From Acidilobaceae archaeon (GTDB taxonomy: Archaea > Thermoproteota > Thermoprotei_A > Sulfolobales > Acidilobaceae): 64,000 nucleotides of DNA. Below the pieces are notes generated by a model, which made no database searches, was not told where the DNA came from, and saw only the letters and a list, made by a program, of their open reading frames with translations. Numbering within the stretch: the stretch's first letter is position 1; every line of letters starts with the position of its first letter. The stretch spans positions 1-64,000 of the forward strand of contig JAOAKH010000006.1 in NCBI GenBank assembly GCA_026413755.1, in the 5' to 3' direction. Position numbers and translations under genes: made by a program. Below, piece by piece: positions 1 to 64,000 of the stretch.

Positions 1-5
1 GCCCC

Positions 6-27
6 GTATATACTACGTATATACTAC
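6..27. repeat. perfect tandem 11-mer (GTATATACTAC x2)
   Basis: Two head-to-tail copies of GTATATACTAC lie at 6-16 and 17-27. The second copy overlaps the stop codon (24-26) of the glycosylase gene on the minus strand. The 10-mer GTATATACTA recurs near 59759. It could be a TATA element for a gene outside the window or a simple micro-duplication. Nothing in the sequence decides between these. Confidence 0.6.
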
Positions 28-773
28 CTTTGGCAGGAGGGGCAGTAGAACGTCTTCCTCCCGTGCGGCTGCTGGTAAAACATCTTTATCGGGGTTCCGC
101 AGCGGGGGCAGGGCTTCTTTGCTCGCATGTACACCGAGTGCAGCTCCCTCTCCCTCCTCCCAGCCAGCAGCGCCCTGAAGTAGTCGTTTGTGTACTCGTA
201 GGTTATCCTGGCTATCTTCACTACCTCCTCCTCGCTGAGCTCCCTCACAAGCCTCTCAGGGCTCACGCCCGCCAGGAACAAGATCTCGTTCCTCAGTATG
301 TTCCCCACCCCCGCCGCCACGCCCTGATCTAGCAGCGCTGCCCCCACCTTCTCCTCCCCCTTTGCCTTCAGCCTCCTTATGAACTCCTCCTCGCTCCAGA
401 TCCCTAGCGGATCTGGGCCTAGCGAAGACCTCAGCCTCCCCAGCAGCTCCTCCCTACCTCCGAGCTCGAGCGAGGCCTGCCTGTAGATCGAGAGCGCGCC
501 CTCGTTGAAGACCAGCATGAGCCTGAGCCTGTCGGTAGGGCACTCCTCTGCCCTCGCGCAGACTGCTAGGCCCCCGAACATCAGCAGGTGAACCCTCAGG
601 GCCAGCTCCCCGAAGAGCAGCACTATGTTCTTGCCGTGAGTAGCGACCCCCTCCAGCGCCCTTCCCTCCAGAGCCCTCAGCTCCTCCCTCTTGCTTACTA
701 CCCTCTCCACCCTCCTGCCCTTGAGGCTGGAGACCCGCAGCGCGTGGACCTTTGCCTGCGGTCCCTCCGTCAT
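24..773 (-). CDS. nei: Nei/Fpg-family DNA glycosylase (endonuclease VIII-like)
   Basis: This is a base-excision repair glycosylase/AP lyase of the Fpg/Nei fold, 249 residues. I place the start at the ATG at 771-773 because the protein then begins MTEGPQ, matching the family N-terminus (usually MPEGP or MPELP). The longer reading frame upstream looks unconserved. Glu3 and a Lys in HGKNIVL (about residue 47) match catalytic residues. The DQGVAAGVGN stretch is the helix-two-turns-helix, and the C-terminus is a CPRC...CPSC zinc finger with the Arg-containing hairpin. The odd point is position 2: it is Thr, where Pro normally acts as the Schiff-base nucleophile. Vertebrate NEIL3 has Val there, so another N-terminal amine can work. 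Purines (AGGAG) precede the start. Family call is secure; substrate range is unknown. Confidence 0.88.
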   Translation of the reverse strand: MTEGPQAKVHALRVSSLKGRRVERVVSKREELRALEGRALEGVATHGKNIVLLFGELALRVHLLMFGGLAVCARAEECPTDRLRLMLVFNEGALSIYRQASLELGGREELLGRLRSSLGPDPLGIWSEEEFIRRLKAKGEEKVGAALLDQGVAAGVGNILRNEILFLAGVSPERLVRELSEEEVVKIARITYEYTNDYFRALLAGRRERELHSVYMRAKKPCPRCGTPIKMFYQQPHGRKTFYCPSCQR

Positions 774-913
774 CTCTCCTTTTTGCTCCTCCCGCAGGAC
801 CTTTTCTTCTTCTGCTCCTGCTGCTCCTGGCTCACTGGGCTCACCGTGAAAAGGTATAGAGGGAGGGCTCATAAGGGAGGAGAGATAGGAATAAGGGAAT
901 ACGACGCCTACAG

Positions 914-2569
914 TTACCTGTTTATTAACATTACTCCGACCAGCTCCAGGGCCAAAGCGAAGTCCACATCGTTAGCCTTTTTCTCGGGACCAAAGAAGGG
1001 ATCAAGGAGGGAGATGACGAGGTACAGCTCCCTCCTCTCCTGGGGCGGCACGAACAAGGTCATCTGGAGCGTCAGGAAATTCTTTTCGGGGGGCCACGTG
1101 GCTTCAGATAGGGCCACCTCCCAGAAGTAAACGCTCCTGCTATCTACTATCTTCCAATCGCTCGTGACGAGCATTACCTTAACTAAGGGCAAGTGGCTCG
1201 GATCTACACATGAGGGGTGCTCGGACTCGCTGTCGTAATAGAAGAGCCTTAGGGTCACGTGGACGCCGAGGTGGACCTGAGGGTCGATGCGTACGTTTGT
1301 CACCCTGTGAGCGAAACCCCACTGGAGGTCCTCTCCCACTCTGCCATCGACTACCCTTGCGGACTGCTCGAACTGGAGCTCCTCCCTATCTCTAGGGCAT
1401 TTCTTCTGAGGTTCTGCGCGTGGTCCATCTGCGGTGGAGAACACGAGCTCCCCCGCCCCGTTCCTATCTAGGTCTGCCACGATCACGAAGGGATCATAGC
1501 TCGAGATCTTGCTTGCGTCGCCCTGGTTCCGCTGGAAGACCTTTATGCTGTCCGCCCTTCCGGAAAGCCTTATAGAAGCCGAGTACCCTCCTAGATCTAT
1601 TTTCTTCCCCTCTTTGCTAAAGACATAGACGCCCGTCGCGTCAGTGAAATTGTTGCGAAGATATTTTATCTCTCTCTCGCTACCACCTTTCACGTACTTG
1701 AACTTGAAGTAGAAGTTGTTGTCTGGGACAAACCCCTCTATCTTGGCCCGAAGGTATGTCTTCGCAGTGGTATTTTCGTAGAAAATCAGCAAGTTGAATT
1801 TCTCGCTTGAGCCTGGCTTTAGCCCTATGACTATGGAGTAAACGGGACTTAGCTCCTTGCCTAAGATGTTAAGGTTTATGTGAGTATAATAATAGAATGT
1901 ATTGTCTTTATAGCTGCGGACTCCCACCTGTGGGTTCCTGTTATCGTAGTAATTCACGTCCGGCGGCGGCTGGAAGAAGGCGGGGTTAGCGATCTCCTGC
2001 GCTTTGATCACTTGCATCCTAGAGAACGGGACGCTCGGGTAGAACTCCTCCATTGTGGGGGATCTGCCCCACATGGGGTGGAGAACGCCCCTATCTGAGA
2101 GCAGCGTTGGAGCCACGCTGGCGTAGTTCCTCACATAGTCTCTGTTAATGTAGAAGAGCGCCCCCTCGCCGGGCGCGAGGACCAGGGGAGCCCGAGAGAC
2201 CAGCTGTGCTCCCGGGTACTTCTCTATCTTCAGCAATGGCCCACTCGCGCTTGGGGAGTACCTGGACAGGTTTATGAAGTACAGGAGCTTCCCCTCTCTC
2301 TTGTCCACCAGGCTCAGATACTTTAAGGTCACGGTGACGGTGCCTGTGTTGTTAAGCCAGAAGGCAGGAGCCCTGAGGTCTGTGGGCGGCAGCCAGAAAA
2401 GGGACACCTTCTCTCCGTACCTCTCCGCCTGGAAGCTGCCCATCTCGCTGTGCCTCCTAGCCATTTCGGCCTCGCTGGAGAGCGTCTGGAGGAGGAGCGG
2501 GTAGAGGACCACCATCACAGCTAGCAAGACTATTAGGCCTGCCACTATCTGCGCCTGGGCCCTCCTCAC
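914..2569 (-). CDS. large pilin-like surface protein with class III signal peptide
   Basis: A 551-residue protein starting at a GTG. The N-terminus has two Arg, then Ala-Gln, then one long hydrophobic helix (about residues 7-28). This fits a class III (type IV pilin/archaellin) signal cut by the PibD/FlaK peptidase. The remainder is extracellular-looking, with beta-rich sequence, many Tyr/Phe/Asn and several N-x-S/T sites. I recognise no further domain. It is far larger than a usual pilin. It is transcribed divergently from the smaller pilin-like gene at 2682, so the two may form one surface structure. That partnership is inference. Confidence 0.65.
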   Translation of the reverse strand: MRRAQAQIVAGLIVLLAVMVVLYPLLLQTLSSEAEMARRHSEMGSFQAERYGEKVSLFWLPPTDLRAPAFWLNNTGTVTVTLKYLSLVDKREGKLLYFINLSRYSPSASGPLLKIEKYPGAQLVSRAPLVLAPGEGALFYINRDYVRNYASVAPTLLSDRGVLHPMWGRSPTMEEFYPSVPFSRMQVIKAQEIANPAFFQPPPDVNYYDNRNPQVGVRSYKDNTFYYYTHINLNILGKELSPVYSIVIGLKPGSSEKFNLLIFYENTTAKTYLRAKIEGFVPDNNFYFKFKYVKGGSEREIKYLRNNFTDATGVYVFSKEGKKIDLGGYSASIRLSGRADSIKVFQRNQGDASKISSYDPFVIVADLDRNGAGELVFSTADGPRAEPQKKCPRDREELQFEQSARVVDGRVGEDLQWGFAHRVTNVRIDPQVHLGVHVTLRLFYYDSESEHPSCVDPSHLPLVKVMLVTSDWKIVDSRSVYFWEVALSEATWPPEKNFLTLQMTLFVPPQERRELYLVISLLDPFFGPEKKANDVDFALALELVGVMLINR

Positions 2570-2596
2570 CGGTACCCCCTGGCGTTACCCCTGGAG

Positions 2597-2608
2597 TCTT
2601 TTATATGG
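2597..2608 (-). promoter_or_regulatory. TATA box for the 551-aa pilin-like gene
   Basis: The minus strand reads CCATATAAAAG about 30-38 bp before the GTG start at 2569. That spacing implies a leaderless or very short-leader transcript. Confidence 0.55.
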
Positions 2609-2644
2609 CTCAATCAAGAGTGCTCCGGAGCTTTGAGATATTGC

Positions 2645-2654
2645 ATTATAAATA
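2645..2654 (+). promoter_or_regulatory. TATA box for the 209-aa pilin-like gene
   Basis: ATTATAAATA lies 28-37 bp before the ATG at 2682, so transcription should begin a few bases before or at the start codon. Both divergent pilin-like genes therefore have separate promoters within 112 bp. Confidence 0.6.
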
Positions 2655-2681
2655 CTTCTCTAGGTCTGCACTCGGAGAGCT

Positions 2682-3311
2682 ATGAGGGCGTCCTCGGAGA
2701 TAATAGGCGCGACGCTGATAATGGCTGTTACAATAGTCCTCGGCATAGCCTTCCTCGGCCTTTTCGTGTTTAGCTACGAGCAGATGGTAGCTGAGAGGAG
2801 CAAGACGCTAGAGATAGCGAAGTTGAAGAGCAGCGTGGACTTGGTGATCGTGTACAGCCGCGTGCAGGAGGGAGAGCTCTCCTACGTCCTGGAGGTGATC
2901 AACATCGGGAAAGAGAGCATAAGTTTCCAGATAGGTTTTGGAGTGGGGAGGGAGGGGCAAGGCTACCCTGTAATAAGGGGAGACGCAAGGGGAGCCTATG
3001 TTCTGAGGGGAGGAGACATCATAAGGCCGGAGGACTGCCACTCCCTCCCGCCGCCGCGACACTGCGTTCCGATAGAGAAGAGGCTCAGCGTGGCTCAGCT
3101 GTTCACTGAGAGCGAGATATCGCTTGCCGAACTCGGCTCTAGGGGCGAGCTCCGGGTGAGAGAGGTAACGCTCCCCCCAAAGGCCTCTGCCACCTTCTAT
3201 GCCCGCTTCCCTGACAGCCCGCAGGACCGCCCCATGGTGATCTTAATCCTCCAGCTTAACAACAGGCAGTACTATGCAGCCCACCAAGTGCTGCCCATTC
3301 CCAGCAGGTAA
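2682..3311 (+). CDS. archaeal type IV pilin-like protein
   Basis: A 209-residue protein. The N-terminus MRASSEIIGATL followed by a hydrophobic helix to about residue 30 is typical of the archaeal pilin/archaellin N-terminal domain, with a likely cleavage after Arg-Ala. The rest is a soluble, beta-rich, probably extracellular head with a Cys pair in a CHSLPPPRHC loop that could form a disulfide. It has its own TATA box and faces away from the larger pilin-like gene. No prepilin peptidase or secretion ATPase is in the window. Whether it is a pilus, adhesin or archaellum component cannot be told. Confidence 0.7.
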   Translation: MRASSEIIGATLIMAVTIVLGIAFLGLFVFSYEQMVAERSKTLEIAKLKSSVDLVIVYSRVQEGELSYVLEVINIGKESISFQIGFGVGREGQGYPVIRGDARGAYVLRGGDIIRPEDCHSLPPPRHCVPIEKRLSVAQLFTESEISLAELGSRGELRVREVTLPPKASATFYARFPDSPQDRPMVILILQLNNRQYYAAHQVLPIPSR

Positions 3312-3334
3312 AAAATGAGGCGGAGGGGCAATGG

Positions 3335-3712
3335 CTATATAGGGAGCTGGCTCCTGTCTGCGTAGTGCACAGTGTAGTGCTTGGGCCTGAGGGCCTCCAG
3401 GATCACCTTCAGCGCCTTCCAAGGGTCTGTGTGATCTCCGCAAGTGTAGACGTCAACTGTGGCGTAGTTGTACTCTATCCAAGTGTGCACTGCAACGTGG
3501 CTCTCCAGCACGAGGGCTAGAACGGAGACCCCTCCCTTCCTCCCCCCGAACTTCCAGGCCTGCACCTCGTGCAGGTTGGCTCCAGATTCCTTCACTGCCC
3601 TAACGACCAGGGCCTTCATGACCTCCTCGTTAGAAGCAAGGTCAAGGTCTATGTCATAAAGGTTTGCGTACACGTGCTTCCCGACTATTGTGTCGCGTTG
3701 TTCCTTGTCCAC
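3335..3712 (-). CDS. pyruvoyl-dependent SAM/arginine decarboxylase proenzyme
   Basis: A 125-residue member of the bacterial/archaeal AdoMet decarboxylase family used in polyamine synthesis. The self-cleavage site is Glu-Ser in LESHVAVHTW; the Ser becomes the pyruvoyl group. TCGDHTDP, containing the conserved Cys, follows. Crenarchaea carry two paralogues, one acting on SAM and one on arginine. The EYNYATVDVYTCG and C-terminal HYADRSQ regions remind me more of the arginine decarboxylase paralogue, from memory. Start is GTG. MTA phosphorylase nearby (5099-5923) would recycle the by-product of aminopropyl transfer. Confidence 0.85.
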   Translation of the reverse strand: MDKEQRDTIVGKHVYANLYDIDLDLASNEEVMKALVVRAVKESGANLHEVQAWKFGGRKGGVSVLALVLESHVAVHTWIEYNYATVDVYTCGDHTDPWKALKVILEALRPKHYTVHYADRSQLPI

Positions 3713-3760
3713 CCCTCTCCCCGACCCGTCCTTTCCCTTCCACGCGACTTAATAAGCTGT

Positions 3761-4261
3761 TTACTCTTGCGCTCCCCCCTTTCTCTCATGAGCCCCGCCG
3801 TGGCCGGTACCTCTGATCTCCTCCACTATGTGCTCCGCCGCCTCGGCGAGGAGGTCGAGCGCAACGCTGACGGCATGCGGGTTGCCGGGAGAGGCAAACA
3901 CGAGGGCCCTCCCCACAACGTAGCCCTCCGCCCTGCTGCCCAGCGCCCTCGCGCCGATCAGCGCGTAGCTCCTCCTCCTGTGCTCCTCCCCTAGCCCTGG
4001 CAACCTCTTGCTAGCTACCCCCTCTATGGCCTCTATCGTCACGTCCCTCGGGCTGGCGCCCGTGCCGCCGGTCACAAGCACCACGTCTGCCTGCTGCGCT
4101 GCGCTCAGCACGGCAGCCCTTATCTCCCCGAGCGAGTTCGGCACCACCGTTGCTGACACTAGCTCAAAACCCTTTGCTCGCGACCTCACGAGCTCTGTTA
4201 TCTCGTCCCTTCTCCTCCCCCAGTATACGGAGTTGCTAGTGATCACTAGCGCAAGCTTCAC
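3761..4261 (-). CDS. moaB: MoaB/MogA-family molybdopterin adenylyltransferase
   Basis: A 166-residue protein of the MPT-binding fold. The motif VLVTGGTGASPRDVT (about residues 60-75) is the MoaB/MogA signature, and SPGNPHAV near the C-terminus forms the second half of the pterin site. It adenylates molybdopterin for Mo/W cofactor synthesis. In thermophilic archaea this usually serves tungsten or molybdenum oxidoreductases, none of which is in the window. GTG start. The C-terminal tail is His/Gly-rich and probably disordered. Confidence 0.9.
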   Translation of the reverse strand: MKLALVITSNSVYWGRRRDEITELVRSRAKGFELVSATVVPNSLGEIRAAVLSAAQQADVVLVTGGTGASPRDVTIEAIEGVASKRLPGLGEEHRRRSYALIGARALGSRAEGYVVGRALVFASPGNPHAVSVALDLLAEAAEHIVEEIRGTGHGGAHERKGGAQE

Positions 4262-4293
4262 CGCAGGCCCCTAGGGCGGGAAGAAAAAGGAGG

Positions 4294-5112
4294 CTAAATG
4301 AGCTTACCAGCCAGCAGGGAGGCCAGGAGGACTGAGTAGAAGCTGGCCGTGACGGGGTCGGAGTTTATAGCTAGGAACTCCGCCTCTGCCCTCCGCGGGC
4401 TGAGCATTACCTCCCTGTACTCCCACTCCTCCGCAGAGGCATATAGAGCTAGCGCCGAAGCCCCCTCCTTGAGGCTCGGGAGGGCTTCTATTGGGACGGG
4501 CTCTGGGCCTGAGAGGGCGTGGCTGTAGTAGTAAGCGCCCGACTTTGTGGAGGGGGAGTAGGCTATGAGGTCGTAGCTGCGCCTCCTCAGCCCCTGCAGG
4601 AGCCCCAGAGCCCACTCGTAAGCGCTCTCCAGAGCCTCTATCTCTCCCCTCACCCTCCCCTCCCTGAGCCCCATGAGCTTCGGGGCGCTCAGGAGGGCCA
4701 GGGCGCTGGAGGTCATGAGCGGCGCCTCGTGCGGGAGCTTCAGCCTGCCCACGCCCCTCGCCTCAAGCCTCTCCTCAAGGGCCGGCGGCTGGGGAGGGGC
4801 TACTAGCAATGCTTCTGAGCAGAGAAGGGAGGCGGTTATGGCTGCAGAGACAGCCCTGTTGTCCTTGGGGCTCGCGGAAAAGACCACGGCCCTCGGGCGC
4901 TCTGCGTAGGGCAGCATGTGTAGGGAGGCCTCAGCCGTGGAAGCTAGGTAAACGCTCATGCCGGCGTGGAGGGCAGCTATGTATGCTATCTGAGCAGGCG
5001 GCTCTGCCCCCCGCGAGTATACTATTACGTCCCCCTCCCTCAGCTCCAGCTTGAAGGCCCTCGCAGCCTGCAGAGCCTTGGAGTACTGCTGGCGCAGCTC
5101 AGACGATTGCAT
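4294..5112 (-). CDS. SIS-like (sugar isomerase fold) conserved protein
   Basis: A 272-residue protein whose ATG overlaps the end of mtnP by 14 bp, so the two are probably cotranscribed. Alternating hydrophobic strands and small-residue turns ([26 protein letters not shown], then [18 protein letters not shown] near the end) resemble a double SIS phosphosugar-binding fold with degenerate motifs. I cannot name a substrate. It could equally be a structural relative without catalysis. Confidence 0.5.
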
Positions 5113-5923
5113 TCTCTAGCGCCCTGCAGCAGGAACACTTGCGCTCCTCTGGCTCGCCGGAGAGCTGCGGCACCAGCTCGTAGAGGAGCTTCTTAGCCTT
5201 CTGAGCGTTCTCGCTCATGACCCTCATGACCTCCTCCGCTGTAACGGGCCTCTCGGCCCAAACGTCGTAGTCAGTGACCATAGCTATGGTGGCGTAGCAC
5301 AGCTGGGCCTCGCAGGCTAGGTTTATCTCGGGCACCAGCGTCATGCCTATTATGTCAGCGCCGAAGACCTCCTTCCAGACCTTGCTCTCTGCGCGAGTGG
5401 AGAAGCGGGGCCCCTCTATGCACACATAGGTCCCCCTTGGGTGCACAGGGATGCCCAGCCTGCCTGCTGCCTCCACTATTTTCTCCCTGAGGCTCTGGCA
5501 GAAGGGGTCTGCCATGCTTACGTGCACCGTGACGGGCCCGTCGAAGAAAGTGTAGTGCCTCCTGTTCTTCGTCATGTCTATGAACTGATCTGGCACCACG
5601 AAGTCTCCTGGCTTGTAGTCCCACCTGAGGCTGCCTACCGCTGAAACGCTCACTACCCACTTAACGCCCAAGGACTTAAGCGCCCAGATGTTCGCCCTGT
5701 AGTTTATGGAGTGGGGAGGGAACCTGTGGCCCCTCCCGTGCCTCGGCAAGAAGGCTACCCTCACGCCCTTGACCTCGCCGACTATTATGTAATCGGAGGG
5801 GCTACCGTAGGGGGTGTCCACTTTGATCTCCTTTGCTCCCTCCACTATGCCAGGATCGTATAGCCCAGAGCCGCCTATGATGCCCACGTGAGCCCTCTCC
5901 TGGGGAGGTATCACCCCTATCAC
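5099..5923 (-). CDS. mtnP: S-methyl-5'-thioadenosine phosphorylase (MTAP II type)
   Basis: A 274-residue member of the PNP/MTAP superfamily that cleaves MTA to adenine and methylthioribose-1-phosphate. [11 protein letters not shown] near the N-terminus, [28 protein letters not shown] and GMTLVPE are family motifs. A CSCC cluster near the C-terminus recalls the stabilising CXC disulfide reported for archaeal MTAP II enzymes. GTG start with a TATA-like element about 28 bp upstream that also faces pth2. It belongs with the MAT and decarboxylase genes of the window in SAM/polyamine salvage. Confidence 0.92.
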
Positions 5924-5945
5924 CGCGCGGGGGCGGGAGCTGGGG

Positions 5946-5957
5946 GTAAATAAGCCT
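5946..5957. promoter_or_regulatory. shared AT-rich core for the divergent mtnP and pth2 promoters
   Basis: GGTAAATAAGCC is the only AT-rich element between the divergent starts at 5923 (GTG, minus) and 5983 (GTG, plus). It sits about 25-37 bp from each, the right distance for a TATA box in both directions. Confidence 0.45.
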
Positions 5958-5982
5958 AAAGCGCGCAGAGAGGGGGAGAGCG

Positions 5983-6348
5983 GTGGGGTACAAGCAAGCC
6001 ATAGTGCTCAGGAGGGACATAAGCATGGGGAAAGGGAAGGCCGCAGCGCAGGCAGCGCACGCTAGCTTGGAGGCTGCGCTGAAGGCCCTTAGGTCCTCAA
6101 GGGCTGAGTGGAGGGAGTGGCTCGAGAGGTGGCTGGAGGAGGGGCAGGAGAAGGTGGTGCTAAGGGCAGACTCGGAGGGGGAGATGCTGAAGCTCTACGA
6201 GGAGGCAGAGAGGGCTGGCCTGCCAGCATCGCTCGTGAGAGATGCCGGCAGGACGCAGCTGCCGCCGGGGACGCTGACGGCTATAGCCATAGGCCCTGCG
6301 CCTGAGGAGAAGGTAGACAAGCTCACTGGGCACCTGAAGCTATACTAG
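5983..6348 (+). CDS. pth2: peptidyl-tRNA hydrolase, Pth2 family
   Basis: A 121-residue Pth2 that hydrolyses stalled peptidyl-tRNA. [25 protein letters not shown] is the N-terminal catalytic region (Lys, Asp, and the KGKxAAQAAHA helix); [19 protein letters not shown] is the C-terminal signature. The GTG start is preceded by GGGGGAG. It lies 9 bp before truD, and the two probably share a transcript. Confidence 0.95.
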
Positions 6349-6357
6349 GCGATCCCC

Positions 6358-7365
6358 ATGAGCTCGGAGCTGCTCATAGGGCTAGAGGCAAGGCTCCACC
6401 AGCTCAGGCGCCCCAGGGCCGTCCTCAGGCTCCCCTCGGGCTTCCGCGTGGTTGAGCTGAAGGGGGATTGGCTGGGGAGGGGCGATCTGGGCATATACTT
6501 CCTCAGGAAGGTGGGGGTCTCCACGGAGGAGGCCATGAGGAGGCTCTCCGCGCTGCTCCCCAAGGCCTCATACGCCGGCATGAAGGACGCGCGCAGCGTT
6601 AGCTACCAGTACTTCTCTGCAGCCTCCTCCCTCCCCTTCGTGGACCTCGGCGAGGTGAAGGCGTGGAGGGTGGGGAGCGGGGGGAAGGTGAAGAGGGGCT
6701 CCCACGGAGGGAACCTCTTCAGGATAACGCTTGAGAGCGAGGAGCCGGCGCTGCTGGAGGAGAACCTGAGGGCCGTGAGCAGCTTTCCAGCCTTCTACGG
6801 CCCCCAGCGGTTTGGCGCTAGGCTCTCAACGCACCTATACGGCCTTGCCGCCTCTAGGGAGGACCCCTCTGCCATGGCCAGGGAGCTCTCCCGCGGCCTC
6901 TCCTGGGAGAGGAGGCTCCTGGGCGAGGCGAGGGAGAAGAAAGATCCTTGGATCCTCCTAAGGAGGGCAGGGAGGATCTATAGGGAGGCGCTGCAGGCAT
7001 ATATTTTCAACAGGGCCCTCTCCAAGGCCATAGCTTCGGGGGCAGAGAGGTTCGCAGAGGGGGAGCTGGAGCTCGGGGCCTGCAGGAGGGATCTCAGGCT
7101 GCCCGCCGTGAGGCTCCCGCACGAGGGCCTCAAGGGCAGCGCTTGGGCAGATCTCGTAGAGGAGGTGCTAAAGGAGGAGGGCATGACGAGGAGGGACCTG
7201 CGGGGGCTCAAGGGGGAGCGGAGGGCCCTGCTGTATCCTGCGCAGCTCAGGTCTGTGGCAGGGGGCGCTAGATCTGTCACCTTCACCCTCTGCCTCCCGC
7301 CCTCCGCCTACGCAACAATATACCTAAGGGAGGTGGCAGAGCTGACTATACTCTCCCAATCGTGA
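6358..7365 (+). CDS. truD: tRNA pseudouridine(13) synthase TruD
   Basis: A 335-residue TruD/Pus7-family synthase. GMKDARSVSYQYFS carries the catalytic Asp; FRITL and FPAFYGPQRFG are further family motifs. It is probably responsible for pseudouridine 13 in tRNA. The 3' end overlaps the convergent phosphoesterase gene by 20 bp. Confidence 0.92.
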   Translation: MSSELLIGLEARLHQLRRPRAVLRLPSGFRVVELKGDWLGRGDLGIYFLRKVGVSTEEAMRRLSALLPKASYAGMKDARSVSYQYFSAASSLPFVDLGEVKAWRVGSGGKVKRGSHGGNLFRITLESEEPALLEENLRAVSSFPAFYGPQRFGARLSTHLYGLAASREDPSAMARELSRGLSWERRLLGEAREKKDPWILLRRAGRIYREALQAYIFNRALSKAIASGAERFAEGELELGACRRDLRLPAVRLPHEGLKGSAWADLVEEVLKEEGMTRRDLRGLKGERRALLYPAQLRSVAGGARSVTFTLCLPPSAYATIYLREVAELTILSQS

Positions 7366-8077
7366 GGATCTCGGCGAGCTTTGCGTAGACCTTAGGATCC
7401 TCTATGTATGGCCTCAGCTTCTCTAGAGTTTTCTCCCTCGGGTAGTCTACCCTGAACACCCTGAACTCCCAGCTCTCCAGGTCCAGGAGGCCGTAGGAGG
7501 CCCGCGGGTCTCCGTCGCGCGGCTGCCCCACGCTGCCCGGGTTGATCACCCTTATCCCCTCCACCCTGAAGTCTGCCGGCACATGCGTGTGCCCGCTGAC
7601 GACGAGGTCTGCGCTCACTAGCCTCCCCCTAAGGCCCACGGAGAGCATCCTCCTGAGCTCCTCCGGGGGCAAGGTGGGCAGGAGGTAGTCGTGCAAGGGG
7701 TTGCGGGGGCTAGCATGCACAAGCAGCACCCTCCTCTGCAGCTCCCTCTCCGCCCTCAGCGGCAGGGAGGCCAGCCAGCTGATGTGCTCCTTCCCCAGCA
7801 GCCTCATGCTCACCTTCTCCCTCGTGTACACGCTGAGCCAGTGCGTCTTCTCCCCGCACCCGCAGTCCACGCCGAAAGCCACTGCCTCGTCGTGGTTGCC
7901 GCGCAGAGCTATGTCGGGCGAGAGGCCCCTCACTACGTCTATGACCTCTGCCGGGTTAGGGCCGTAGTCCACGAGGTCCCCCAGCACCCACACCTCGTCG
8001 TAGCCCCTGGCGTGCTCCAACACCGCCTGGAGGGCCTCTAGGTTCCCGTGGATATCCGAGATCAGCAGCGCCTTCAC
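7346..8077 (-). CDS. calcineurin-like metallophosphoesterase (MJ0936/YfcE type)
   Basis: A 243-residue phosphoesterase with the complete metal motif set in order: SDIHGN, GDLVDYG, GNHD, LVHASP and SGHTH. This resembles small archaeal phosphodiesterases acting on nucleotide phosphodiesters; the physiological substrate is unknown. GTG start; a CTATATAG element at 8121-8128 may be its TATA box. An unusual CGCG pair of cysteines occurs at about residue 93. Confidence 0.9.
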   Translation of the reverse strand: MKALLISDIHGNLEALQAVLEHARGYDEVWVLGDLVDYGPNPAEVIDVVRGLSPDIALRGNHDEAVAFGVDCGCGEKTHWLSVYTREKVSMRLLGKEHISWLASLPLRAERELQRRVLLVHASPRNPLHDYLLPTLPPEELRRMLSVGLRGRLVSADLVVSGHTHVPADFRVEGIRVINPGSVGQPRDGDPRASYGLLDLESWEFRVFRVDYPREKTLEKLRPYIEDPKVYAKLAEILTIGRV

Positions 8078-8139
8078 GGCAGCTCGCGAGAAAAGCTAGG
8101 CGGCGCTTAATGTGCTTGGGCTATATAGCGAAAAAGCAG

Positions 8140-8214
8140 CGGGCCCGCCGGGATTTGAACCCGGGACCTCCGGCTCCGGAGGCCGGCGCTCTGTCCTGGC
8201 TGAGCTACGGGCCC
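8140..8214 (-). tRNA. tRNA-Arg (anticodon CCG)
   Basis: A 75-nt cloverleaf without intron: acceptor GGGCCCG/CGGGCCC, D-stem GCTC/GAGC, anticodon stem CCGGC/GCCGG with loop CTCCGGA (anticodon CCG), T-arm CCGGG-TTCAAAT-CCCGG, discriminator G. CCA is not encoded. The first nucleotide (8214) is also the last base of the FBPA/P stop codon. A T-run follows the 3' end. Confidence 0.95.
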
Positions 8215-9380
8215 TAGTCGTGCCCGCCGCTCAACTCCTCAGATCTCCTCACTATGGGCTTATATCCCATCTCTGCCTGCACGAACCTCTGCGCAAGCCT
8301 CTTCATCACGTCGGGCAGCGTAGTGTACTCCATCTCCTCCGGCCCTAGCCTGTGAGGCATGAAGGGCCCGTGCCGCCTGAGGTAATCTGCTATCATCTGC
8401 GCAACCCTCCTCGTCTCGTCGAAGGCAGGGTCGTCGAAGAGGTCCGCAGGCCCTATCAGCTCGCCGTTCTTCACCTGGAAGCCCAGCGCTATTACCCTCG
8501 GCGGCCCGTCGAACCTGCTCACCTTCGAGTCCCTCAGGCCCACCGGCATTAGGGGCCCGTGGTGGCTCCCCCTCATCCAGCCCGCCACAAGGTGCGGGAA
8601 GCTGAAGGGCTCCAGGATCTCGCCCACAGCAGGGAAGCCGCTCTGCGCCCTAACTATCATCACTGGGTCGTCCTTGCCAACGTACCTCCCGGCTATGAGG
8701 CTTAGCCTCTCTATGCTAACGACGGCAGCTATCTCCCTGTCGGGCCTCCTATAGACCCTCCTGATGACGTACCTGCCAGGAGTGCCTATGAGGGCGAGTA
8801 TGTCGTACATCTCGTCAGGCGCGTTTAGCTCCACGGCCTTCCCCTCATATACGTCCAGGATCTCGAAGCTGAAGCCGTTGTGGAGCCTTGGATCTATGAC
8901 TAGCCCGGCGGTGTTGAAGGGATCTGCGAAGATCCTGAAGAGCGGCAAGTTAAAGGCCCCCGGCTCCGTCTTGTCTGCCATGAAGACAACTATGGGCTCA
9001 GAGGGCCTCTCCACTATCTCCATCTCCGCCACTCCCGGCCCCATGCCCCTCACGTTCCCGCTGAAGGCGTCGCTGAGGAGGTCCTGCCCAGCTGCGTAGA
9101 GCCCCAGCTCCTTGGCGACCCTAGTGGCCTCCTTGAAGGCGTTCCAGGCCACGCCGTGAACCTCCGAGTCGTCAACGCCGCGGTGGTGCGTCATAATGAG
9201 CTGCAGGTCGTCGCCAGCGTTAGTTACGTAGAAGCTCTTTATGATCCCGTTCCTCTTTGCCTCCGCGAGCACCCTGCTGGCGGCGAGAATAGTGTCGGGG
9301 TGAACCCTGTGATGGCCTGCAATGCTCCCAATGTCTGCCTTAATAACGCTTATGGTGGTCTTCGTGCTCACGGTCCACAC
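8214..9380 (-). CDS. fbp: bifunctional fructose-1,6-bisphosphate aldolase/phosphatase (FBPA/P)
   Basis: A 388-residue type V FBPase catalysing both the aldol condensation of triose phosphates and hydrolysis of FBP, making gluconeogenesis one-way. KTTISVIKADIGSIAGHH at the N-terminus binds Mg2+. GDDLQLIMTH, DLLSDAFSGN, FMADKTEPGAFNLP and the RRVYRRPDRE region with the Schiff-base lysine area are all present. Length is normal. Start is a GTG at 9380 with TTTTTAGG about 25-30 bp upstream (leaderless); a GTG at 9371 preceded by GGTG is the alternative. The stop codon shares one base with tRNA-Arg. Confidence 0.97.
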   Translation of the reverse strand: MWTVSTKTTISVIKADIGSIAGHHRVHPDTILAASRVLAEAKRNGIIKSFYVTNAGDDLQLIMTHHRGVDDSEVHGVAWNAFKEATRVAKELGLYAAGQDLLSDAFSGNVRGMGPGVAEMEIVERPSEPIVVFMADKTEPGAFNLPLFRIFADPFNTAGLVIDPRLHNGFSFEILDVYEGKAVELNAPDEMYDILALIGTPGRYVIRRVYRRPDREIAAVVSIERLSLIAGRYVGKDDPVMIVRAQSGFPAVGEILEPFSFPHLVAGWMRGSHHGPLMPVGLRDSKVSRFDGPPRVIALGFQVKNGELIGPADLFDDPAFDETRRVAQMIADYLRRHGPFMPHRLGPEEMEYTTLPDVMKRLAQRFVQAEMGYKPIVRRSEELSGGHD

Positions 9381-9432
9381 CGGCTTACTTCATAGCCCTA
9401 GCCTAAAAAGCTCGGGGAAAATAGGGAGAGGA

Positions 9433-10347
9433 TTGTCCTTCGAGCGCTGGCTGGAGCTCCTGAGGAGGCTGGCAGAGCTCTCTGGCTCCCTCCATGCGTT
9501 AGAGGCAGACGCTTCCCCCTTCGCGGACCTGCTGCTCAACATAGACGGCTACTCCGCGGAGGACTCCAGGTTGCCCTGGATGTCCTGGAGCGACTGGGGC
9601 TGGAAGGCCACAGTGGCGGCGCTGGCAGATATTGCTGCAGCCGGCGGCAGGGGGGCTGCGGTTGCGTACAGCGTGGGGGCGCCGAGCGCAGAGGTGCTGG
9701 AGGAGGTGGCGAGGGGGGTCGGGGAGGCTGCCGCTTGGGCGGGCGTGAGGGTGCTGAAGTCAGACGCGAACCGCAGCAGGGAGGGCTGGATAGACGTGGT
9801 GGCCCTGGGCTACACAACCAGGCCGCTGGGGAGGAGCGGCGCGAGGCCGGGGGAGCTGCTGATCCAGGTAGGCCTCCTCGGCTATGGCCTTGTGGCAACG
9901 CTGGCCATGGAGGGGAGGCTGGAGATAGCCGAGTTCCCGGAGAGCCTTGAGTACTCGCGGAGGCCCAAGCCCCCGCTGGAGCTGGGGCACAGGCTAGCGG
10001 AGTGCGGCGCAACAGCTGCAATAGACAACAGCGACGGCTGGGCAGCGTCCCTCTACCAGCTCTCGCTCGCAAGCGGCGTTAGGGTAAGGCTCGAGTCGTA
10101 CCTCGCGGCCCGCGAGGCGCTGGAAGCGCTCGGCGCCGTGGGGGGAGCCGAGGAGGAGGTGCTGCACAGCTGGGAGGACTACAACTTGGCAGCCGCAGGG
10201 GGCAGGGAGGCGGCGGAGTGCGTGCTGACATATTGCAGGAAGAAGGGCATCCCCTGCGAGGTAGTGGGAGAGCTGAAGGAGGGGAGAGGGGTTGAGTTCA
10301 GAGGGAAGGAGCTCCCCCCTCGCGGGTGGAGCCCTCCTTTTTCATGA
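9433..10347 (+). CDS. ThiL/AIR synthase-related kinase-like protein
   Basis: About 304 residues from a TTG at 9433, preceded by GGGAGAGGA. The frame is open upstream to 9322 but that part is the antisense of the fbp promoter and start. LLNIDGYSAED, then WKATVAALADIAAAGG, and later AAIDNSDGWAAS match the Mg-ATP and substrate motifs of thiamine-monophosphate kinases and their PurM-fold relatives. It is divergent enough from standard ThiL that another small-molecule kinase is possible. Confidence 0.65.
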   Translation: MSFERWLELLRRLAELSGSLHALEADASPFADLLLNIDGYSAEDSRLPWMSWSDWGWKATVAALADIAAAGGRGAAVAYSVGAPSAEVLEEVARGVGEAAAWAGVRVLKSDANRSREGWIDVVALGYTTRPLGRSGARPGELLIQVGLLGYGLVATLAMEGRLEIAEFPESLEYSRRPKPPLELGHRLAECGATAAIDNSDGWAASLYQLSLASGVRVRLESYLAAREALEALGAVGGAEEEVLHSWEDYNLAAAGGREAAECVLTYCRKKGIPCEVVGELKEGRGVEFRGKELPPRGWSPPFS

Positions 10348-10473
10348 ACCGGATTTTGAGCTCGCGGCGCTCCCCTTTGCTACATGCTCTGCGCTCACGG
10401 AAAGTTCTCTCGGCGAGAGGGGAGCTCTCCTGATTATTGGTATAAGAGCTCTAACACGTGGTCTTTTAATAAG

Positions 10474-10484
10474 ATAAATATAAG
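10474..10484 (+). promoter_or_regulatory. TATA region for the solute-binding protein gene
   Basis: ATAAATATAAG lies about 36-46 bp before the GTG at 10520. It is the best TATA candidate in the 172-bp gap 10348-10519, which otherwise holds only a small GGAGCTCTCC palindrome near 10420-10429. Confidence 0.45.
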
Positions 10485-10519
10485 CACATGTCAGCTCCGC
10501 TCCGTAACAGGAAGAGACT

Positions 10520-11941
10520 GTGAAGGGGGGGCTAGCATCTTCGTCAGCCCCAAGGACTCTCTTCTCCCTCCTAGCCTTCCTCCTGTTCCTCCTCCTCGCT
10601 GGCGCCCTCTTGCCCCGCATAGTTCCCGAAGAGGTCACCCCTACTATGCCCCTTGTGACGCCCCCCTCCACTGCTTTGGAGACAGTGGAGATAGGGGGGA
10701 CGCAGCTCAGGGCGCCCAGCGACTTCAAGGCCTTCGTGGAAAAGGCCAAGAAAAAGGAGGTGGAGGTCAGGATTAACGCTTGGGCTTCCCTCCTCCCGCA
10801 AGAGGTCATCACCTTCAGCTCCCTCGTCTCTCAGTTCATGAGGGAGTACCCCGGCGTCGCCGTGAGCTACCGGAGCGTCGCAGCGGGCATAGTGGGGGCA
10901 GTGAAGGCCAGCGTGAGGGCGGGAGATCCGGAGAGCGCCGCCCACGTGTTCCTCTCAAGCCACGACCGCCTCGGTGAGCTGGCAGAGGAGGGCCTCGTGG
11001 TGAGCCTTACGAGAGTGATGGCGAGGGAGACCCTGGAGGACCTGAGGACCTTCTTCCTCCCCTCTACATATAACGCTACCCTCTACAAGCTCCACGTCTA
11101 CGGTCTCCCCCTCGCGGTGGAGAGCCTCGTCCTCGCTTGCAATGCAGAGCTCACCCGGGGCGTCCTGCCGAGGACCTTTGCAGAGCTGGAGGAGATAATG
11201 AGGAGGCACCACGCCCCCGAGAGGGGGAGATACGGCATAGCGTGGCAGGTAAGCCCTTACCATGTGTACCCCTTCGTTAGCGCCTTTGGGGGGTTTTACT
11301 ATGACGAGGAGAAGGACGCCATAGGCCTGAACAGCGCCGGGACCGTGGAGGGGTATAGGTTCTTTTTCTCCAGGCTGCTCCCATATTCCTTTGACGGTAA
11401 CGCGTCTCAGGAGGAGCAGCTCTCCCTCTTCGAGCAGGGCAAGGTGCCCTGTGCGGCATTGGACCAGGCGGGCTTAACGCGCGTGAAGGAGAAGGTGAAG
11501 AACCTCCTAGTGGGCCCCCTGCCTGAGGTGGAGGGCAGGAAGCCCAAGCCCTTCGTTTACGTGAAGCTTATCATGATAACTGCTGCAGCGGAGGAGAGCA
11601 AGGAGAGGCTCTACGCAAGCCTGCTCTTCGCCCTCTGGCTTGCCCTGAACGACAAGGCCCTCTGGTACCTCGTGAACGACAACGACGTAGCTCCAGCAAA
11701 GCTCAGCATGGCAGACTTCGTAAAGAGGAGGGGAGAGCTGTACCCTATACCTCTAGCGATGCTCAGCTCCGCCTCCTCTGGGACCCTCGTGCCCAAGTCT
11801 CCAAAGATGGTAAAGGTATGGGGGGCCCTCTCTGCGGCCCTTTTTGATATGATAACCGTGTACAACGAGAGGGGGAGGGAGGAGGCCCTGAGGCGTATAG
11901 CTCCCCTCCTCGAGAGGGCACAGAGGGAGGCCTTGGGCTAG
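10520..11941 (+). CDS. extracellular solute-binding protein (ABC importer type), orphan
   Basis: A 473-residue protein with one N-terminal membrane anchor (about residues 12-33), then a Thr/Pro-rich linker and a periplasmic-binding-protein fold. AWASLLPQEVITFSSLVSQFMREYPGV is cut here to note that the EYPG helix-strand is typical of family 1 binding proteins. It probably binds a sugar or other solute outside the cell. The expected permease and ATPase genes are absent on both sides (ThiL-like kinase before, sdhA after). GTG start with its own promoter. Substrate unknown. Confidence 0.7.
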   Translation: MKGGLASSSAPRTLFSLLAFLLFLLLAGALLPRIVPEEVTPTMPLVTPPSTALETVEIGGTQLRAPSDFKAFVEKAKKKEVEVRINAWASLLPQEVITFSSLVSQFMREYPGVAVSYRSVAAGIVGAVKASVRAGDPESAAHVFLSSHDRLGELAEEGLVVSLTRVMARETLEDLRTFFLPSTYNATLYKLHVYGLPLAVESLVLACNAELTRGVLPRTFAELEEIMRRHHAPERGRYGIAWQVSPYHVYPFVSAFGGFYYDEEKDAIGLNSAGTVEGYRFFFSRLLPYSFDGNASQEEQLSLFEQGKVPCAALDQAGLTRVKEKVKNLLVGPLPEVEGRKPKPFVYVKLIMITAAAEESKERLYASLLFALWLALNDKALWYLVNDNDVAPAKLSMADFVKRRGELYPIPLAMLSSASSGTLVPKSPKMVKVWGALSAALFDMITVYNERGREEALRRIAPLLERAQREALG

Positions 11942-11951
11942 CCTTGGGCTA
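11930..11951. repeat. 11-bp tandem duplication at a stop codon
   Basis: GCCTTGGGCTA occurs twice head to tail (11930-11940, 11941-11951). The TAG stop of the solute-binding protein (11939-11941) spans the junction. It looks like a recent slippage or micro-duplication event. Confidence 0.7.
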
Positions 11952-11965
11952 ATGCATAACTTTTA

Positions 11966-11978
11966 CCATATTTTAATA
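11966..11978 (+). promoter_or_regulatory. TATA box of the sdhACDB operon
   Basis: CATATTTTAATAA sits about 34-46 bp before the GTG start of sdhA at 12012. A GGTGAGG ribosome-binding sequence (12002-12008) precedes the start. Confidence 0.5.
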
Positions 11979-12011
11979 ATGTCCGTTACCTATGTCTCGG
12001 CGGTGAGGTAG

Positions 12012-13757
12012 GTGGGAATTAACGTAATAGAGCACGACGTTGTTATAGTGGGTTCTGGCATAGCGGGCCTCAGGGCCGCGGTCGAAATAAAGAGGAAATA
12101 CGGTGAGAGGGTTAACGTGGGCATAATAAGCAAAGTGCAGCTCATGAGGAGCCATAGCGTGTCTGCGGAGGGCGGCACGGCGGCGGTGATCTACCGGGAG
12201 GAGGGCGATAGCTTGTCCCTCCACTCATGGGACACCGTGAAGGGCTCCGACTTCCTAGCTGATCAGGACGCGGTCTGGCTCTTCACAAAGCTGGCGCCCG
12301 AGGAGGTGAGGCTGCTGGAGCACTGGGGGATGCCCTGGAGCAGGAGGCCGGACGGGAGGCTAGCGCTGAGGGCCTTCGGAGGCCACAGCTTCGACAGGAC
12401 CCTCTTCGCCGGGGACAAGACTGGCTTCTACGAGATGCAGACGCTTTACAACAAGCTGCTAGAGTACGAGGGGTGGGAGAGGTACGACGAGTGGTTCGTG
12501 ACAAACATACATATAGAGGACAACGAGTTCAGGGGGCTCTTTGCCCTCAACCCAAGGGACGGCGACGTGTACCTATTCAAGGCGAAGGCAGCAGTGCTAG
12601 CCACTGGGGGCGCAGGGAGGCTCTACAGCTTCACCACCTACGCCCACACAGTCACCGGCGACGGGCTAGCCATGGCGCTCAGGGCAGGCCTGCCCCTCAA
12701 AGACATGGAGTTCATCCAGTTCCACCCCACGGGCCTCGTGCCGAGCGGCATTCTCATAAGCGAGGCAGCGCGGGGCGAGGGGGGCTACTTGCGGAACAAC
12801 AGGGGAGAGCGCTTTATGGCGAGGTACGCCCCCCAGAAGATGGAGCTTGCACCGAGGGACATAGTCTCGCGCTCCATAATGACTGAGATCCTGGAGGGGA
12901 GGGGCTTCAAAGACGAGGCGAGCGGCATTGAGTATGTGCACCTAGACCTAACGCATCTGGACGAGGAGAAGATAAACGAGAAGCTGCCGGCAATAAGGGA
13001 GCTAGCGCTGAAGCACGCGGGCGTAGATCCGGTGGAGGAGCCCATACCCGTAAGGCCCGTGGCGCACTACACCATGGGCGGGATCCACACGGACTCCTAC
13101 TATAGAGCCCTAAACCACGAGGGGAGGTGGGTGAGGGGGCTCTTCGTGGCTGGGGAGGCGGCTGCAGCCAGCATTCACGGCGCAAACAGGTTGGGGAGCA
13201 ACAGCACCACCGAGTGCCTCGTCTCGGGCAGGATAGCCGGCGAGCTGGCAGCGGAGTACGCCCTGAGGTCCAAGGAGGCCAAAGGGCCCTCGAGGGAGAG
13301 GGTGCTCAGGGAGGAGGAGTGGGTCTACAGGCTAGTCAGGAAGGAGAGCGGCATCCCCACGTACCAGATCAGGAGGGAGCTGCAGGAGACCATGAACGAG
13401 AAGTTCTACGTCTTCAGGGAGGGCGGTAGCATGAGGGACGGGGCGCTCAAGATAGAGAAGCTAGAGGAGATCATGATGAAGGAGGCCTACGTGGAGGACA
13501 AGTCAAGGATCTACAACACGGACCTCATTCTGGCCATAGAGACCCTCAACATGCTGGAGGTGGGCAAAGTCATAGCGAGGAGCGCCATCGCCAGGGCAGA
13601 GAGCAGGGGAGCGCACTACAGGGTGGACTTCAGGGCAAGGGACGACAGGGAGTGGCTAAAGCACACGCTAGCCACGAGGTACGGCGAGAAGGACGTGAGG
13701 CTGCTCTACGAGCCCGTCAGGATAACTACCTGGAGGCCCACGGAGAGGAGGTACTGA
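12012..13757 (+). CDS. sdhA: succinate dehydrogenase/fumarate reductase flavoprotein subunit
   Basis: A 581-residue FAD subunit. GSGIAGLRAAVE is the FAD-binding Rossmann motif; MRSHSVSAEGGTAA contains the His expected to hold FAD covalently. EFIQFHPTGL, RPVAHYTMGGI and GANRLGSNS are substrate and flavin motifs. It heads a four-gene operon in the order A-C-D-B with short overlaps. Direction (succinate oxidation or fumarate reduction) cannot be read from sequence. Confidence 0.96.
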   Translation: MGINVIEHDVVIVGSGIAGLRAAVEIKRKYGERVNVGIISKVQLMRSHSVSAEGGTAAVIYREEGDSLSLHSWDTVKGSDFLADQDAVWLFTKLAPEEVRLLEHWGMPWSRRPDGRLALRAFGGHSFDRTLFAGDKTGFYEMQTLYNKLLEYEGWERYDEWFVTNIHIEDNEFRGLFALNPRDGDVYLFKAKAAVLATGGAGRLYSFTTYAHTVTGDGLAMALRAGLPLKDMEFIQFHPTGLVPSGILISEAARGEGGYLRNNRGERFMARYAPQKMELAPRDIVSRSIMTEILEGRGFKDEASGIEYVHLDLTHLDEEKINEKLPAIRELALKHAGVDPVEEPIPVRPVAHYTMGGIHTDSYYRALNHEGRWVRGLFVAGEAAAASIHGANRLGSNSTTECLVSGRIAGELAAEYALRSKEAKGPSRERVLREEEWVYRLVRKESGIPTYQIRRELQETMNEKFYVFREGGSMRDGALKIEKLEEIMMKEAYVEDKSRIYNTDLILAIETLNMLEVGKVIARSAIARAESRGAHYRVDFRARDDREWLKHTLATRYGEKDVRLLYEPVRITTWRPTERRY

Positions 13758-14212
13758 TGAAGGCGCAGAAGAACAGGCTGGGGGTCTTGGGGAGCTTCAA
13801 GCTCATGGGCGCTAACCTCAGGGACAACCCAGAGAGAGTGGCTTTCCTCATGCATAGAATAACCGGCATAATCCTCGTCGGCTTCATCTTCGCCCACATA
13901 ATCTCCACTAACTCTTTGGCCCGCAATGGGTGGGAGCACTGGATGGCAGTGGAGGTGGAGCACCTGCGCACCCTCAACCCCATCTCCCTAGCCTTCTTCA
14001 TAGCGATGGGGGCGGCGGTCTTCCACGGCCTTAACGGCATAAGGCTGCTCCTCGTGGAGGCCCTTGCGCTCTGGATAGGCAGGCCTGAAAAGCCCAAGCC
14101 GCCGTACGTAGCTCCCTCGCTGAAGGGCTTCCAGAGGAGGGCTATCTACGCCGTCTTTGCCCTCTGGCTGATCATCTGGGCAGCCATAGGCTACGTTATG
14201 TTCCTCTGGTGA
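13757..14212 (+). CDS. sdhC: succinate dehydrogenase cytochrome b-type membrane subunit
   Basis: About 151 residues from the ATG at 13757, which overlaps the sdhA stop as ATGA. The frame extends upstream only inside sdhA. Three membrane helices are visible. MHRITGI matches the SdhC quinone/heme signature, and AVFHGLNGIR carries a likely axial heme histidine. This is the classical membrane anchor, unlike the SdhE-type, heterodisulfide-reductase-like anchors known from Sulfolobales. Confidence 0.85.
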   Translation: MKAQKNRLGVLGSFKLMGANLRDNPERVAFLMHRITGIILVGFIFAHIISTNSLARNGWEHWMAVEVEHLRTLNPISLAFFIAMGAAVFHGLNGIRLLLVEALALWIGRPEKPKPPYVAPSLKGFQRRAIYAVFALWLIIWAAIGYVMFLW

Positions 14213-14565
14213 AGGCCATGAAGGCGGGGACCTCTGCTATACTTCAATACCTCACGGCCTTCCTGCTGGTCTTCCTCATATCTTGGCACATGGCCCTGCG
14301 GTTCCCTCCAGTTTACGGCGTGGAGAGCTTCCCAGAGACCCTCTCGCCAGAGGTGCTGTACAAGGAGATCTCAACTAGCTGGCTCCTCCTCTCGCTGCTG
14401 CTAGTAGCTACCGTGCTCCACGGCATAAACGGCATAAGGACCATGCTGCTGGAGTGGAACGCCAGCGACAGCTGGAGGCTGCTGGTAAATGGCGCCTCCC
14501 TTCTGGCGGCGGTGGTTCTCTGCGCGATAGGGATCCACACTATAGTGGCAGTAGTTCCGCCGTGA
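14209..14565 (+). CDS. sdhD: succinate dehydrogenase second membrane anchor
   Basis: 118 residues, three hydrophobic segments. VLHGINGIR mirrors the FHGLNGIR motif of the preceding subunit and probably supplies another heme/quinone contact. The GTG at 14209 overlaps the sdhC stop as GTGA; an ATG at 14218 is an alternative start. Its place between sdhC and sdhB supports the assignment. Confidence 0.8.
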   Translation: MKAMKAGTSAILQYLTAFLLVFLISWHMALRFPPVYGVESFPETLSPEVLYKEISTSWLLLSLLLVATVLHGINGIRTMLLEWNASDSWRLLVNGASLLAAVVLCAIGIHTIVAVVPP

Positions 14566-14566
14566 G

Positions 14567-15493
14567 GTGATCGGCGTGCCAGTGGACCTAAAGGCGGTGA
14601 CTCGGAGGCCGCCGGAGACAGTAAAGATATGGGTCAGGAGGTTCCACCCAGAGAAGGGGGCCACCTGGTGGCAGAGCTACGAGGTGAAGACGCACAGGGG
14701 CATGACGGTCCTCGACGCGCTGCTGAAGATAAAGGCAGAGACAGATCACACCCTCGTCTTCCGATATAGCTGCAGAATGGGAGTCTGCGGGAGCTGCGGG
14801 CTAGTGGTTAACGGCGAGCCGAGGCTTTCGTGCCAGACGCAGATAGCAGAGAAGGCGACGCAGGAGAAGCCGGAGATAAGGCTAGAGCCCCTGTACAACT
14901 TCCCTGTGCTGCGTGACCTCCTCACGGACTTCAGCGAGTTCTTCGAGAAACACCGCAAGGTGAGGCCTTATCTCATCAGGCTCGACAAGGAGGAGAGGGA
15001 GAACCCGAAGCTAGAGTACGAGCAGAGGCCTGAGGAGCTTGAAGAGTACTACGAGTACACCCTCTGCATATCCTGTGGCCTCTGCGCCGCAGCATGTCCG
15101 GTGTATGCCTCTAACCCCAAGTTCCTCGGCCCCCACGCGCTGGCACAAGCTTACCGCTACCTTGCCGACAGCCGCGACGAGGGGTGGAGGCTCAGGCTCG
15201 AGGAGCTAGACGAGGACGGGAGCGCATACAGGTGCCACTTCGCCGCCTCCTGCAGCTACGTCTGCCCGAAAGTGGTAGATCCCGCGGGCGCAATACAGAG
15301 GCTGAGGAGGGCCCTGCTAACTTACAAGTTCCGCCTCTTCCGCAAGAGGACCGCCAAGCCGGTGGAGCCCATGAAGGAGGCGAAGCCAACAGTGCCCCTG
15401 CCGCCGGAGGCAGAGCCAATAGAGGGGGTAGATCTCTCCGCCCTCGAGAGAGAGGAGGCGCTTATACCTAAGCAGAAGCTGCTAGAGGACTAG
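14567..15493 (+). CDS. sdhB: succinate dehydrogenase iron-sulfur subunit
   Basis: 308 residues. CRMGVCGSCG is the [2Fe-2S] site, CISCGLCAAACP the [4Fe-4S] site, and CHFAASCSYVCPK the third cluster in the [3Fe-4S] arrangement. The C-terminal tail of about 50 residues is Pro/Glu-rich and longer than usual. It carries electrons from the flavin of SdhA to quinone in SdhCD. The end overlaps the convergent DAO-family gene by 12 bp. Confidence 0.95.
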   Translation: MIGVPVDLKAVTRRPPETVKIWVRRFHPEKGATWWQSYEVKTHRGMTVLDALLKIKAETDHTLVFRYSCRMGVCGSCGLVVNGEPRLSCQTQIAEKATQEKPEIRLEPLYNFPVLRDLLTDFSEFFEKHRKVRPYLIRLDKEERENPKLEYEQRPEELEEYYEYTLCISCGLCAAACPVYASNPKFLGPHALAQAYRYLADSRDEGWRLRLEELDEDGSAYRCHFAASCSYVCPKVVDPAGAIQRLRRALLTYKFRLFRKRTAKPVEPMKEAKPTVPLPPEAEPIEGVDLSALEREEALIPKQKLLED

Positions 15494-16768
15494 CTTCTCA
15501 GCCCCCGAGACCCTGTTTTTCAGGCCCAGGGCGTCCACCCTTATCCTCTCTCCAGTGAACAGCTCCCCCTCCTCCATCCCCAGCGCCAGGGCCGCAGTGA
15601 TCCTGCCTATTGCGTCTGCCTTCATGATGCCGCTCCCGCTGGTGCCGCAGGAAATGACTAGATCGCTCTCGTATGGCTCGTAGATCACCGGCAACTTGTC
15701 GGGGCTGATGTCGTAGTAGCCCGCCCAGGAGGCGTGCGGGTAGCGCTGCTGGAGCTCTGGGAAGTAGAGGGAGGCTATGGGCAGGATGCCCTTAACGTAG
15801 AAGTCCACGTCGGCCTTCGGGTCTGGCTCCTCGGAGAACTCGTAAGGCCTGCCCAGCTCGTCGCTCATGCCTACCCAGAAGGACCCCTCCTCGATCACCG
15901 GCCTCATGTAGACCTTCTTCGGGAGTATTATGAAGGGAGATATGCCGTGGGGGTTGAGGTGCTTTGCCCTAAGCGTCCTAGCCAGCCCGTCCGTAGCTTT
16001 TACTGCAAAGACCTGCCTCTTCTTAGGCCTGGTAAAGCTCTCCACGCCTATCTTGCTCGTGAGCCTCCAGGTCCAGGAGCCTGCGGCAACTATCACCTTC
16101 TTCCTCGCAAAGACCTCCCGCCCATCCGCCAGCCTAACGCCCACTACCCTCGCGTCCTGCCACGGGAAGGGCTCTCCCTCTATCCCCAGCGGCCTCCTGG
16201 GGGCCAGGAGGAGATCTTTCACCTCGCTTCCGAAGGAGAACTCGACTCCTAGCCCCCTCGCGGACTTGTAGTAATACTCTATGAGCCTCTCCGCCCTAAT
16301 TACGCCGGCCCTCGGCACCAGCACCCCCGCCTCGATGTCCCCCACGCCTATCATCTCTGCCTCCTCCTTTCCCTCCACCTTCACGTTCATGTTAAGCGCC
16401 TCAGCGAGGTAGCCGGGATCGAGCAGCCTGTACTCCAGCCCCAGCTTCTCCGCCTCCCTCAGCCCGTCCTTCAGCAGCTCGAAAAGCCTCTTGTCGGTGA
16501 GGAAGAGGTAGCCCACGAGCCTCATGCCTAGGTCGTAGTACCTCTCGTGCACCTGCCTGTAGTACTCTATGCTCGAGTGAGCCAGCATGAGATTGACGCG
16601 GTTAGTGAAGAAGGCCCTTATGGCAGCAACGCTCCTAGCGCTGTCCCCGCCGCCAGGGCCGCCGAAGCGATCTATTACTAGCACGCTGGCGTTAGGGGAG
16701 AGGAGCTTTATGTGAAAAGCCGTGGCAAGCCCTACTATGCCAGACCCTACGACCACGTAGTCCGGCAA
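15482..16768 (-). CDS. FAD-dependent oxidoreductase, DAO (sarcosine/glycine oxidase-like) family
   Basis: 428 residues with GSGIVGLATAFHI at the N-terminus (FAD Rossmann motif), GGGDSARSVAAIRA in the usual DAO position, VIVAAGSWT and a C-terminal CGTSGSGIMKADAIG motif. It probably oxidises an amino or hydroxy acid, or a proline/sarcosine-like amine; substrate unknown. TTG start at 16768 preceded by GGAGGGG, with a TTTAAAATTT TATA box about 30 bp upstream. Confidence 0.82.
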   Translation of the reverse strand: MPDYVVVGSGIVGLATAFHIKLLSPNASVLVIDRFGGPGGGDSARSVAAIRAFFTNRVNLMLAHSSIEYYRQVHERYYDLGMRLVGYLFLTDKRLFELLKDGLREAEKLGLEYRLLDPGYLAEALNMNVKVEGKEEAEMIGVGDIEAGVLVPRAGVIRAERLIEYYYKSARGLGVEFSFGSEVKDLLLAPRRPLGIEGEPFPWQDARVVGVRLADGREVFARKKVIVAAGSWTWRLTSKIGVESFTRPKKRQVFAVKATDGLARTLRAKHLNPHGISPFIILPKKVYMRPVIEEGSFWVGMSDELGRPYEFSEEPDPKADVDFYVKGILPIASLYFPELQQRYPHASWAGYYDISPDKLPVIYEPYESDLVISCGTSGSGIMKADAIGRITAALALGMEEGELFTGERIRVDALGLKNRVSGAEKLVL

Positions 16769-16809
16769 TAGGCCCCTCCTTCTCTGGCCCAGCTAGAAAT
16801 TTTAAAGAG

Positions 16810-16986
16810 CTAGGTAATGATCCTGATCCTCTTTGTCTCCACCGGCTTCTCCTCCTCGAGGCTCTTGCTTATGTAGTTCCTCAGCGCCCTCCTTATGATC
16901 TCGCTCTTGGCGACGTTCTTCTTCCTCGAGAGCTCCTCCAGCAGCTCCACGAGCTCCTCCTCTGCCTTGAAGCTCACCACCCTCAT
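16810..16986 (-). CDS. small ribbon-helix-helix (CopG-like) regulator
   Basis: A 58-residue ORF from an ATG at 16984-16986. MRVVSFKAEEELVELLEELS, then SKSEIIRRALRNYI-like sequence (here AKSEIIRRALRNYISKSL) is a clear ribbon-helix-helix pattern: basic strand, helix, turn, helix. The C-terminal KRIRIIT tail is basic. It would dimerise and bind DNA. It faces another RHH gene divergently across about 140 bp, and may control that region. No toxin partner gene is adjacent; the next gene downstream on this strand is the DAO oxidoreductase. Confidence 0.72.
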   Translation of the reverse strand: MRVVSFKAEEELVELLEELSRKKNVAKSEIIRRALRNYISKSLEEEKPVETKRIRIIT

Positions 16987-17125
16987 CTCTCTTCCAGGGG
17001 CTAGTACTCTTCTATGGGTAAAACGCTAGAGGGTCCTTCGCTCTCAGTCTTTCTCTATGAAGAGGAATACACGAGTACAAAGATTTAAAAGCCTTCCTTG
17101 TATTACTCTTCAAAGGAGAATACAC

Positions 17126-17455
17126 ATGCCTACGGTACACTTAGCTATTCCAGACAAGACCTACGAGGAGCTGAGGACCAGGGCTAGCGAGATGGGCATT
17201 CAGGTCACAGATCTCATAAAGCTCTACATAAAGCAGGGGCTGGAGCGCGGCTATGCCGAGGAGGGGGGAGCTGCTAACGCGCTCTCAAAGAAGGTCGATC
17301 GGGTGGAGAGGGACACGAGGGTTAAGATTACCTACCTGGAGGGCAAGCTGAGGGAGCTGGAGGAGACGCTCTTCTACGTCATAGAGAGGATCGAGATACT
17401 CGAGGAGTCAATAGCCGAGTACAAGAGCAGGAAGAGGGCAGAGGAGAGCGTTTAG
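17126..17455 (+). CDS. ribbon-helix-helix protein with C-terminal coiled coil
   Basis: 109 residues from the ATG at 17126; a purine-rich AAAGGAG lies at 17112-17118 and TTTAAAA at 17086-17092. The N-terminal MPTVHLAIPDKTYEELRTRA with VTDLIKLYIKQGL is an RHH fold. Residues about 55-105 are a heptad-like coiled coil (VERDTRVKITYLEGKLRELEE region). This layout suggests an oligomeric DNA-binding or chromosome-associated protein; the partner is unknown. Its stop overlaps the convergent DUF1152 gene by 4 bp. Confidence 0.7.
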   Translation: MPTVHLAIPDKTYEELRTRASEMGIQVTDLIKLYIKQGLERGYAEEGGAANALSKKVDRVERDTRVKITYLEGKLRELEETLFYVIERIEILEESIAEYKSRKRAEESV

Positions 17456-18465
17456 CAGATGATGGGGGAGCAGCCGGCGAGGAGTAGCCTCCTCCTCCCC
17501 TCCCTCCTGAGCTCAGCTATGGGCACCGGCCTCTCGCTCTGCCTCGAGGAGAGGTCCTCCTCTAGATCCAGCTCCGTGTAAACGCACCTGGAGTTCAGCC
17601 TCTCCCGCGCTTCCCTCACGCTCCTGCTGCCAGCAGCAAGCCTTGCCAGCTCGCTCTGCTCGTATACAGCGCTCACCTCGAGCGCGAAGGCTACCGTAGA
17701 GAGGGGCGAGAGCTGCACCGTCCTCACCCCTCCCCTTATCTTCCTCTCGCCCATTGCTCCGGCAAAGGCTTCAAAGGGGATCTTAGAGGCCTCGCTGGCA
17801 AACAGGTGTAGATGATCTTTTAGGAGGGCGTGCTCCCTCCTAGCGAGGCCGTATGTGCCCACCAGCCCTCCCCTCCTCGCCACCCTTGCTATCCTCTCCA
17901 GCACTAGGCTTGACGGGAGCTCGCCGTCGGCGCCAGGGGAGAGGACGATCAGCAGCGAGCGGAGGCTAGAGGCCCTGAGCGCCGCGAGGCTAATCGCATC
18001 TGCAAGCGGGCTCCAGAGCTCCTCCTCGCAGCCTATCGCAACCGCGTCCCCGCCCACGTCCACGCCCAATATTGCCTCCACGCCCAGCTGCCCCAGGGCC
18101 TCGAAGGCCTCCCGCAGCCCCTCCGCCCCCTTGCTGAGGTCCAGGAAGACCGCCCTCTCGCCCAGCAGCCCCGCAGCTACGGCTATCTGGGGCCTTACGC
18201 GGTAGCCGTAGCGGTCTGCGTAGGACTCCCCTGTTACTAGCGCGGCCGCGCGCGATATGGGCTCAGCGTTCCTCAGCTGCTCCAGCGGGATAGGCCCCGG
18301 GAAAGGGTCTACTACTAGCCTCTCCCACCCAACGCTGCCCAGGAGGGGCCTGGCGCCAAGGGCCTTCAGCTTATGGTAAAACACGAGCGCCCCCAGCGAG
18401 TCGCCGCCCCCTCCTATGCCCGCCACTAGCACCCTTCTGCCTGCCAGCTCCTCCAGGGAGTCCAA
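17452..18465 (-). CDS. DUF1152 family protein
   Basis: 337 residues starting at a TTG. GIGGGGDSLGALVFYHKLKA at the N-terminus is the hallmark of DUF1152, an archaeal family of unknown function with a nucleotide-binding look. GVDVGGDAVAIGCEEELWSP is the second conserved region. The C-terminus carries Cys residues (CSPIIC). No reaction is known to me. Confidence 0.8.
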   Translation of the reverse strand: MDSLEELAGRRVLVAGIGGGGDSLGALVFYHKLKALGARPLLGSVGWERLVVDPFPGPIPLEQLRNAEPISRAAALVTGESYADRYGYRVRPQIAVAAGLLGERAVFLDLSKGAEGLREAFEALGQLGVEAILGVDVGGDAVAIGCEEELWSPLADAISLAALRASSLRSLLIVLSPGADGELPSSLVLERIARVARRGGLVGTYGLARREHALLKDHLHLFASEASKIPFEAFAGAMGERKIRGGVRTVQLSPLSTVAFALEVSAVYEQSELARLAAGSRSVREARERLNSRCVYTELDLEEDLSSRQSERPVPIAELRREGRRRLLLAGCSPIIC

Positions 18466-18498
18466 AGCATCTCCCCTCGCATGAGGGCAAGTAGGGGT

Positions 18499-19119
18499 TT
18501 AAGACGTGCGGAGGGAGTAGAGCTTCAGCAGCTCCCTCCTCTGCCTGTAGTCCGGCAGCAGCCTCGCCACGCAGCCCCAGAACTGCTTGTCGTGCCGCCT
18601 CGCTAGGAAGTGGCAAGCTTCGTGGGCAGCCAGGTACTCGAGCAGCTCGCTGGGCAGAACCGCTGCAGCTGCGCTAAGCCTTACCTCCCTCCTCGCCGGC
18701 TCTGCTGCTGCCCAGGCATACTTCATCTTGCTCAGCCTCACCGCCGCCCCCTCTAGCCCGAGGCTGCGCAGCGCTGCGGAGAGCAGCTCCGAGAACTCCG
18801 CGAGCAGCTCCTCGCCGCTCCTGCTGGCCAGAGGGAGCCGCAGCGCCCTCCTGAGCTCTAGCCTCCTCTTCCTCAGTTGCCTGAAGAGATAGGGGAGGAG
18901 CCTCCTCACCGCCCTGCGGGCCAGCGAGAGGCTGACGCCTCTGGGGACCCTCACCTCCACGTAAGTGCTGACGACAACGTACGCCCTCCTCCCCCTCCCG
19001 CGCCTGAAGATCGCCATGCGCATGTCCCCTCCCCTTAGGTCGCAAAGGCCTTTCGCAGCCCCCCTAATATCCACGCGGAACTCCAGAGAGCTTTCCGCAA
19101 GCTGGCGCCAATCATACAT
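18499..19119 (-). CDS. YgjP-like (DUF45) zinc metallopeptidase domain protein
   Basis: 206 residues. AAHEACHF is the HExxH zinc site, followed by HDKQFWGCVARLLPDYRQRR, the conserved region with the third ligand His. The upstream KYAWAAAEP and REVRLSAAAAVLP strands fit the family's SKWGSC-like region in weakened form. Function of the family is unclear; a SprT/Wss1-like protease is likely. Starts at an ATG 156 bp after aspS; the gap contains a C/D sRNA candidate. Confidence 0.78.
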   Translation of the reverse strand: MYDWRQLAESSLEFRVDIRGAAKGLCDLRGGDMRMAIFRRGRGRRAYVVVSTYVEVRVPRGVSLSLARRAVRRLLPYLFRQLRKRRLELRRALRLPLASRSGEELLAEFSELLSAALRSLGLEGAAVRLSKMKYAWAAAEPARREVRLSAAAAVLPSELLEYLAAHEACHFLARRHDKQFWGCVARLLPDYRQRRELLKLYSLRTS

Positions 19120-19193
19120 CTAAGCCGCGGGGCGGCGAGAAGGTCAAGAGGGCAGAGGTCAGCTCGCGGCGTTGAAAGCGCGTGGCGGCCCGA

Positions 19194-19251
19194 GGGGTCA
19201 GAGATGCAGGGCCTCTTCATCTATCGCTTTTCCCCGTGCTCCTCATCCCCC
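19194..19251 (-). ncRNA. candidate box C/D guide sRNA
   Basis: On the minus strand, in order: stem GGGG, one base, C box ATGAGGA (19240-19246), 12-nt guide, degenerate D' GCGA, 3 nt, C' box ATGAAGA (19214-19220), 12-nt guide GGCCCTGCATCT, D box CTGA (19198-19201), stem CCCC. C and C' each match RUGAUGA at 6 of 7 positions, and both guides have the canonical 12 nt. The terminal stem is only 4 bp. It lies in the 156-bp gap after aspS (19120-19275) and would be cotranscribed with nop5-flpA-aspS. Targets not identified. Confidence 0.55.
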
Positions 19252-19275
19252 GCGAGGGAAGAGCGCTGAGACGTA

Positions 19276-20649
19276 TTATGGCGTCAGCCTCTCCGTGTCC
19301 CTCGGCAGGAGCCTTGCCTCCCTTATGTTCTGCAGCCCCAGCAGCTGCATGGTTATCCTCTCCAGCCCCATCCCGGCGCCGCCGTGGGGAGGGGCGCCGT
19401 GCTTGAAGAACTCCAGGTAGTACTCGAAGTCGTCCTCCTTCAGCCCCTTCTCCCTCAGGTTCTGCCTCAGCCTCTCGTAGCGGTGCTCCCTCTGGCCTCC
19501 AGTGACAACCTCCAGCCCCCTCATCAGGAGGTCGAAGCCGTACGTCCACTGCGGCTCCTCCTCCTTCCTCATGGTGTAAAAAGGCCTCACCTTCCAGGGG
19601 TACTCGGTCACGAAGATCAGGTCGGACTTGTGCTTCTCCCTAGCGTAGTTCCCCAGGAGCCTCTCCCCCTCGGGATCTAGGTCCTCTCCGTACGGCACCT
19701 TTTTGCCGTACTCCGCCAAGATCTCGTAGGCCTGCCTCATTGTCACCCTCGGCACCCTCTCTGGCACCCTCAACGGCTCTGCGCCGTGCTCCTCCAGCAG
19801 CTCCTTTACCTCGTGGCTCTCCTCCGCTATCCTGCGGAAGAAGCCCTCCACGAAGTCCATCACGTCGTTGTAGCTCTCTATGAAGCCCACCTCGATGTCG
19901 AGGGAGTGGTACTCGTTAAGGTGCCGCGTCGTGTGATGGGGCTCAGCCCTAAAGACGGGGCCTACCTCGAAGACCCTCTCGAGCCCTGCTATGACGGCCA
20001 TCTGCTTGTAGAATTGGGGGCTCTGGGCCAAGTAAACAGTCTTGCCGAAGTATATAACCGGGAACACGTCTGCCCCGCTCTCTGTGCCCGTGGCAACTAT
20101 CTTAGGGGTGAAAATTTCCGTGAAGCCGAGGGCTGAGAAGTGGTCCCTGAACTTCCTCGCCACCCAAGCCTTTAGCTTGAACACCGCTGAGACCTTCGGG
20201 TTCCTCACGTCGAGCCAGCGGTACCTAAGCCTGGTGGGCAGAGTCGCCTTCGTGCTGTCGTGTACCTCGAGCGGGAGGGACTCTAGCGGCGAGGAGTGGA
20301 CCTCCAGCTCCCTCCCCAGCAGCTCGAAGCCCTCCCTCGTCGGGGCCCTCCTCAGCACCCCCTTGACGCATATGACCGCCTCCTCCCTGAGCCCCAGCGC
20401 TGCGCTGAGGGCCTCCTGAGGCGTCTCCCCCTTCTTGAAGACCACCTGCAGGGTGCCGCTCCTGTCCCTCAGCACCACGAACCGTATTGCCCCCAAGTCC
20501 CTTATCCTGTGGGCCCAGCCGCAGAGCCTCAGCTCCTGGCCCTCTAGCTCAGCTCCCCTCTTTACGGCCTCCCTTACGAACAGCTCCTTGAGCAACCCTC
20601 TCCCCAGCGAGCTGCCGAGGTGCGAGCTTATATCTCGCCCTCCTCCCAC
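19276..20649 (-). CDS. aspS: aspartyl-tRNA synthetase, archaeal type (possibly non-discriminating)
   Basis: 457 residues, class II. N-terminal OB fold (GWAHRIRDLGAIRFVVLRD), motif 2 FRAEPHHTTRHLNEYHSLDIE, and motif 3 GAGMGLERITMQLLGL. At the position after GW-A, where discriminating archaeal enzymes have Trp (T. kodakarensis W26, recalled), this has His, which is linked to relaxed Asp/Asn tRNA recognition. GTG start at 20649 overlaps the previous gene by 22 bp. A TTG at 20595, with GGGAGAGGG before it and GATATAAGC 35 bp upstream, is a credible alternative. Confidence 0.94.
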   Translation of the reverse strand: MGGGRDISSHLGSSLGRGLLKELFVREAVKRGAELEGQELRLCGWAHRIRDLGAIRFVVLRDRSGTLQVVFKKGETPQEALSAALGLREEAVICVKGVLRRAPTREGFELLGRELEVHSSPLESLPLEVHDSTKATLPTRLRYRWLDVRNPKVSAVFKLKAWVARKFRDHFSALGFTEIFTPKIVATGTESGADVFPVIYFGKTVYLAQSPQFYKQMAVIAGLERVFEVGPVFRAEPHHTTRHLNEYHSLDIEVGFIESYNDVMDFVEGFFRRIAEESHEVKELLEEHGAEPLRVPERVPRVTMRQAYEILAEYGKKVPYGEDLDPEGERLLGNYAREKHKSDLIFVTEYPWKVRPFYTMRKEEEPQWTYGFDLLMRGLEVVTGGQREHRYERLRQNLREKGLKEDDFEYYLEFFKHGAPPHGGAGMGLERITMQLLGLQNIREARLLPRDTERLTP

Positions 20650-21071
20650 CTCGCCTCTATGCTCACGAAAACGAGGCTGCCGAACTTAGCTACCAGCTCC
20701 CCAAACTGCGCCACAGAGAGCTCAGCGGCCCCCTCGGCTGAGAGCCCCAGCCCAAGCATGAGCGCCGCGAGCCTTCTCTGCCATATGTCCCCCTCCACCA
20801 GGTATCGGGAACTGCCGTCCTCCTCCCGCCTGTAGCGCAGCAGCAGGGGCACCCTCACGTTAAGCCAGAGGTAGACCGGCACGAGCTGGAGGAGCCTCTC
20901 CACCTCCTCCTCCCTGAGCCGGTGGAGGTCGCCGGAGTTCAGCCTCAGCTCCCTCCTCCCGCGCGAGAGCTCCATGAGCGTTATGCTCTCCGCCGGGAGG
21001 AGGGCAGCTAGCCTCCTCGCCTCCTCCTTCAGCGCCCTTGCCAAATACTCCCTTGCCTTCTCCTCGCTCAT
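20628..21071 (-). CDS. UPF0216/DUF61-like archaeal protein
   Basis: 147 residues; ATG overlaps the flpA stop as ATGA. LNSGDLHRLREEEVERLLQLVP followed by a VRVPLLLRY strand resembles the core of the archaeal UPF0216 (DUF61) family, whose function is unknown. The position between fibrillarin and AspRS suggests a link to RNA processing or translation, but only by context. Confidence 0.55.
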   Translation of the reverse strand: MSEEKAREYLARALKEEARRLAALLPAESITLMELSRGRRELRLNSGDLHRLREEEVERLLQLVPVYLWLNVRVPLLLRYRREEDGSSRYLVEGDIWQRRLAALMLGLGLSAEGAAELSVAQFGELVAKFGSLVFVSIEARWEEGEI

Positions 21072-21769
21072 CCTCTGTACAAAGCGTATATCATTGCATG
21101 GTCCTTGTCGAAGGGGTCCAGGTGGACCACGTCAACTATCCTGAAGCCCCCTTCCCTCAGCGTGGCTATTTCCCTCTTGTAGACCTCGCTCGGCTCTAGC
21201 GTCACGTCCACGCTCCTGGCCTTTATGGCCAGCAGCAGGTAGCCTCCCTCCTTGAGGAACAGCGAGGCGTTCCTCGTCACTATGGCCGCCTGCTCTGGCT
21301 GGGCTACGTCAGCGTAAAGCCCGTCGGTGAGCTCCACGAGGTGCCTGTACTTCTCAGGGAACCTGGCGTCTGCCAGTATGGGGTATATGTTCCTCCTGTC
21401 CCTCACCACCGTCAGCAGGTCCCTCACGACCCTCGGGGCGAACTCCACTCCATAGATAGCCCCTTTTTCCCCTATTACGTCGCTTATGTGGCTAGCCGTG
21501 GTGCCGCTGCCTATGCCCAGGTAGAGCAGCCTGTGCCCCTGCTTTATGGGGAGCTCCACGAGGCCCTTGAGGAGCGCTCCGGCCAGCTTGCTCCTATATG
21601 GGTTCCACTCCCTGTACTCAACCCCCCCTACCTTGTATATCCTCTCCCCGTAGACCCGCTGGCCCGGCACGAGGTTCTTTGTAGCTACCTTCAGGCTGCC
21701 GTCGTTGAGCTCAACTACGTATACCCCCTTCCACTCCCTGTGCTCCTCCACCCTCACTGCCTCAGACAT
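21068..21769 (-). CDS. flpA: fibrillarin, rRNA 2'-O-methyltransferase of C/D RNPs
   Basis: 233 residues. RVYGERIYKVGGVEYREWNPYRSKL is the conserved N-terminal block; LYLGIGSGTTASHISD is the SAM-binding motif; YGVEFAPRVVRDL and LADARFPEKY follow, with the catalytic Asp/Lys in DVAQPEQA and AIKARSVD. It methylates ribose 2'-OH groups at positions chosen by box C/D sRNAs, together with Nop5 (encoded 2 bp upstream) and L7Ae (not in the window). Confidence 0.97.
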   Translation of the reverse strand: MSEAVRVEEHREWKGVYVVELNDGSLKVATKNLVPGQRVYGERIYKVGGVEYREWNPYRSKLAGALLKGLVELPIKQGHRLLYLGIGSGTTASHISDVIGEKGAIYGVEFAPRVVRDLLTVVRDRRNIYPILADARFPEKYRHLVELTDGLYADVAQPEQAAIVTRNASLFLKEGGYLLLAIKARSVDVTLEPSEVYKREIATLREGGFRIVDVVHLDPFDKDHAMIYALYRG

Positions 21770-21771
21770 GG

Positions 21772-22977
21772 CTACCTCCTCCTCTTCCCCTTGGGCTTAG
21801 GTTTGGGCGGGGGCTTAGCCTCTCTCTTGGGCGGCTGGGCGTAGAGCTTCTTTATCTCCTCCACCCTCTGCTGGAGCTCCTGCTTCAGCTTTTCCCCCAT
21901 GTTCCTGCCCGTGAAGGCGTCTATCTTTGCGGCCATCGCTAGCTTTGCAGCAAGGGCCCTCGCTATCTTTCCTCTCTGCCACTTGGGGCTCCTGTTTATG
22001 TCTGGGTACTGGAATATCACGCCGTGCTTTGGCGGCCTGCCGCCCGTCCTCAGGGCCCTGAAGAGGGCCTTCTCAGCCCCCAGCACCTGTATAGTGCTGG
22101 CGGGGAGCTTGGCCATCTCCTCCAGGCTACCGGCGAGGCTGAGGAGCCTTGCGCCCAGCAGCGGGCCTACTAGCGCCGTTACGTTCGGCGCTACCTCCTC
22201 CATCACGTCGCTCGTGTAGCGAGTGAGCTCGTTGCGCAGCTCATAGAGGTCCCTCACTATTCTGGCCAGCGTAGCCACGGCTTCCACGTCGCCCTCAGAG
22301 AAGTCAGAGCCCACGCTGCCCTCGGCCGCCCTTGCTATCTTATGCGCCCTCTCCTCGCTCATGCCGAACCTCTTCAAGTTCTCCTCCGTGAAGTTGTCCC
22401 GGTGGCCTATCTCCGAGACCAAGTTCACGTAGACCTCGTGCTCCTTCACCAGCTCGTCCAGCTCTGGGAAGTGGACGCCGTACCACTCCCTCACCCTCGT
22501 GGCGAGCATGTTTATGATCTTATCTATGTCATCAATCGCCCTTATGCTCTGCACAGCCAGTAGGTCCCTCTTTGCCGCAGCCCTCCTCAGCTTTCTGCGC
22601 GTGTACTCAAGCTCCAGCTCGAAGAGCCAGCGATCCAGCTGCTCGCCGGAGGCGAAGCCTATGGAGGAAGCTATCTCCGCAAGCCTCGCCCTAGCTAGCC
22701 TGAAGGGCGCCGCGCCCCGCTCCACCGAGGCCCTGAGGCCTAGCTTTGCGAGGGCGCTTGCGGTCTCCTCGTCCTCAACAACTAGCTCCTCCCCTTTGTG
22801 TCTCTCTGCTAGCCTCTGGAGGGAGGGCGGCAGCTCCCCCCTCTCGAAAGCTAACGCTTCCTCCACTGCCTCCTCCACGCTCTTAGGGAAGGCCTCGTAG
22901 TCAGCTAGACTGCCGTCCTCCCTCAGCGCTAGGGCTCCGTACGGCGCTAGGGTCAAGTAGAGCTTCAAGCATTGCAC
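21772..22977 (-). CDS. nop5: Nop5 (Nop56/58-like) C/D RNP scaffold
   Basis: 401 residues. N-terminal domain, then the central coiled coil (about 150-250) and the Nop domain: VAPNVTALVGPLLGARLLSLAGSLEE, LPASTIQVLGAEKALF and HGVIFQYPDI. The C-terminal tail is Lys/Pro/Arg-rich (KPKPKGKRRR), as in other Nop5 proteins. It bridges fibrillarin to L7Ae and the sRNA. GTG start with an AGCTATTAAGCC element 22-32 bp upstream, so probably leaderless. First gene of the nop5-flpA-UPF0216-aspS unit. Confidence 0.97.
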   Translation of the reverse strand: MQCLKLYLTLAPYGALALREDGSLADYEAFPKSVEEAVEEALAFERGELPPSLQRLAERHKGEELVVEDEETASALAKLGLRASVERGAAPFRLARARLAEIASSIGFASGEQLDRWLFELELEYTRRKLRRAAAKRDLLAVQSIRAIDDIDKIINMLATRVREWYGVHFPELDELVKEHEVYVNLVSEIGHRDNFTEENLKRFGMSEERAHKIARAAEGSVGSDFSEGDVEAVATLARIVRDLYELRNELTRYTSDVMEEVAPNVTALVGPLLGARLLSLAGSLEEMAKLPASTIQVLGAEKALFRALRTGGRPPKHGVIFQYPDINRSPKWQRGKIARALAAKLAMAAKIDAFTGRNMGEKLKQELQQRVEEIKKLYAQPPKREAKPPPKPKPKGKRRR

Positions 22978-23021
22978 CGGCGCTGAAGGGCTAGCTAGGC
23001 TTAATAGCTTATGATGGCGCG

Positions 23022-23474
23022 GTGAAAGGAGCCTTGGCGAAGAGGGCTCTGCTGGCCCTCCTTGCAGCCCTCACGGCCGCATACGTGGCGCTGCTGGCCA
23101 TACTGCTGGCGGCGGGCGTCGTTGGCTTTTGGCTCTTCTTCGTCCTGCTGCTCCTAGCCCCCGTTGCTGTGCTCCTGCTGCTCTTCGCGGGCCTCCCGGC
23201 GCTCCTGGCTGCGCTCATAGTCCCCATAGCCCTTGGGGCAGCGCTGATCGCTATAAGCCTTAACGTAGTGCTGGCCTTCGTGCTAGCCGTTATAGTTCTC
23301 TGGCTCGGCGACATGGCCTTCGAGGAGGCCTTCTCTGTCAGCCTGCTGCCGCTGAGGGAAGAAGGGGTAGTCTGGTGGAGGGTGCTCCTGGCAATAGTCG
23401 TCTTCCTCGCTATATACTCCCTCCTGACCAGGGTATCAGTAAAGGAGGCTAGAGAACCTTTGCCTTCTGCGTGA
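23022..23474 (+). CDS. small polytopic membrane protein, unknown
   Basis: 150 residues, very hydrophobic, with four or five predicted membrane helices in the first 110 residues and a last one near 125-140. A charged break (WLGDMAFEEAFS) lies in between. GTG start. Divergent from nop5 across 44 bp. No family recognised. Its stop overlaps, as GTGA, an in-frame hydrophobic extension of gatD. Confidence 0.55.
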   Translation: MKGALAKRALLALLAALTAAYVALLAILLAAGVVGFWLFFVLLLLAPVAVLLLLFAGLPALLAALIVPIALGAALIAISLNVVLAFVLAVIVLWLGDMAFEEAFSVSLLPLREEGVVWWRVLLAIVVFLAIYSLLTRVSVKEAREPLPSA

Positions 23475-23677
23475 GCGGCTTCTCTAGGAGCTTAGCATAC
23501 CTCTTCCTGTTGTTCACCCTTGGGGAGGGCCTCTCCTTGGGCTTGGGCTCTATCTTCGGCGTCGCCTTCCTAACTTTCCCGGCCTTCGTCATGGAGCCGT
23601 GGGTTGGCATCCCTGCTCCCCTCTCTTGTTCCCTCTCAGGCCTTTTAATCCTTAGCTCCCGCTACAGCCAGGGAGCC
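23471..23677 (+). other. in-frame hydrophobic extension upstream of gatD
   Basis: The gatD frame is open for 69 codons before the likely TTG start, beginning with a GTG that overlaps the previous stop (GTGA). The translated piece has two membrane-helix-like stretches and ends in SSRYSQG. Either GatD carries an N-terminal membrane anchor here, or this is a decayed or unrelated segment. GatD homologues normally begin near the GYSGRL motif, which supports the shorter form. CCTTTTAATCC at 23641-23650 could be the TATA box of the short form. Confidence 0.4.
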
Positions 23678-25015
23678 TTGAGCGCATACGGCTACTCTGG
23701 GAGGCTTGCGCGGCTGCTGGAGCGCTTGGGCATAGAGCCGGGCGACAAGGTGAGGGTGAGGAAGGGAGGAAGGGTCCTGGAGGGCATCGTAATGCCTAGC
23801 TACGGCAGCGGGGAGGTGCTGGTGATCAAGCTGGGCAACGGCTACAACGTGGGAGTTGAGGTGGAGGAGGGCAGCATAGAGAAGGTAGGGAGAGCAGAGA
23901 GGGGGCCGCCGGGGAGCCCCGTGCCGCTGCTTGAAAAGGTGGAGGTGGGCGAGGGGAGGGTCTTCGTGCTGGGCTGCGGCGGAACTGTGGCGAGCAGGGT
24001 GGACTACGAGACTGGTGCCGTAAGGCCCTACTTAACTGCAGAGGAGCTGGCGCTCAGCTCGCCTGAGATGCTCAGGTATGCCAGGATAGAAGCAAAGCAG
24101 CTGCTCTCAATACTCAGCGAGGACATGAAGCCCAGGCTATGGGAGGAGATAGTGAGGGAGACAGCAAAGGCAATAGAGGGGGGCTACGATGGGATCGTCA
24201 TAGCCCACGGGACGGACACTATGAGCTACACCGCCGCGGCCCTCTCTTTTGCCTTCCACAAGGGCCTCCCCGTCCCCATAGCCATGACAGGCGCTCAGAG
24301 GAGCAGCGACAGGCCCAGCAGCGACGCCTCCTTCAACCTTGTGGCTGCAACGCTTGTGGCAGCAAAGGCCCCCTTTGCAGAGGTCTCCGTAGTTATGCAC
24401 GGGGAGAGCGGCGACACCTACGCGCTGGCCCACAGGGGGGTGAGGGTGAGGAAGATGCACTCAAGCAGGAGGGACGCCTTCAGGTCCGTTAACGCGAGGC
24501 CGCTGGCGAAGGTCTGGCCCTACGAGGGGAAGATAGAACTCGTGGAGAGGGAGTTCAGGCGGAGGGGAGGGGAGCTCGTGGTGGAGAACGGCTTCGAGGA
24601 GAGGGTGGCCCTCATAAAGCACTTCCCGGGCATGATAGCGGAGGTAATAGAGGCCCTTCTGGACAAGGGCTTCAGGGGGTTAGTGATAGAGGGCACTGGG
24701 CTAGGCCACGTTTCGAGCGACGCAATAGCTGCGCTAGAGAGGGCGAGAGAGATGGGGGTCCCTGTGGTAGTTTCTACCCAAACGATCTTCGGCAGGGTAA
24801 ACCTTAACGTCTACAGCACAGGGAGGAGGATGCTGGCAGCGGGCGCAATACCTGTAGAGGATATGCTGGCAGAGGTAGCATACGTGAAGCTCTCCTGGGC
24901 CCTCGCGAGGACGAGGGAGCTGCAGGAGGTAAGGAGGATCATGACGACAAACTTAGCGGGGGAGATCAGCTATTTCCACGGGATGGAGCTGTTCCCGGTG
25001 AGCCCAAATGCTTGA
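23678..25015 (+). CDS. gatD: Glu-tRNA(Gln) amidotransferase subunit D (asparaginase-like)
   Basis: 445 residues from a TTG preceded by GGGAG and a TATA-like element 30 bp upstream. After an N-terminal beta domain (GDKVRVRKGG), the L-asparaginase I fold follows: GCGGTVASRVDYETGAVRP with the nucleophile Thr, HGTDTMSYTAAALSF with the second Thr-Asp pair, then TGAQRSSDRPSSDASFNL. It supplies ammonia from glutamine to GatE. A longer form from a GTG at 23471 is possible. Overlaps gatE by 8 bp. Confidence 0.93.
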   Translation: MSAYGYSGRLARLLERLGIEPGDKVRVRKGGRVLEGIVMPSYGSGEVLVIKLGNGYNVGVEVEEGSIEKVGRAERGPPGSPVPLLEKVEVGEGRVFVLGCGGTVASRVDYETGAVRPYLTAEELALSSPEMLRYARIEAKQLLSILSEDMKPRLWEEIVRETAKAIEGGYDGIVIAHGTDTMSYTAAALSFAFHKGLPVPIAMTGAQRSSDRPSSDASFNLVAATLVAAKAPFAEVSVVMHGESGDTYALAHRGVRVRKMHSSRRDAFRSVNARPLAKVWPYEGKIELVEREFRRRGGELVVENGFEERVALIKHFPGMIAEVIEALLDKGFRGLVIEGTGLGHVSSDAIAALERAREMGVPVVVSTQTIFGRVNLNVYSTGRRMLAAGAIPVEDMLAEVAYVKLSWALARTRELQEVRRIMTTNLAGEISYFHGMELFPVSPNA

Positions 25016-26894
25016 CTACAAGGCCTTGGGCTTAAAAGTGGGGCTAGAGGTCCACCAGCAGCTGCTCACCAAGAGGAGGCTGTTCTCCCACGCGCCGCCG
25101 GAGCTCTCTGAGGAGGCAGGGGAGGTGCTCGTAAGGAGGCTGAGGCCGACGAGGAGCGAGCTAGGCGAGGTGGACCCTGCGGCCCTCTTCGAGTGGAGGA
25201 GGGGGAGGTACTACGAGTACGAGGTCTCCAACGCATCGCTCGTCGAGGCAGACGAGGAGCCCCCCCACGAGCTTGACAGGGAGGCGCTAGTCATAGCGCT
25301 CGCGGCAGCGCTAGCGCTCGGCTCCACGCCGGTTGACGAGGTCTACGTAATGAGGAAGATAGTGATAGACGGCAGCAACACCACGGGCTTCCAGCGCACG
25401 GCGCTGATAGCCATGGGCGGGAGCATAGAGGTGGGCGGCAAGGAGGTTCCGATAGAGACCATATGCCTCGAGGAGGACGCTGCTAGGAAGGTGGGGGAGG
25501 AGGGCGCAAAGGTCTCCTACAGGCTCGACAGGCTGGGGGTGCCGCTGATAGAGATAGCTACAGCGCCGGTCATCTCCTCGCCAGAGGAGGCAAAGGAGGT
25601 GGCCCTTGCTATAGGGAGGCTCCTGAGGCTCACGGGGAAGGTGAGGAGAGGCATAGGGACCATTAGGCAGGACTTGAACGTGAGCATAGCAGGGGGGGCA
25701 AAGGTCGAGATAAAGGGGGTGCAGCAGCTGGAGCTGATCCCGAAGGTGATCGAGCAGGAGGTAAGGAGGCAGCTGGCGCTGCTGGAGATAAGGGAGGAGA
25801 TGAGGAGGAGGCTCTCCGGAGATCCGGCTTCGCCGCCGCAGGACCTCACGGCCCTCCTGTCCTCCACGAAGAGCAAGGTGCTGAGGAGGGCAATAGATAG
25901 CGGAGGGGCGGTGCTGGGCATGAAGCTGAGGGGCATGAGGGGGCTGCTGGGGAAGGAGGTCTCGCAGGGCAGGCGCTTCGGGACTGAGCTCGCTGACTAC
26001 GCGAGGTTCTACGGCGGTGTGAGCGGGCTCATACACAGCGACGAGCTGCCGGGCTACGGGATAACTGCGGAGGAGGTGAAGGCAATAGAAGGGGCGCTGG
26101 GGGTAGGCAGCGAGGACGCCTTTGTGCTCGTGGCAGACCAGAGGGAGAGGGCGCTGAAGGCCCTGGAGGCCGTGGCAGAGAGAGTTAGGGCGGCCCTCGA
26201 GGGGGTGCCTGAGGAGACCAGGGCAGCGCTGGAGGACGGCACAACGCGCTTCATGAGGCCTCGGCCGGGCGCAGCGAGGATGTACCCTGAGACCGACATA
26301 CCCCCAGTGAGGGTGGGGAGGGAGCTCCTAGAGGAGGCGGAGAAGCTCAAGCCGGAGCCCCTCTCTGCAAAGCTAGAGAGGTTCGCGAAGCTCGGCATGT
26401 CGAAGGAGCTTGCGCTCGAGGCAATAGGCGACGTGAGGCTGGACCTCATAGAGAGGCTCATAGCGAAGTACTCCTCAAGCGTGCCGCCGAGCGTCATAGC
26501 CTCCCTCGTGGTGGTCACCCTCAGGGGCCTCAGGGGGAAGGGGGTGGACGTGGAGGCGATAGCTGACGAGCGCATAGAGGAGCTCGTGGACATGATAGCC
26601 AGGGGGGAGGTCTCGAAGGAGGCAGCGGAGGCAATACTGGAAGCGGTAGGCAAGGAGGGCATTAGCTGCAGGGAGGCAGCGGAGAGGCTGGGGCTGAGGG
26701 CAGTGAGCGAGCAGGAGGCAGAGGCGATAGTGGGGGAAATAGTGAGGGAGAGCTTGGCGGAGGTTAGGGCTAGAGGTCAAAAGGCAGTTAGCCTTATTAT
26801 GGGCAGGGCTATGAGTAAACTAAGGGGAAGGATAGACGGAAAGAAGGTGGCTGAGATAGTGAAGAGGAAAGTGGAGGAGGCGCTGCGCGAATGA
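25008..26894 (+). CDS. gatE: Glu-tRNA(Gln) amidotransferase subunit E
   Basis: 628 residues, GatB/GatE kinase-transferase. KVGLEVHQQLLTKRRLFS opens the cradle domain; IDGSNTTGFQRT, EEDAARKVGE and RRGIGTIRQDLNVSI are conserved. An AspRS-like insert (region near GMKLRGMRG to YGITAEE) and the C-terminal YqeY-type helices (to KRKVEEALRE) follow. It converts Glu-tRNA(Gln) to Gln-tRNA(Gln) with GatD. Its last codons and stop form the 5' stem and C box of an sRNA. Confidence 0.97.
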   Translation: MLDYKALGLKVGLEVHQQLLTKRRLFSHAPPELSEEAGEVLVRRLRPTRSELGEVDPAALFEWRRGRYYEYEVSNASLVEADEEPPHELDREALVIALAAALALGSTPVDEVYVMRKIVIDGSNTTGFQRTALIAMGGSIEVGGKEVPIETICLEEDAARKVGEEGAKVSYRLDRLGVPLIEIATAPVISSPEEAKEVALAIGRLLRLTGKVRRGIGTIRQDLNVSIAGGAKVEIKGVQQLELIPKVIEQEVRRQLALLEIREEMRRRLSGDPASPPQDLTALLSSTKSKVLRRAIDSGGAVLGMKLRGMRGLLGKEVSQGRRFGTELADYARFYGGVSGLIHSDELPGYGITAEEVKAIEGALGVGSEDAFVLVADQRERALKALEAVAERVRAALEGVPEETRAALEDGTTRFMRPRPGAARMYPETDIPPVRVGRELLEEAEKLKPEPLSAKLERFAKLGMSKELALEAIGDVRLDLIERLIAKYSSSVPPSVIASLVVVTLRGLRGKGVDVEAIADERIEELVDMIARGEVSKEAAEAILEAVGKEGISCREAAERLGLRAVSEQEAEAIVGEIVRESLAEVRARGQKAVSLIMGRAMSKLRGRIDGKKVAEIVKRKVEEALRE

Positions 26895-26946
26895 TGTCTA
26901 CTCCCGACTTCGAGGGGTGAGATGAAGGCATTTGGCTGACGCGCAG
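26883..26946 (+). ncRNA. box C/D sRNA overlapping the gatE stop codon
   Basis: Perfect 7-bp terminal stem CTGCGCG (26883-26889) with CGCGCAG (26940-26946). C box ATGATGT (26891-26897, 6/7), C' box GAGATGA (26919-26925, 6/7), 10-nt guide AGGCATTTGG, D box CTGA (26936-26939). D' is degenerate. The gatE stop TGA (26892-26894) lies within the C box. The D guide is complementary to CCAAATGCC(T), which I recall as a highly conserved archaeal/eukaryal large-subunit rRNA stretch beside helix 69. The D' side contains TACTCCCG, complementary to CGGGAGTA from the same rRNA neighbourhood. Confidence 0.8.
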
Positions 26947-27004
26947 GGATGAAGAGGCCGCTCCAGATTGAGCGGTGAAATCATCATGACGGGCTGACCT
27001 GCGC
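26941..27004 (+). ncRNA. second, tandem box C/D sRNA
   Basis: Perfect 7-bp terminal stem GCGCAGG (26941-26947) with CCTGCGC (26998-27004). C box ATGAAGA (26949-26955, 6/7), 12-nt guide GGCCGCTCCAGA, D' box TTGA (26968-26971), weak C' GTGAAAT (26975-26981), 12-nt guide CATCATGACGGG, D box CTGA (26994-26997). Its 5' stem is nearly the same segment as the 3' stem of the preceding sRNA, so only one of the two stems can form at a time in a joint transcript. Targets not identified. The 3' end lies antisense to the flavin reductase gene. Confidence 0.72.
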
Positions 27005-27547
27005 CCTGATCATTTTGCCCACCTCGTAGAACGTCCTCCCGGCGCCGTGCAGCAGCGGGCTCACCTTGCTAATGTCCCATCCCCACCTAGTGTACAGCTC
27101 CTTCCTGACGTAGGTAGCAACTACCTCGAAGACGTAAAGCCTCACCTCCCCCACGTCCATCATGGAGTGGAGCCTCCCCTCCAGGGAAGCTATAGCGTCG
27201 ACCCACCGGGGAGGCTCGACGTACTCGCTCCTCTCCAGCTTCAGCCCGAACTTAGCTACCTTGTCCACCTCCCTCCCTGAGACGCTGCCGAGCGCGTAAA
27301 CTAGCGACGCCTGGCCGCTGTGGGGGACGTTTATCGTAGCTTCCCTCCAGTGCTCCAGGCACTGGAAGGTGTAGCTCTCCCGATCTACTGCCACCGCGAC
27401 CGTAGGCGGCTCCTCGGAGACGGGCATGTTCCAGGAGGCGGGCATGGCGTTGAACCTGCCGTTAGGGCAGAAAGTTATGAGGACCACCGTGGGAGAGGGG
27501 TGTAGGACGTGGTAAAACTTGTAGCCGGCCTCCAGCTTAGAGAGCAA
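26984..27547 (-). CDS. flavin reductase-like (flavoredoxin) protein
   Basis: 187 residues with the FMN-binding split-barrel pattern: ITFCPNGRFNAMPASWNMPVS, AVAVDRESYTFQ and FTIN-like EATINVP. Such proteins bind FMN and reduce it or pass electrons; the partner is unknown. TTG start at 27547 after GAAGGGGAC; AAATATTAAC upstream is a TATA candidate. The 3' end runs antisense to the second C/D sRNA. Confidence 0.85.
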   Translation of the reverse strand: MLSKLEAGYKFYHVLHPSPTVVLITFCPNGRFNAMPASWNMPVSEEPPTVAVAVDRESYTFQCLEHWREATINVPHSGQASLVYALGSVSGREVDKVAKFGLKLERSEYVEPPRWVDAIASLEGRLHSMMDVGEVRLYVFEVVATYVRKELYTRWGWDISKVSPLLHGAGRTFYEVGKMIRAQVSPS

Positions 27548-27578
27548 GCTAGTCCCCTTCAGCGGGAGGCGCTAGGAG

Positions 27579-29525
27579 TTAATATTTGCGCCCTCGTCTG
27601 TACTCCTCCACGATCCTCTCTAAGTCCAGAGGCCTCCTCCCCCTCTCCAGCCTCTCCCTCTCTGCTCCTGCGTCCTTGAGCACCGAGGGATCTAGCAGCG
27701 CGACCTCCTCGTCCAGCTCCAGCTTAACGTACTTAGCCCTCTCGAGCACGGGCACGAGAGCGCCCCTGAGGGCGTTGGCAAGCGGGGAGTCGAGGTGGGG
27801 CAGGAGGACGGCCGCTGCGCCCTTCACCATCGCTACTGCCTCCCTCTCGAAAGCGCCCGGGTCATCAACTACTATCACCTCCCCCGCCCTCAGCCCCCCG
27901 AGCGCCCTCTCGCTCCTCCTCAGGTTTGCTGTAGTGAGGCTGGAGAGCCTCCTGGCGAGCAGGAGGTCGCCCCTCCAGAGGGCCAGCAGGAGGTCCCTCA
28001 TGCCCCTGAGCCTTTCCTGCAGCGCAGCGCCCTCCCTCTTTGCCTCCTCCAAAGCCTTCTCCAGCTCCCCTAGCCGGCCCTCTAGCCTCGCTATCTCGCT
28101 GTCCCTCAGCAGCTCAGCCCTGGCTGCCCTCCAGGCCTCCCTCAGCCTCCTCTCGTAGCCCTCTATGGCCCTCTCGAGCTCTCTGACGCGGCCCTCCAAG
28201 GCCTCCTTCTGGGCCCTCAGCACTTCGAGCTCCATGGCATATGAGCTGAGGTCCGGCTGCTGGGCCTTCCGGCCCTCGGCCCTCCTCACCTCCTTGTCCT
28301 CCTCTAGGGCCTTCTCTATGGCCCTCTCCAGCGCCTCGGCCACCGTCAGCCCCTCTATTACCCACCTCTTCACCTCCTCCCTGCTTATCTCGAAGCTCAG
28401 GTCGTCCAGCTTCCTCTCTATCTGCTCTAGCTTAGAGCGCACGCTCCCGAAGGCCTTCAGCGCCGCGGCGAGAGCGTCCCTCTGGTGAGCGTCCTCTGCA
28501 GGCTCTCCAAGCAGCCTCTCCACCAGCTCCTTCTTCTCCGCTACGCTGAGGTCCTCCGGAGGGAGGTAAAGCGTGGCGCCGAGCTGTGCCGCGAGCTTCC
28601 GGACAGTCTCAGGCGGCTCCGCTACGTCGGTGGCGACTATTATGGGCTTCCCGTAGCTGAGCACCAGGTCTATTATGGACCCCCTGTCCATCCCCTTTGA
28701 GCTAGAGGAGTACAGCAGGTTGCCCTCCACGTCCAGCACTGCGAGGCCAGTAGTAGTCCCTGCGTCGACGCCAACTATGAGGGCCCTCTCTGGCCTGCGC
28801 TGTGAGAGGAAGAGCTTGCTCCTGTAGACGGGCCTCACCTTCACCACGTAGTCCTGCCCTCTGTGCTCCTTAACCACAGCCTCCACCAGCTCCCTTGGCG
28901 CGTAGACGGTGAAGGTAGCGGACTCGAGCCCTCCCTTGCTCTCCCGGTAGAAGTAGTCGTAGTCCACCCCCGCCTTGTCGAGGGCCTCCTTTATGCTGCT
29001 AGCGGCCCCCTGGATCACGGCCCTCACCCTCCTCTGGTAGCGCTGCTGGCTCCAGCCGCCGGGCGAGGGCGATCTGAGCTTCGAGACCTGCACCACCGTC
29101 CTCTCCTCCACGCTCCTGACCACGGTCCCGTAGCCCCTGCATGCGAGGAGGGCGCAAATGTATGCTGTCTTTGCTGGGCTTAGCTTTGAGCCCTCCTCCA
29201 GAACCCCCGCCCTCCTAGCTACCTCCCTCAGGTCGAGGAACTGGCCGTCGAGCAGGGTTACCTGCACTATGGAGGACTTGGGCGGCAGGAGCGAGAGGAC
29301 CCGCAGGAGCGCCTTCTCCTCCTGAGCTAGCTCGTAAACGTTGTCGAAGCCTACTCGGCTGGGCAGGTGCTCCCAGGCGAGCCTGATGAGCTTCGCCAGC
29401 CCCACCCCCTCTGCCTTGTAGAGGAGCTTCCCCTCAGGATCTACGAAAGCCACAGCGTAGCGGGCATCCTTGCGCCCAGGGGCGCCCTGCTCCAGGTCTG
29501 CCCCCATGCACTTCTCAGAGCTCAC
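27579..29525 (-). CDS. DUF460 archaeal protein (RNase H/RuvC-like fold with coiled coil)
   Basis: 648 residues. Residues about 245-355 contain VGVDAGTTTGLAVLD and later EDAHQRDALAAALKAF, the Asp-bearing strands of an RNase H/RuvC-like nuclease fold. Residues about 360-530 are a long coiled coil; the C-terminal 110 form another conserved domain (GEVIVVDDPG). This is the archaeal DUF460 family. Its role is unknown; a nuclease in repair or RNA metabolism is a reasonable guess. The start overlaps the end of rio2 by 11 bp. Confidence 0.85.
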   Translation of the reverse strand: MSSEKCMGADLEQGAPGRKDARYAVAFVDPEGKLLYKAEGVGLAKLIRLAWEHLPSRVGFDNVYELAQEEKALLRVLSLLPPKSSIVQVTLLDGQFLDLREVARRAGVLEEGSKLSPAKTAYICALLACRGYGTVVRSVEERTVVQVSKLRSPSPGGWSQQRYQRRVRAVIQGAASSIKEALDKAGVDYDYFYRESKGGLESATFTVYAPRELVEAVVKEHRGQDYVVKVRPVYRSKLFLSQRRPERALIVGVDAGTTTGLAVLDVEGNLLYSSSSKGMDRGSIIDLVLSYGKPIIVATDVAEPPETVRKLAAQLGATLYLPPEDLSVAEKKELVERLLGEPAEDAHQRDALAAALKAFGSVRSKLEQIERKLDDLSFEISREEVKRWVIEGLTVAEALERAIEKALEEDKEVRRAEGRKAQQPDLSSYAMELEVLRAQKEALEGRVRELERAIEGYERRLREAWRAARAELLRDSEIARLEGRLGELEKALEEAKREGAALQERLRGMRDLLLALWRGDLLLARRLSSLTTANLRRSERALGGLRAGEVIVVDDPGAFEREAVAMVKGAAAVLLPHLDSPLANALRGALVPVLERAKYVKLELDEEVALLDPSVLKDAGAERERLERGRRPLDLERIVEEYRRGRKY

Positions 29526-30420
29526 TGCTCTCCCCCCTCACGTAGCTGAGCGCCCTCTCGGGGCTCACCCCCAGCCCGAAGCGGCGGGAGAAGAAGCGCA
29601 GGAGCCTCTCCAAGTCCCTCCTCAGCGCGCTCTCTGCCAGCTCCTCCTCCTTGCGCAAGTACTGCGGCCAGTCTATTACGTAGGACTTCCCGTTGCTCGC
29701 AAGCACGTTGTACTCGCTGAGGTCGCCGTGCACAATGCCCACCTCCACGTACGCCTTCCTTACCGTCTCTACGGCGGTCCTGAGGAGCTCCGCCGGGTCC
29801 TCTGCCTCCCTCAGCTTGTAGAGCTCCACGCCCTCTATGAACTCCTGGAGCAACGCATGCCTAGAGCGAGCTATGGGCTTCGGCACAAGCGCTCCCACGT
29901 CGCTCAGCTCCTGGAGCGCCCAGTGCTCCCTCTCGCAAGTGAGGATAGCCAGCCTTATCCTGTCGCCCTTCAGCTCCCCGGCGTAGAGCCTGTGCCTCCT
30001 CATGTTCCTGAACCTCCTCACGCCGCCCCTGTGGAGCTTGAGCACGGCAAGCTCCCCGCTGGGCTGCTCCACCAGGAAGGCGTCCCCCTCCTTCCCGGCC
30101 CCTATCCTCTCGCCGAGCCTCGCTATGTACCCCCTGCTCCTCAAGTGAAGGTAGGCCAGCAGGTCCAGCCCCCTGAAGGTTAGCGCAAAGCCGAGCTCGG
30201 ACTTCTTCACGGCCTTGAACTCTGCCAGCCTCTCCAGGGCCTTCGCTATGTGGGGCTCAGGCAGCTTGAGCTTCAGCTCCAGCACTTCCAGCGGCACGTA
30301 CTCGTAGCTGCTCCTCAAGGCCTCCAGGGCCCTGAGCACCCTCAGCTCAGGCCCCTCTAGGCTGAGGGCGAAGCGCTCGAGGAGCGCCCTAACGGGCCAC
30401 CACCGCGATCTATACTGCAA
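29515..30420 (-). CDS. rio2: RIO2 protein kinase
   Basis: 301 residues. An N-terminal winged helix (about 1-90) precedes the RIO kinase domain: IGAGKEGDAFLV (ATP loop), VLKLHRGG (Lys), VHGDLSEYNVL (catalytic loop) and IDWPQ (metal-binding Asp). RIO2 acts in small-subunit ribosome maturation. Just upstream of, and overlapping, the DUF460 gene. Confidence 0.95.
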   Translation of the reverse strand: MQYRSRWWPVRALLERFALSLEGPELRVLRALEALRSSYEYVPLEVLELKLKLPEPHIAKALERLAEFKAVKKSELGFALTFRGLDLLAYLHLRSRGYIARLGERIGAGKEGDAFLVEQPSGELAVLKLHRGGVRRFRNMRRHRLYAGELKGDRIRLAILTCEREHWALQELSDVGALVPKPIARSRHALLQEFIEGVELYKLREAEDPAELLRTAVETVRKAYVEVGIVHGDLSEYNVLASNGKSYVIDWPQYLRKEEELAESALRRDLERLLRFFSRRFGLGVSPERALSYVRGESSEL

Positions 30421-30434
30421 GGGGGTATTAATAG

Positions 30435-31574
30435 CTAGAGCAATATAGAGAAGTCAGGGTAAAGGTAGTAGAGCACGTACAGGCCAGCTGCTACTAACGC
30501 TGCCCCTTGCAGGACTATTGCCGCCCTGCTGTTCATGAACCCCACGATCGCGTTTGCGAGCGAGGTAGCAGAGGAGAGGGCGGTGAAGGGCAGCGAGAAG
30601 CCCAGGGCGAACAGGAGGCCGCCGAGGGATGCCTGCAGCGGGGAGCTGCCAGCTATGGCTATCAGCGTGAGGAGGAAGGGGAGGGAGCACTGCAGGCCGA
30701 GCAGCGGCGCTGCCCTCGAGAGCTGCGGTAAGTTGACGAGGGTGGGGTTAGAGGACCAGAGGGTGAGCGCCCCCCAAGCCACCACGAGGCTCGCGAGGAA
30801 GGAGGTGAGGAGGCCATAGACGTTCAGGGCTGTTACGGAGCTGAAGTAGTACGTTAGGGCGAGAAGGAGCCCTCCCGCAGCTGCTGCCGCCCACAGCGCT
30901 GCGGCTTTCTTCACTGCCTCCCTTGCGCCCGGCCTTTGTCTGGAGGTGGAGGCGTAGACTAGCAGCACCGGCAGGCTGCAGGGGGAGACGGCTGCAAGGA
31001 GGCCGAGGAAAAGGGAGCCGGAGAGGAAGGCTAGCAGCTCGAGCGCGCCGCCGGAGCCGGAGGCAGGGGCCTCGGTGCCCTTAGTTTCCTTAGCCCTCGC
31101 CAGCCCCTCCTCCACGAACTTCTTTAGCCCCTCGTACTGGTCCCCCGGGCCGAAGACCCCCACCTTCCTCGCCACTAGCGAGCCGTTCACGTAGAGGAGG
31201 AGCGTAGGGGTGCCCGGCACGTTGTACTTCCTCATTATGTTAAGGGTCTCCGCGTAGTCCCTCTGCGACATCTCGCTCAGGTTAGCCACCACCAGCTTCA
31301 CGCTGCCGTTCTCCTTTATGTACTTCAGCAGCGCGGGCTCTACTTTAGCGCAGCCGGGGCAGCCGTAAGCTTTGAAGAAGACTACAGAGGCGCCCTCCCT
31401 CGGTATGCTCTCCTCAAGCTTACGCGGGTCCGTTACCTCGAGAACCCCATCTGCTCCCCCTCCCCTCGGCTGGAGCGAAGCTATAGCTATGAAGAGGAGC
31501 CATATGAGGACGGCAAGGAGCAGCAGCCTCCTGCTCTCGTCCCCTCTCCCCCTTAGCCTGAGATCCCTCTTCAT
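30435..31574 (-). CDS. thioredoxin-CcdA/DsbD-like membrane fusion protein
   Basis: About 379 residues from the ATG at 31572-31574; the longer frame upstream is antisense to the ubiD start. After one N-terminal membrane anchor comes a thioredoxin domain with CPGC in FFKAYGCPGCAKVEP and the cis-Pro in VPGTPTLLLY. Then six or so helices with VSPCSLPVLLVY and LQCSLPFLL, the paired cysteines of CcdA/DsbD-type disulfide relays. It likely moves reducing power across the membrane to secreted or cofactor-bearing proteins. Divergent from the UbiD gene. Confidence 0.8.
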   Translation of the reverse strand: MKRDLRLRGRGDESRRLLLLAVLIWLLFIAIASLQPRGGGADGVLEVTDPRKLEESIPREGASVVFFKAYGCPGCAKVEPALLKYIKENGSVKLVVANLSEMSQRDYAETLNIMRKYNVPGTPTLLLYVNGSLVARKVGVFGPGDQYEGLKKFVEEGLARAKETKGTEAPASGSGGALELLAFLSGSLFLGLLAAVSPCSLPVLLVYASTSRQRPGAREAVKKAAALWAAAAAGGLLLALTYYFSSVTALNVYGLLTSFLASLVVAWGALTLWSSNPTLVNLPQLSRAAPLLGLQCSLPFLLTLIAIAGSSPLQASLGGLLFALGFSLPFTALSSATSLANAIVGFMNSRAAIVLQGAALVAAGLYVLYYLYPDFSILL

Positions 31575-31640
31575 AGCTCCCTTGAGCCTGCGTCTATGCA
31601 ATCTCTTAATAGAGCGGCGTATATATGCTCGGAGAGAGGC

Positions 31641-32912
31641 ATGAGAGGGGCAATATCTGAGTTCCTGCGAGAGGTTAGCGTCGAGAGGATACCCGGCGTT
31701 CTGAGGAGGGACCTCGAGGTCTCGAGGACCATAGCGGAGTGGGAGGGCAAGGGGCCTGTCATAGCTTTCCAAGTGGAGGGGGCGGAGGGAGAGAGCGTCT
31801 CAAACATGGTGGACACCCGCCATAAGCTGCTGAAGGCCATGGGGGCGAGGGAGGAGAGGGAAGCTTACCTGAAGCTCCTGGAGGCCATGAACAGCCCTGG
31901 GGAGCTGAGCATAGGAGGGGCGCCGAAGCTGAGGGAGGCCTCAAGAGGCCTCCTGAGCCTCCCGGCAGCGAGGTTTTACGAGAAGGAGAGGGGGCTTTAC
32001 GTCTCTTCCTCCATCTTCATAGCCTGCTTCGAGGGGGTATGCAACGCGAGCGTCCACAGGATCTATGTGAAGGGCGAGAGGAGGGGAGTAGTGAGGGTTG
32101 TGCCGAGGCACCTCTGGGAGCTATACAAGCGCGCTACTGCAAAGGGCCAGGACCTGCCGGTAACTGTGCTCGTCGGCGTTCACCCGGCGGTGGAGATAGC
32201 CGCTGCTACCTCTCCGCGCTTCGGGGTCTTCGAGCTGGGCATAGCGGCCAAGATCCTGGGGGGCCTAGAGGCATACGAGAGCCCCCTCCACCGAAACCCC
32301 GTGCCCGTCGGCGCAGCAGCGGTGATAGAGGGCTACTTGACGAGGGAGATGGAAGAGGAGGGCATGTTCGTGGACGTGATCAGGACCTACGACAAGGTGA
32401 GGCTTCAGCCGGGCCTGAAGGTAGAGGCAGTTTACCTTTCCGACGAGCCCACCCGCGTGATCCTCTCTGGCGGCGCAGAGTCCTCGACGCTCATGGGCTT
32501 CTCCCGCGAGGCAGCTATCTGGGAGGCTGTCTCGAGAGTTGTGCCCAGGGTGCACAGGGTGAGGCTCACGAAGGGGAGCGGCGGCTGGCTGCACGCTATA
32601 ATATCGATAAGCAAGGCCCACGAGGGGGACGGCAAGAACGCCCTGCTAGCAGCCTTTGCAGCCCACCCCAGCCTAAAAATGGCCATAGTAGTAGACGAGG
32701 ACATAGACGTAGACAGCTGGGACGAGGTAGAGTGGGCTCTAGCTACTAGGTTCCAGCCGGACGAGGACCTGCTCATCATAAGGGGCGCGAGGGGCTCCAC
32801 GCTTGACCCCAGCGCGAGGGAGGGGCTGACGTCGAAGATGGGAATAGATGCCACGAAGCCTTTGGGGGCAGGGATGGAGTACGAGCTCGCGAGGCCCCCG
32901 AAAAGGCTTTAA
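31641..32912 (+). CDS. UbiD-family decarboxylase (candidate anhydromevalonate phosphate decarboxylase)
   Basis: About 423 residues from the ATG at 31641; CTCTTAATAG at 31600-31609 fits a TATA box about 35 bp upstream. GVHPAVEIAAATSPRFG, GAAAVIEGYLTREMEEEGMFVDV and GATKPLG-like DATKPLGAG are UbiD motifs with the Glu-Arg-Glu catalytic network in place. These enzymes use prenylated FMN. In Aeropyrum a UbiD homologue works in the archaeal mevalonate pathway, making isopentenyl phosphate; this may be the same enzyme. Alternative: an aromatic acid decarboxylase. Confidence 0.85.
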   Translation: MRGAISEFLREVSVERIPGVLRRDLEVSRTIAEWEGKGPVIAFQVEGAEGESVSNMVDTRHKLLKAMGAREEREAYLKLLEAMNSPGELSIGGAPKLREASRGLLSLPAARFYEKERGLYVSSSIFIACFEGVCNASVHRIYVKGERRGVVRVVPRHLWELYKRATAKGQDLPVTVLVGVHPAVEIAAATSPRFGVFELGIAAKILGGLEAYESPLHRNPVPVGAAAVIEGYLTREMEEEGMFVDVIRTYDKVRLQPGLKVEAVYLSDEPTRVILSGGAESSTLMGFSREAAIWEAVSRVVPRVHRVRLTKGSGGWLHAIISISKAHEGDGKNALLAAFAAHPSLKMAIVVDEDIDVDSWDEVEWALATRFQPDEDLLIIRGARGSTLDPSAREGLTSKMGIDATKPLGAGMEYELARPPKRL

Positions 32913-32959
32913 GTTCGTATTTTTAAGGTTTTCAAGTGTTAAAAATATAGGGAAGAGGA

Positions 32960-33550
32960 GTGAAGGAAATTAGGTGGCATGGGAGGGGAGGGCAGGGGGC
33001 AGTTACAGCTTCTATCATTCTCGCAGAGGCCGCCACCATGGAGGGCTTGTACGCCCAGGCCTTTCCGGAGTTCGGGCCGGAGAGGAGGGGGGCGCCCGTG
33101 AGGGCTTACACGAGGATCTCCGAGAGCCCCGTCCTGAGCCGCTCCCCCATCACGAGCCCTGACATTGTAGTAGTCCTCGACCCCAGCCTCCCGCCGCAGC
33201 TCTACCTCATGGGGCTGAAGGATGGCGGGGTTGTGGTGATCAACACGAAGAGGAGCCCAAAGGAGGTGTGGGAGCTGGCAAGGAGGAAGGTGGTGACAGT
33301 GGACGGCACGGGCATAGCGCTGAAGTTCTTGAAGGTCCCCATAGTAAACGTGGCCATGCTGGGCGCGCTGGCCAGAGCGCTAGATAGGCCCAGCCTGGAC
33401 AGCATCGCTAAAGCTACCCTCAAAGTTCTCTTCGGCTTCATGCCCCAAGCCTCGCTCGAGGCGCTAAGGGGAGCTCTTGCGGAGCCCCTCATGGCCAACC
33501 TGGCAGTCCTCCACGAGGCGTTCAACTCTGCGGAGGTGGCGGAGGCGTGA
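32960..33550 (+). CDS. porG: 2-oxoacid (pyruvate):ferredoxin oxidoreductase, gamma subunit
   Basis: 196 residues starting at a GTG. IRWHGRGGQGAVTAS and GPERRGAPVRAYTRIS are signature motifs of the gamma subunit. First gene of a four-gene operon in the order gamma-delta-alpha-beta, each overlapping or abutting the next. TTTTTAAG about 35 bp upstream is the likely TATA box. Confidence 0.95.
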   Translation: MKEIRWHGRGGQGAVTASIILAEAATMEGLYAQAFPEFGPERRGAPVRAYTRISESPVLSRSPITSPDIVVVLDPSLPPQLYLMGLKDGGVVVINTKRSPKEVWELARRKVVTVDGTGIALKFLKVPIVNVAMLGALARALDRPSLDSIAKATLKVLFGFMPQASLEALRGALAEPLMANLAVLHEAFNSAEVAEA

Positions 33551-33849
33551 GCTGGAGGGAGCTCCCGATAGGCGGCATGCTGCTAGAGCCTGGGAGCAGC
33601 GAGAGGAGGAAAACGGGGGACTGGAGGGTTTACAGGCCGGTGATAGATAACGAGAAGTGCACCCGCTGCCTCCTCTGCTGGGCCTACTGCCCCGAGGGCA
33701 TTATAAAGATAGTGGACGGGGAGCAGAGGGCTGGCGGCAGGGTCTGGGGGTTCTCGCTAAGCATAGATTACGACTACTGCAAGGGGTGCGGCATATGTGC
33801 AGAGGAGTGCCCCGTCAAGGCCATAGCTATGGTGGAGGAGGTGAAGTAA
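33547..33849 (+). CDS. porD: 2-oxoacid:ferredoxin oxidoreductase, delta (ferredoxin) subunit
   Basis: 100 residues with two [4Fe-4S] motifs: CTRCLLCWAYCP and CKGCGICAEECP. It carries electrons from the TPP/FeS centre to external ferredoxin. The GTG overlaps the porG stop as GTGA. Confidence 0.95.
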   Translation: MSWRELPIGGMLLEPGSSERRKTGDWRVYRPVIDNEKCTRCLLCWAYCPEGIIKIVDGEQRAGGRVWGFSLSIDYDYCKGCGICAEECPVKAIAMVEEVK

Positions 33850-33850
33850 C

Positions 33851-35020
33851 GTGAAGAGGGTCCTCCTAAACTCCAACTTTGCAGCAGCGTACGCCGTTAG
33901 GGACGTGGACGTTGACGTGATCGCCGCATACCCCATAACGCCGCAGACGAGCGTTGTGGAGAAGCTCTCGGAGCTCATAGCTGCTGGGGAGCTGGACGCA
34001 GAGATGATACACGTGGAGAGCGAGCACTCTGCGCTCAGTGCCATGGTGGGAGCATCTGCTGTGGGGGCTAGGGTTTTCACTGCTACCTCCTCGCAGGGCC
34101 TGGAGTTCATGCACGAGATACTGCCCATAACCTCCGGCCTCAGGCTCCCCGTGGTTATGGCTGTAGCTACGAGGGCAGTCTCAGCCCCCATAAACATATG
34201 GTGCGACTACAGCGACCTAATGAACGTGAGAGATGCCTCCTGGATCACGACCATAGCGTCCACGGCACAGGAGGTGTACGACTCGATAATAGAGGCCTAC
34301 ATGGTCTCGGAGGACCCTAGGGTGTTACTGCCAAGCATAGTGGCCTACGACGGCTTCTGGATGAGCCACACCTACGAGCCCCTGCTGATCCCCGAGGACC
34401 CCCAGCAGGTGAGGGAGCTGGTGCCTAGGAGGCCTAGGCCGAAGCTAGATCCGGAGAGGCCCATAACGCTGGGCACCCTCGTGGGCCCCGACTGGTACTT
34501 TGAGCTTAAGTACCAGCAGGTGGAAGCCATGAAGGCCGCGCGGGAGGTCATGAAGGAGGCAGGAGAAAGCATGAGGAAGGTCCTCGGCAGGTCTTACGAG
34601 CCGGTGGAGAGCTACAGGCTAGAGGACGCAGATGTGGCAGTAGTTACCTACGGCGGTATATTCGGGAACGTAATGGGGGCCGTGGAGGAGGCGAGGAGGA
34701 GGGGCATAAGGGCTGGGGCCTTGAGGCTGAGGCTCTGGAGGCCCTTCCCAGCGGAGGAGCTGAGGGAGGCAGTGAAGGGGGTCTCCAAGCTCGTGGTGAT
34801 AGACAGAGCCGTGAGCTACGGGACCCCCATCTCCGGCCCAGCTGCCCTAGAGGTCATGGCCGCCCTGTACGGCAGCGGCATAGATGTGATCAGCTTTGTG
34901 GCAGGCCTCGGCGGGAGGGCTGTCACTGAGGGGGACGTGGTGGGGATGATAGAGAGGGGGATCAAGTTGAGAGGGCTAAGGGAAACTATATATTGGGGAG
35001 TTAGGGGGGTGGAAGCGTGA
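33851..35020 (+). CDS. porA: 2-oxoacid:ferredoxin oxidoreductase, alpha subunit
   Basis: 389 residues. AAYPITPQTSVVEKLSE is the alpha-subunit N-terminal motif; ESEHSALSAMVGASAVGARVFTATSSQGL follows, then a transketolase C-terminal-like domain (VAVVTYGGIFGNV). GTG start one base after porD. Most similar in outline to pyruvate synthase/oxidoreductase; other 2-oxoacids cannot be excluded. Confidence 0.95.
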   Translation: MKRVLLNSNFAAAYAVRDVDVDVIAAYPITPQTSVVEKLSELIAAGELDAEMIHVESEHSALSAMVGASAVGARVFTATSSQGLEFMHEILPITSGLRLPVVMAVATRAVSAPINIWCDYSDLMNVRDASWITTIASTAQEVYDSIIEAYMVSEDPRVLLPSIVAYDGFWMSHTYEPLLIPEDPQQVRELVPRRPRPKLDPERPITLGTLVGPDWYFELKYQQVEAMKAAREVMKEAGESMRKVLGRSYEPVESYRLEDADVAVVTYGGIFGNVMGAVEEARRRGIRAGALRLRLWRPFPAEELREAVKGVSKLVVIDRAVSYGTPISGPAALEVMAALYGSGIDVISFVAGLGGRAVTEGDVVGMIERGIKLRGLRETIYWGVRGVEA

Positions 35021-35958
35021 GGATCAGGACCCTTAGGGACCTCCCTAGGGAGGAGCTCTTCGCCCCAGGCCACGGCCTCTGCGCGGGCTGCACCGCTGCA
35101 ACCATAATAAGGCACTTGCTGAAGGTAGCCGGGAAGAACACTATAATAGTCAACGCCACAGGCTGCGTGGAGGTCTCCACTACTATGTACCCCTTCACCT
35201 CCTGGAAAGTGCCGTGGCTACACGTGGCATTCGAGAACGCTGCCGCAGCTGCTAGCGGCATTGAGACTGCGCTGAAGGTAATGGCGAGGAAGGGTCTCAT
35301 AGAGCCGGAGAAGAAGGTAAAAGTCATAGTGCTGGCGGGCGACGGCGGCACTTACGACATAGGCCTCCAGGCGCTGAGCGGCATGCTAGAGAGGGGCCAC
35401 AAGGTAACTTACGTGCTCTACGACAACGAGGCCTACATGAACACGGGCATCCAGAGGAGCGGCTCCACGCCCCTCCACTCCTGGACTACCACCACGCCCA
35501 TAGGAAAGCTCATGAGGGGGAAGCCGCAGCGCAAGAAGCCCATAGGAGACATAATTATAGCTCACGGGATAGACTACGTGGCCACAACTAACGTAGCATA
35601 CCTGATGGACATGCTGAACAAGTTCTCCAAGGCCCTGGAGATAGATGGCCCCACATTCCTCCACGTCCTGCAGCCCTGCCCCACTGGCTGGAGGTTTGAG
35701 CCGCGCTACGGCATAAAGCTGGGGAGGCTTGCCGTGGAGACGGCAATCTGGGTCAACTGGGAGTGGAGCAGGGGCGACTTCAGGGTGACGACGAGGGTGC
35801 CGAGGAGGAAGCACGTGAGGCACTACCTGAGCCTCCAGGGCCGCTTCAGGGGGCTCACGGAGGCAGAGATAGAGGAGATACAGGAGCAGGTAAACAGGGA
35901 GGTGGAGAGGATAAACAAGCTGGTAGGGGAGGAGGTAATAGGGCCTCTAGCCGACTAG
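35017..35958 (+). CDS. porB: 2-oxoacid:ferredoxin oxidoreductase, beta (TPP) subunit
   Basis: 313 residues. GHGLCAGCTAATI and NATGCVEVSTTMYP supply cluster cysteines; GDGGTYDIGLQALSG starts the TPP-binding motif, which ends at YDNEAYMNTGIQRS. The LQPCPTGWRF motif supplies the fourth Cys. GTGA overlap with porA. The 3' end overlaps the convergent ferritin-like gene by 12 bp. Confidence 0.95.
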   Translation: MRIRTLRDLPREELFAPGHGLCAGCTAATIIRHLLKVAGKNTIIVNATGCVEVSTTMYPFTSWKVPWLHVAFENAAAAASGIETALKVMARKGLIEPEKKVKVIVLAGDGGTYDIGLQALSGMLERGHKVTYVLYDNEAYMNTGIQRSGSTPLHSWTTTTPIGKLMRGKPQRKKPIGDIIIAHGIDYVATTNVAYLMDMLNKFSKALEIDGPTFLHVLQPCPTGWRFEPRYGIKLGRLAVETAIWVNWEWSRGDFRVTTRVPRRKHVRHYLSLQGRFRGLTEAEIEEIQEQVNREVERINKLVGEEVIGPLAD

Positions 35959-36447
35959 CCTCTTCAACCCCTCCTCGCTAAGCAGGCTCATCAGCTCTGT
36001 GCGGTGCCTCACCTCGTCCTCTAGCAGCTCCACCGCCAGCCTCTCCGTTACCGGGTCTTTCCCATGGGTAAGCTCGTATAGCTCCTTGTAGCCCTCTATA
36101 GCGCACTCCTCCGCCTTTATCGCCGCTATTAGCCAGCCGTCCACGTCGAAGGGGTCCTGGGGGAGCTCCGGGTACTTGCAGCGAGAGATCTCAAAGAGGG
36201 CCTTGAAGTCCCTTGGCAGCTCCACCTCAAGGCTCTGCAGCCTCTCGGCTATCATTATCGCGTGCTTGGTGAGCTCCTCCTTTGCCTCCTTCAGGAAGTT
36301 CTCCGCTATTTCCCCAGCCACGGGGCCCTGGATGGAGTAGGCAGTGAGGGTGTAGTAATAGCCTGCCACCCACTCGTCAGCATATGCAGCGAGAAGGGCT
36401 TGGGAGAGCCTCTTCTCGTCCACCTGCTTGACGAACTCCTTCCTCAA
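35947..36447 (-). CDS. Dps-like ferritin (DPSL/thioferritin type)
   Basis: 166 residues, four-helix ferritin-like protein with ADEWVAGYYY, EAKEELTKHAIMI, AEECAIEGYKELYE and EDEVRHRTEL supplying the Glu/His ferroxidase ligands. Two cysteines lie 25 residues apart (SRCKYP and EECAIE), the spacing of the conserved pair recalled for archaeal Dps-like thioferritins. It probably stores iron and removes peroxide. TTG start. The TATA region is shared with the divergent ABC genes. It lies beside oxygen-sensitive FeS enzymes (Por). Confidence 0.78.
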   Translation of the reverse strand: MRKEFVKQVDEKRLSQALLAAYADEWVAGYYYTLTAYSIQGPVAGEIAENFLKEAKEELTKHAIMIAERLQSLEVELPRDFKALFEISRCKYPELPQDPFDVDGWLIAAIKAEECAIEGYKELYELTHGKDPVTERLAVELLEDEVRHRTELMSLLSEEGLKRLVG

Positions 36448-36475
36448 GCTCTCTGCCCCTCCAAAGAAGATGTAG

Positions 36476-36487
36476 ATTATTTATATC
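36476..36487. promoter_or_regulatory. shared TATA region for the divergent ferritin-like and ABC genes
   Basis: ATTATTTATATC reads as a TATA box in both directions. It lies about 30 bp before the TTG at 36447 (minus) and 28-39 bp before the ATG at 36515 (plus). Confidence 0.5.
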
Positions 36488-36514
36488 TTCCCTCTGCCCA
36501 GCTCCCGAGAGGCG

Positions 36515-37216
36515 ATGTTGGCGCTGGTAGAGGCAAAGGGGGTCTCCAAGAGGTTCGGGAGCGTGAGGGCCCTCGAGAGGGTCTCCCTCACGGCCGCGCC
36601 CTCGAGGGTGGTGTGCCTCGTGGGCCCAAACGGCGCCGGGAAGACGACCCTCCTCAGGATCATTATGGGCCTCCTGGAGCCGGACGAGGGGGAGGTAAGG
36701 GTCTTCGGCCGAGAGTCATGGGACGAGTCCTTGAGGAGCAGGGCCTACTACCTACCTCAAGAGGCGGGGCTGCCCAAGGGCCTGACGGGAAGAGAGTTCC
36801 TATCTTTCATAGCCAGCGTTTACGGTAGGGGGTCAGCGGATAGGGGGGCAGAGCTCTCTGGGCTGGGGAAGGAGCTTGACAGGAGGGTAGAGACCTACAG
36901 CGTGGGCATGAAGAGGAGGCTGCTGGTAGCAGCAGGCCTTATGGTGGAGCCGGAGCTCCTCGTGCTGGACGAGCCCACCGCGGGTCTCGATGTGTCTCAC
37001 TCCCTTTTCCTCCGCGACGCTATAGCGTCCTACGCTAAGGAGAAGAGCGCGGCCGTCATCTACGCTAGCCACAACATGCTAGAAGTGCAGTACGTCTGCG
37101 ACGAGGTCCTCTTCCTGCACAAGGGCCTGCTGGTGGAGGCGGGGGCCCCGCAGGAAATAATGGAAAAGCATCGCGCAAAGAACCTCGAGGAGGTCTTCGT
37201 GAGGGTGGCGAAATGA
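36515..37216 (+). CDS. ABC-2 type transporter ATP-binding subunit
   Basis: 233 residues. Walker A GPNGAGKTT, Q-loop LPQEAG, signature YSVGMKRRLL (a variant of LSGGQ), Walker B LLVLDEPTAGLD and the switch His in YASHNM. It energises the permease encoded directly downstream (ATGA overlap). This is a NatA/DrrA-like exporter; substrate unknown. Confidence 0.92.
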   Translation: MLALVEAKGVSKRFGSVRALERVSLTAAPSRVVCLVGPNGAGKTTLLRIIMGLLEPDEGEVRVFGRESWDESLRSRAYYLPQEAGLPKGLTGREFLSFIASVYGRGSADRGAELSGLGKELDRRVETYSVGMKRRLLVAAGLMVEPELLVLDEPTAGLDVSHSLFLRDAIASYAKEKSAAVIYASHNMLEVQYVCDEVLFLHKGLLVEAGAPQEIMEKHRAKNLEEVFVRVAK

Positions 37217-38430
37217 ACAAGCTGCTGGCCCTCCTTCGGCGGGAGCTGCTCTCCCTCTTCAGGGACCGCTACGTGATCTTCTCTATAATAGTCGCCCCCT
37301 TCCTCTCCATGCTCCTCATAGGAGGCATAACGGTAGCCATGCTGGCAGGGGTAGAGGACAACGGGAACTCGCTGCCGGAGCTCTCCCTCTGTGTGCAGGA
37401 CGCGGGGGACGAGGTGGCAAGGGAGCTCGCCTCTAGGCTAGGCGCGCGAATGAGCTGCGAGGGCAGATACGTGCTCACGCTTAGGGAGGGCTTCGGCGAG
37501 AGGCTGCGCACGGGCGAGAGGGCAGAGGCAGTAGTGCTGGTGAGCACAGACAACCCGCTCTCGCTCCCAGACCAGACCGCGGTGGCAGCGATATCCTCCG
37601 CCCTGCAGGCTGCCTCCCTTCAGCTGGCGATAGAGAGAGGGTGGACTACCCCGCCGCCGAAGGTCTCCGTGGAGTTGCAGAAGAAGTACCTCGTGAAGGG
37701 GAAAGTCATGGAAGAGGGGGAGGCGCTGGCGGTCGCCTCTCTGCAATACGCCGTTGCCCTCCTCTTCCTCATCCTTCACTTTATAACGATCCAGGTGGGG
37801 GCCATAAGCGTGGGCATAGATAAGGAGGCTAGGATAGCAGAGAGCGTCTTCACGTACCCCCTCCGCAGGCGAGACTTAGTGTTAGCAAAGGCCGCAGGGG
37901 TAATAGCAACATCTATAGTGGCCCTCACGAGCTTCACCGCAGGCCTCGCCTTTGTATACGCTTTCCTGCTTGCGCACGTTGAGGTAGGAGGTAGGAGCGC
38001 TGCGGAGGAGGTGAGCCGCATCTTGGCGGAGGCCTCCTTTGGAGCTCCCCAGCTGCTCATATCCTTCGCTGCCTTCCTCTTCCTTGCGCTCTCCTCCTCC
38101 CTCCTCGGCACCTTCTTCGGCTACCTCTTCGCCAGCGACATAAGAGGTGCCCTCGTCACGAGCTCTTACGTTGGCTTGATCACGGCCGCCCCTGCCCTAC
38201 TGGACATCATGCTCCTCAGCGCCAGCACTCCCCTCTTCTACCTCTTCCCAATATACCCCCCGCTCCAGTCATCTAAGTTATCGCTCTACGGGGCCTACGG
38301 CGAGGGCCTCTTGTCGCTGCTCCTGGCAGCCCTCTACGCAGCCGTGCTCTTCCTCCTGAACGCCTGGATAGCCAGGCCGAGCGTAGTCCTCTACGGCCTA
38401 GGCAGCATGCTTAGAAGGCGTTTATATTAA
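37213..38430 (+). CDS. ABC-2 type transporter permease
   Basis: 405 residues. One N-terminal helix, an external loop of about 160 residues (VQDAGDEVARELASRL region), then five or six helices toward the C-terminus. This is the NatB/YhaP layout. Overlaps the ATPase gene by 4 bp. A Na+ or drug/lipid exporter is plausible; the sequence does not specify. Confidence 0.85.
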   Translation: MNKLLALLRRELLSLFRDRYVIFSIIVAPFLSMLLIGGITVAMLAGVEDNGNSLPELSLCVQDAGDEVARELASRLGARMSCEGRYVLTLREGFGERLRTGERAEAVVLVSTDNPLSLPDQTAVAAISSALQAASLQLAIERGWTTPPPKVSVELQKKYLVKGKVMEEGEALAVASLQYAVALLFLILHFITIQVGAISVGIDKEARIAESVFTYPLRRRDLVLAKAAGVIATSIVALTSFTAGLAFVYAFLLAHVEVGGRSAAEEVSRILAEASFGAPQLLISFAAFLFLALSSSLLGTFFGYLFASDIRGALVTSSYVGLITAAPALLDIMLLSASTPLFYLFPIYPPLQSSKLSLYGAYGEGLLSLLLAALYAAVLFLLNAWIARPSVVLYGLGSMLRRRLY

Positions 38431-38459
38431 TTCAGCGCCTACGCGTTTTTGGGGAGAGC

Positions 38460-39863
38460 ATGAGAGCAGCGGAGAGGCTCAAAGACGTTCTTGGGGCGGA
38501 CAAGGTCATAACCGATCCGCTGATAGTGAACCTCTACTCCCGGGAGCCCAGCGGGCTATCCTCCCGCGCAGGAGCGGTGGTGTTCCCGGAGAGCTCCAAG
38601 GACGTCTCGAAGATAGTCTCTTTCGCATACAAGCACAACATAAAGGTGTTCCCCCAGGGCTCCACCACGTCCCTCTCAGGCTCCTCCCTGCCGGCGGAGG
38701 AGGGCATAGTGATCTCCTTCGAGCGTATGAACAGGATCCTTTCGGTAAGCGTAGTAGACTCAACCGTGGACGTGGAGGCCGGCGTGAGGCTAGGAGACCT
38801 TAACGTGGAGCTCGCCCGCTACGGCTATATGTTCCCCATAGACCCCGGCAGCGTGGCCGTAGCGACGGTGGGGGGAGCTATAAACGGGGGGTCGGGCGGG
38901 CTGAGGGGGGCAAGGTACGGCACTATGACGAACTGGGTGCTGGGGCTCAAGGTGGTCCTCCCGGACGAGAGCGGCACCGAGCTGAGGGTAGGCTGTAGGA
39001 CCACGAAGTGCAGGCAGGGCTACGACCTGGTGAGGCTTATCGTAGGGAGCGAGGGGACCCTCGCGCTGGTCACTGAGGCCACGCTAAAGATAACGCCCAT
39101 GCCGGAGGCCGTGGTCACAGCTCTGGCCTTCTTCCCGGAGCTCGAGGACTTATACGCTGCATACAAGGAGATAAAGGAGAGCAGGGTGCAGCCCCTGATC
39201 CTCGAGTTCATGGACGAGGAGACCGCGCGGCTTGCAAAGGAGGCCTCGGCGGCGCCAGTAGAGGTAGAAGGTCACATGCTGCTGGCGGCGGTGGACTGCA
39301 ATAGGGAAGCGCTTGACAGGGTGGAGGCGTGGCTCTCAGAGCTCATGAGGAGGCACAACGCGAAGAGGGTGTACACCGCGGTTAAGCCTGAGGAGTCGGA
39401 GAAGCTCTTCACGCTGAGGAGGAGCCTCTTCCCAGCTCAGGTCTTCTTTGGCAACAAGCGCTACCCGGGCAAGAGGCTGATGGTGATTCTCGAGGACATA
39501 GCAGTTCCGCCCTCCAGGCTGCTGGAGGCCATCAAGAAAATAAGGGAAGTAAGCGAAAAGCACGGGCTCCAAGTCTCCATAGGAGGGCACGTAGGCGACG
39601 GCAACCTGCACCCCTCCGTCGCTTTCCCGCTAGACGATGAGGTCATGAAGTCAAAGGCTGTGGCCTGGCACGAAGAGGTGGCAAAGATAGCCGTGGAGCT
39701 CGGGGGGACTGTGAGCGCAGAGCATGGCATAGGCACGCTGAAGAAGGGGCTGCTGGAGGCGGAGCTGGAGAAGCTGGGCTCAAGGAAGGCCTTGGAGCTC
39801 ATGAGGGGCATAAAGAGGGTCTTCGACCCGAAGGGGATCCTCAACCCGGGGAAGGTGGTGTGA
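38460..39863 (+). CDS. FAD-linked oxidase, GlcD/D-lactate dehydrogenase type
   Basis: 467 residues. FPQGSTTSLSGSSLP and GVRLGDLNVELARYGYMFPIDPG are FAD-binding (PP-loop) motifs; the C-terminal half has GGHVGDGNLHPS, GTVSAEHGIGTLKKG and DPKGILNPGK. Oxidises a 2-hydroxy acid such as lactate or glycolate. The ATG is 29 bp after the ABC permease. The next gene supplies FeS clusters, and the convergent minus-strand genes supply LutB and CCG parts. Confidence 0.88.
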   Translation: MRAAERLKDVLGADKVITDPLIVNLYSREPSGLSSRAGAVVFPESSKDVSKIVSFAYKHNIKVFPQGSTTSLSGSSLPAEEGIVISFERMNRILSVSVVDSTVDVEAGVRLGDLNVELARYGYMFPIDPGSVAVATVGGAINGGSGGLRGARYGTMTNWVLGLKVVLPDESGTELRVGCRTTKCRQGYDLVRLIVGSEGTLALVTEATLKITPMPEAVVTALAFFPELEDLYAAYKEIKESRVQPLILEFMDEETARLAKEASAAPVEVEGHMLLAAVDCNREALDRVEAWLSELMRRHNAKRVYTAVKPEESEKLFTLRRSLFPAQVFFGNKRYPGKRLMVILEDIAVPPSRLLEAIKKIREVSEKHGLQVSIGGHVGDGNLHPSVAFPLDDEVMKSKAVAWHEEVAKIAVELGGTVSAEHGIGTLKKGLLEAELEKLGSRKALELMRGIKRVFDPKGILNPGKVV

Positions 39864-40138
39864 AGTACGCTGTCTCAGAAGCGAGGAGGTGCGTTCTCTG
39901 CGGCTTCTGCGAGCCCGTCTGCCCTACGCTGTACCCTGGGGGTCACAGAGGCCATGGGCCGAGGGGGAGGGTACAGCTCATACTCCTGCTCGAGGGGAGC
40001 TCCAGTAGGCTCGTAGAGGAGGCCCTCTACACTTGCCTCCTCTGCGGCGCCTGCACGCAGGTCTGCCCGGCAAAGATAGACGTGGCGGGCGCTGTGAGAG
40101 AGGCTAGGGCTTTCCTAAGGTCAAAGCTCTCCTCCTGA
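39860..40138 (+). CDS. small two-[4Fe-4S] protein (GlcF N-terminal half-like)
   Basis: 92 residues with CVLCGFCEPVCPT and CLLCGACTQVCPA. It corresponds to the FeS half of GlcF/GlpC but lacks their C-terminal CCG domains. The GTG overlaps the glcD stop as GTGA. It probably accepts electrons from the GlcD-like subunit. The missing CCG domain may be the separate protein encoded at 41282-42220. The 3' end overlaps lutB by 35 bp on the other strand. Confidence 0.82.
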   Translation: MKYAVSEARRCVLCGFCEPVCPTLYPGGHRGHGPRGRVQLILLLEGSSSRLVEEALYTCLLCGACTQVCPAKIDVAGAVREARAFLRSKLSS

Positions 40139-41285
40139 GCTCCCTGGCCATGCGCGAGATGGGTATGCTAACTGGGCACGCCTCGTCGCACCTGCCGCAG
40201 CCCAGGCAGAGGAAGGAGAGCTTTCCAGCCTCCAGCTCGTCGTGGGTGATGGCAGTCCACGCGAGCCCCATGGGGCCTCCGTAGACTGGGCCTCCCCAAT
40301 GGTTAGCGGTGTGCACCCAGACGGGGCACTCGTACTGGCACCTCCCGCATCGCACGCACAGCAGCTGCTCCTCGAAAGGCCCTCCTCTGGCGGCAAGCCT
40401 GCCGTTATCGAGTAGGACCACGTGCTGCTCCACGGGGCCTTGGGCTCCGTAGACCCTCGTCCTCTCTATGTCTGCCGTGCTGCTGGGGCCAGCTACAATG
40501 TTTATGTATGTGGGCGGGTAGAGGCCCGCGTAGGCTGCCTGAACCATTGCTACCTTTACGGCGTCCATTAGCGTCGGGACTATCTTATCTACCGGGACTA
40601 TGGCTATGTGGAGAGGGGGAGCGCCGGAGACCAGCCTTATGTTGCTCTCGTTCTCAACGGTCACGAGAGCTCCCGTGTCTGCGGCCAGCGCGTTTGCCCC
40701 CGTTATGCCCACGTGAGCCCTCACGATCTTCTCCCTCAGGAACTCCCTGGCAGCCCTTACCGCAGCCTCTATGCTCTCCCCCTCCACCCTCGCCCCTGCC
40801 TTCCTCAGCAGCTCCATAGCCCTGCGCCTCGTCATGTGGACTGCGGGCGTTATGGTGTGCATGGGCTTTGAGCCCTCCAGCTGTACGAGCAGCTCCCCGA
40901 GATCTGTTTCCCACACCTCGTTGCCGAGAGACTGTAGGTGCTCCCTGAGGCCCACCTCTGCCGCTGCCATGCTCTTTGAGAGCACCACCAGCTTCCCCGA
41001 GCCGACGAGCTTCCCCACTATTTCCCTAGCTCTCTCCGCGCCCTCCGCGAAGTGAGGGGTGGCCTTCACGGCCCTAAGGCTGTTCATGGCTTGCTCTATG
41101 AGCTCGTCCAGCCTCGCTATGGACCTCTTCTTGATCTCCCTTACCTCCTTCGCCAGCTCCGCCAGCTCGGGCCTGCTCCTCAGCACCTCCTCCACTTTAA
41201 GCTGGGAGGAAAGGGAGGCCTTCCCCAGCGCCAGCTGCAGCTCCTCGTCCTCCAGCGCCCTATTAACTTCCTCGAAGGCCTTCAC
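40104..41285 (-). CDS. LutB-like iron-sulfur LUD-domain protein
   Basis: About 393 residues from a GTG at 41285 with GGAGGAGGG directly before it; the longer upstream frame runs antisense-free inside the neighbouring gene and is not conserved. The LUD domain (GITGANALAADTGALVTVENE, SKSMAAAEV) is followed by two [4Fe-4S] motifs, CVRCGRCQYECP and CLGCGRCDEACP. This matches LutB of L-lactate oxidation. LutC is not adjacent. Confidence 0.85.
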   Translation of the reverse strand: MKAFEEVNRALEDEELQLALGKASLSSQLKVEEVLRSRPELAELAKEVREIKKRSIARLDELIEQAMNSLRAVKATPHFAEGAERAREIVGKLVGSGKLVVLSKSMAAAEVGLREHLQSLGNEVWETDLGELLVQLEGSKPMHTITPAVHMTRRRAMELLRKAGARVEGESIEAAVRAAREFLREKIVRAHVGITGANALAADTGALVTVENESNIRLVSGAPPLHIAIVPVDKIVPTLMDAVKVAMVQAAYAGLYPPTYINIVAGPSSTADIERTRVYGAQGPVEQHVVLLDNGRLAARGGPFEEQLLCVRCGRCQYECPVWVHTANHWGGPVYGGPMGLAWTAITHDELEAGKLSFLCLGCGRCDEACPVSIPISRMARELRRRALTLGKP

Positions 41286-42220
41286 CCCTCCTCCCCTGCC
41301 AGCAGGAGCGCTATGTCGCTCACCTTCTCGCCCTCTGCCGCTCCCCACAGGTTTACGTAACATATGGGGCAGAGGGTCACTATGTGCTTCGATCTCTCGG
41401 AGAGCTCCGCAAGCCTCACCCTCGCTATCTTCTTTGCCATCTTCGGCGCTATGCCCTCTATGGGGCCTCCGCAGCAATATGTCATCCGACGGCTCCTGCG
41501 GGGCTCAAGCACCTGGTAGCCTGCGCCCTCCAGCAGCCGCCTCGGCTGCTCCACTACGTTCTCCCACCTGGCGTAGAGGCAGGGATCATGGATCACCACC
41601 TCCCCTTTGCCCGCCTGGCTAGGGCTTACGCTCAGCACCTCTAGGTAGCTCCTAACCGTTAGGTCGAAGCCGTCTACGTATTTGGGGTAGATGCTCCTGA
41701 GCATGTGCGTGGTGTGAGGATCTACCGTGATGACCTCCTGCGCCCCTCTGGCCTTCAGGGCCTTGTACACCTTCTTGGCCTGCTCCGCAAAAAGCTCGTC
41801 GAGGCCCAGGTCGTACAGCAGGGCGCCGCTGTAGAGGTCGTCCTCGTAAGGGTAGGCCACCTTGATCCCGCTCCTCTCCAGAAGCCTCACTATGGACCTC
41901 AGCACCCTCTCCACGTAAGCCTTGAGCCTCTCGTCCGGCCTTATGGCTATGGCTGCGAGCTGCGTAAAGTAACGGGAAACCTTGAGGGCGAGCGAAGAGA
42001 CGGCTGTGCCCTCTAGGCGAGAGGTGTACTCTAGGAGGGAGACCGCGTATGGCATGAGCTGGTAGAGGGCCCCCGTGTACAGCATAGGGGAGCCGCGCGC
42101 AGGCAAATTGAGGGGCCTAGCCCAAGCATATGCCACATCGCTAGGGGCAGGGAGGGGAAAGCCGCTCCTCCTCATGTTTTCCGCCACCAGCTGTGCCGCC
42201 GCCGCGGGCTCAAGCGGCAC
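41282..42220 (-). CDS. CCG-domain (LutA/HdrB/GlcF-like) protein
   Basis: About 312 residues from a GTG at 42220 preceded by GGTGA; the ATTTAAAT element 32-42 bp upstream fits a TATA box. The frame is open further upstream but there it is antisense to the next genes. A C-terminal CCG domain is clear: VIHDPCLYAR, TYCCGGPIEG and LCPICYVNL. The first CCG half appears degenerate. Overlaps the lutB start by 4 bp (GTGA-like). Probably the CCG partner in a multi-subunit 2-hydroxy-acid oxidase. Confidence 0.78.
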   Translation of the reverse strand: MPLEPAAAAQLVAENMRRSGFPLPAPSDVAYAWARPLNLPARGSPMLYTGALYQLMPYAVSLLEYTSRLEGTAVSSLALKVSRYFTQLAAIAIRPDERLKAYVERVLRSIVRLLERSGIKVAYPYEDDLYSGALLYDLGLDELFAEQAKKVYKALKARGAQEVITVDPHTTHMLRSIYPKYVDGFDLTVRSYLEVLSVSPSQAGKGEVVIHDPCLYARWENVVEQPRRLLEGAGYQVLEPRRSRRMTYCCGGPIEGIAPKMAKKIARVRLAELSERSKHIVTLCPICYVNLWGAAEGEKVSDIALLLAGEEG

Positions 42221-42251
42221 AGTGTCACCCAGCGCGTGTAGGGAGCCCGCA

Positions 42252-42270
42252 TTTAAATATGATTTAAGGC
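42252..42270. promoter_or_regulatory. divergent AT-rich promoter core
   Basis: TTTAAATATGATTTAAGG holds back-to-back TATA-like elements: ATATTTAAAT for the minus-strand CCG gene (start 42220) and GATTTAAGG for the plus-strand gene at 42294. Each is 24-40 bp from its start. Confidence 0.5.
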
Positions 42271-42293
42271 TTGGAAGAGAAGGAGCATGCGGC

Positions 42294-42644
42294 GTGGAAG
42301 GCTTGGAGGCAAAGGAGGGGAGAGAGAGGATCGCGAGGATGCTAGACGTGCTCCCCTCTGCCTCTGCCCTTGCGGGCGAGCAAAAGCAGCTTAGGGAGAA
42401 GAGGGTAAGGCTGAAGTTCGAGGAGGCGGTGGAGAAGGGGCACGCGAGGATAAGCGCCAAGCTGGCTAGGGCGCTGGGCATAACGGATAAACTGGAGGTG
42501 GTGGTGGCGGGGAGGACTAGGCTGCTCCTCCAGGCAATAATAGACGAGTCGCTCGAGGAGGAGAGGGTGTTCGTGAACCCTTCCCCCCTATTAGAGAAAG
42601 GCGTCGCTGACAACAGCATAGTCACTGTAAGGGCAGCTAGGTGA
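42294..42644 (+). CDS. conserved small protein, possible beta-barrel domain
   Basis: 116 residues from a GTG; GAAGGAG lies about 10 bp upstream. The N-terminal half is a charged helix. The C-terminal half, with HARISAKLARALGIT, then LEVVVAG, RVFVNPS and NSIVTVRA, resembles the ARI..ELGI...DVVEI...VTV pattern of double-psi beta-barrels (Cdc48 N-domain or AbrB-like folds). This is only pattern similarity. Overlaps the next gene as GTGA. Confidence 0.45.
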   Translation: MEGLEAKEGRERIARMLDVLPSASALAGEQKQLREKRVRLKFEEAVEKGHARISAKLARALGITDKLEVVVAGRTRLLLQAIIDESLEEERVFVNPSPLLEKGVADNSIVTVRAAR

Positions 42645-43006
42645 AGAGAGTGAAGGCGGAGAGCCTCGCGGAGGAGCTGGCTCAGCGCTTTCACGAGCAT
42701 CACGAATTAATGGAGGAGGTAAAGAGGGTCCTGTCCCTCGCGAGGGCCGGCGGAGCAGTCTCCTTCGAGGAGCCCCTCGAGCTGCTGAGGCTGAACAGGG
42801 GGAGCATACTGAGCGACCTGGGGCTCTACGAGGGAGACAAATCCGACGACCTCTTCGCCCTGGTGGGCTACTACTTCGAGGTGGCGTCCGTTAACGAGAG
42901 GGAGCTTCTCATGGAGCTCAGCGAGTTCGTTGACGTCAGCAGAGACCTGCAGGAGCTGGAAGTAGTCAGGCAACGGGCGTGGGAGGTGCTGGAGAGGCTG
43001 CAATAA
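42641..43006 (+). CDS. small protein of unknown function
   Basis: 121 residues, GTG start overlapping the previous stop. Mostly helical and acidic, with HEHHELMEEVKRVLSLA near the N-terminus and a YYFEVASVNERELLMELSEF segment in the middle. No family recognised. Coupling to the preceding gene suggests a shared role. Confidence 0.45.
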   Translation: MKRVKAESLAEELAQRFHEHHELMEEVKRVLSLARAGGAVSFEEPLELLRLNRGSILSDLGLYEGDKSDDLFALVGYYFEVASVNERELLMELSEFVDVSRDLQELEVVRQRAWEVLERLQ

Positions 43007-43047
43007 GCTTATTTGGAGCCGCAGGAGACAGGAGAGGTGGGTGACAA

Positions 43048-43296
43048 GTGACGCCGGGCCAGAGGCATGTGGTGGCCTTTATACTGATCAATGTGGAGAT
43101 GGGGGCAGAGGAGGAGGTGAGGGACATCCTCCTTTCCCAGTACAAGAACTCGGTAACTGAAGCAAGGATAACTTATGGCGAGTACGACCTGGTGGTAAAG
43201 GTGGAAGTGGAGAACATGGCAGCCCTCGAGAAGGTCACCACAGACATAAGGGCTATATCGGGCGTAAGGAGGACCGTTACCCTGATAGCCGTCTAG
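43048..43296 (+). CDS. stand-alone Lrp/AsnC effector-binding (RAM) domain
   Basis: 82 residues from a GTG with a canonical GGTGA at 43039-43043. The sequence is a beta-alpha-beta RAM domain (FILINVEMGAEEEVRDILL, YGEYDLVVKVEVENMAALE) without a DNA-binding helix-turn-helix. Such single-domain proteins bind amino acids and may modulate full-length Lrp regulators. AATAAGCTTATTT about 35-45 bp upstream may be its promoter. Overlaps pelota by 20 bp convergently. Confidence 0.88.
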   Translation: MTPGQRHVVAFILINVEMGAEEEVRDILLSQYKNSVTEARITYGEYDLVVKVEVENMAALEKVTTDIRAISGVRRTVTLIAV

Positions 43297-44350
43297 CCTC
43301 CTCCGGCAGCGGGTACCTCAGGATAGCTGCAAGTCCCCCTAAGGCTTTCAACCTCTGGCCCGGCGGGCTCTCCTCCGGCACAAAGGTCACTAGGGCCCCC
43401 TTGGCTTCGGCCTCCTCCACGGCCTTGGCTGCCCTCTCCCCCAGCTCCAGGTCGTACAGCGCCGAGTCCAGGACTAGCAGCTCCCTCACTGCGCCCGCCC
43501 TCGCAGCGGCCCACACGTCGCCTAGCCCATAAGCAACCCTCTCCCTCTCCCTCGCTAGGAGCTCCATGAACTCCCCAAGGAACCTCTCTGCCTCAGCTAT
43601 CGAGAGCTCCCTGAGGTGCTCGAGGGTGGACTGCCTCCTCAGCGCCTCCTCCACTCCTGCAGCTCCCCCCATGGAGGCGCTGTCGGAGTAGACCTTGGCG
43701 CTCGGCGCAAGCGCCCTGATCTTATCTGCCAGCTCCTCCTTCAGGAACCCCGGCCCTACCGCCACGATCACGGAAGCGCCGTGAGAGCCGGCAGCCTCGG
43801 CTACCCTCTGCGCTATATATGACATTGCCTCCTCCAGCGCCCTCTCCCTCCTCGCGTCGTCCTTGCCGGGGAGCCTCAGGAGCCCCTCCTCCAGGACCTT
43901 GTAGCCAGAGGCAGAGAGCACGGCCAAAGCATACTCTTCGTAGTCCACCGCCACTACTATAGCCCTCCCGCGAGGCCCGCTGCCCCTCATCTTCTCTATA
44001 GCTCTCTCGCTCCAGCCCTCCTCCCTCTCGAGGGTCACGGTAGCTCCTGGCTGCAGGGTCATGGAGTGGTGTTTGCCCACGACGCCGTACTCCTCTGGGC
44101 CCTCTATTATGGTGCCGAAGAGCCTCAGCCTGCCCGTAAAGGGCTGGAACTCCACGGCCTTCAGCCGCAGCTTTACCGTTATGACCCTCCTCTCCTTCTC
44201 CTCCCCTCTTCCGGAAACCACGTCCCTTGCCGTCTTCCCCTCCACTACGTCGCCAGGCTTCAGCAGGGTGCGGAGGGTCCAGAGGTCCTCCTCCGTATCG
44301 ATCCTTACCGTTACTGCCCTCCTGTTTGGGTGGACCTCGAGGACCCTCAC
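43277..44350 (-). CDS. pelA: pelota (aPelota), mRNA surveillance and ribosome rescue factor
   Basis: 357 residues. N-terminal Sm-like domain (DTEEDLWTLRTLLKPGDVVEGKTARDV), central domain with VAVDYEEYALAVLS, and C-terminal eRF1 domain 3-like part (LLVLDSALYDL, ALVTFVPEESPPGQRLKALGGLAAILRYPL). It splits stalled ribosomes with aEF1A and ABCE1. Overlaps valS by 4 bp (ATGA-type) and is cotranscribed with it. Confidence 0.96.
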   Translation of the reverse strand: MRVLEVHPNRRAVTVRIDTEEDLWTLRTLLKPGDVVEGKTARDVVSGRGEEKERRVITVKLRLKAVEFQPFTGRLRLFGTIIEGPEEYGVVGKHHSMTLQPGATVTLEREEGWSERAIEKMRGSGPRGRAIVVAVDYEEYALAVLSASGYKVLEEGLLRLPGKDDARRERALEEAMSYIAQRVAEAAGSHGASVIVAVGPGFLKEELADKIRALAPSAKVYSDSASMGGAAGVEEALRRQSTLEHLRELSIAEAERFLGEFMELLARERERVAYGLGDVWAAARAGAVRELLVLDSALYDLELGERAAKAVEEAEAKGALVTFVPEESPPGQRLKALGGLAAILRYPLPEEARRLSG

Positions 44351-46767
44351 TTCGCTCGCCTATAGTATACGCCGGGCGCTATCTCCTCCCCCTCGGGGGC
44401 CTCGTATATTGCAACCTTCACCTTGTGGAGGGCAGCTATGTCCCTAGCTGCGCCCTCTAGCTCCCTCGGCAGCAGGAGCTCCCCCTCCAAGGGCTCGCTG
44501 AGCCTTAGGCCCAGCCTCTTCTTCAGCGCCCACACCGCGCTGTTGACCTCCACGATCTTCCTGGCTATTGCTGCCAGATGCTCCCTCTCGCTCCCCCCGG
44601 AGACCTCTGGGAAGCGCTGCCTGTGAACGCTCTGGCCGTAAATCTGCCTGAATATGTCGTCGGTTATGAAGGGCATTATGGGGGAGAAGGCTATGAGGAT
44701 CCCCTTCAGCATCTTGTGCATTGCAGCCCAGGCGGAGGCCTGCTCCTCCCTGCTGTATGCTCCCTCCCTATTGTATGCTCTGTCCTTAGCCAGCTCCACG
44801 TAGTGCGATGCAAAGACGTCCCAGGCGAGCTCGTAAAGGAGGTTTGCGGGCTCGTAGACGTCGAGCTGCCCGTAAGCCCTGTCGACCCTCTCGAGGTACT
44901 CCTCATAAAGCGCTAGGAAGGCCTTGTCGGTGAGCTCCCTCACCTCCCCCTCCTCCGGGAACGAGGAGATGAGCCTTGCCACGTTCCACAGCTTAGTGAC
45001 TAGCAGCCTCCCCGTCTTTATCTTGCCCTCGTCGAACCTGTAGTCGTAGCCGACCTTGGACGCTACGGCGGCCCAGAACCTGAAGGCGTCCGCGCCGTAC
45101 TCTTTCACTATCGGCTCTGGGTCTATTATGTTGCCTAGGGACTTGTGCATGGGCCTACCTGTGGGATCTAGCCCCATGCCCGTCACGCGGGCCCAGCGGA
45201 AGGCGGGCTTGCCCGTGAGCTGGTATATCCTGAGCATGGTGTAGTACAGCCATGTCCTTATTATGTCCTGACCTTGAGGCCTCAGCATGGAGCTAGAGGG
45301 ATACTCCTTTAGCCCTATCCTCCTAACGATGTAAAGGGGCGTTATGCTGGAGTCGAACCATGTGTCCAGCACCCTCTTCTCCCCCACTATGTGCTCCGGC
45401 GAGGCGCCGCAGCTCGGACACCTCTCCCACGGGTTCTCCTCCCAGGGCCTGTAGTAGCCAGGCCTCTCGGGCAGCAGCACGGCGCCGCAGCGGCTGCACC
45501 TCCACATGGGTATCTCGGTGGCATAGTAGCGGTCCCTCGAGATCGGCCAGTCCATGGTTATCGAGTCCACCCAGTCCAGGAGCTTCTTCTTGTGCATCTC
45601 CGGCACGAACTCCATCTGATCTGCTATCCTCTTCATGTCCTCCTTGAAGGCCAGCTGGGAGAGGAAGAGCTCCCTCCTGTGGACTATCTGCAGAGGCGTC
45701 TTGCACCTCCAGCACTTGGGGACCTTGTGGACGATCTTCTCTACCTTCTCCAGCTCCCCTCTCTCCCTGAGGAGCTCCGCCGCCCTAGCTCTAGCTTCCT
45801 TAACTGGGAGGCCTGCAAGGGGGCCGGCCCTCTCGTTCATAACTCCGTCCTCCCCTATCACCACGTTTGGCTTGAGCCTCAGCTCGTTGAAGAGCCTCAC
45901 GTCCTCCTCGTCGCCGTAGCTGCAGATCATCATTAGCCCAGTGCCAAAGTGAGGATCCACTGCTGGGTGCTCCACTATGACCGCCTCGTGGCCGTAGAGA
46001 GGCGCTATGGCCTTCCTGCCCACGAGGCCCTTGTACCGCTGGTCCTGGGGGTGATAAGCCAGGGCCGCGCAGCCGGCCAGCAGCTCAGGCCTCGTTGTGG
46101 CCACGACGAGGCTCCTGCCGTCCTCCGCCAGCCTGTACTTTACGTAGTAGAGCGCCCCCTCCTCCTCCTCGTGCTCCACTTCCGCCTCAGCTAGGGTGGT
46201 CCCGCACCTCGGACACCAGCGGACGGGCCTCTCGGCCTCGTAGATAAGGCCCCGTTTGTACATCTCCACAAAGGTCTCCTGAGTGATGGCCCTGTAGAGG
46301 GGGCTGTCGGTGCCCTCGGGCCAGTAGTCGAAGCTGCAGCCGAGGGACTTCCAGATCTCGACTATCTCAGCCTCCGCCTTGTCCAGAAACTCTTTACATA
46401 GCTTGAGGAACTCCCTCCTCCCCTCTACGGTCCTCGCCATCTCCTTTGCGTTCACCTTGTTCACCTTCTCTACCTGCACCTCCACGGGCAGTCCGTTTCT
46501 GTCTGCATAGAACGGCATAACGACGGCGTAGCCCTTGAGCCTGAAGTACCTCCCCACCATGTCTATCTGGGCGAAGTGGGAAGCTCCGCCCACGTGCCAC
46601 CTGCCGCTCGCATATGGCGGGGGCGTGTCTATTATGACTAGCTTCTCCCCCTCGAGCCTAGTCCCGTAGAGCCCCTCCTCCTCCCAGAGCCTCCTTAGCT
46701 CCGCCTCCCTCCTCGCGTGGTCCCAGCGCGTGCTCGAGATCTTCGGCCTGAGCTCCAAGCTTCCCAC
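44347..46767 (-). CDS. valS: valyl-tRNA synthetase
   Basis: 806 residues, class I. TPPPYASGRWHVGGASHFAQ carries a HVGG variant of HIGH; GRPMHKSLGNIID is the KMSKS loop, with MHKS replacing KMSK. The editing domain (VVATTRPELLAGCAALAYHP) and a CWRCKTP/CSRCGA...CPSCGA zinc-binding insertion are present. GTG start immediately follows the stop of a tiny membrane-protein gene (TAGGTG). Length is normal for archaeal ValRS. Confidence 0.95.
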   Translation of the reverse strand: MGSLELRPKISSTRWDHARREAELRRLWEEEGLYGTRLEGEKLVIIDTPPPYASGRWHVGGASHFAQIDMVGRYFRLKGYAVVMPFYADRNGLPVEVQVEKVNKVNAKEMARTVEGRREFLKLCKEFLDKAEAEIVEIWKSLGCSFDYWPEGTDSPLYRAITQETFVEMYKRGLIYEAERPVRWCPRCGTTLAEAEVEHEEEEGALYYVKYRLAEDGRSLVVATTRPELLAGCAALAYHPQDQRYKGLVGRKAIAPLYGHEAVIVEHPAVDPHFGTGLMMICSYGDEEDVRLFNELRLKPNVVIGEDGVMNERAGPLAGLPVKEARARAAELLRERGELEKVEKIVHKVPKCWRCKTPLQIVHRRELFLSQLAFKEDMKRIADQMEFVPEMHKKKLLDWVDSITMDWPISRDRYYATEIPMWRCSRCGAVLLPERPGYYRPWEENPWERCPSCGASPEHIVGEKRVLDTWFDSSITPLYIVRRIGLKEYPSSSMLRPQGQDIIRTWLYYTMLRIYQLTGKPAFRWARVTGMGLDPTGRPMHKSLGNIIDPEPIVKEYGADAFRFWAAVASKVGYDYRFDEGKIKTGRLLVTKLWNVARLISSFPEEGEVRELTDKAFLALYEEYLERVDRAYGQLDVYEPANLLYELAWDVFASHYVELAKDRAYNREGAYSREEQASAWAAMHKMLKGILIAFSPIMPFITDDIFRQIYGQSVHRQRFPEVSGGSEREHLAAIARKIVEVNSAVWALKKRLGLRLSEPLEGELLLPRELEGAARDIAALHKVKVAIYEAPEGEEIAPGVYYRRAK

Positions 46768-46914
46768 CTAAGCCTCTAGGAAGGTCGAAAAAGAGGGATT
46801 AAAGCTTACGGAGAGTCTCAGGCCTTTTTCTGAGCGTAATAGTATAGCCCAGAGGAGGAGGCCTAGCAGCGAGAAGGCCAGCACTAGCCACCACTCAAAG
46901 GGCACTTCACTCAC
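46768..46914 (-). CDS. 48-residue single-helix membrane protein
   Basis: GTG start at 46914 overlaps the end of the preceding small gene; the stop TAG touches the valS start. The sequence begins MSEVPFEWWLVLAFSLLG, one membrane helix, then a short soluble tail. It follows an NSS-type transporter fragment and another tiny membrane protein, and could be a small transporter subunit. Its size makes chance possible, but the tight overlaps argue for translation. Confidence 0.45.
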   Translation of the reverse strand: MSEVPFEWWLVLAFSLLGLLLWAILLRSEKGLRLSVSFNPSFSTFLEA

Positions 46915-47017
46915 CCATCTCCCTTACCTTTTTCTCCCTCTCATATGCATAGTACCAGCTGTATAGCGCTAGCACCACGAGGAGCCAGGCTACTATGAAC
47001 AGGGGAAGCCAGCTCAT
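46907..47017 (-). CDS. 36-residue MetS-like small membrane protein
   Basis: The ATG (47015-47017) overlaps the upstream stop as ATGA; stop at 46907-46909. It starts MSWLPLFIVAWLLVVLALYS, one helix, then a charged tail YEREKKVREMGE. NSS-family transporters often have such a single-helix accessory protein encoded directly downstream (MetS in the MetPS system). The position behind an NSS-like C-terminus supports this. Confidence 0.55.
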   Translation of the reverse strand: MSWLPLFIVAWLLVVLALYSWYYAYEREKKVREMGE

Positions 47018-47418
47018 CTTCCCTCCCCCGCCACCTTATCTATGGTCCTGCTGGCCACTATGTACAGCACTACCCCTCCTATGGCCAGGATCAAAAGGCC
47101 CGGGAAGGTGTAGTAGTGGAGCCCTGCGTCCCACCCCTTGTACCAGTCCCAATACACTATCCACCAGACAAAGAAGACGAACGGTATGATCACGTTTTTG
47201 ACGAGGATGTTCCACCAACGCCCGAGGCTTATGAAGGGCCTCGGCTCCACCTCCATGAGCTCCTTCCTCGCCTCCGCGTCTGCCGGGAAGCCCGCTGTGG
47301 CTGCGAGCGCGACGAGGCTGAAGGAGAGGGCTATAACGCCCCAGACCGCGTCATAGTAGTCTAACCAGGCGAGCGAGAGAGCGGCAGGTAAGCTAATTAT
47401 GTCCGCGATGCCCGTCAC
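47014..47418 (-). CDS. C-terminal fragment of an NSS-family Na+-dependent transporter (probably 5' truncated)
   Basis: 134 residues with three membrane helices. ISLPAALSLAWLDYYDAVWGV and RWWNILVKNVIIPFVF match the last three helices (about TM10-12) of neurotransmitter:sodium symporters, which normally have 11-12 helices and 450 or more residues. The frame stays open upstream of the GTG (ELDGVKKGRGPLAAV), and that stretch also looks NSS-like, so the true break lies farther up. The missing part is not in the window; another gene starts on the opposite strand. Likely a remnant, though its downstream partners remain intact. Confidence 0.6.
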   Translation of the reverse strand: MTGIADIISLPAALSLAWLDYYDAVWGVIALSFSLVALAATAGFPADAEARKELMEVEPRPFISLGRWWNILVKNVIIPFVFFVWWIVYWDWYKGWDAGLHYYTFPGLLILAIGGVVLYIVASRTIDKVAGEGR

Positions 47419-47567
47419 TGCTGCGAGAGGCCCACGTCCTTTCTTAACTCCGTCGAGCTCTCGAGACGATCTAAAGCTTCTATGTATAAGGCTTCCAAAT
47501 ATAAGCTTGCCCCCTCCTCTCCTCGCAGGGAACTGCGCTGAGGGCGCTACAGCTCTGGCCCCTCTAC

Positions 47568-47933
47568 TTGCTGGCGCTCGTGGGGTTAGCTGTAGCCCTC
47601 GCCCTAGGGCCCGGCTGGACCAGTTTCGCCTTCGTGGGAGCGCTAATAGCGTATGTTGCTGCGTCCTTCTTCTTCCCAGAAACTAGGTACCTCCCCCTCT
47701 CCCTCCTCGTCGGCATTCATGTGGGCGCCGTGATCTCGTACTACACTAGGCCGGTGCCCCTCCCCTTCTTCATAGTGGAGTTGAGCCCCTACGGCCCTTT
47801 GCTGAACATTGACGTAGTCCAGCTCCTCGTGGCATACGAGCTAGCCTCGTACTACATGCAAAGAAGGGCCAACGCGCAGGGGGCTCCTGCGGCTTCTGGA
47901 GCGGCGGGGGGAGAAATAGTTTATAAGCATTGA
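47568..47933 (+). CDS. small membrane protein, unknown
   Basis: 121 residues from a TTG; no ATG or GTG exists in frame between it and the CCAAATATAAGC TATA candidate (47494-47505). Three hydrophobic segments, then a short Ala/Gly-rich cytoplasmic tail ending EIVYKH. PETRYLPLSLLVGIHVGAVISYYTRP is cut here to note a loop with several Tyr/Pro residues. No family recognised. The last codons form the TATA box of the following tRNA. Confidence 0.5.
   Translation: MLALVGLAVALALGPGWTSFAFVGALIAYVAASFFFPETRYLPLSLLVGIHVGAVISYYTRPVPLPFFIVELSPYGPLLNIDVVQLLVAYELASYYMQRRANAQGAPAASGAAGGEIVYKH
47919..47928 (+). promoter_or_regulatory. TATA box of tRNA-Glu inside an upstream coding sequence
   Basis: GTTTATAAGC lies 26-35 bp before the tRNA 5' end (47954) and encodes the last residues (Val-Tyr-Lys) of the small membrane protein. 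Confidence 0.55.
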
Positions 47934-47953
47934 AAGAGGTGGAAAAGAGAGGA

Positions 47954-48031
47954 GCCGCGGTAGTATAGCCAGGCCCAGTATGCGGGCCTCTCGAGCCCGT
48001 GACCCGGGTTCAAATCCCGGCCGCGGCACCA
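47954..48031 (+). tRNA. tRNA-Glu (anticodon CTC)
   Basis: Acceptor GCCGCGG/CCGCGGC, D-stem GTAT/GTAT as typical for tRNA-Glu, anticodon stem CGGGC/GCCCG with loop CTCTCGA (anticodon CTC), T-arm CCGGG-TTCAAAT-CCCGG, discriminator A at 48028. The next three bases are CCA (48029-48031), so the 3' CCA is encoded, unlike the tRNA-Arg in this window. No intron. Confidence 0.95.
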
Positions 48032-49008
48032 GCCTGCGCGGCCCGATCTTGCCACTCAAGGAGCCCTCTCACCATCTCCCCCACGTCCCTCCACTCCTTC
48101 TTCAGCACCCTCGAGGCGAACTTGTAGCGATACTTCAGACCGCTGAGCGCTAAAGAGAGGGCGGAGCCCTTGGGGACCAGTGAGATGGCCAGGGGCGAGA
48201 GGGCTATGGCCACCTTGCCGAGGGGGGAGAGAGGGAGAGCAAGGCAGGACCGCTTCAGGTACCTGCAGCCCTCCATAATCAGGTCCCCTGCCTCTGGGTA
48301 ATAGGGGGACACCACGTGTAGCCACATGCCGTCGTACTTTCCTTCTGCGGCCTCCACCAGCACCTCCGCCACGTCCCTCACGTCAACCACGGGCAGCCCC
48401 ACGCCGAAGAAGGGGGCTATGCGCAAGGAGAGGGACCTGCGGAAAAGCCTCCAAATGCCATGGTAGCCCCAAGGACCTATGAGGATCCCTGGCCTCAGTA
48501 TGCTCCACTTGCCTTTCAGCTCCTTCCCCATCCTGACCAGAGCCCTCTCCCCCTCTGCCTTCGTGATCTCGTAGAAGCTCCGATATTCGCGCTCTCCGGA
48601 GAGGTGCTCCTCTTCCTCGTAAACCACGCTCCCCGGCTTCACGCCCTTGATGCCCCCCACAGCCCCTGTGCTGCTTACGTGCACTAACCTAGAGCCGCTC
48701 CTGGCAGCTGCCCTTGCGGTCTCCTCCAGCAGCATCACGTGGGCCTCCTTGAACTCCTGGAGGCTGCCCGAGAGCTTCCCTATGAGGTAAAAGTAAACGT
48801 CCCCCCCGAGCTCCGCGAGGGCTCCCTCCTCTAGGCGCGGGAAGAGCGCCAGCTTCGCCCCTATTCCCTGTAAGTAGGCCGTTATCTGCGGCCTCTTCTT
48901 CTCAGACCCTTTTCTGCCGACCACAACTACTTCATGACCTAGATTTCGCATAAGGCCCACGAGGTTCGCGCCAAGATACCCTATGCCGCCCACCACGACT
49001 GCCCGCAA
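48010..49008 (-). CDS. NAD(P)-dependent epimerase/dehydratase family protein
   Basis: 332 residues, extended SDR fold. VVVGGIGYLGANLVGLM is the GxxGxxG nucleotide motif; VHVSSTGAVGG and YEITKAEGE give the Ser and YxxxK catalytic pair; ILRPGILIGPWG follows. Resembles atypical SDRs of the NDUFA9/NAD(P)-binding group. Substrate unknown. TTG start. The last seven codons and stop are antisense to the tRNA-Glu T-arm and acceptor. Confidence 0.82.
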   Translation of the reverse strand: MRAVVVGGIGYLGANLVGLMRNLGHEVVVVGRKGSEKKRPQITAYLQGIGAKLALFPRLEEGALAELGGDVYFYLIGKLSGSLQEFKEAHVMLLEETARAAARSGSRLVHVSSTGAVGGIKGVKPGSVVYEEEEHLSGEREYRSFYEITKAEGERALVRMGKELKGKWSILRPGILIGPWGYHGIWRLFRRSLSLRIAPFFGVGLPVVDVRDVAEVLVEAAEGKYDGMWLHVVSPYYPEAGDLIMEGCRYLKRSCLALPLSPLGKVAIALSPLAISLVPKGSALSLALSGLKYRYKFASRVLKKEWRDVGEMVRGLLEWQDRAAQAGAAAGI

Positions 49009-49083
49009 AGCCTCTGCCCGAGCCTTGGTTGTCTATTACGTTTATATTCTTCGCCTCCTTGTTCTCAGCTAAGGCTCTGAAGG

Positions 49084-49995
49084 GTGAAGTTGCCCGCCAG
49101 GCCGAGGCTGGCAGTGAGCCAATGCTTGCTGGAGGAGGGGCTAGTGCAGGGGCTCTCGGAGTTCATAGACGTGACGCCCCTCTGCCCCCGCCTCTCGCTT
49201 CGAATAAGCTACCCCCGCGAGTTCTTTGTCCTCAGCGAGCTCGAGAACTCCCTCGAGATCTATAGCCCCAGGCTGAAGCTAAGGGTAACGGAAGAGCTCA
49301 TTGCCTTTGCAAGCTCGCTGCTCCCCGCGCTACAGGTGGACGGCTTCCTGCTGAGGTCCGAGTCCCCCTTCTGCGGCGTGAAGGACGCAAAGGTGTATGG
49401 GAGGGAGCTCAAGGTCGTCAGGAGGGACGACGGCTTCTTCACGAGATGCGTGAGGAACCACCAGCCCCTGATCCCCGTGGAGAGTCACGGCAGACTCTCA
49501 GACTACGAGGTCCGCCGGGCCTTCTTCACGCGCGTCTTCGCGCTTGCGGAACTCCGCTCCCTCCTGGCAGGAGGCAAGGAGAGGGAGCTCGTGGAGTTCC
49601 ACAGAAGGCACAAGTACTTGATCATGCTCCACTCCCCCCACCACCTGAAGCTGCTGGGGAACATAGCTGCCAACAGGCAGAGGAGACCGCTGGAGGAAGT
49701 GAAGAGGGCATATGCTGCAGTCTTCATGGAGGCCCTCGCCAAGAAGCCCTCCGTGAGGTCTTACGTTAACGTCTTCTACCACCTCTACGGTCACATGAAG
49801 AGAAGGGAGGATGGAGAGGCCGCGAGGGAACTTATACGGTCTTTCGAGGAGGGCCGCGCAACGCTTCGGCAGCTCCTCTCCCACTTCATGTCCCTGGCGG
49901 AGAAGGTGGGCAACTCCTACGTCCTCTCGCAGAGCTTCTTCGCGCCCTACCCGCAGGAGCTGGAGGCTCTCTGGAATGAGAGCCCTGAGCGTTAG
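49084..49995 (+). CDS. DUF523/DUF1722 (YbgA-like) protein
   Basis: 303 residues. The N-terminal half (PRLAVSQCLLEEG, FIDVTPLCPRLSL, RSESPFCGVKDAKVY) is DUF523 with conserved Cys residues. The C-terminal half (ELVEFHRRHKYLIMLHSPHHLKLLG, NVFYHLYGHM) is DUF1722/YbgA. The cysteines suggest metal or FeS binding. Function is not established. GTG start with CGTTTATATTC about 36-45 bp upstream and GAAGGGTG before the start. Confidence 0.85.
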   Translation: MKLPARPRLAVSQCLLEEGLVQGLSEFIDVTPLCPRLSLRISYPREFFVLSELENSLEIYSPRLKLRVTEELIAFASSLLPALQVDGFLLRSESPFCGVKDAKVYGRELKVVRRDDGFFTRCVRNHQPLIPVESHGRLSDYEVRRAFFTRVFALAELRSLLAGGKERELVEFHRRHKYLIMLHSPHHLKLLGNIAANRQRRPLEEVKRAYAAVFMEALAKKPSVRSYVNVFYHLYGHMKRREDGEAARELIRSFEEGRATLRQLLSHFMSLAEKVGNSYVLSQSFFAPYPQELEALWNESPER

Positions 49996-51103
49996 GGCCG
50001 GCATAGCACTCGTGGGAGAGCTGGAGGTCAGGAGGGACGTATGCGTTTTCGTGAGGGACGGGCGCGTGGAGTCAATAGAGGGGAGCGGCTCCTGCAGGGA
50101 GGGCTCGCTAGGGGGCCCCGCCTTCGCCCTCCTCCCCCAGCCGGCAAACGCTCACGTGCACTCCGCAGACCACGCCTTCCCGGAGTACGGCTCCAGCCTT
50201 AGCCTGGAGGAGCTCGTTGCTCCCCCTCACGGCCTAAAGCACCGCCTCCTCTCCGCAACTCCCCCAGAGGCGCTGACCAAGGCCATATTTGAGCTGTACT
50301 ATGCTGCGTGGAGGCTAGGCATAGGCCTTCTCGTCGACTTCAGGGAGGGAGGAGGGCTAGGGTGCACGCTGGCTGCAAAGGCTAGGGAGGGGCTCCCTGA
50401 GGGCATGAGGGTGCTCATACTTGGCAGGCCTGGGCCAGAGTGGCCTATGGGCTGCGAAGGGCTCGGGGCGCCCAGCCCCCTGAACTACGGGGAGCGCGAG
50501 TTCTTGGAGCTCGCCATGAACCACAGGCCTGCCATGGCTCACGTGGCAGAGACCCCTGAGGCTAGGAGGAGAGGGGACCTGGAGAGGGCTCTGAGAGCGA
50601 GGCTCGACGCAATAGTTCACGGCACCCACCTCTCGCCCGACGACCTAGAGGCGCTGAGGGAGGAGGGGGTGGGGCTAGTGCTGTGCCCGAGCTCTAACAT
50701 GTGGCACGGAGTAGGCCTGCCGCCGGTGGCAGACGCCATAAAGGCAGGCGTGAGGCTAGCGCTAGGGACGGACAACGCGGCGTGGAGCTCTCCCAACGTC
50801 TGGCTGGAGGCGAGGCAGGCCCTCCTGCTGGCTAGAGCCCAGGGGGCAAAGGGAGAGGAGGTGGCCAAAGAGGTCCTGAGGGCCCTCTTCGTCGCGCCCT
50901 ACGAGCTGATAGGCCTCCGGCCCCCACTGATAGAGGAGGGGGAGGAGGCTAAGATGGTGTTACTCTACTCCGAGGGGCTGGCCTCTGCACAGGACGTATA
51001 CGGCGCCGTGGCGAAGAGGGCTGGGGAGGCAGAGGCCCTGATCAGGATAGAGGGGGAGAACGCGTACGTTACGAGAGGTCGGCAGCTAATAGCCCCGGCA
51101 TAG
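49976..51103 (+). CDS. metal-dependent amidohydrolase (cytosine deaminase/chlorohydrolase group)
   Basis: About 375 residues from the ATG at 49976, overlapping the previous gene by 20 bp; the frame upstream is internal to that gene. ANAHVHSADH gives the HxH metal site; AHVAETPE and IVHGTHLS supply further His ligands; LGTDNAAW the Asp. This is the layout of SsnA/MtaD/TrzA-like deaminases and hydrolases. Substrate unknown; a purine-like or formimino compound is possible. Confidence 0.82.
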   Translation: MRALSVRAGIALVGELEVRRDVCVFVRDGRVESIEGSGSCREGSLGGPAFALLPQPANAHVHSADHAFPEYGSSLSLEELVAPPHGLKHRLLSATPPEALTKAIFELYYAAWRLGIGLLVDFREGGGLGCTLAAKAREGLPEGMRVLILGRPGPEWPMGCEGLGAPSPLNYGEREFLELAMNHRPAMAHVAETPEARRRGDLERALRARLDAIVHGTHLSPDDLEALREEGVGLVLCPSSNMWHGVGLPPVADAIKAGVRLALGTDNAAWSSPNVWLEARQALLLARAQGAKGEEVAKEVLRALFVAPYELIGLRPPLIEEGEEAKMVLLYSEGLASAQDVYGAVAKRAGEAEALIRIEGENAYVTRGRQLIAPA

Positions 51104-51145
51104 CAGGCCCTCTTGGGCAGATGGGGAGAGGACGCCTGCTGAGCG

Positions 51146-51709
51146 GTGAGGCAGTTGACCTGCGCCGACGCCCGTAAGGTAGTGGGGATCGACCTCGCTG
51201 CTAGCGAGCAGAGGTGCACGGGCTTCTCCTACATAGATATCTTCTCTCGGCAGCTGGAGGGAGCAATCTGCCTCCGCTCAGACGAGGAGATCTTGAGCAC
51301 CCTGAGGGCCGTGGGGGCGAGGGTCGTTGCAATAGATGCTCCCCTCGCGGAGATCCCGGCTATGAGGGAGGTGGACAAGCTCATGATATCTATTGGGTTC
51401 AGGGTGCTGCCCCCCACCTTTGGCGCCATGAGAAAGCTCACGCAAAGGGCCTGGAGGCTCAGCAGGATGATAGAGTGCGCAGAAGTGATAGAGACCCACC
51501 CGAGGAGCGCCCTGCTGAGCTCAGGCGCAAGGGACGTGGCAGCGCTCCTAGCTCGGCTGGGCGTGAGGAGCGCAGTGAAGCTCGAGGCCCTCAACAGAGA
51601 CCAGCTGGACGCCGTGGTGTCTGCCGCGGCAGCGCTCTGCTACGCAGAGCGCTGGTGCTCTAGGAAGGTAGAGGCGAGGGACGGGCGCATATTCCTCATA
51701 TCGCTTTAA
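51146..51709 (+). CDS. DUF429 protein (predicted RNase H-fold nuclease)
   Basis: 187 residues starting at a GTG. VVGIDLAASEQRCTGFSYID and VVAIDAPLAEI carry the Asp residues of an RNase H-like fold; ETHPRSALLS and NRDQLDAVVSAAAA complete the acidic set. DUF429 proteins are predicted nucleases of unknown role. The 3' end is followed by the glyS promoter. Confidence 0.82.
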   Translation: MRQLTCADARKVVGIDLAASEQRCTGFSYIDIFSRQLEGAICLRSDEEILSTLRAVGARVVAIDAPLAEIPAMREVDKLMISIGFRVLPPTFGAMRKLTQRAWRLSRMIECAEVIETHPRSALLSSGARDVAALLARLGVRSAVKLEALNRDQLDAVVSAAAALCYAERWCSRKVEARDGRIFLISL

Positions 51710-51751
51710 CCTTATTAGCCCATTGTGGCGCTCGCCCTTGGGCAGTGGGGG

Positions 51752-53482
51752 ATGAGCGACCTATACGAGAAAATCAGCGATCTGGCAAAGAGGAGGGGGT
51801 TCTTCTGGCCCTCTTATGAGATCTACGGAGGCGTCTCCGGCTTCTACGACCTAGGGCCCTACGGCGTGCTGTTGAAGCACCGAATAGTGGATAAGTGGAG
51901 GGAGCTCTTCGTAAGGAGCCACCAGGAGTACGTGGTGGAGATAGAGTCGCCCATAATTGCCCCCAGCGTGGTCTTTGAGGCCAGCGGCCACGTGGAGCAC
52001 TTTACAGACCCCATAGTCGCCTGCAAGCAGTCGGGGAAGAAGTATAGGGCCGACCACTTGATCGAGGAGCTGCTCGGCATAAGCGCTGAGGGGATGAGCT
52101 TAGAGGAAATGAACAAGCTGCTAAAGGAGAAGTGGGTTAGGTGCCCCGCAGATGGCGGCGAGCTAGGGGAGGTCACGGCCTTCAACCTCCTCTTCAAGAC
52201 CCAAATAGGGCCTTACGAGGGCGACGTGGGCTACCTGAGGCCTGAGCTCGCCCAGGGCATGTTCGTGGCCTTCAAGAGGGTGCTCGAGGCCATGAGGAAC
52301 AGGCTGCCGCTGGGGATAGCTCAGGTGGGCAGAGTGGGGAGGAACGAGATCAGCCCGAGGCAGGCCATGATAAGGCTGAGGGAGTTCACGATAATGGAGA
52401 TGGAGTACTTCATAGACCCAGAGGACAAGGAGGGCTCCTGCCCCTTCTTCGAGGAGAGAGCTAAGAGAAGGCTGAAGGTGCTGAGCTACGAGGCAAAGAG
52501 GAGGGGCGAGGAGCCGCAGAGCATAACGGTGGAGGAGGCAGTGGAGGAGAAGATAATAATAGACAGGTGCCTTGCTTACTGGATGGCAGTGGGGCAGGAC
52601 TTCGCGGAGAGCATAGGCGTCCCCGCGGACATGGTGGTCTTCGTGGAGAAGGGCCCTGCGGAGAGGGCCCACTACTCCAGCCAGACCTTTGACCAGACGG
52701 TCAAGACCTCGAGGTGGGGATGGATAGAGATAGCAGGCCATAGCTACAGGGGCGACTACGACCTCTCGAGGCACATGAGCTACAGCAAGGCAGACCTAAC
52801 TGTCTTCAAGCCCTTCAAGGAGCCGGTTAACGTGAAGGTGAAGAAGGTCTTCGCAGACAAAGGCGTGCTCGGGAGAATGTACAGGGAGAAGGCGCCTGAG
52901 GTGATCTCCAAGCTCCAGTCCCTCAGCGTAGAGGCTGTGGAGGAGATGCTTGCGAGGGAAGGGAAGATCGTCGTGGAGGGCTACGCAGTCCCGAGGGAGG
53001 CAGTGAAGATAGAGGAGGTGGAGGAGAAGGTGACGGGGAAGAAGGTGGTCCCCCACGTAGTGGAGCCCTCTTTCGGCACAGACAGAGCCTTGTACGTCGC
53101 TTTTGAGTACGCCTATACAGAAAGGGAGGGGAGGGTAATACTCGCCTTCCCCCGGGACATAGCGCCGGTGCAGGTGGCGGTCTTCCCGTTGCTGGAGAAC
53201 GAGCCGGCGCTCGTCAAGGTAGCGAGAGAGATATACAAAGAGCTAGTGAGGGAGGGCTTCCAGGCAATATACGATGACAGCGGAAGCATAGGGAGGAGGT
53301 ACGCTAGGGCAGACGAGATTGGGGTGCCCGCTGCAGTCACAGTGGACTACAGGACCCTCGAGGATAGCACAGTAACCATAAGGGACCGCGACAGCTGGAA
53401 GCAGGTAAGGGTGAAGGCTGCAGATCTGCCAGCGGCAATAAGGAAGTTCTTGAAAGGAGCTCCGCTCGAGAGCCTAGCCTAG
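51752..53482 (+). CDS. glyS: glycyl-tRNA synthetase (archaeal/eukaryal type)
   Basis: About 576 residues from the ATG at 51752. A GTG at 51725 would add nine residues, but TTAACCTTATTAG (51706-51718) puts the TSS near 51740, favouring the ATG. SDLYEKISDLAKRRGFFWPSYEIYGG is cut here to note the family N-terminus; motif 2 lies in GRVGRNEISPRQAMIRLREF; motif 3 in EPSFGTDRALYVAF. The C-terminal anticodon domain includes DIAPVQVAVFPL. Overlaps matA convergently by 4 bp. Confidence 0.96.
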   Translation: MSDLYEKISDLAKRRGFFWPSYEIYGGVSGFYDLGPYGVLLKHRIVDKWRELFVRSHQEYVVEIESPIIAPSVVFEASGHVEHFTDPIVACKQSGKKYRADHLIEELLGISAEGMSLEEMNKLLKEKWVRCPADGGELGEVTAFNLLFKTQIGPYEGDVGYLRPELAQGMFVAFKRVLEAMRNRLPLGIAQVGRVGRNEISPRQAMIRLREFTIMEMEYFIDPEDKEGSCPFFEERAKRRLKVLSYEAKRRGEEPQSITVEEAVEEKIIIDRCLAYWMAVGQDFAESIGVPADMVVFVEKGPAERAHYSSQTFDQTVKTSRWGWIEIAGHSYRGDYDLSRHMSYSKADLTVFKPFKEPVNVKVKKVFADKGVLGRMYREKAPEVISKLQSLSVEAVEEMLAREGKIVVEGYAVPREAVKIEEVEEKVTGKKVVPHVVEPSFGTDRALYVAFEYAYTEREGRVILAFPRDIAPVQVAVFPLLENEPALVKVAREIYKELVREGFQAIYDDSGSIGRRYARADEIGVPAAVTVDYRTLEDSTVTIRDRDSWKQVRVKAADLPAAIRKFLKGAPLESLA

Positions 53483-54702
53483 AAGAGCTCCACCTCCCCC
53501 CTCACTATTTTTGCCGTGTAGCGGCGTATGTTTGCCAGCTCCTCGTCTGCTATGCTCTCCGCCTCCCTCCTTATGTCTAGGGTGAGGGGAGCTCCCTTCG
53601 CCATCTTCAGCTTTATGTTGGCCATGTGAGGCATATCTATGGGCTTGCCTATTTGGCTAAGGAGGCTCACGTACACCGTTGAGACCCCCCTGTCCCTCAG
53701 CCTCTCGTATATGGAGTTAGCTATAGCTCTCGCCACCACGTTATATACTTTCCCCACGTGGCTCACGGGGTTCTTGCCCGCCGTTGCCTCCATGCTCATG
53801 GGCCTGAAGGGGGTTATGAGGCCGTTCACCCTGTTCCCTCTGCCCGTAGCGCCGTCATCTCCGTGCTCAGAGCTAGTGCCCGTAACCGTCAGGTACACCA
53901 CGTTCTTCTCCCTTATGTCCCCCGTGTTCACGTAGACCTCCACCTCCCTCCCCGGCACTATTTTCTCTGCCAGCCTCCTCACCTCCTCCGCCACCTGCTC
54001 TTTTGCCGCCCAGTACTCTCCCGCGTCCCTAATGAGGCTGCTTATCATCGCCGCAGCGACGGTGAGCGAGATCTTCTTCCCGTTCCTCAGGCCCATGACC
54101 TTCACGTCCTCCCCTACCATAGGGTACTTCGTCTTGAACTCCCGGCTGTTGAGGAGCCTCTCCGTTTCTAGCACTAGCCTCTCGAGCGGCGAGAGGGGAG
54201 CAAAGCTCAAGCCCACGCTCGTGTCGTTAGCCAGCGGCACAGCTGTCTCTGCCTCAACTATTGCTCTCAGGTCCGCGCTCCCCCTGCCTACCTTGTAGTC
54301 TACTATGACGTGGACGTCGGGGTTAAGGAACCTAAAGTTCTCCTTTATCCAGCGCTTGGTCGAATCCAGTATGATCGAGCCGAAGGGCACGGGCTCCACG
54401 CCGCCTGCAGTCCTCACCTCCGTGGTCAGCCTCCCGGAGACGAGGATGTATATGGGCTGGAGCACCTCCCCGCCGCCAAAGCGGGGGTTGCTCTGGCCCC
54501 CCACGAGCAGCACCTTGTCCACGTTGTGGTGAAGGATCTTGCCGAAGTTCTCCTCGTAGTACTTGCTGAGCCCCACGCTCACAGCTTCTGCCACGGCATC
54601 GCATATGTAGTCCGGGTGCCCTAGCCCCTTCCTCTCCACCATCTCGACATCTAGCTCCTCCACGTCAAGGAACTTGGACTCCTCCACTACTATGTTCCTC
54701 AT
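53479..54702 (-). CDS. mat: archaeal S-adenosylmethionine synthetase
   Basis: 407 residues of the archaeal MAT family (distinct from bacterial MetK). VERKGLGHPDYICDAVAEAVS, VGGQSNPRFGGGEV, TGTSSEHGDDGATGRGNRVNG and GKNPVSHVGKVYNV are family motifs. It makes SAM for the methyltransferases and decarboxylase of the window. AGCTTTATTCTC about 20-30 bp upstream is a TATA candidate, and AGGTGAGGGG precedes the ATG. Confidence 0.97.
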   Translation of the reverse strand: MRNIVVEESKFLDVEELDVEMVERKGLGHPDYICDAVAEAVSVGLSKYYEENFGKILHHNVDKVLLVGGQSNPRFGGGEVLQPIYILVSGRLTTEVRTAGGVEPVPFGSIILDSTKRWIKENFRFLNPDVHVIVDYKVGRGSADLRAIVEAETAVPLANDTSVGLSFAPLSPLERLVLETERLLNSREFKTKYPMVGEDVKVMGLRNGKKISLTVAAAMISSLIRDAGEYWAAKEQVAEEVRRLAEKIVPGREVEVYVNTGDIREKNVVYLTVTGTSSEHGDDGATGRGNRVNGLITPFRPMSMEATAGKNPVSHVGKVYNVVARAIANSIYERLRDRGVSTVYVSLLSQIGKPIDMPHMANIKLKMAKGAPLTLDIRREAESIADEELANIRRYTAKIVRGEVELF

Positions 54703-54743
54703 TTCCCCTCACCTGCTGAGAATAAAGCTATGAAAGGGGGCTC

Positions 54744-55301
54744 TTATATCCATTTGAGCTCCGCAGCAAAGGCCTCGTAAGCCCTAGCTCTATGTGAGAG
54801 CGCATCTTTTTCCCACGGCTCCATCTCTGCAAAGGTCCTCGAATGGCCCTCGGGGATGAATATAGGGTCGAAGCCGAAGCCGCCGCTGCCCCTAGCTTCC
54901 TCAGCTATCCTCCCCCAGACCACCCCCACGTGCACTCTCTCCACGCCTTGAGACACGTAGGCCAGCGCCGTCTTGAAGTAGGCCCTCCTGTCCTTCACCC
55001 CCTCCATGAGCTTCAAGACCCCCCTCACGCCTATCTTCTTGTAAACGTAGCTGCTGTAAGGCCCCGGAAAGCCGTTGAGGGCCTCTACGAAGAGCCCCGA
55101 GTCATCTACCACGAGAGGCCTCCTTAGCACCTCGTACGCAGCCCTGGCGGCCCTCAGCGCTATCTCCTCTAGGCTCTCTGACTGGATCTCTAGCTTCTCC
55201 ATCTCCACTACCTCCGCCTCTATGCCCAGGCGCTCTAGGATCCTCCTCGCCTCCTCCCCCTTCGCCGCGTTAGACGTCACTATGGCTACCTTCTTCCCCA
55301 A
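54744..55301 (-). CDS. rdgB: XTP/dITP pyrophosphatase (RdgB/HAM1)
   Basis: 185 residues. VTSNAAKGEEARRIL, VVDDSGLFVEALNGFPGPYSS and GGFGFDPIFIPEG are the HAM1 motifs. It removes deaminated purine nucleotides (XTP, ITP, dITP). TTG start overlaps bud32 by 16 bp at the end of the KEOPS/ribosomal operon. Confidence 0.95.
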   Translation of the reverse strand: MGKKVAIVTSNAAKGEEARRILERLGIEAEVVEMEKLEIQSESLEEIALRAARAAYEVLRRPLVVDDSGLFVEALNGFPGPYSSYVYKKIGVRGVLKLMEGVKDRRAYFKTALAYVSQGVERVHVGVVWGRIAEEARGSGGFGFDPIFIPEGHSRTFAEMEPWEKDALSHRARAYEAFAAELKWI

Positions 55302-55963
55302 ACCGTCCTCCTCTCCTCCACGTACCTCCCCCTCAACCTTATCTCCTCAGCCCTCCTGATCACGGCATCTGCCTCCCTCACGGAGGCGTAGCCCTTCAGG
55401 AAGGAGGAGTACATGTCCTTTGCTATATGCGCGTGGGCGCTCTCCACTGCCCTCCTGAAGAGGTGCACGTCAACTGCTAGATCTTCTATGTCTGCGGTGA
55501 AATCTGAGAGGCCGAAGTCTATGACCCTGAGCTCCCCGTGAGAGAAGATGAAGTTAGAGGTCGTCGGATCCCCGTGAGCTATGCCTGCCTCGTGGAGCAT
55601 TGCCACTATTCTCCCCGCCTCATGCGCCAAGCTCACCGCTAGCCCCCTCTCCCTCTCGGCCACCTCCTTCAGCGTTTCCCCCTCTATGTACTCCATGACT
55701 ATGAGGGAGAGCGTGGGGAAGATCGCATATAGCCTAGGAGCTGGAACGCGGGCCGCCCTGGCCTTCAGTATTATCTTTGCTTCCCTCACGCTCCTCTGCC
55801 TTGCCAGCACTTGCGCTAGCCTTGGGTGCATGTAGGGCTTCGGCAGCCTGTGCTTGTAGATCGCAGGCAGCCCTAGGAAGGCGCCAAGCCTCACCTCCGA
55901 TTCCGCTCCCCTCTTTATGAGCCTGAAGCCCCTGACAGCCTCAGCCAGCAGCCCCAGCTCCAT
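55286..55963 (-). CDS. bud32: KEOPS kinase Bud32
   Basis: About 225 residues from the ATG at 55961-55963, 2 bp after the kae1 stop; the longer frame lies inside kae1. LIKRGAESEVRLG, YKHRLPKPY (with the catalytic Lys and the KxYxHP region), IVMEYIEGE, AHGDPTTSNFIF and VIDFGLSDF define the minimal Bud32 kinase. It works with Kae1 in t6A synthesis. Kae1 and Bud32 are separate genes here, unlike their fusion in some euryarchaea. Confidence 0.95.
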   Translation of the reverse strand: MELGLLAEAVRGFRLIKRGAESEVRLGAFLGLPAIYKHRLPKPYMHPRLAQVLARQRSVREAKIILKARAARVPAPRLYAIFPTLSLIVMEYIEGETLKEVAERERGLAVSLAHEAGRIVAMLHEAGIAHGDPTTSNFIFSHGELRVIDFGLSDFTADIEDLAVDVHLFRRAVESAHAHIAKDMYSSFLKGYASVREADAVIRRAEEIRLRGRYVEERRTVWGRR

Positions 55964-55965
55964 CT

Positions 55966-56973
55966 TTACCACGGGAACTCGTAGTACCAGGGTATTTTCA
56001 CTTGATCTATCCTCCACCTCTGCCTGACAAGGGCCTCGCTGGGGCTCACCGTCTGGCCCCACTTCAGGGCCGCCACGCCGGTGAGGGCTATCATGACGCC
56101 GTTGTCCCCGCTGTACTCCCTGGGTATAGGCCTAAAGGCCGCGCCGTGGAGGGAAGCCATGAGCGAGATCTTCTCGTTCAGCAGCGAGCTGGCCGCGACG
56201 CCGCCCGTCAGCACTACCTCCCTCTTCCCCGTTAGAGCCAGCCCCCTCTCAAGCACCTCCACCACAGAGGAGTATGCTATTTCCCGCAGCGTGAAGCACA
56301 CGTCGCTCAGCCTCGCGCCCCTCTCGACCATCCTCAGGGCAGCCGTGAGCAGGCCAGAGAAGGAGGAGTCCTGGCCTTTAACGACGTACGGCATGCCCTC
56401 AAGGAAATCCCCTCCCTCTGCACATATGTCCACTGCGTGCTTTCCTCCCTTCACGTAAGGCGGCGCTATGCCCACCTCCCTCGCGAAGGTGTCGAGCAGG
56501 TTGCCCAAGGGTATGTCAAGCGTTTCGCCGAAGACGCGGTACCTCTCTTCTGCGTACGATATGACGGCTGTGTTCCCTCCTGCGACGTAGAGGGCTATGG
56601 GGTCCTTTAGCCCCGTGCTCCACCGCGCGACCTCTATGTGCGCCACCGCGTGGTTAACGGGGACGAGCGGCTTGGCGTAATGGCTCGCAAGCGCCCGAGC
56701 TACGCTAGCTCCCACCCTCAGCTGAGGCCCCATCCCAGGCCCTAGCGCCACCGCTACGGCGTCCACCTCCCTCACGCTGATCCGCGCCTCCTCTAACGCC
56801 TCCCTCAAGGCTTGGGCAGCTGAGCGGGAGAAGAAGGGGGCCACCTCGCGCGGCAGAATGCCGCCGCTCTTTGGGGCGTACTGCTTCCTAACGTCCGCGA
56901 GGACCCTGAGCCTCTCGTCCACTATGCCTATGCCGAACGTGTGGGCCGTGGACTCTATGCCCAGGACTATCAC
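55966..56973 (-). CDS. kae1: tRNA N6-threonylcarbamoyltransferase Kae1
   Basis: 335 residues, ASKHA fold. VLGIESTAHTFGIG at the N-terminus, NHAVAHIEVARW with the two metal His residues, YVAGGNTAVISY and LTGGVAASSLLNEK are all in place. It transfers threonylcarbamoyl to A37 of ANN-decoding tRNAs within KEOPS. GTG overlaps the S27ae stop as GTGA. Confidence 0.97.
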   Translation of the reverse strand: MIVLGIESTAHTFGIGIVDERLRVLADVRKQYAPKSGGILPREVAPFFSRSAAQALREALEEARISVREVDAVAVALGPGMGPQLRVGASVARALASHYAKPLVPVNHAVAHIEVARWSTGLKDPIALYVAGGNTAVISYAEERYRVFGETLDIPLGNLLDTFAREVGIAPPYVKGGKHAVDICAEGGDFLEGMPYVVKGQDSSFSGLLTAALRMVERGARLSDVCFTLREIAYSSVVEVLERGLALTGKREVVLTGGVAASSLLNEKISLMASLHGAAFRPIPREYSGDNGVMIALTGVAALKWGQTVSPSEALVRQRWRIDQVKIPWYYEFPW

Positions 56974-57212
56974 TTCTTCTTCTTCTCCGGCCTCTCTGCC
57001 CTCTTCTCCTTAGCTGGAGCTGGCGGGGCCGCCTTGACGATGAACTCAGTGTAGCCGCACCTGCCGCAGTGCCACCTCTCCGTGCCCTGAGTGTGATGTG
57101 CCATCACGCTGCCGCAGCGGGGGCACCTCTTGTTCTTTAGCTTTACCGTCCCCTTCTCCACGTCCACAACGTAGAGCTTGTGAACGTAAGTCTTGAGCTC
57201 CTTCTTCGACAT
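56970..57212 (-). CDS. rps27ae: ribosomal protein S27ae
   Basis: 80 residues from the ATG at 57212 (a TTG directly before it is a less likely start). KNKRCPRCGSVMAHHT and RWHCGRCGYTEF form the zinc ribbon. An unusual C-terminal tail rich in Lys/Glu/Ala/Pro extends past the zinc finger. Lies between S24e and kae1 in one operon. Confidence 0.94.
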   Translation of the reverse strand: MSKKELKTYVHKLYVVDVEKGTVKLKNKRCPRCGSVMAHHTQGTERWHCGRCGYTEFIVKAAPPAPAKEKRAERPEKKKK

Positions 57213-57541
57213 CAAGCGCCCTCCGGCCTGAGGCCCCCGTTCTTCCTTATCACGTGCTCGGGCTCAAATTGCTTAGCTCTCTCCACGCTGTCGTATATGT
57301 GGATCACAACGTGGGAAACGTGAGCACCGTGCCCGGTGATCACGCTCCGGACATAGAGCCTCTCTATGTCCACGCCGTACTTCTCTGCTAGCCTCCTCCT
57401 GAGCTCTACTCTGCTAGGGGTGGAGGCCAGGGGGTGAAAGACTTTTATGCTGATCTCCCTTCTGCCTATTACCCTGTTGCTCCTCTCCGCCGTCACCTCT
57501 GCCTTCAGCCCTCCCAGGTCCAGCAGCTTCTTTGAGCTCAT
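57212..57541 (-). CDS. rps24e: ribosomal protein S24e
   Basis: 109 residues from the ATG at 57539-57541. NRVIGRREISIKVFHPLASTPSR and LAEKYGVDIERLYVRSVITGHG are the S24e signature. First gene of the operon rps24e-rps27ae-kae1-bud32-rdgB. GGTGAGGTAGGGG precedes the start, and the TATA box is shared with the divergent L40e gene. Confidence 0.95.
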   Translation of the reverse strand: MSSKKLLDLGGLKAEVTAERSNRVIGRREISIKVFHPLASTPSRVELRRRLAEKYGVDIERLYVRSVITGHGAHVSHVVIHIYDSVERAKQFEPEHVIRKNGGLRPEGA

Positions 57542-57574
57542 CAACTCCCCTACCTCACCTCCTCCCTCTCTTAA

Positions 57575-57587
57575 CCCTTAAAAGGCT
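57575..57587. promoter_or_regulatory. shared TATA core for S24e and L40e
   Basis: ACCCTTAAAAGGC reads as a TATA element both ways. It is about 35 bp from the S24e start (57541, minus) and 30-40 bp from the L40e start (57616, plus), so two divergent ribosomal-protein promoters appear to share one core. Confidence 0.5.
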
Positions 57588-57615
57588 CACGAGAGGGGAG
57601 AGCTGGGAGTAAAAG

Positions 57616-57786
57616 GTGCCCATCAAAGACCCAGAGCTGCTAGCCATATTCGAGAGGAGAGTACTGCTGAAGAAGGTGTGCAGGAAATGTGGGGCCCTGA
57701 ACCCAATAAGTGCAGTAAAGTGTAGGAGGTGTAGGAGCACCAACCTGAGGCCCAAGAGCGGCGAGCTTGCGGGGAAGAAGGCCTAG
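57616..57786 (+). CDS. rpl40e: ribosomal protein L40e
   Basis: A 56-residue protein from a GTG preceded by [31 protein letters not shown] is followed by the zinc ribbon [10 protein letters not shown] and [14 protein letters not shown]. The family matches in length and Cys spacing. Its stop codon TAG shares the palindrome CTAG (57783-57786) with the stop of the convergent phosphorylase gene. Confidence 0.94.
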
Positions 57787-58514
57787 AGCCTCCTCAAAGC
57801 CTCGAGGGCTATCTTTGCTGCGGCCTTTATGTTCTGCGTCAGGCCCTCCGGCTCCAGCCTCTTGTAGTGGGCTGGAGAATCTACTGTTAGCAGCAGTGCC
57901 CCAGCCTTAACCCCCCTCATATGGCTTATGACGAAGAGGGCAGAGCACTCCATCTCCACCGCTATAACCCCCCTCTTGCTCCACCTCTCCGCAAACTCTG
58001 GCCCCTCGCCGTAGAAGGCGTCGCTTGAGATCACAGGGCCTACGTGATACCTGCTGCCGCCCTTCTGCGCCTCCTCTATTAGTGCCTTTAGCACCTCAAA
58101 GTGGGGGGCTGCCGGGCCACAGGCGAGCTCCCCGTAATATTGGTAGTAGGGTCCTCCAGGGTAGTACGAAGCCACGGTGGGGATCACTAAGTCCCCGATC
58201 TCCACGCTGGGCGTCAGGGAGCCGCAGGTGCCGAGCCTTATCATGAGCTTAGCGCCGAGGGCTATGAGCTCCTCGAAGACTAGGGAGGCAGAGGAGGACC
58301 CTATTCCGTGAGTAGCCACAGTTATGGACATGCCGTTGTACTTGCCGGTGTACACTAAGAGGCCCCTGTTCTCGTTAACGAGCCTCGGCTCCTCAAGGAA
58401 GTGCTGTGCTATGAACCTCACCCTCCCCGGGTCTCCTGCCACGATGACCTTCTCAGCTATGTCGCCTGGGGAGGCCTTTATGTGGCCTGCAACTGCCCTC
58501 CTCAAAGGCCTCAC
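57783..58514 (-). CDS. purine/uridine nucleoside phosphorylase (PNP/UDP family, MTAP I-like)
   Basis: 243 residues. [48 protein letters not shown] and VEMECSALF are PNP/UDP motifs. The pattern is close to the Sulfolobus 5'-methylthioadenosine phosphorylase I (recalled), which accepts several purine nucleosides; the substrate is therefore uncertain between MTA, inosine/guanosine and uridine. GTG start. Confidence 0.9.
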
Positions 58515-58544
58515 CGGAGAGCTAGGGGAGGCAGAATAAAAAGG

Positions 58545-59705
58545 TTAGCGCTTGAGGAGGACGAGCATGCTGAGAAGAAGGGGGGCCGAGACGCCGAGGA
58601 GAAGGGCGGAGGGGCCGGAGCTAGCTAAGATCCCTCCTATAGGAGCTCCCAGCGCCACTCCAACTATGTTGAAGACCTGCTGCAAGCCAACGGCAGTCCC
58701 CCTTGCTCCCGTCGGCACATCTGTAACTAGCACGGTGCTGGCCACTATGAGCCCTGCCAGGGAGAAGCTGAAGGCAGCCATGGCTAGGAGGAGCGTGGAA
58801 GAGCTAACTCCCAGAGCTATGACTGCGAGTATGCCGAGAAGGGAGAGGGCTGCGGAGGCTGCAGAGGCAACGGGAGGCCCCCTGAGGTCTGAGAGGTAGC
58901 CTAGGGCTATCATGAGGGGGGCAGAGAGGAGGGCTGTGAGGGCTAGCGATATGCCGGCTAAGAACCTAGCTTCCCTTTCGCTCTCTACCACCCTGCCTAT
59001 TAGCAGGCTAGTCCCCAGCCCTCCCGCGAGCACCCCTAGGGCAACGTATATGAGGAATATCAGCCAGAGGCCGGAGATCACGTTAGCTCCCCCTTCCTTT
59101 ACGTCCTGTATAACCTTTCTTAGGCCTTTCCAGGCGCTCTCCTCTCTCCTCTCCGGCACGAGGAAGGAGAGGAGGAAGGCTATGAAGAGCAGCGCTGCCG
59201 GCAGGGAAAACGCAGCTAGGTAGCCGTAGCTCCTCGCCACCGCGCCCCCGAGGCCGGAGCCCAACGCGTAGCCCATGGCTATGGGGGCCAGGAGGAACCC
59301 CATGCTCATGCCCACGCGGGGACCGCTCACCTCCCTTGCCTTAGCTATGAAGGCCGGGAAGACGAGGCTGCCGCCCAGCGCATGTATAGCCCTGAAGACC
59401 ATGAGCTGCTGATACGAGCCGGCGAGCCCATATGAGAAGATCGCTAAGGAGTCCACCAGGAGGCCCACAGTGAGCATCCTCTTCCTCCCCAACCTGTCCA
59501 CCAGGAGGCCCGCTACTATGCTAGCAGGTATGGCGATGAGGCTGTAGAGTCCCACTATGAAGCCCGCGAGGGCAGGGGTAGCCCCTAGCTCCCGCGCATA
59601 TATGCTGAGTATTGGGGAGGTGAGAGCAGTGTCGAATATGCCTGCGAACGCAATGAAACCTAAGATAGCATATATAGCCCTCGAGCTCCTTTCCGTGCCC
59701 TCCAT
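58545..59705 (-). CDS. major facilitator superfamily transporter
   Basis: 386 residues, twelve predicted helices. The loop 2-3 motif appears as GLLVDRLGRKRML; TDVPTGARGTAVGLQQVFN in the second half is typical of drug or metabolite exporters. Substrate unknown. TATA-like AATAAAATTT lies about 30-40 bp upstream, followed by a palindrome that may be an operator. Confidence 0.85.
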   Translation of the reverse strand: MEGTERSSRAIYAILGFIAFAGIFDTALTSPILSIYARELGATPALAGFIVGLYSLIAIPASIVAGLLVDRLGRKRMLTVGLLVDSLAIFSYGLAGSYQQLMVFRAIHALGGSLVFPAFIAKAREVSGPRVGMSMGFLLAPIAMGYALGSGLGGAVARSYGYLAAFSLPAALLFIAFLLSFLVPERREESAWKGLRKVIQDVKEGGANVISGLWLIFLIYVALGVLAGGLGTSLLIGRVVESEREARFLAGISLALTALLSAPLMIALGYLSDLRGPPVASAASAALSLLGILAVIALGVSSSTLLLAMAAFSFSLAGLIVASTVLVTDVPTGARGTAVGLQQVFNIVGVALGAPIGGILASSGPSALLLGVSAPLLLSMLVLLKR

Positions 59706-59716
59706 ATGCCATCGGA

Positions 59717-59732
59717 GCAGAGAGGGCTCTGC
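59717..59732 (-). promoter_or_regulatory. inverted repeat between TATA box and start of the MFS gene (possible operator)
   Basis: GCAGAG-AGGG-CTCTGC is a perfect 6-bp inverted repeat with a 4-bp spacer. It abuts the TATA-like AAATTTTATTT (59733-59743) and covers the expected transcription start of the MFS gene, which is where an archaeal repressor would bind. It could instead form an RNA hairpin. Confidence 0.4.
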
Positions 59733-59765
59733 AAATTTTATTTGTAAATATATTTAAAGTATATA

Positions 59766-60287
59766 CTAAACGTTCAGCTCCTCTAGCCCGTAGCTGAGCT
59801 TCTTTGAAGCGTCCACCGCTATGGCGAAGAGGGCGTCGGAGAGCCTGTTCATGACGGCTATAAGCAGGTTGTCCACATTAATGCCTGCCCTCTTCAGCGC
59901 TACGAGCCTCCTCTCTGCCCTCCTCACCGTGGACCTCGCTACGTGGAGGGCAGCAACGCCGGCAGGGCCTGCGGGAAGTATGAACTTCTGCAGGGGCTGG
60001 GCATAGCGTTTGTCCACTATCTCCTCCAGCCTCTTTACGTCCTCCTCGCTCACCCTCATGCGAGTTAGGCTAAAGCCTACCCTGTACAGGAGCTCCTGCA
60101 TGTACTTCAGCTCCTCGTCATACTCCTCCGTGCGCTCCCTCAGGAGCCCTCTTGCCATCCCTATTATAGAGTTGGCCTCGTCAAGAGTGCCATAGAACTC
60201 AACGAGAGGGTGATCCTTCTCCACTCTGCCAAGAATGGGGGTATACGTGAACCCCTCGTCCCCGGACCTCGTGTAGAGTCTACCCAA
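59766..60287 (-). CDS. ATP:cob(I)alamin adenosyltransferase, PduO type
   Basis: 173 residues. YTRSGDEGFT binds ATP; GTLDEANSIIG, RSTVRRAERR and MNRLSDALF are PduO/MMAB motifs. It makes adenosylcobalamin, so the cell uses a B12 enzyme such as a class II ribonucleotide reductase or mutase, not seen here. TTG start. Confidence 0.95.
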   Translation of the reverse strand: MGRLYTRSGDEGFTYTPILGRVEKDHPLVEFYGTLDEANSIIGMARGLLRERTEEYDEELKYMQELLYRVGFSLTRMRVSEEDVKRLEEIVDKRYAQPLQKFILPAGPAGVAALHVARSTVRRAERRLVALKRAGINVDNLLIAVMNRLSDALFAIAVDASKKLSYGLEELNV

Positions 60288-60296
60288 GCGCCGCCC

Positions 60297-60794
60297 CTAC
60301 CAAGGGTGTTCCTTCCACCCTAAGATATATGCGATTATGTTGGTTAACAGGTGCAAAGAGCCGCTGACGATCGCTAGGATTACCAGCAAAGAGAAGGTAA
60401 ACTGGTAGCCCATTAGGTAGAGCGCCACCACGGCGCCCACGTAGAAGTTGAGCTGATCTAGCACGGGAGCAGGGGCGCCGCTCTCCATGTTAAATCTCCT
60501 CTTTATGAAGGAGGCAACGAGGTCCCCCGTCATGGCTCCCACCGAGACGCCGAACCCTATGAAGAGGAGCTCAGGGCGATATAGGGACAGCAGGGCCCCA
60601 GCAGCAGTGCCGGCAGCGATGCCCGCGAAGAGCCCCTCCCACGTCTTCCCCTTCCCCAGCAGCCTCCTGCCGTCAAGGAATGTGAGCCCCATGTCTACGG
60701 GGGTCCTGCCGCCCGCCACCACAGGCGTAGCGTTGGCTACCATTGCGGGTAGGAGCAGCAGGAGGCCCTCGATCAGGTCGCCCACTACAGCCAT
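60297..60794 (-). CDS. carS: CDP-archaeol synthase
   Basis: 165 residues, four or five helices. LLPAMVANATPVVAGGRTPVDMG and DGRRLLGKGKTWEGLFAGI are the CarS (DUF46) motifs; GDLVASFIKRRFNMESGAPAP follows. It activates unsaturated archaeol with CTP in membrane lipid synthesis. Overlaps the RecA-like gene by 10 bp. Confidence 0.95.
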   Translation of the reverse strand: MAVVGDLIEGLLLLLPAMVANATPVVAGGRTPVDMGLTFLDGRRLLGKGKTWEGLFAGIAAGTAAGALLSLYRPELLFIGFGVSVGAMTGDLVASFIKRRFNMESGAPAPVLDQLNFYVGAVVALYLMGYQFTFSLLVILAIVSGSLHLLTNIIAYILGWKEHPW

Positions 60795-61336
60795 ATCAAG
60801 TCATCACCGCTCAGGGCAAATGCCGTTACCTTTCTCTGCGGCTTAGTTATCTCCAGCGCGAACTTGCCCTCCTGGAGCCGCCGCGTAGTCCCCACCACCT
60901 CTGCGTACTTCTCCACCACGACCCCGCCGGGGCTGGGCAGATCCTCTGCCGCCGAGCTCTGGCCTATGACCATTCCCCCGGAGAGCTTCGCGAAAGCGCA
61001 AGCCATAGCTAGCAGGCTCCTGGAGCGGTAGTCGGGGCTCTCGCGGTAGAAGGAGTTAACGGTGTCCACTATAACGTAGTCCCCCTTCAGCGTGGCCTGG
61101 GCCACCCTCATGGCCATGTCGTCCATGGTGAGGGCAACGCTAGTTGCTTCGCCGAAGGTCCTGTATGCAAGGGAGGAGCCCGCCTCTGTGGCTATTATGC
61201 TAACGCCGTAGCCTAGAGCCTGAGCCAGCCTAGCCACGTGTACCCCAAGCCTTGTTTTGCCAGAGGCGGGAGGGCCGTAGATGTATATTAGCTGCCTCCC
61301 TCTCACTACCCCCTCTATGTATGGATGGGACCTCAT
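60785..61336 (-). CDS. RecA/RadA-like ATPase (RadB/RadC-type paralogue)
   Basis: 183 residues. YIYGPPASGKTRLGVHVA is Walker A; DYVIVDTVNSFYRES is Walker B with the switch region. The size and lack of N-terminal HhH domain match short archaeal RadA paralogues that assist recombination. It is translationally coupled (ATGA) to the upstream wHTH gene. Confidence 0.75.
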   Translation of the reverse strand: MRSHPYIEGVVRGRQLIYIYGPPASGKTRLGVHVARLAQALGYGVSIIATEAGSSLAYRTFGEATSVALTMDDMAMRVAQATLKGDYVIVDTVNSFYRESPDYRSRSLLAMACAFAKLSGGMVIGQSSAAEDLPSPGGVVVEKYAEVVGTTRRLQEGKFALEITKPQRKVTAFALSGDDLIWL

Positions 61337-61866
61337 CTCAGCAGGTCCCTGAGCCTCGTTATAGTCCTCCTCTCCCTCTCGGGCCTCCTCTTAAACTGCA
61401 CGTCTATCTGGCTGTCAACGAGGGCCACGAGGTTCTTGAGGTTGTCCCCCTCGCGCTCTAGGAGCATATGGAGCCCCGGAGGCGGGGAGTGCTTCTCTAA
61501 GGCCTCTTTGCCCTCGCCGGTGCTCCTCACTTTCCTCCTTATGGGATCTGTCTCCACGAAGCCCACGTAGGTGAGCGATATGAGATCGTTCTTAAGCTCT
61601 GGGCTGTGAGCTCCCTCTGCCACCTTGAGGAAGGTGTAGTTAAGCGGCATCCCCTTCTCCTGGATGGCCTTCACTAGCTCGTGCAGGGTCCTCTCGTGCA
61701 TGGGGCCCAGCTTGTCCAATATGTAGAGAAGGTTCATCTGCCTCTGGTTCTTCATCACTGCCTCCTTGGTGACGACCTGCACGGCGGTTATCTTGAGCTC
61801 CTTGCTCTTAGTGCCCTCCTGCTTCTGCTCCTTCTGCTTCTCCTCCTTCTTCGGCAAGCTGAGCAC
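61333..61866 (-). CDS. winged-helix-like protein of unknown function
   Basis: 177 residues. A Lys/Glu/Gln-rich N-terminus (about 1-25) is followed by a winged-helix-like region (MNLLYILDKLGPMHERTLHE..., then FVETDPIRRKVRSTGEGKEAL). The C-terminal helix is basic (KRRPERERRTITRLRDLL). Coupling to a RecA-like ATPase suggests DNA repair. GTG start. Confidence 0.5.
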   Translation of the reverse strand: MLSLPKKEEKQKEQKQEGTKSKELKITAVQVVTKEAVMKNQRQMNLLYILDKLGPMHERTLHELVKAIQEKGMPLNYTFLKVAEGAHSPELKNDLISLTYVGFVETDPIRRKVRSTGEGKEALEKHSPPPGLHMLLEREGDNLKNLVALVDSQIDVQFKRRPERERRTITRLRDLLR

Positions 61867-61927
61867 CTGCTCTACAGGAACCCATAAGCCTTAAAACCTA
61901 TCTGCTCCCTTCCGCTGGGGGGATCAT

Positions 61928-63853
61928 TTGCGCATAGCAGCCCTTATGGTGATCTTCCTACTGCTCTCGCCGCTGATCCCCGGCTCCCAAGGAGCGGGGA
62001 GCCAGATCTTCGGCTGGGTCATAGTGCCGGCCGTGGACAGCGGGGGCTCTGGGAGCCTGCTTAACGTGACAGTCCTAGTGAAGTACCCCGGCAGCGGCCG
62101 GGTCGTGGTAAGGACAGAGGCCGGGGAGGCGGCCGTGGATGAGCTCACAAGGGCAAGCATGACGATGGCTTTCATGACAGGGAGCCTACTTGCAGGCTAT
62201 TACTGGGGGCTCTTCGACGCGCTCATAACGATAAAGACGAGGGAGAGGATCTCGGGCCCCAGCGGGGGCTTTGCCGTGGCACTTCTCACTTACAGCCTTC
62301 TCATATCTATGAAGAACTTCAGCCTCGGCAGCTATGCGGTGACGGGGGCCATATCGCCAGACGGCCTCTCGTCCCGAGTGGGGGGCGTGGACGCTAAGTG
62401 TAGGGCAGCACAGGGCGGCGGCCTGTACCTCATGCTCCCCGTAAGCAACGTGCAGGACCTGAGCAGGGCGTGCGCCGTAAGCAGGCCCGTGACGGGGGTC
62501 TTGGAGGCCTTTGAGGTCACGACAGGCACCAGCACTCTCGCAGGCAACGTCTCCTTCAAGATGCCCGAGGGCTTCAACGCCGCAATGAGGAGGGCCGCCC
62601 TCGAGCTCATTAACCTCACCGAGTCCCTGAGGGGCTCCCTTAATCCCCAAGCGAGGCAACAGCTCGCGAGGGCAAGGGAGCAGCTGAACAGGAGCCCCTA
62701 CTCGGCGGCGAGCCTGGCCTTTGGAGCATACGCTACGGCCCTCAGGGCATATTATGAACAGGCTGTGCAGAGCGGAGGCGTCGGCTGGGTCAGGGAGGAG
62801 ATGGGCAGGATCAGGGCGGAGCAGCAGCGGCTCAGGGCGCAGCTGGATGCAAAGGGGAAGGAGGGATCTATATACTATGTGGAGTTCTTGGCAACCGCGT
62901 ACACTAGGCTTGCGGACTCTAACTCTAGCCTCAGGGCCGCAGAGAGCGCCCTGAACAGGGGCCTCCTCTCTGAGGCCATAGAGTACCTGAGCTTCGCAAG
63001 GGCGAGGGTCGAGACCGTGAAGGCGTGGATCAGGACGGCAGAGGCAGTGAAGGAGAGCAGGCCGCGGGTGAGCGAGGAGGAGGTGAAGGCGGCAGCGTTC
63101 ATCTTCGGAAGCTACGTGGAGGCCGCGACGAGCTACGCAATAAGGTACGTGGAGCACGCCATCAGATACTACCCGCCGCCAGATCCAGAGGGCAGGCGCG
63201 TTAGGGCGCAGCTAGTGGACGAGCTGAGAAGGCAGGGGAGGGCGGAGCGCGAGGCAGGGAACTACGTGGCGAGCCTCGGCTTCTACCGGGAGGCATTCTC
63301 CAGGAGCCTCTCTGAGCTCTTCATTCCGCCCAACATAATGGATAAAGCTATGGCGGACCGCTACAGGAGGGAGCTGGGCCAGACGCTGTTCTTGCTCTCC
63401 TCCTACGCCTACTCCAAGGGGCTCGCCTCGGGCCTCTCGCCTGCATACCTTGAGTACAGCAAGGTGAGGTATGACTACGGGGACTACGACGCTTCCGTAG
63501 CCCTCCTGCAGGAGGCCGTGGCCTCTACTGTCCTCTGGAGCTCCCTCGCCGTCTCTAGGGCCGTCCTGCCCCCCGGCGGCGTAACGGTGAGGGTAGAGGA
63601 GGGGAGGAGCCCCACGGCGGCGCCCTCTCTGAACCCCTGGCTAGCAGTGCTGGCCTTCACTCTCCTTGTGGCTGCCTTCACCTTTGGCATGATCTTTGCC
63701 CTGCAGATAACTCTGAGGGTCGCCTGGAGGAGCCCCACGGGCAACAGCAGCTACGGCTCTCAGGTCCTCCTGGAGGAGAGCCCTCACGCCCTTACCCCAC
63801 AGGGCGGCCGCGGGGTGGTATGTAAAGGCCACGCGCAAGCGCCTCCCCGCTAG
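61928..63853 (+). CDS. secreted, membrane-anchored Lon-like (S16) serine protease, COG1750 type
   Basis: 641 residues. An N-terminal signal (about 1-22) precedes a Lon-type protease domain (about 25-215): the nucleophile Ser lies in RISGPSGGFAVALLTY, and the catalytic Lys in VGGVDAKCRAAQGGG. Residues 240-540 are mostly helical (TPR/coiled-coil-like), then a C-terminal membrane helix (WLAVLAFTLLVAAFTFGMIF). The final 35 residues lie antisense to the uracil-DNA glycosylase gene. TTG start; CATAAGCCTTAAAACC upstream holds the TATA box. Confidence 0.82.
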   Translation: MRIAALMVIFLLLSPLIPGSQGAGSQIFGWVIVPAVDSGGSGSLLNVTVLVKYPGSGRVVVRTEAGEAAVDELTRASMTMAFMTGSLLAGYYWGLFDALITIKTRERISGPSGGFAVALLTYSLLISMKNFSLGSYAVTGAISPDGLSSRVGGVDAKCRAAQGGGLYLMLPVSNVQDLSRACAVSRPVTGVLEAFEVTTGTSTLAGNVSFKMPEGFNAAMRRAALELINLTESLRGSLNPQARQQLARAREQLNRSPYSAASLAFGAYATALRAYYEQAVQSGGVGWVREEMGRIRAEQQRLRAQLDAKGKEGSIYYVEFLATAYTRLADSNSSLRAAESALNRGLLSEAIEYLSFARARVETVKAWIRTAEAVKESRPRVSEEEVKAAAFIFGSYVEAATSYAIRYVEHAIRYYPPPDPEGRRVRAQLVDELRRQGRAEREAGNYVASLGFYREAFSRSLSELFIPPNIMDKAMADRYRRELGQTLFLLSSYAYSKGLASGLSPAYLEYSKVRYDYGDYDASVALLQEAVASTVLWSSLAVSRAVLPPGGVTVRVEEGRSPTAAPSLNPWLAVLAFTLLVAAFTFGMIFALQITLRVAWRSPTGNSSYGSQVLLEESPHALTPQGGRGVVCKGHAQAPPR

Positions 63854-64000
63854 CTCTCCCTCCGCTATCCCCCTGCTCCTCCGCACCCCCCTCCACTCCC
63901 TCCCCAGCAGCTCGCTCAGCGTCCTGCCCGCGGTCTCGCCTAGCGCGACGACCAGGGCGGGGGAGAGCGCGGAGAGCTCTGCCAGCAGGTAGGGGAGGCA
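63641..64000 (-). CDS. uracil-DNA glycosylase, family 4 (C-terminal part; continues past the window)
   Basis: Minus-strand frame open from the window edge to a stop at 63641-63643, 119 residues visible. CLPYLLAEL, VVALGETAGRTL, RGIAEGEL and AFTYHPAAALWGKGVRALLQEDL match the C-terminal half of FeS-containing family 4 UDG, including the catalytic-loop HP in YHPAA. The first visible Cys is a plausible cluster ligand. After EDLRAV a tail of about 40 unconserved residues runs antisense to the Lon-like gene. Confidence 0.8.
   Translation of the reverse strand, partial: CLPYLLAELSALSPALVVALGETAGRTLSELLGREWRGVRRSRGIAEGELAGRRLRVAFTYHPAAALWGKGVRALLQEDLRAVAAVARGAPPGDPQSYLQGKDHAKGEGSHKESEGQHC

Follow-up and report, generated by a model that had tools for sequence, protein, structure and literature searches.

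Two box C/D guide RNA genes with overlapping terminal stems behind gatE in an Acidilobaceae-like archaeon

Overlap between box C/D sRNA genes and the ends of open reading frames is a common arrangement in archaea; that such overlaps are known was noted in a preliminary description of the locus reported here. For about a quarter of the C/D sRNA genes of archaea the overlap is with the 3' end of an upstream gene, and in almost half of these cases the C box holds its stop codon (PMC7994747). sRNA genes that have a stop codon within their C box in this way (Tripp et al. 2017, summarised in PMC7994747) are probably co-transcribed with the gene upstream. Polycistronic clusters of two or three C/D sRNA genes are also described (PMC7994747), as are dicistronic tRNA-C/D sRNA precursors in Nanoarchaeum equitans, in which the neighbouring RNA supplies one end of the sRNA and RNase Z makes the cut (PMC3491384). 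The kink-turns of archaeal box C/D RNAs are folded by the binding of L7Ae (PMC5689011).

The locus analysed here lies in a window of 64,000 nucleotides from the genome of a crenarchaeal, Acidilobaceae-like organism (hereafter G000), whose closest comparison is the sister genome G001, Acidilobaceae archaeon SKYB59. Two box C/D sRNAs, sRNA1 and sRNA2, occupy positions 26883–27004 on the plus strand, directly behind gatE. As in the polycistronic clusters, the two are arranged in tandem on one strand; unlike those clusters, they are separated by a linker of only 9 nt, the bases of which enter the terminal stems of both RNAs. A literature search, with Tripp 2017 and Lui 2018 lying outside its range, found no account of linker bases that serve two terminal stems. 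As in N. equitans, the neighbouring RNA supplies an sRNA end, but here that neighbour is itself a second C/D sRNA. The Pyrococcus C/D sRNA families sR11 (RF01150), sR10 (RF01149) and snoPyro_CD (RF00095) of Rfam have the same box order as the RNAs of this locus, and sR10 carries the sRNA1 guide CUACUCCCG. All matches to these three families fall below their gathering scores, and their models contain no required long terminal stem, in contrast to the pair described here. At the gathering score, an Rfam search listed two tRNAs only and found neither sRNA1 nor sRNA2; in a relaxed search sRNA1 reached 31.6 bits against sR11, for which the gathering score is 39.

The upstream gene, gatE (25008–26894, plus strand), encodes glutamyl-tRNA(Gln) amidotransferase subunit E, with Pfam domains GatB_N, GAD and GatB_Yqey. 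The last part of its coding sequence includes the 5' arm of the sRNA1 terminal stem, CTGCGCG (26883–26889), followed by a single base, A26890, which forms the L1 position of the kink-turn. From C box to D box sRNA1 spans 26891–26939, with the C box ATGATGT (26891–26897), the D' guide (26899–26909), a degenerate D' box TCGA (26910–26913), the C' box (about 26917–26923), the D guide (26925–26935) and the D box CTGA (26936–26939). The D' box is CTGA or ATGA in homologues, where its register is unchanged. Directly after the D box comes the shared segment CGCGCAGG (26940–26947), in which positions 26940–26946 form the 3' arm of the sRNA1 stem and positions 26941–26947 the 5' arm of the sRNA2 stem.

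The L1 base of the sRNA2 kink-turn, G26948, separates the shared segment from the sRNA2 C box. From C box to D box sRNA2 spans 26949–26997, with the C box ATGAAGA (26949–26955), the D' guide (26957–26966), the D' box TTGA (26968–26971), the C' box (about 26975–26981), the D guide (26984–26992) and the D box CTGA (26994–26997). The 3' arm of its stem, CCTGCGC (26998–27004), runs antisense to the final codons of a flavin reductase-like gene (26984–27547, minus strand; Pfam Flavin_Reduct, 5.4e-28) that is convergent with gatE. The 3' end of this gene, an overlap that the preliminary description does not mention, covers the second half of sRNA2, including the D box and the 3' stem arm, and the gap between the two protein genes is made up wholly of sRNA. 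Since both reading frames run into the sRNAs, both outer stem arms consist of codons.

The distance from C box to D box is 49 nt in both RNAs, and each terminal stem is a perfect 7-bp helix that starts flush after the D box and ends one base before the C box. These pairings, together with the boxes and coordinates given in the preliminary description, were reproduced base for base. Both units have the geometry of a kink-turn, with three loop bases followed by tandem G.A pairs. The 3b:3n pair is U:U in sRNA1 and A:U in sRNA2, the 4b:4n pair G:C is present in both, and both C' boxes resemble GTGANAT. At the positions where the C boxes of sRNA1 and sRNA2 are variant, the variants are common among homologues. 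A different placement of the sRNA2 C box, GGGATGA, was considered and rejected: it breaks the kink-turn geometry, and the homologue GGGATGATGAAGCCGC in another genome (G131) places ATGAAGA at 26949. Taken with the conservation described below, these features support the identification of sRNA1 and sRNA2 as genuine C/D guide RNA genes with real stems.

The gatE stop codon TGA (26892–26894) does lie within the first C box, as had been proposed. The same overlap, with the TGA in the C box of the sRNA1 homologue, is found at five of eight loci examined in a Sulfolobaceae-like family and at one further locus (L322). At two loci (L312 and L315) the stop codon falls in the D' box, and at another (L308) a TAA ends gatE a few bases ahead of the C box. 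Because the stop codon is found in the C or D' box repeatedly, the overlap of gatE and sRNA1 extends across families of the order. The overlap at gatE is ordinary, and does not differ from the C-box overlaps of other archaeal sRNA genes; like them, sRNA1 is probably co-transcribed from upstream. Inspection of the upstream region by eye revealed no obvious TATA-like element where one would be expected.

Both RNAs belong to families that are kept independently of the neighbouring genes. A model of the sRNA1 family (R1) matches 187 of 214 genomes, order-wide, and many of the relatives examined have the two sRNA1 guides (TACTCCCGAC and AAGGCATTTG) shortly downstream of gatE. A model of the sRNA2 family (R2) matches 135 of the 214, with sRNA2 inverted in G004 and 2.3 kb distant in G002. 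The sRNA1-family stems are often at least 6 bp long. In an alignment of 34 sRNA1 homologues, double changes occur at all eight pairs of the terminal stem; the count of double-change cells is 76, where shuffling gives 39.6 (0/500). The covariation score of the stem is 0.558, compared with a shuffled mean of 0.216 and values of 0.10–0.29 when the arms are slid by one to three columns. The innermost pair alone is C-G in 23 homologues, G-C in 9, A-U in one and G.U in one. The sRNA1 terminal stem is therefore real, with strong compensatory change. Most relatives of sRNA2 have a stem of 0–4 bp and no strong flush stem; one family member (L178) has a stem of 7 bp with one wobble.

Complementarity of the guides was scored on the 23S rRNA of the sister, as the G000 assembly lacks its own. 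The sRNA1 D guide forms 11 bp with CCAAATGCCTT. The site of the sRNA1 D' guide, CGGGAGTA, lies about 31 nt upstream of the D-guide site and is matched over 8 bp. Beside this 8-bp pairing lies an A.C mismatch, the A of which is common in homologues. The sRNA2 D' guide forms 10 bp, one of them G.U, with the P-loop sequence CTGGGGCGGC, and the D guide forms 9 bp, again with one G.U, with CCGTCGTGA near helix 93. In the sister the change T26987C converts a G.U guide pair of sRNA2 to G-C. Three of the four guides hence fit conserved 23S sites well, the exception being the sRNA1 D' guide with its one mismatch. A search for other targets of this guide (GTCGGGAGTA) matched only the sRNA1 gene itself. 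The fifth-base rule would assign the sRNA2 D' guide to the residue that corresponds to E. coli G2251, for which Dennis et al. predicted modification in three archaea (PMC4644070). Besides G2251, tentative E. coli equivalents of the predicted 23S positions are A1938 and U2593. Judged from these pairings, sRNA1 and sRNA2 probably direct methylation of 23S rRNA.

Several observations adjoin these targets. A tRNA-like gene of G000 (L265, about 13104, plus strand) carries TGGAGCGGC, which matches the sRNA2 D' guide perfectly over 9 bp, so that a tRNA target for this guide is possible. A second C/D sRNA candidate in the same genome (L231, about 5430–5495, minus strand, contig C12) has a D' guide, TACTCCCGGC, nearly equal to that of sRNA1 and with a full 10-bp match where sRNA1 has its mismatch; its D guide, AACTTACCCG, is directed at the adjoining 23S stretch. 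In two relatives the 23S gene is broken by unrelated sequence beside the guide target sites, after CCAAATGCCTTGCCGGGTA and before ACCGTCGTGAG in G003 (L115), and before CTTAAGGTAGCC in G005 (L116). Introns near guided sites would look like these interruptions.

The rarity of the paired stems was gauged across the genome. At the given box spacing, 133 of 1,107,010 genome positions have a flush Watson-Crick stem of 7 bp or longer, and two such stems in tandem at the given spacing occur once in the 1.1 Mb genome, at 26883–27004. Among the 328 frames consisting of a C box and a following CTGA, only 2 have a 7-bp stem, and sRNA1 and sRNA2 are such frames. The paired 7-bp stems at this locus are not due to chance. 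A background of stem lengths came from an in-house C/D finder with rRNA complementarity as its score. It returned 79 candidates, compared with 50 when the rRNA was reversed as a control; for this reason only the best-formed candidates were used. These other likely C/D sRNAs of the genome have flush stems of 3–5 bp. One such likely C/D sRNA lies in the window itself, at 19198–19246 on the minus strand, behind an open reading frame on the same strand (19276–20649). It has the C box ATGAGGA, the D box CTGA, a D' guide, CGGGGAAAAGC, with 11 bp to the rRNA set, and a flush 4-bp stem, GGGG/CCCC.

The two stems of the tandem pair had been described as mutually exclusive unless the RNA is cut, which overstates the conflict. 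Only the full 7-bp helices are incompatible. The inner 4-bp halves, 26886–26889 with 26940–26943 and 26944–26947 with 26998–27001, have no base in common and leave G26948 as L1, so that both kink-turns can stand together on 4-bp stems. Nor would the suggested cut within the shared segment resolve the clash, as it divides and shortens both stems and frees neither fully. Nearest-neighbour energies, calculated with no protein, are −45.6 and −46.1 kcal/mol for the two 7-bp forms and −36.5 kcal/mol for the 4 + 4 bp form. The latter costs about 9 kcal/mol over either 7-bp form, in a calculation that leaves out the binding of L7Ae.

From this I consider it likely that, in the two sister species, two conserved guides for rRNA methylation form a compact dicistron in which their closing stems overlap. 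The two independently conserved guides would be packed head to tail between gatE and the convergent flavin reductase gene, the overlap of their stems being a product of compaction. Read-through from gatE would probably yield one dicistronic precursor. L7Ae would bind each C/D kink-turn, Nop5 and fibrillarin would follow, and the precursor would be cleaved or trimmed at its flanks and in the region of the 9-nt linker. Each RNA may need only the inner 4 bp of its stem, with the 4 + 4 bp formed side by side or after a cut at 26943/26944. sRNA1 would then guide 2'-O-methylation of two nearby sites in 23S domain IV, and sRNA2 that of the P-loop G (the E. coli G2251 equivalent) and of a U near helix 93. 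The two RNAs stand on one strand, 9 nt apart. The wide distribution of both families, the compensatory change in the sRNA1 stem, the fit of the guides to 23S sites, the 3–5 bp stems of other likely C/D sRNAs in the genome, and the recurrence of tandem pairs and of the stop-codon overlap behind gatE all favour this reading. What speaks against it is that both stems extend to 7 bp, beyond the inner 4, that most sRNA2 relatives have shorter stems, that the protein-free energy of the 4 + 4 bp form is higher by about 9 kcal/mol, and that the sRNA1 D' guide has its A.C mismatch.

As long stems are frequent in the sRNA1 family, the remaining surprise lies in the three outermost pairs of the sRNA2 stem. 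It is conceivable, though rather unlikely, that the guide RNAs are real and that the sRNA2 stem past its inner 4 bp is a coincidence of GC-rich sequence and coding constraint. This account differs from the compact dicistron only in taking the overlap as accidental, and the two are compatible. Both outer arms are indeed coding, the segments have the self-complementary GCGC in common, and the sRNA2 family mostly does without a strong flush stem. Against it, chance would yield the extra 3 bp in about 2% of cases, at about 0.26 per pair. Four-fold sites differ between G000 and the sister at 145 of 260 positions in gatE and at 55 of 88 in the flavin reductase gene (56–63%), whereas the synonymous positions of the arms are unchanged or changed to give a wobble pair. 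Over the outer arms and the shared segment 1 of 22 bases differs (C26883T, with a G.U pair retained). The shared segment, which is non-coding, is identical in all eight of its bases, and the CCTGCGC arm is identical as well. In this comparison of two genomes, in which two of the arms are coding, the near-identity supports a function for both stems.

Overlapping stems and the 9-nt linker are confined to G000 and its sister. Four further members of the genus were compared. In G005 the order of the two RNAs is unchanged, with 26 nt from the D box of sRNA1 to the C box of sRNA2. In G004 (L004/L033) a single guide-RNA gene appears to have been inverted: sRNA2 is encoded on the opposite strand, in convergent orientation to sRNA1, and is placed 3' of the flavin reductase gene. 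In G002 it is separate, about 2.3 kb away, and in G003 neither R1 nor R2 found a match. Of the covariation in relatives that the preliminary description had called for, the sRNA1 stem shows it clearly in its 34 homologues, while the shared-stem arrangement is absent from G002, G004 and G005.

This distribution bears on the more striking possibility, that the precursor is bistable. The shared segment would form the stem of either sRNA1 or sRNA2, each transcript would yield one guide with the other discarded, and the ratio could be set by the level of L7Ae, by temperature or by processing. The near-equal energies of the two 7-bp forms, the weaker 4 + 4 bp form in the protein-free calculation, the rarity of 7-bp flush stems in the genome and the full conservation of the shared segment in the sister would all suit a switch. 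I regard it as quite improbable, as the arrangement is limited to two sister species and missing in three other relatives examined, such that the two alternatives are not both conserved in relatives as would be expected of a bistable switch. In addition, with 4 + 4 bp stems the conflict does not arise, stems of this length are in line with those of the other sRNAs of the genome, and L7Ae-induced folding (PMC5689011) would stabilise the double form. Both guides also serve conserved rRNA sites, so there is no apparent reason to choose one. The further-reaching proposal, that one precursor gives either guide RNA and that competition for one 8-nt segment couples the output of the domain IV guide RNA to that of the P-loop and helix 93 guide RNA, is very doubtful. 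The earlier suggestion of a switching or processed dicistronic RNA is accordingly likely in its second part, the dicistron, and improbable in its first, of which there is no sign.

An uncut, double-length RNP with four guides, in which the first D box, the 9-nt linker and the second C box would form an internal kink-loop and the outer arms would pair through GCGC (26885–26888 with 27001–27004; forced fold −40.9 kcal/mol), is extremely unlikely, since this outer pairing of just 4–5 bp is weaker than either 7-bp stem, and since the two RNAs, which in relatives are apart, inverted or 2.3 kb distant, evidently work as separate units.

The locus combines two RNAs that are themselves ordinary and widespread with overlapping stems that are unusual and not obviously regulatory. 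Such a pair offers a natural test of the minimal room needed for two archaeal guide RNAs: the gap between convergent genes is filled by the two RNAs alone, and their outer stem arms coincide with codons of the neighbouring genes. Should one transcript give rise to both RNAs, the shortest workable closing stem and the place of processing would be fixed within a few bases; if only one matures per transcript, the two guide RNAs would be directly coupled. The linkage of gatE and sRNA1 across the order, with the gatE stop codon repeatedly inside a C or D' box, gives the locus a wider interest.

Tandem arrangements were also sought in the 214 genomes with the pattern TGATGA-N(28-45)-CTGA-N(3-9)-RTGATGA, which matched in 29, in none of them with two long closing stems, and so yielded no further example of a shared stem. 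Many of the matches are apparently coding, and several correspond to just the D'-C' part of a single RNA whose first guide is long; the pattern misses the pair at 26883–27004 itself because its C boxes are variant. In Desulfurococcaceae-type genomes a third conserved C/D sRNA (ATGATGAATATCCCC...GAGCGTGCTGA) lies behind sRNA1, at five loci (L042, L045, L061, L209 and L076), with linkers from 9 nt (L076) upward and with stems that do not overlap. As sRNA1 is paired with different sRNAs, tandem guides behind gatE appear to be a recurring layout with exchangeable partners.
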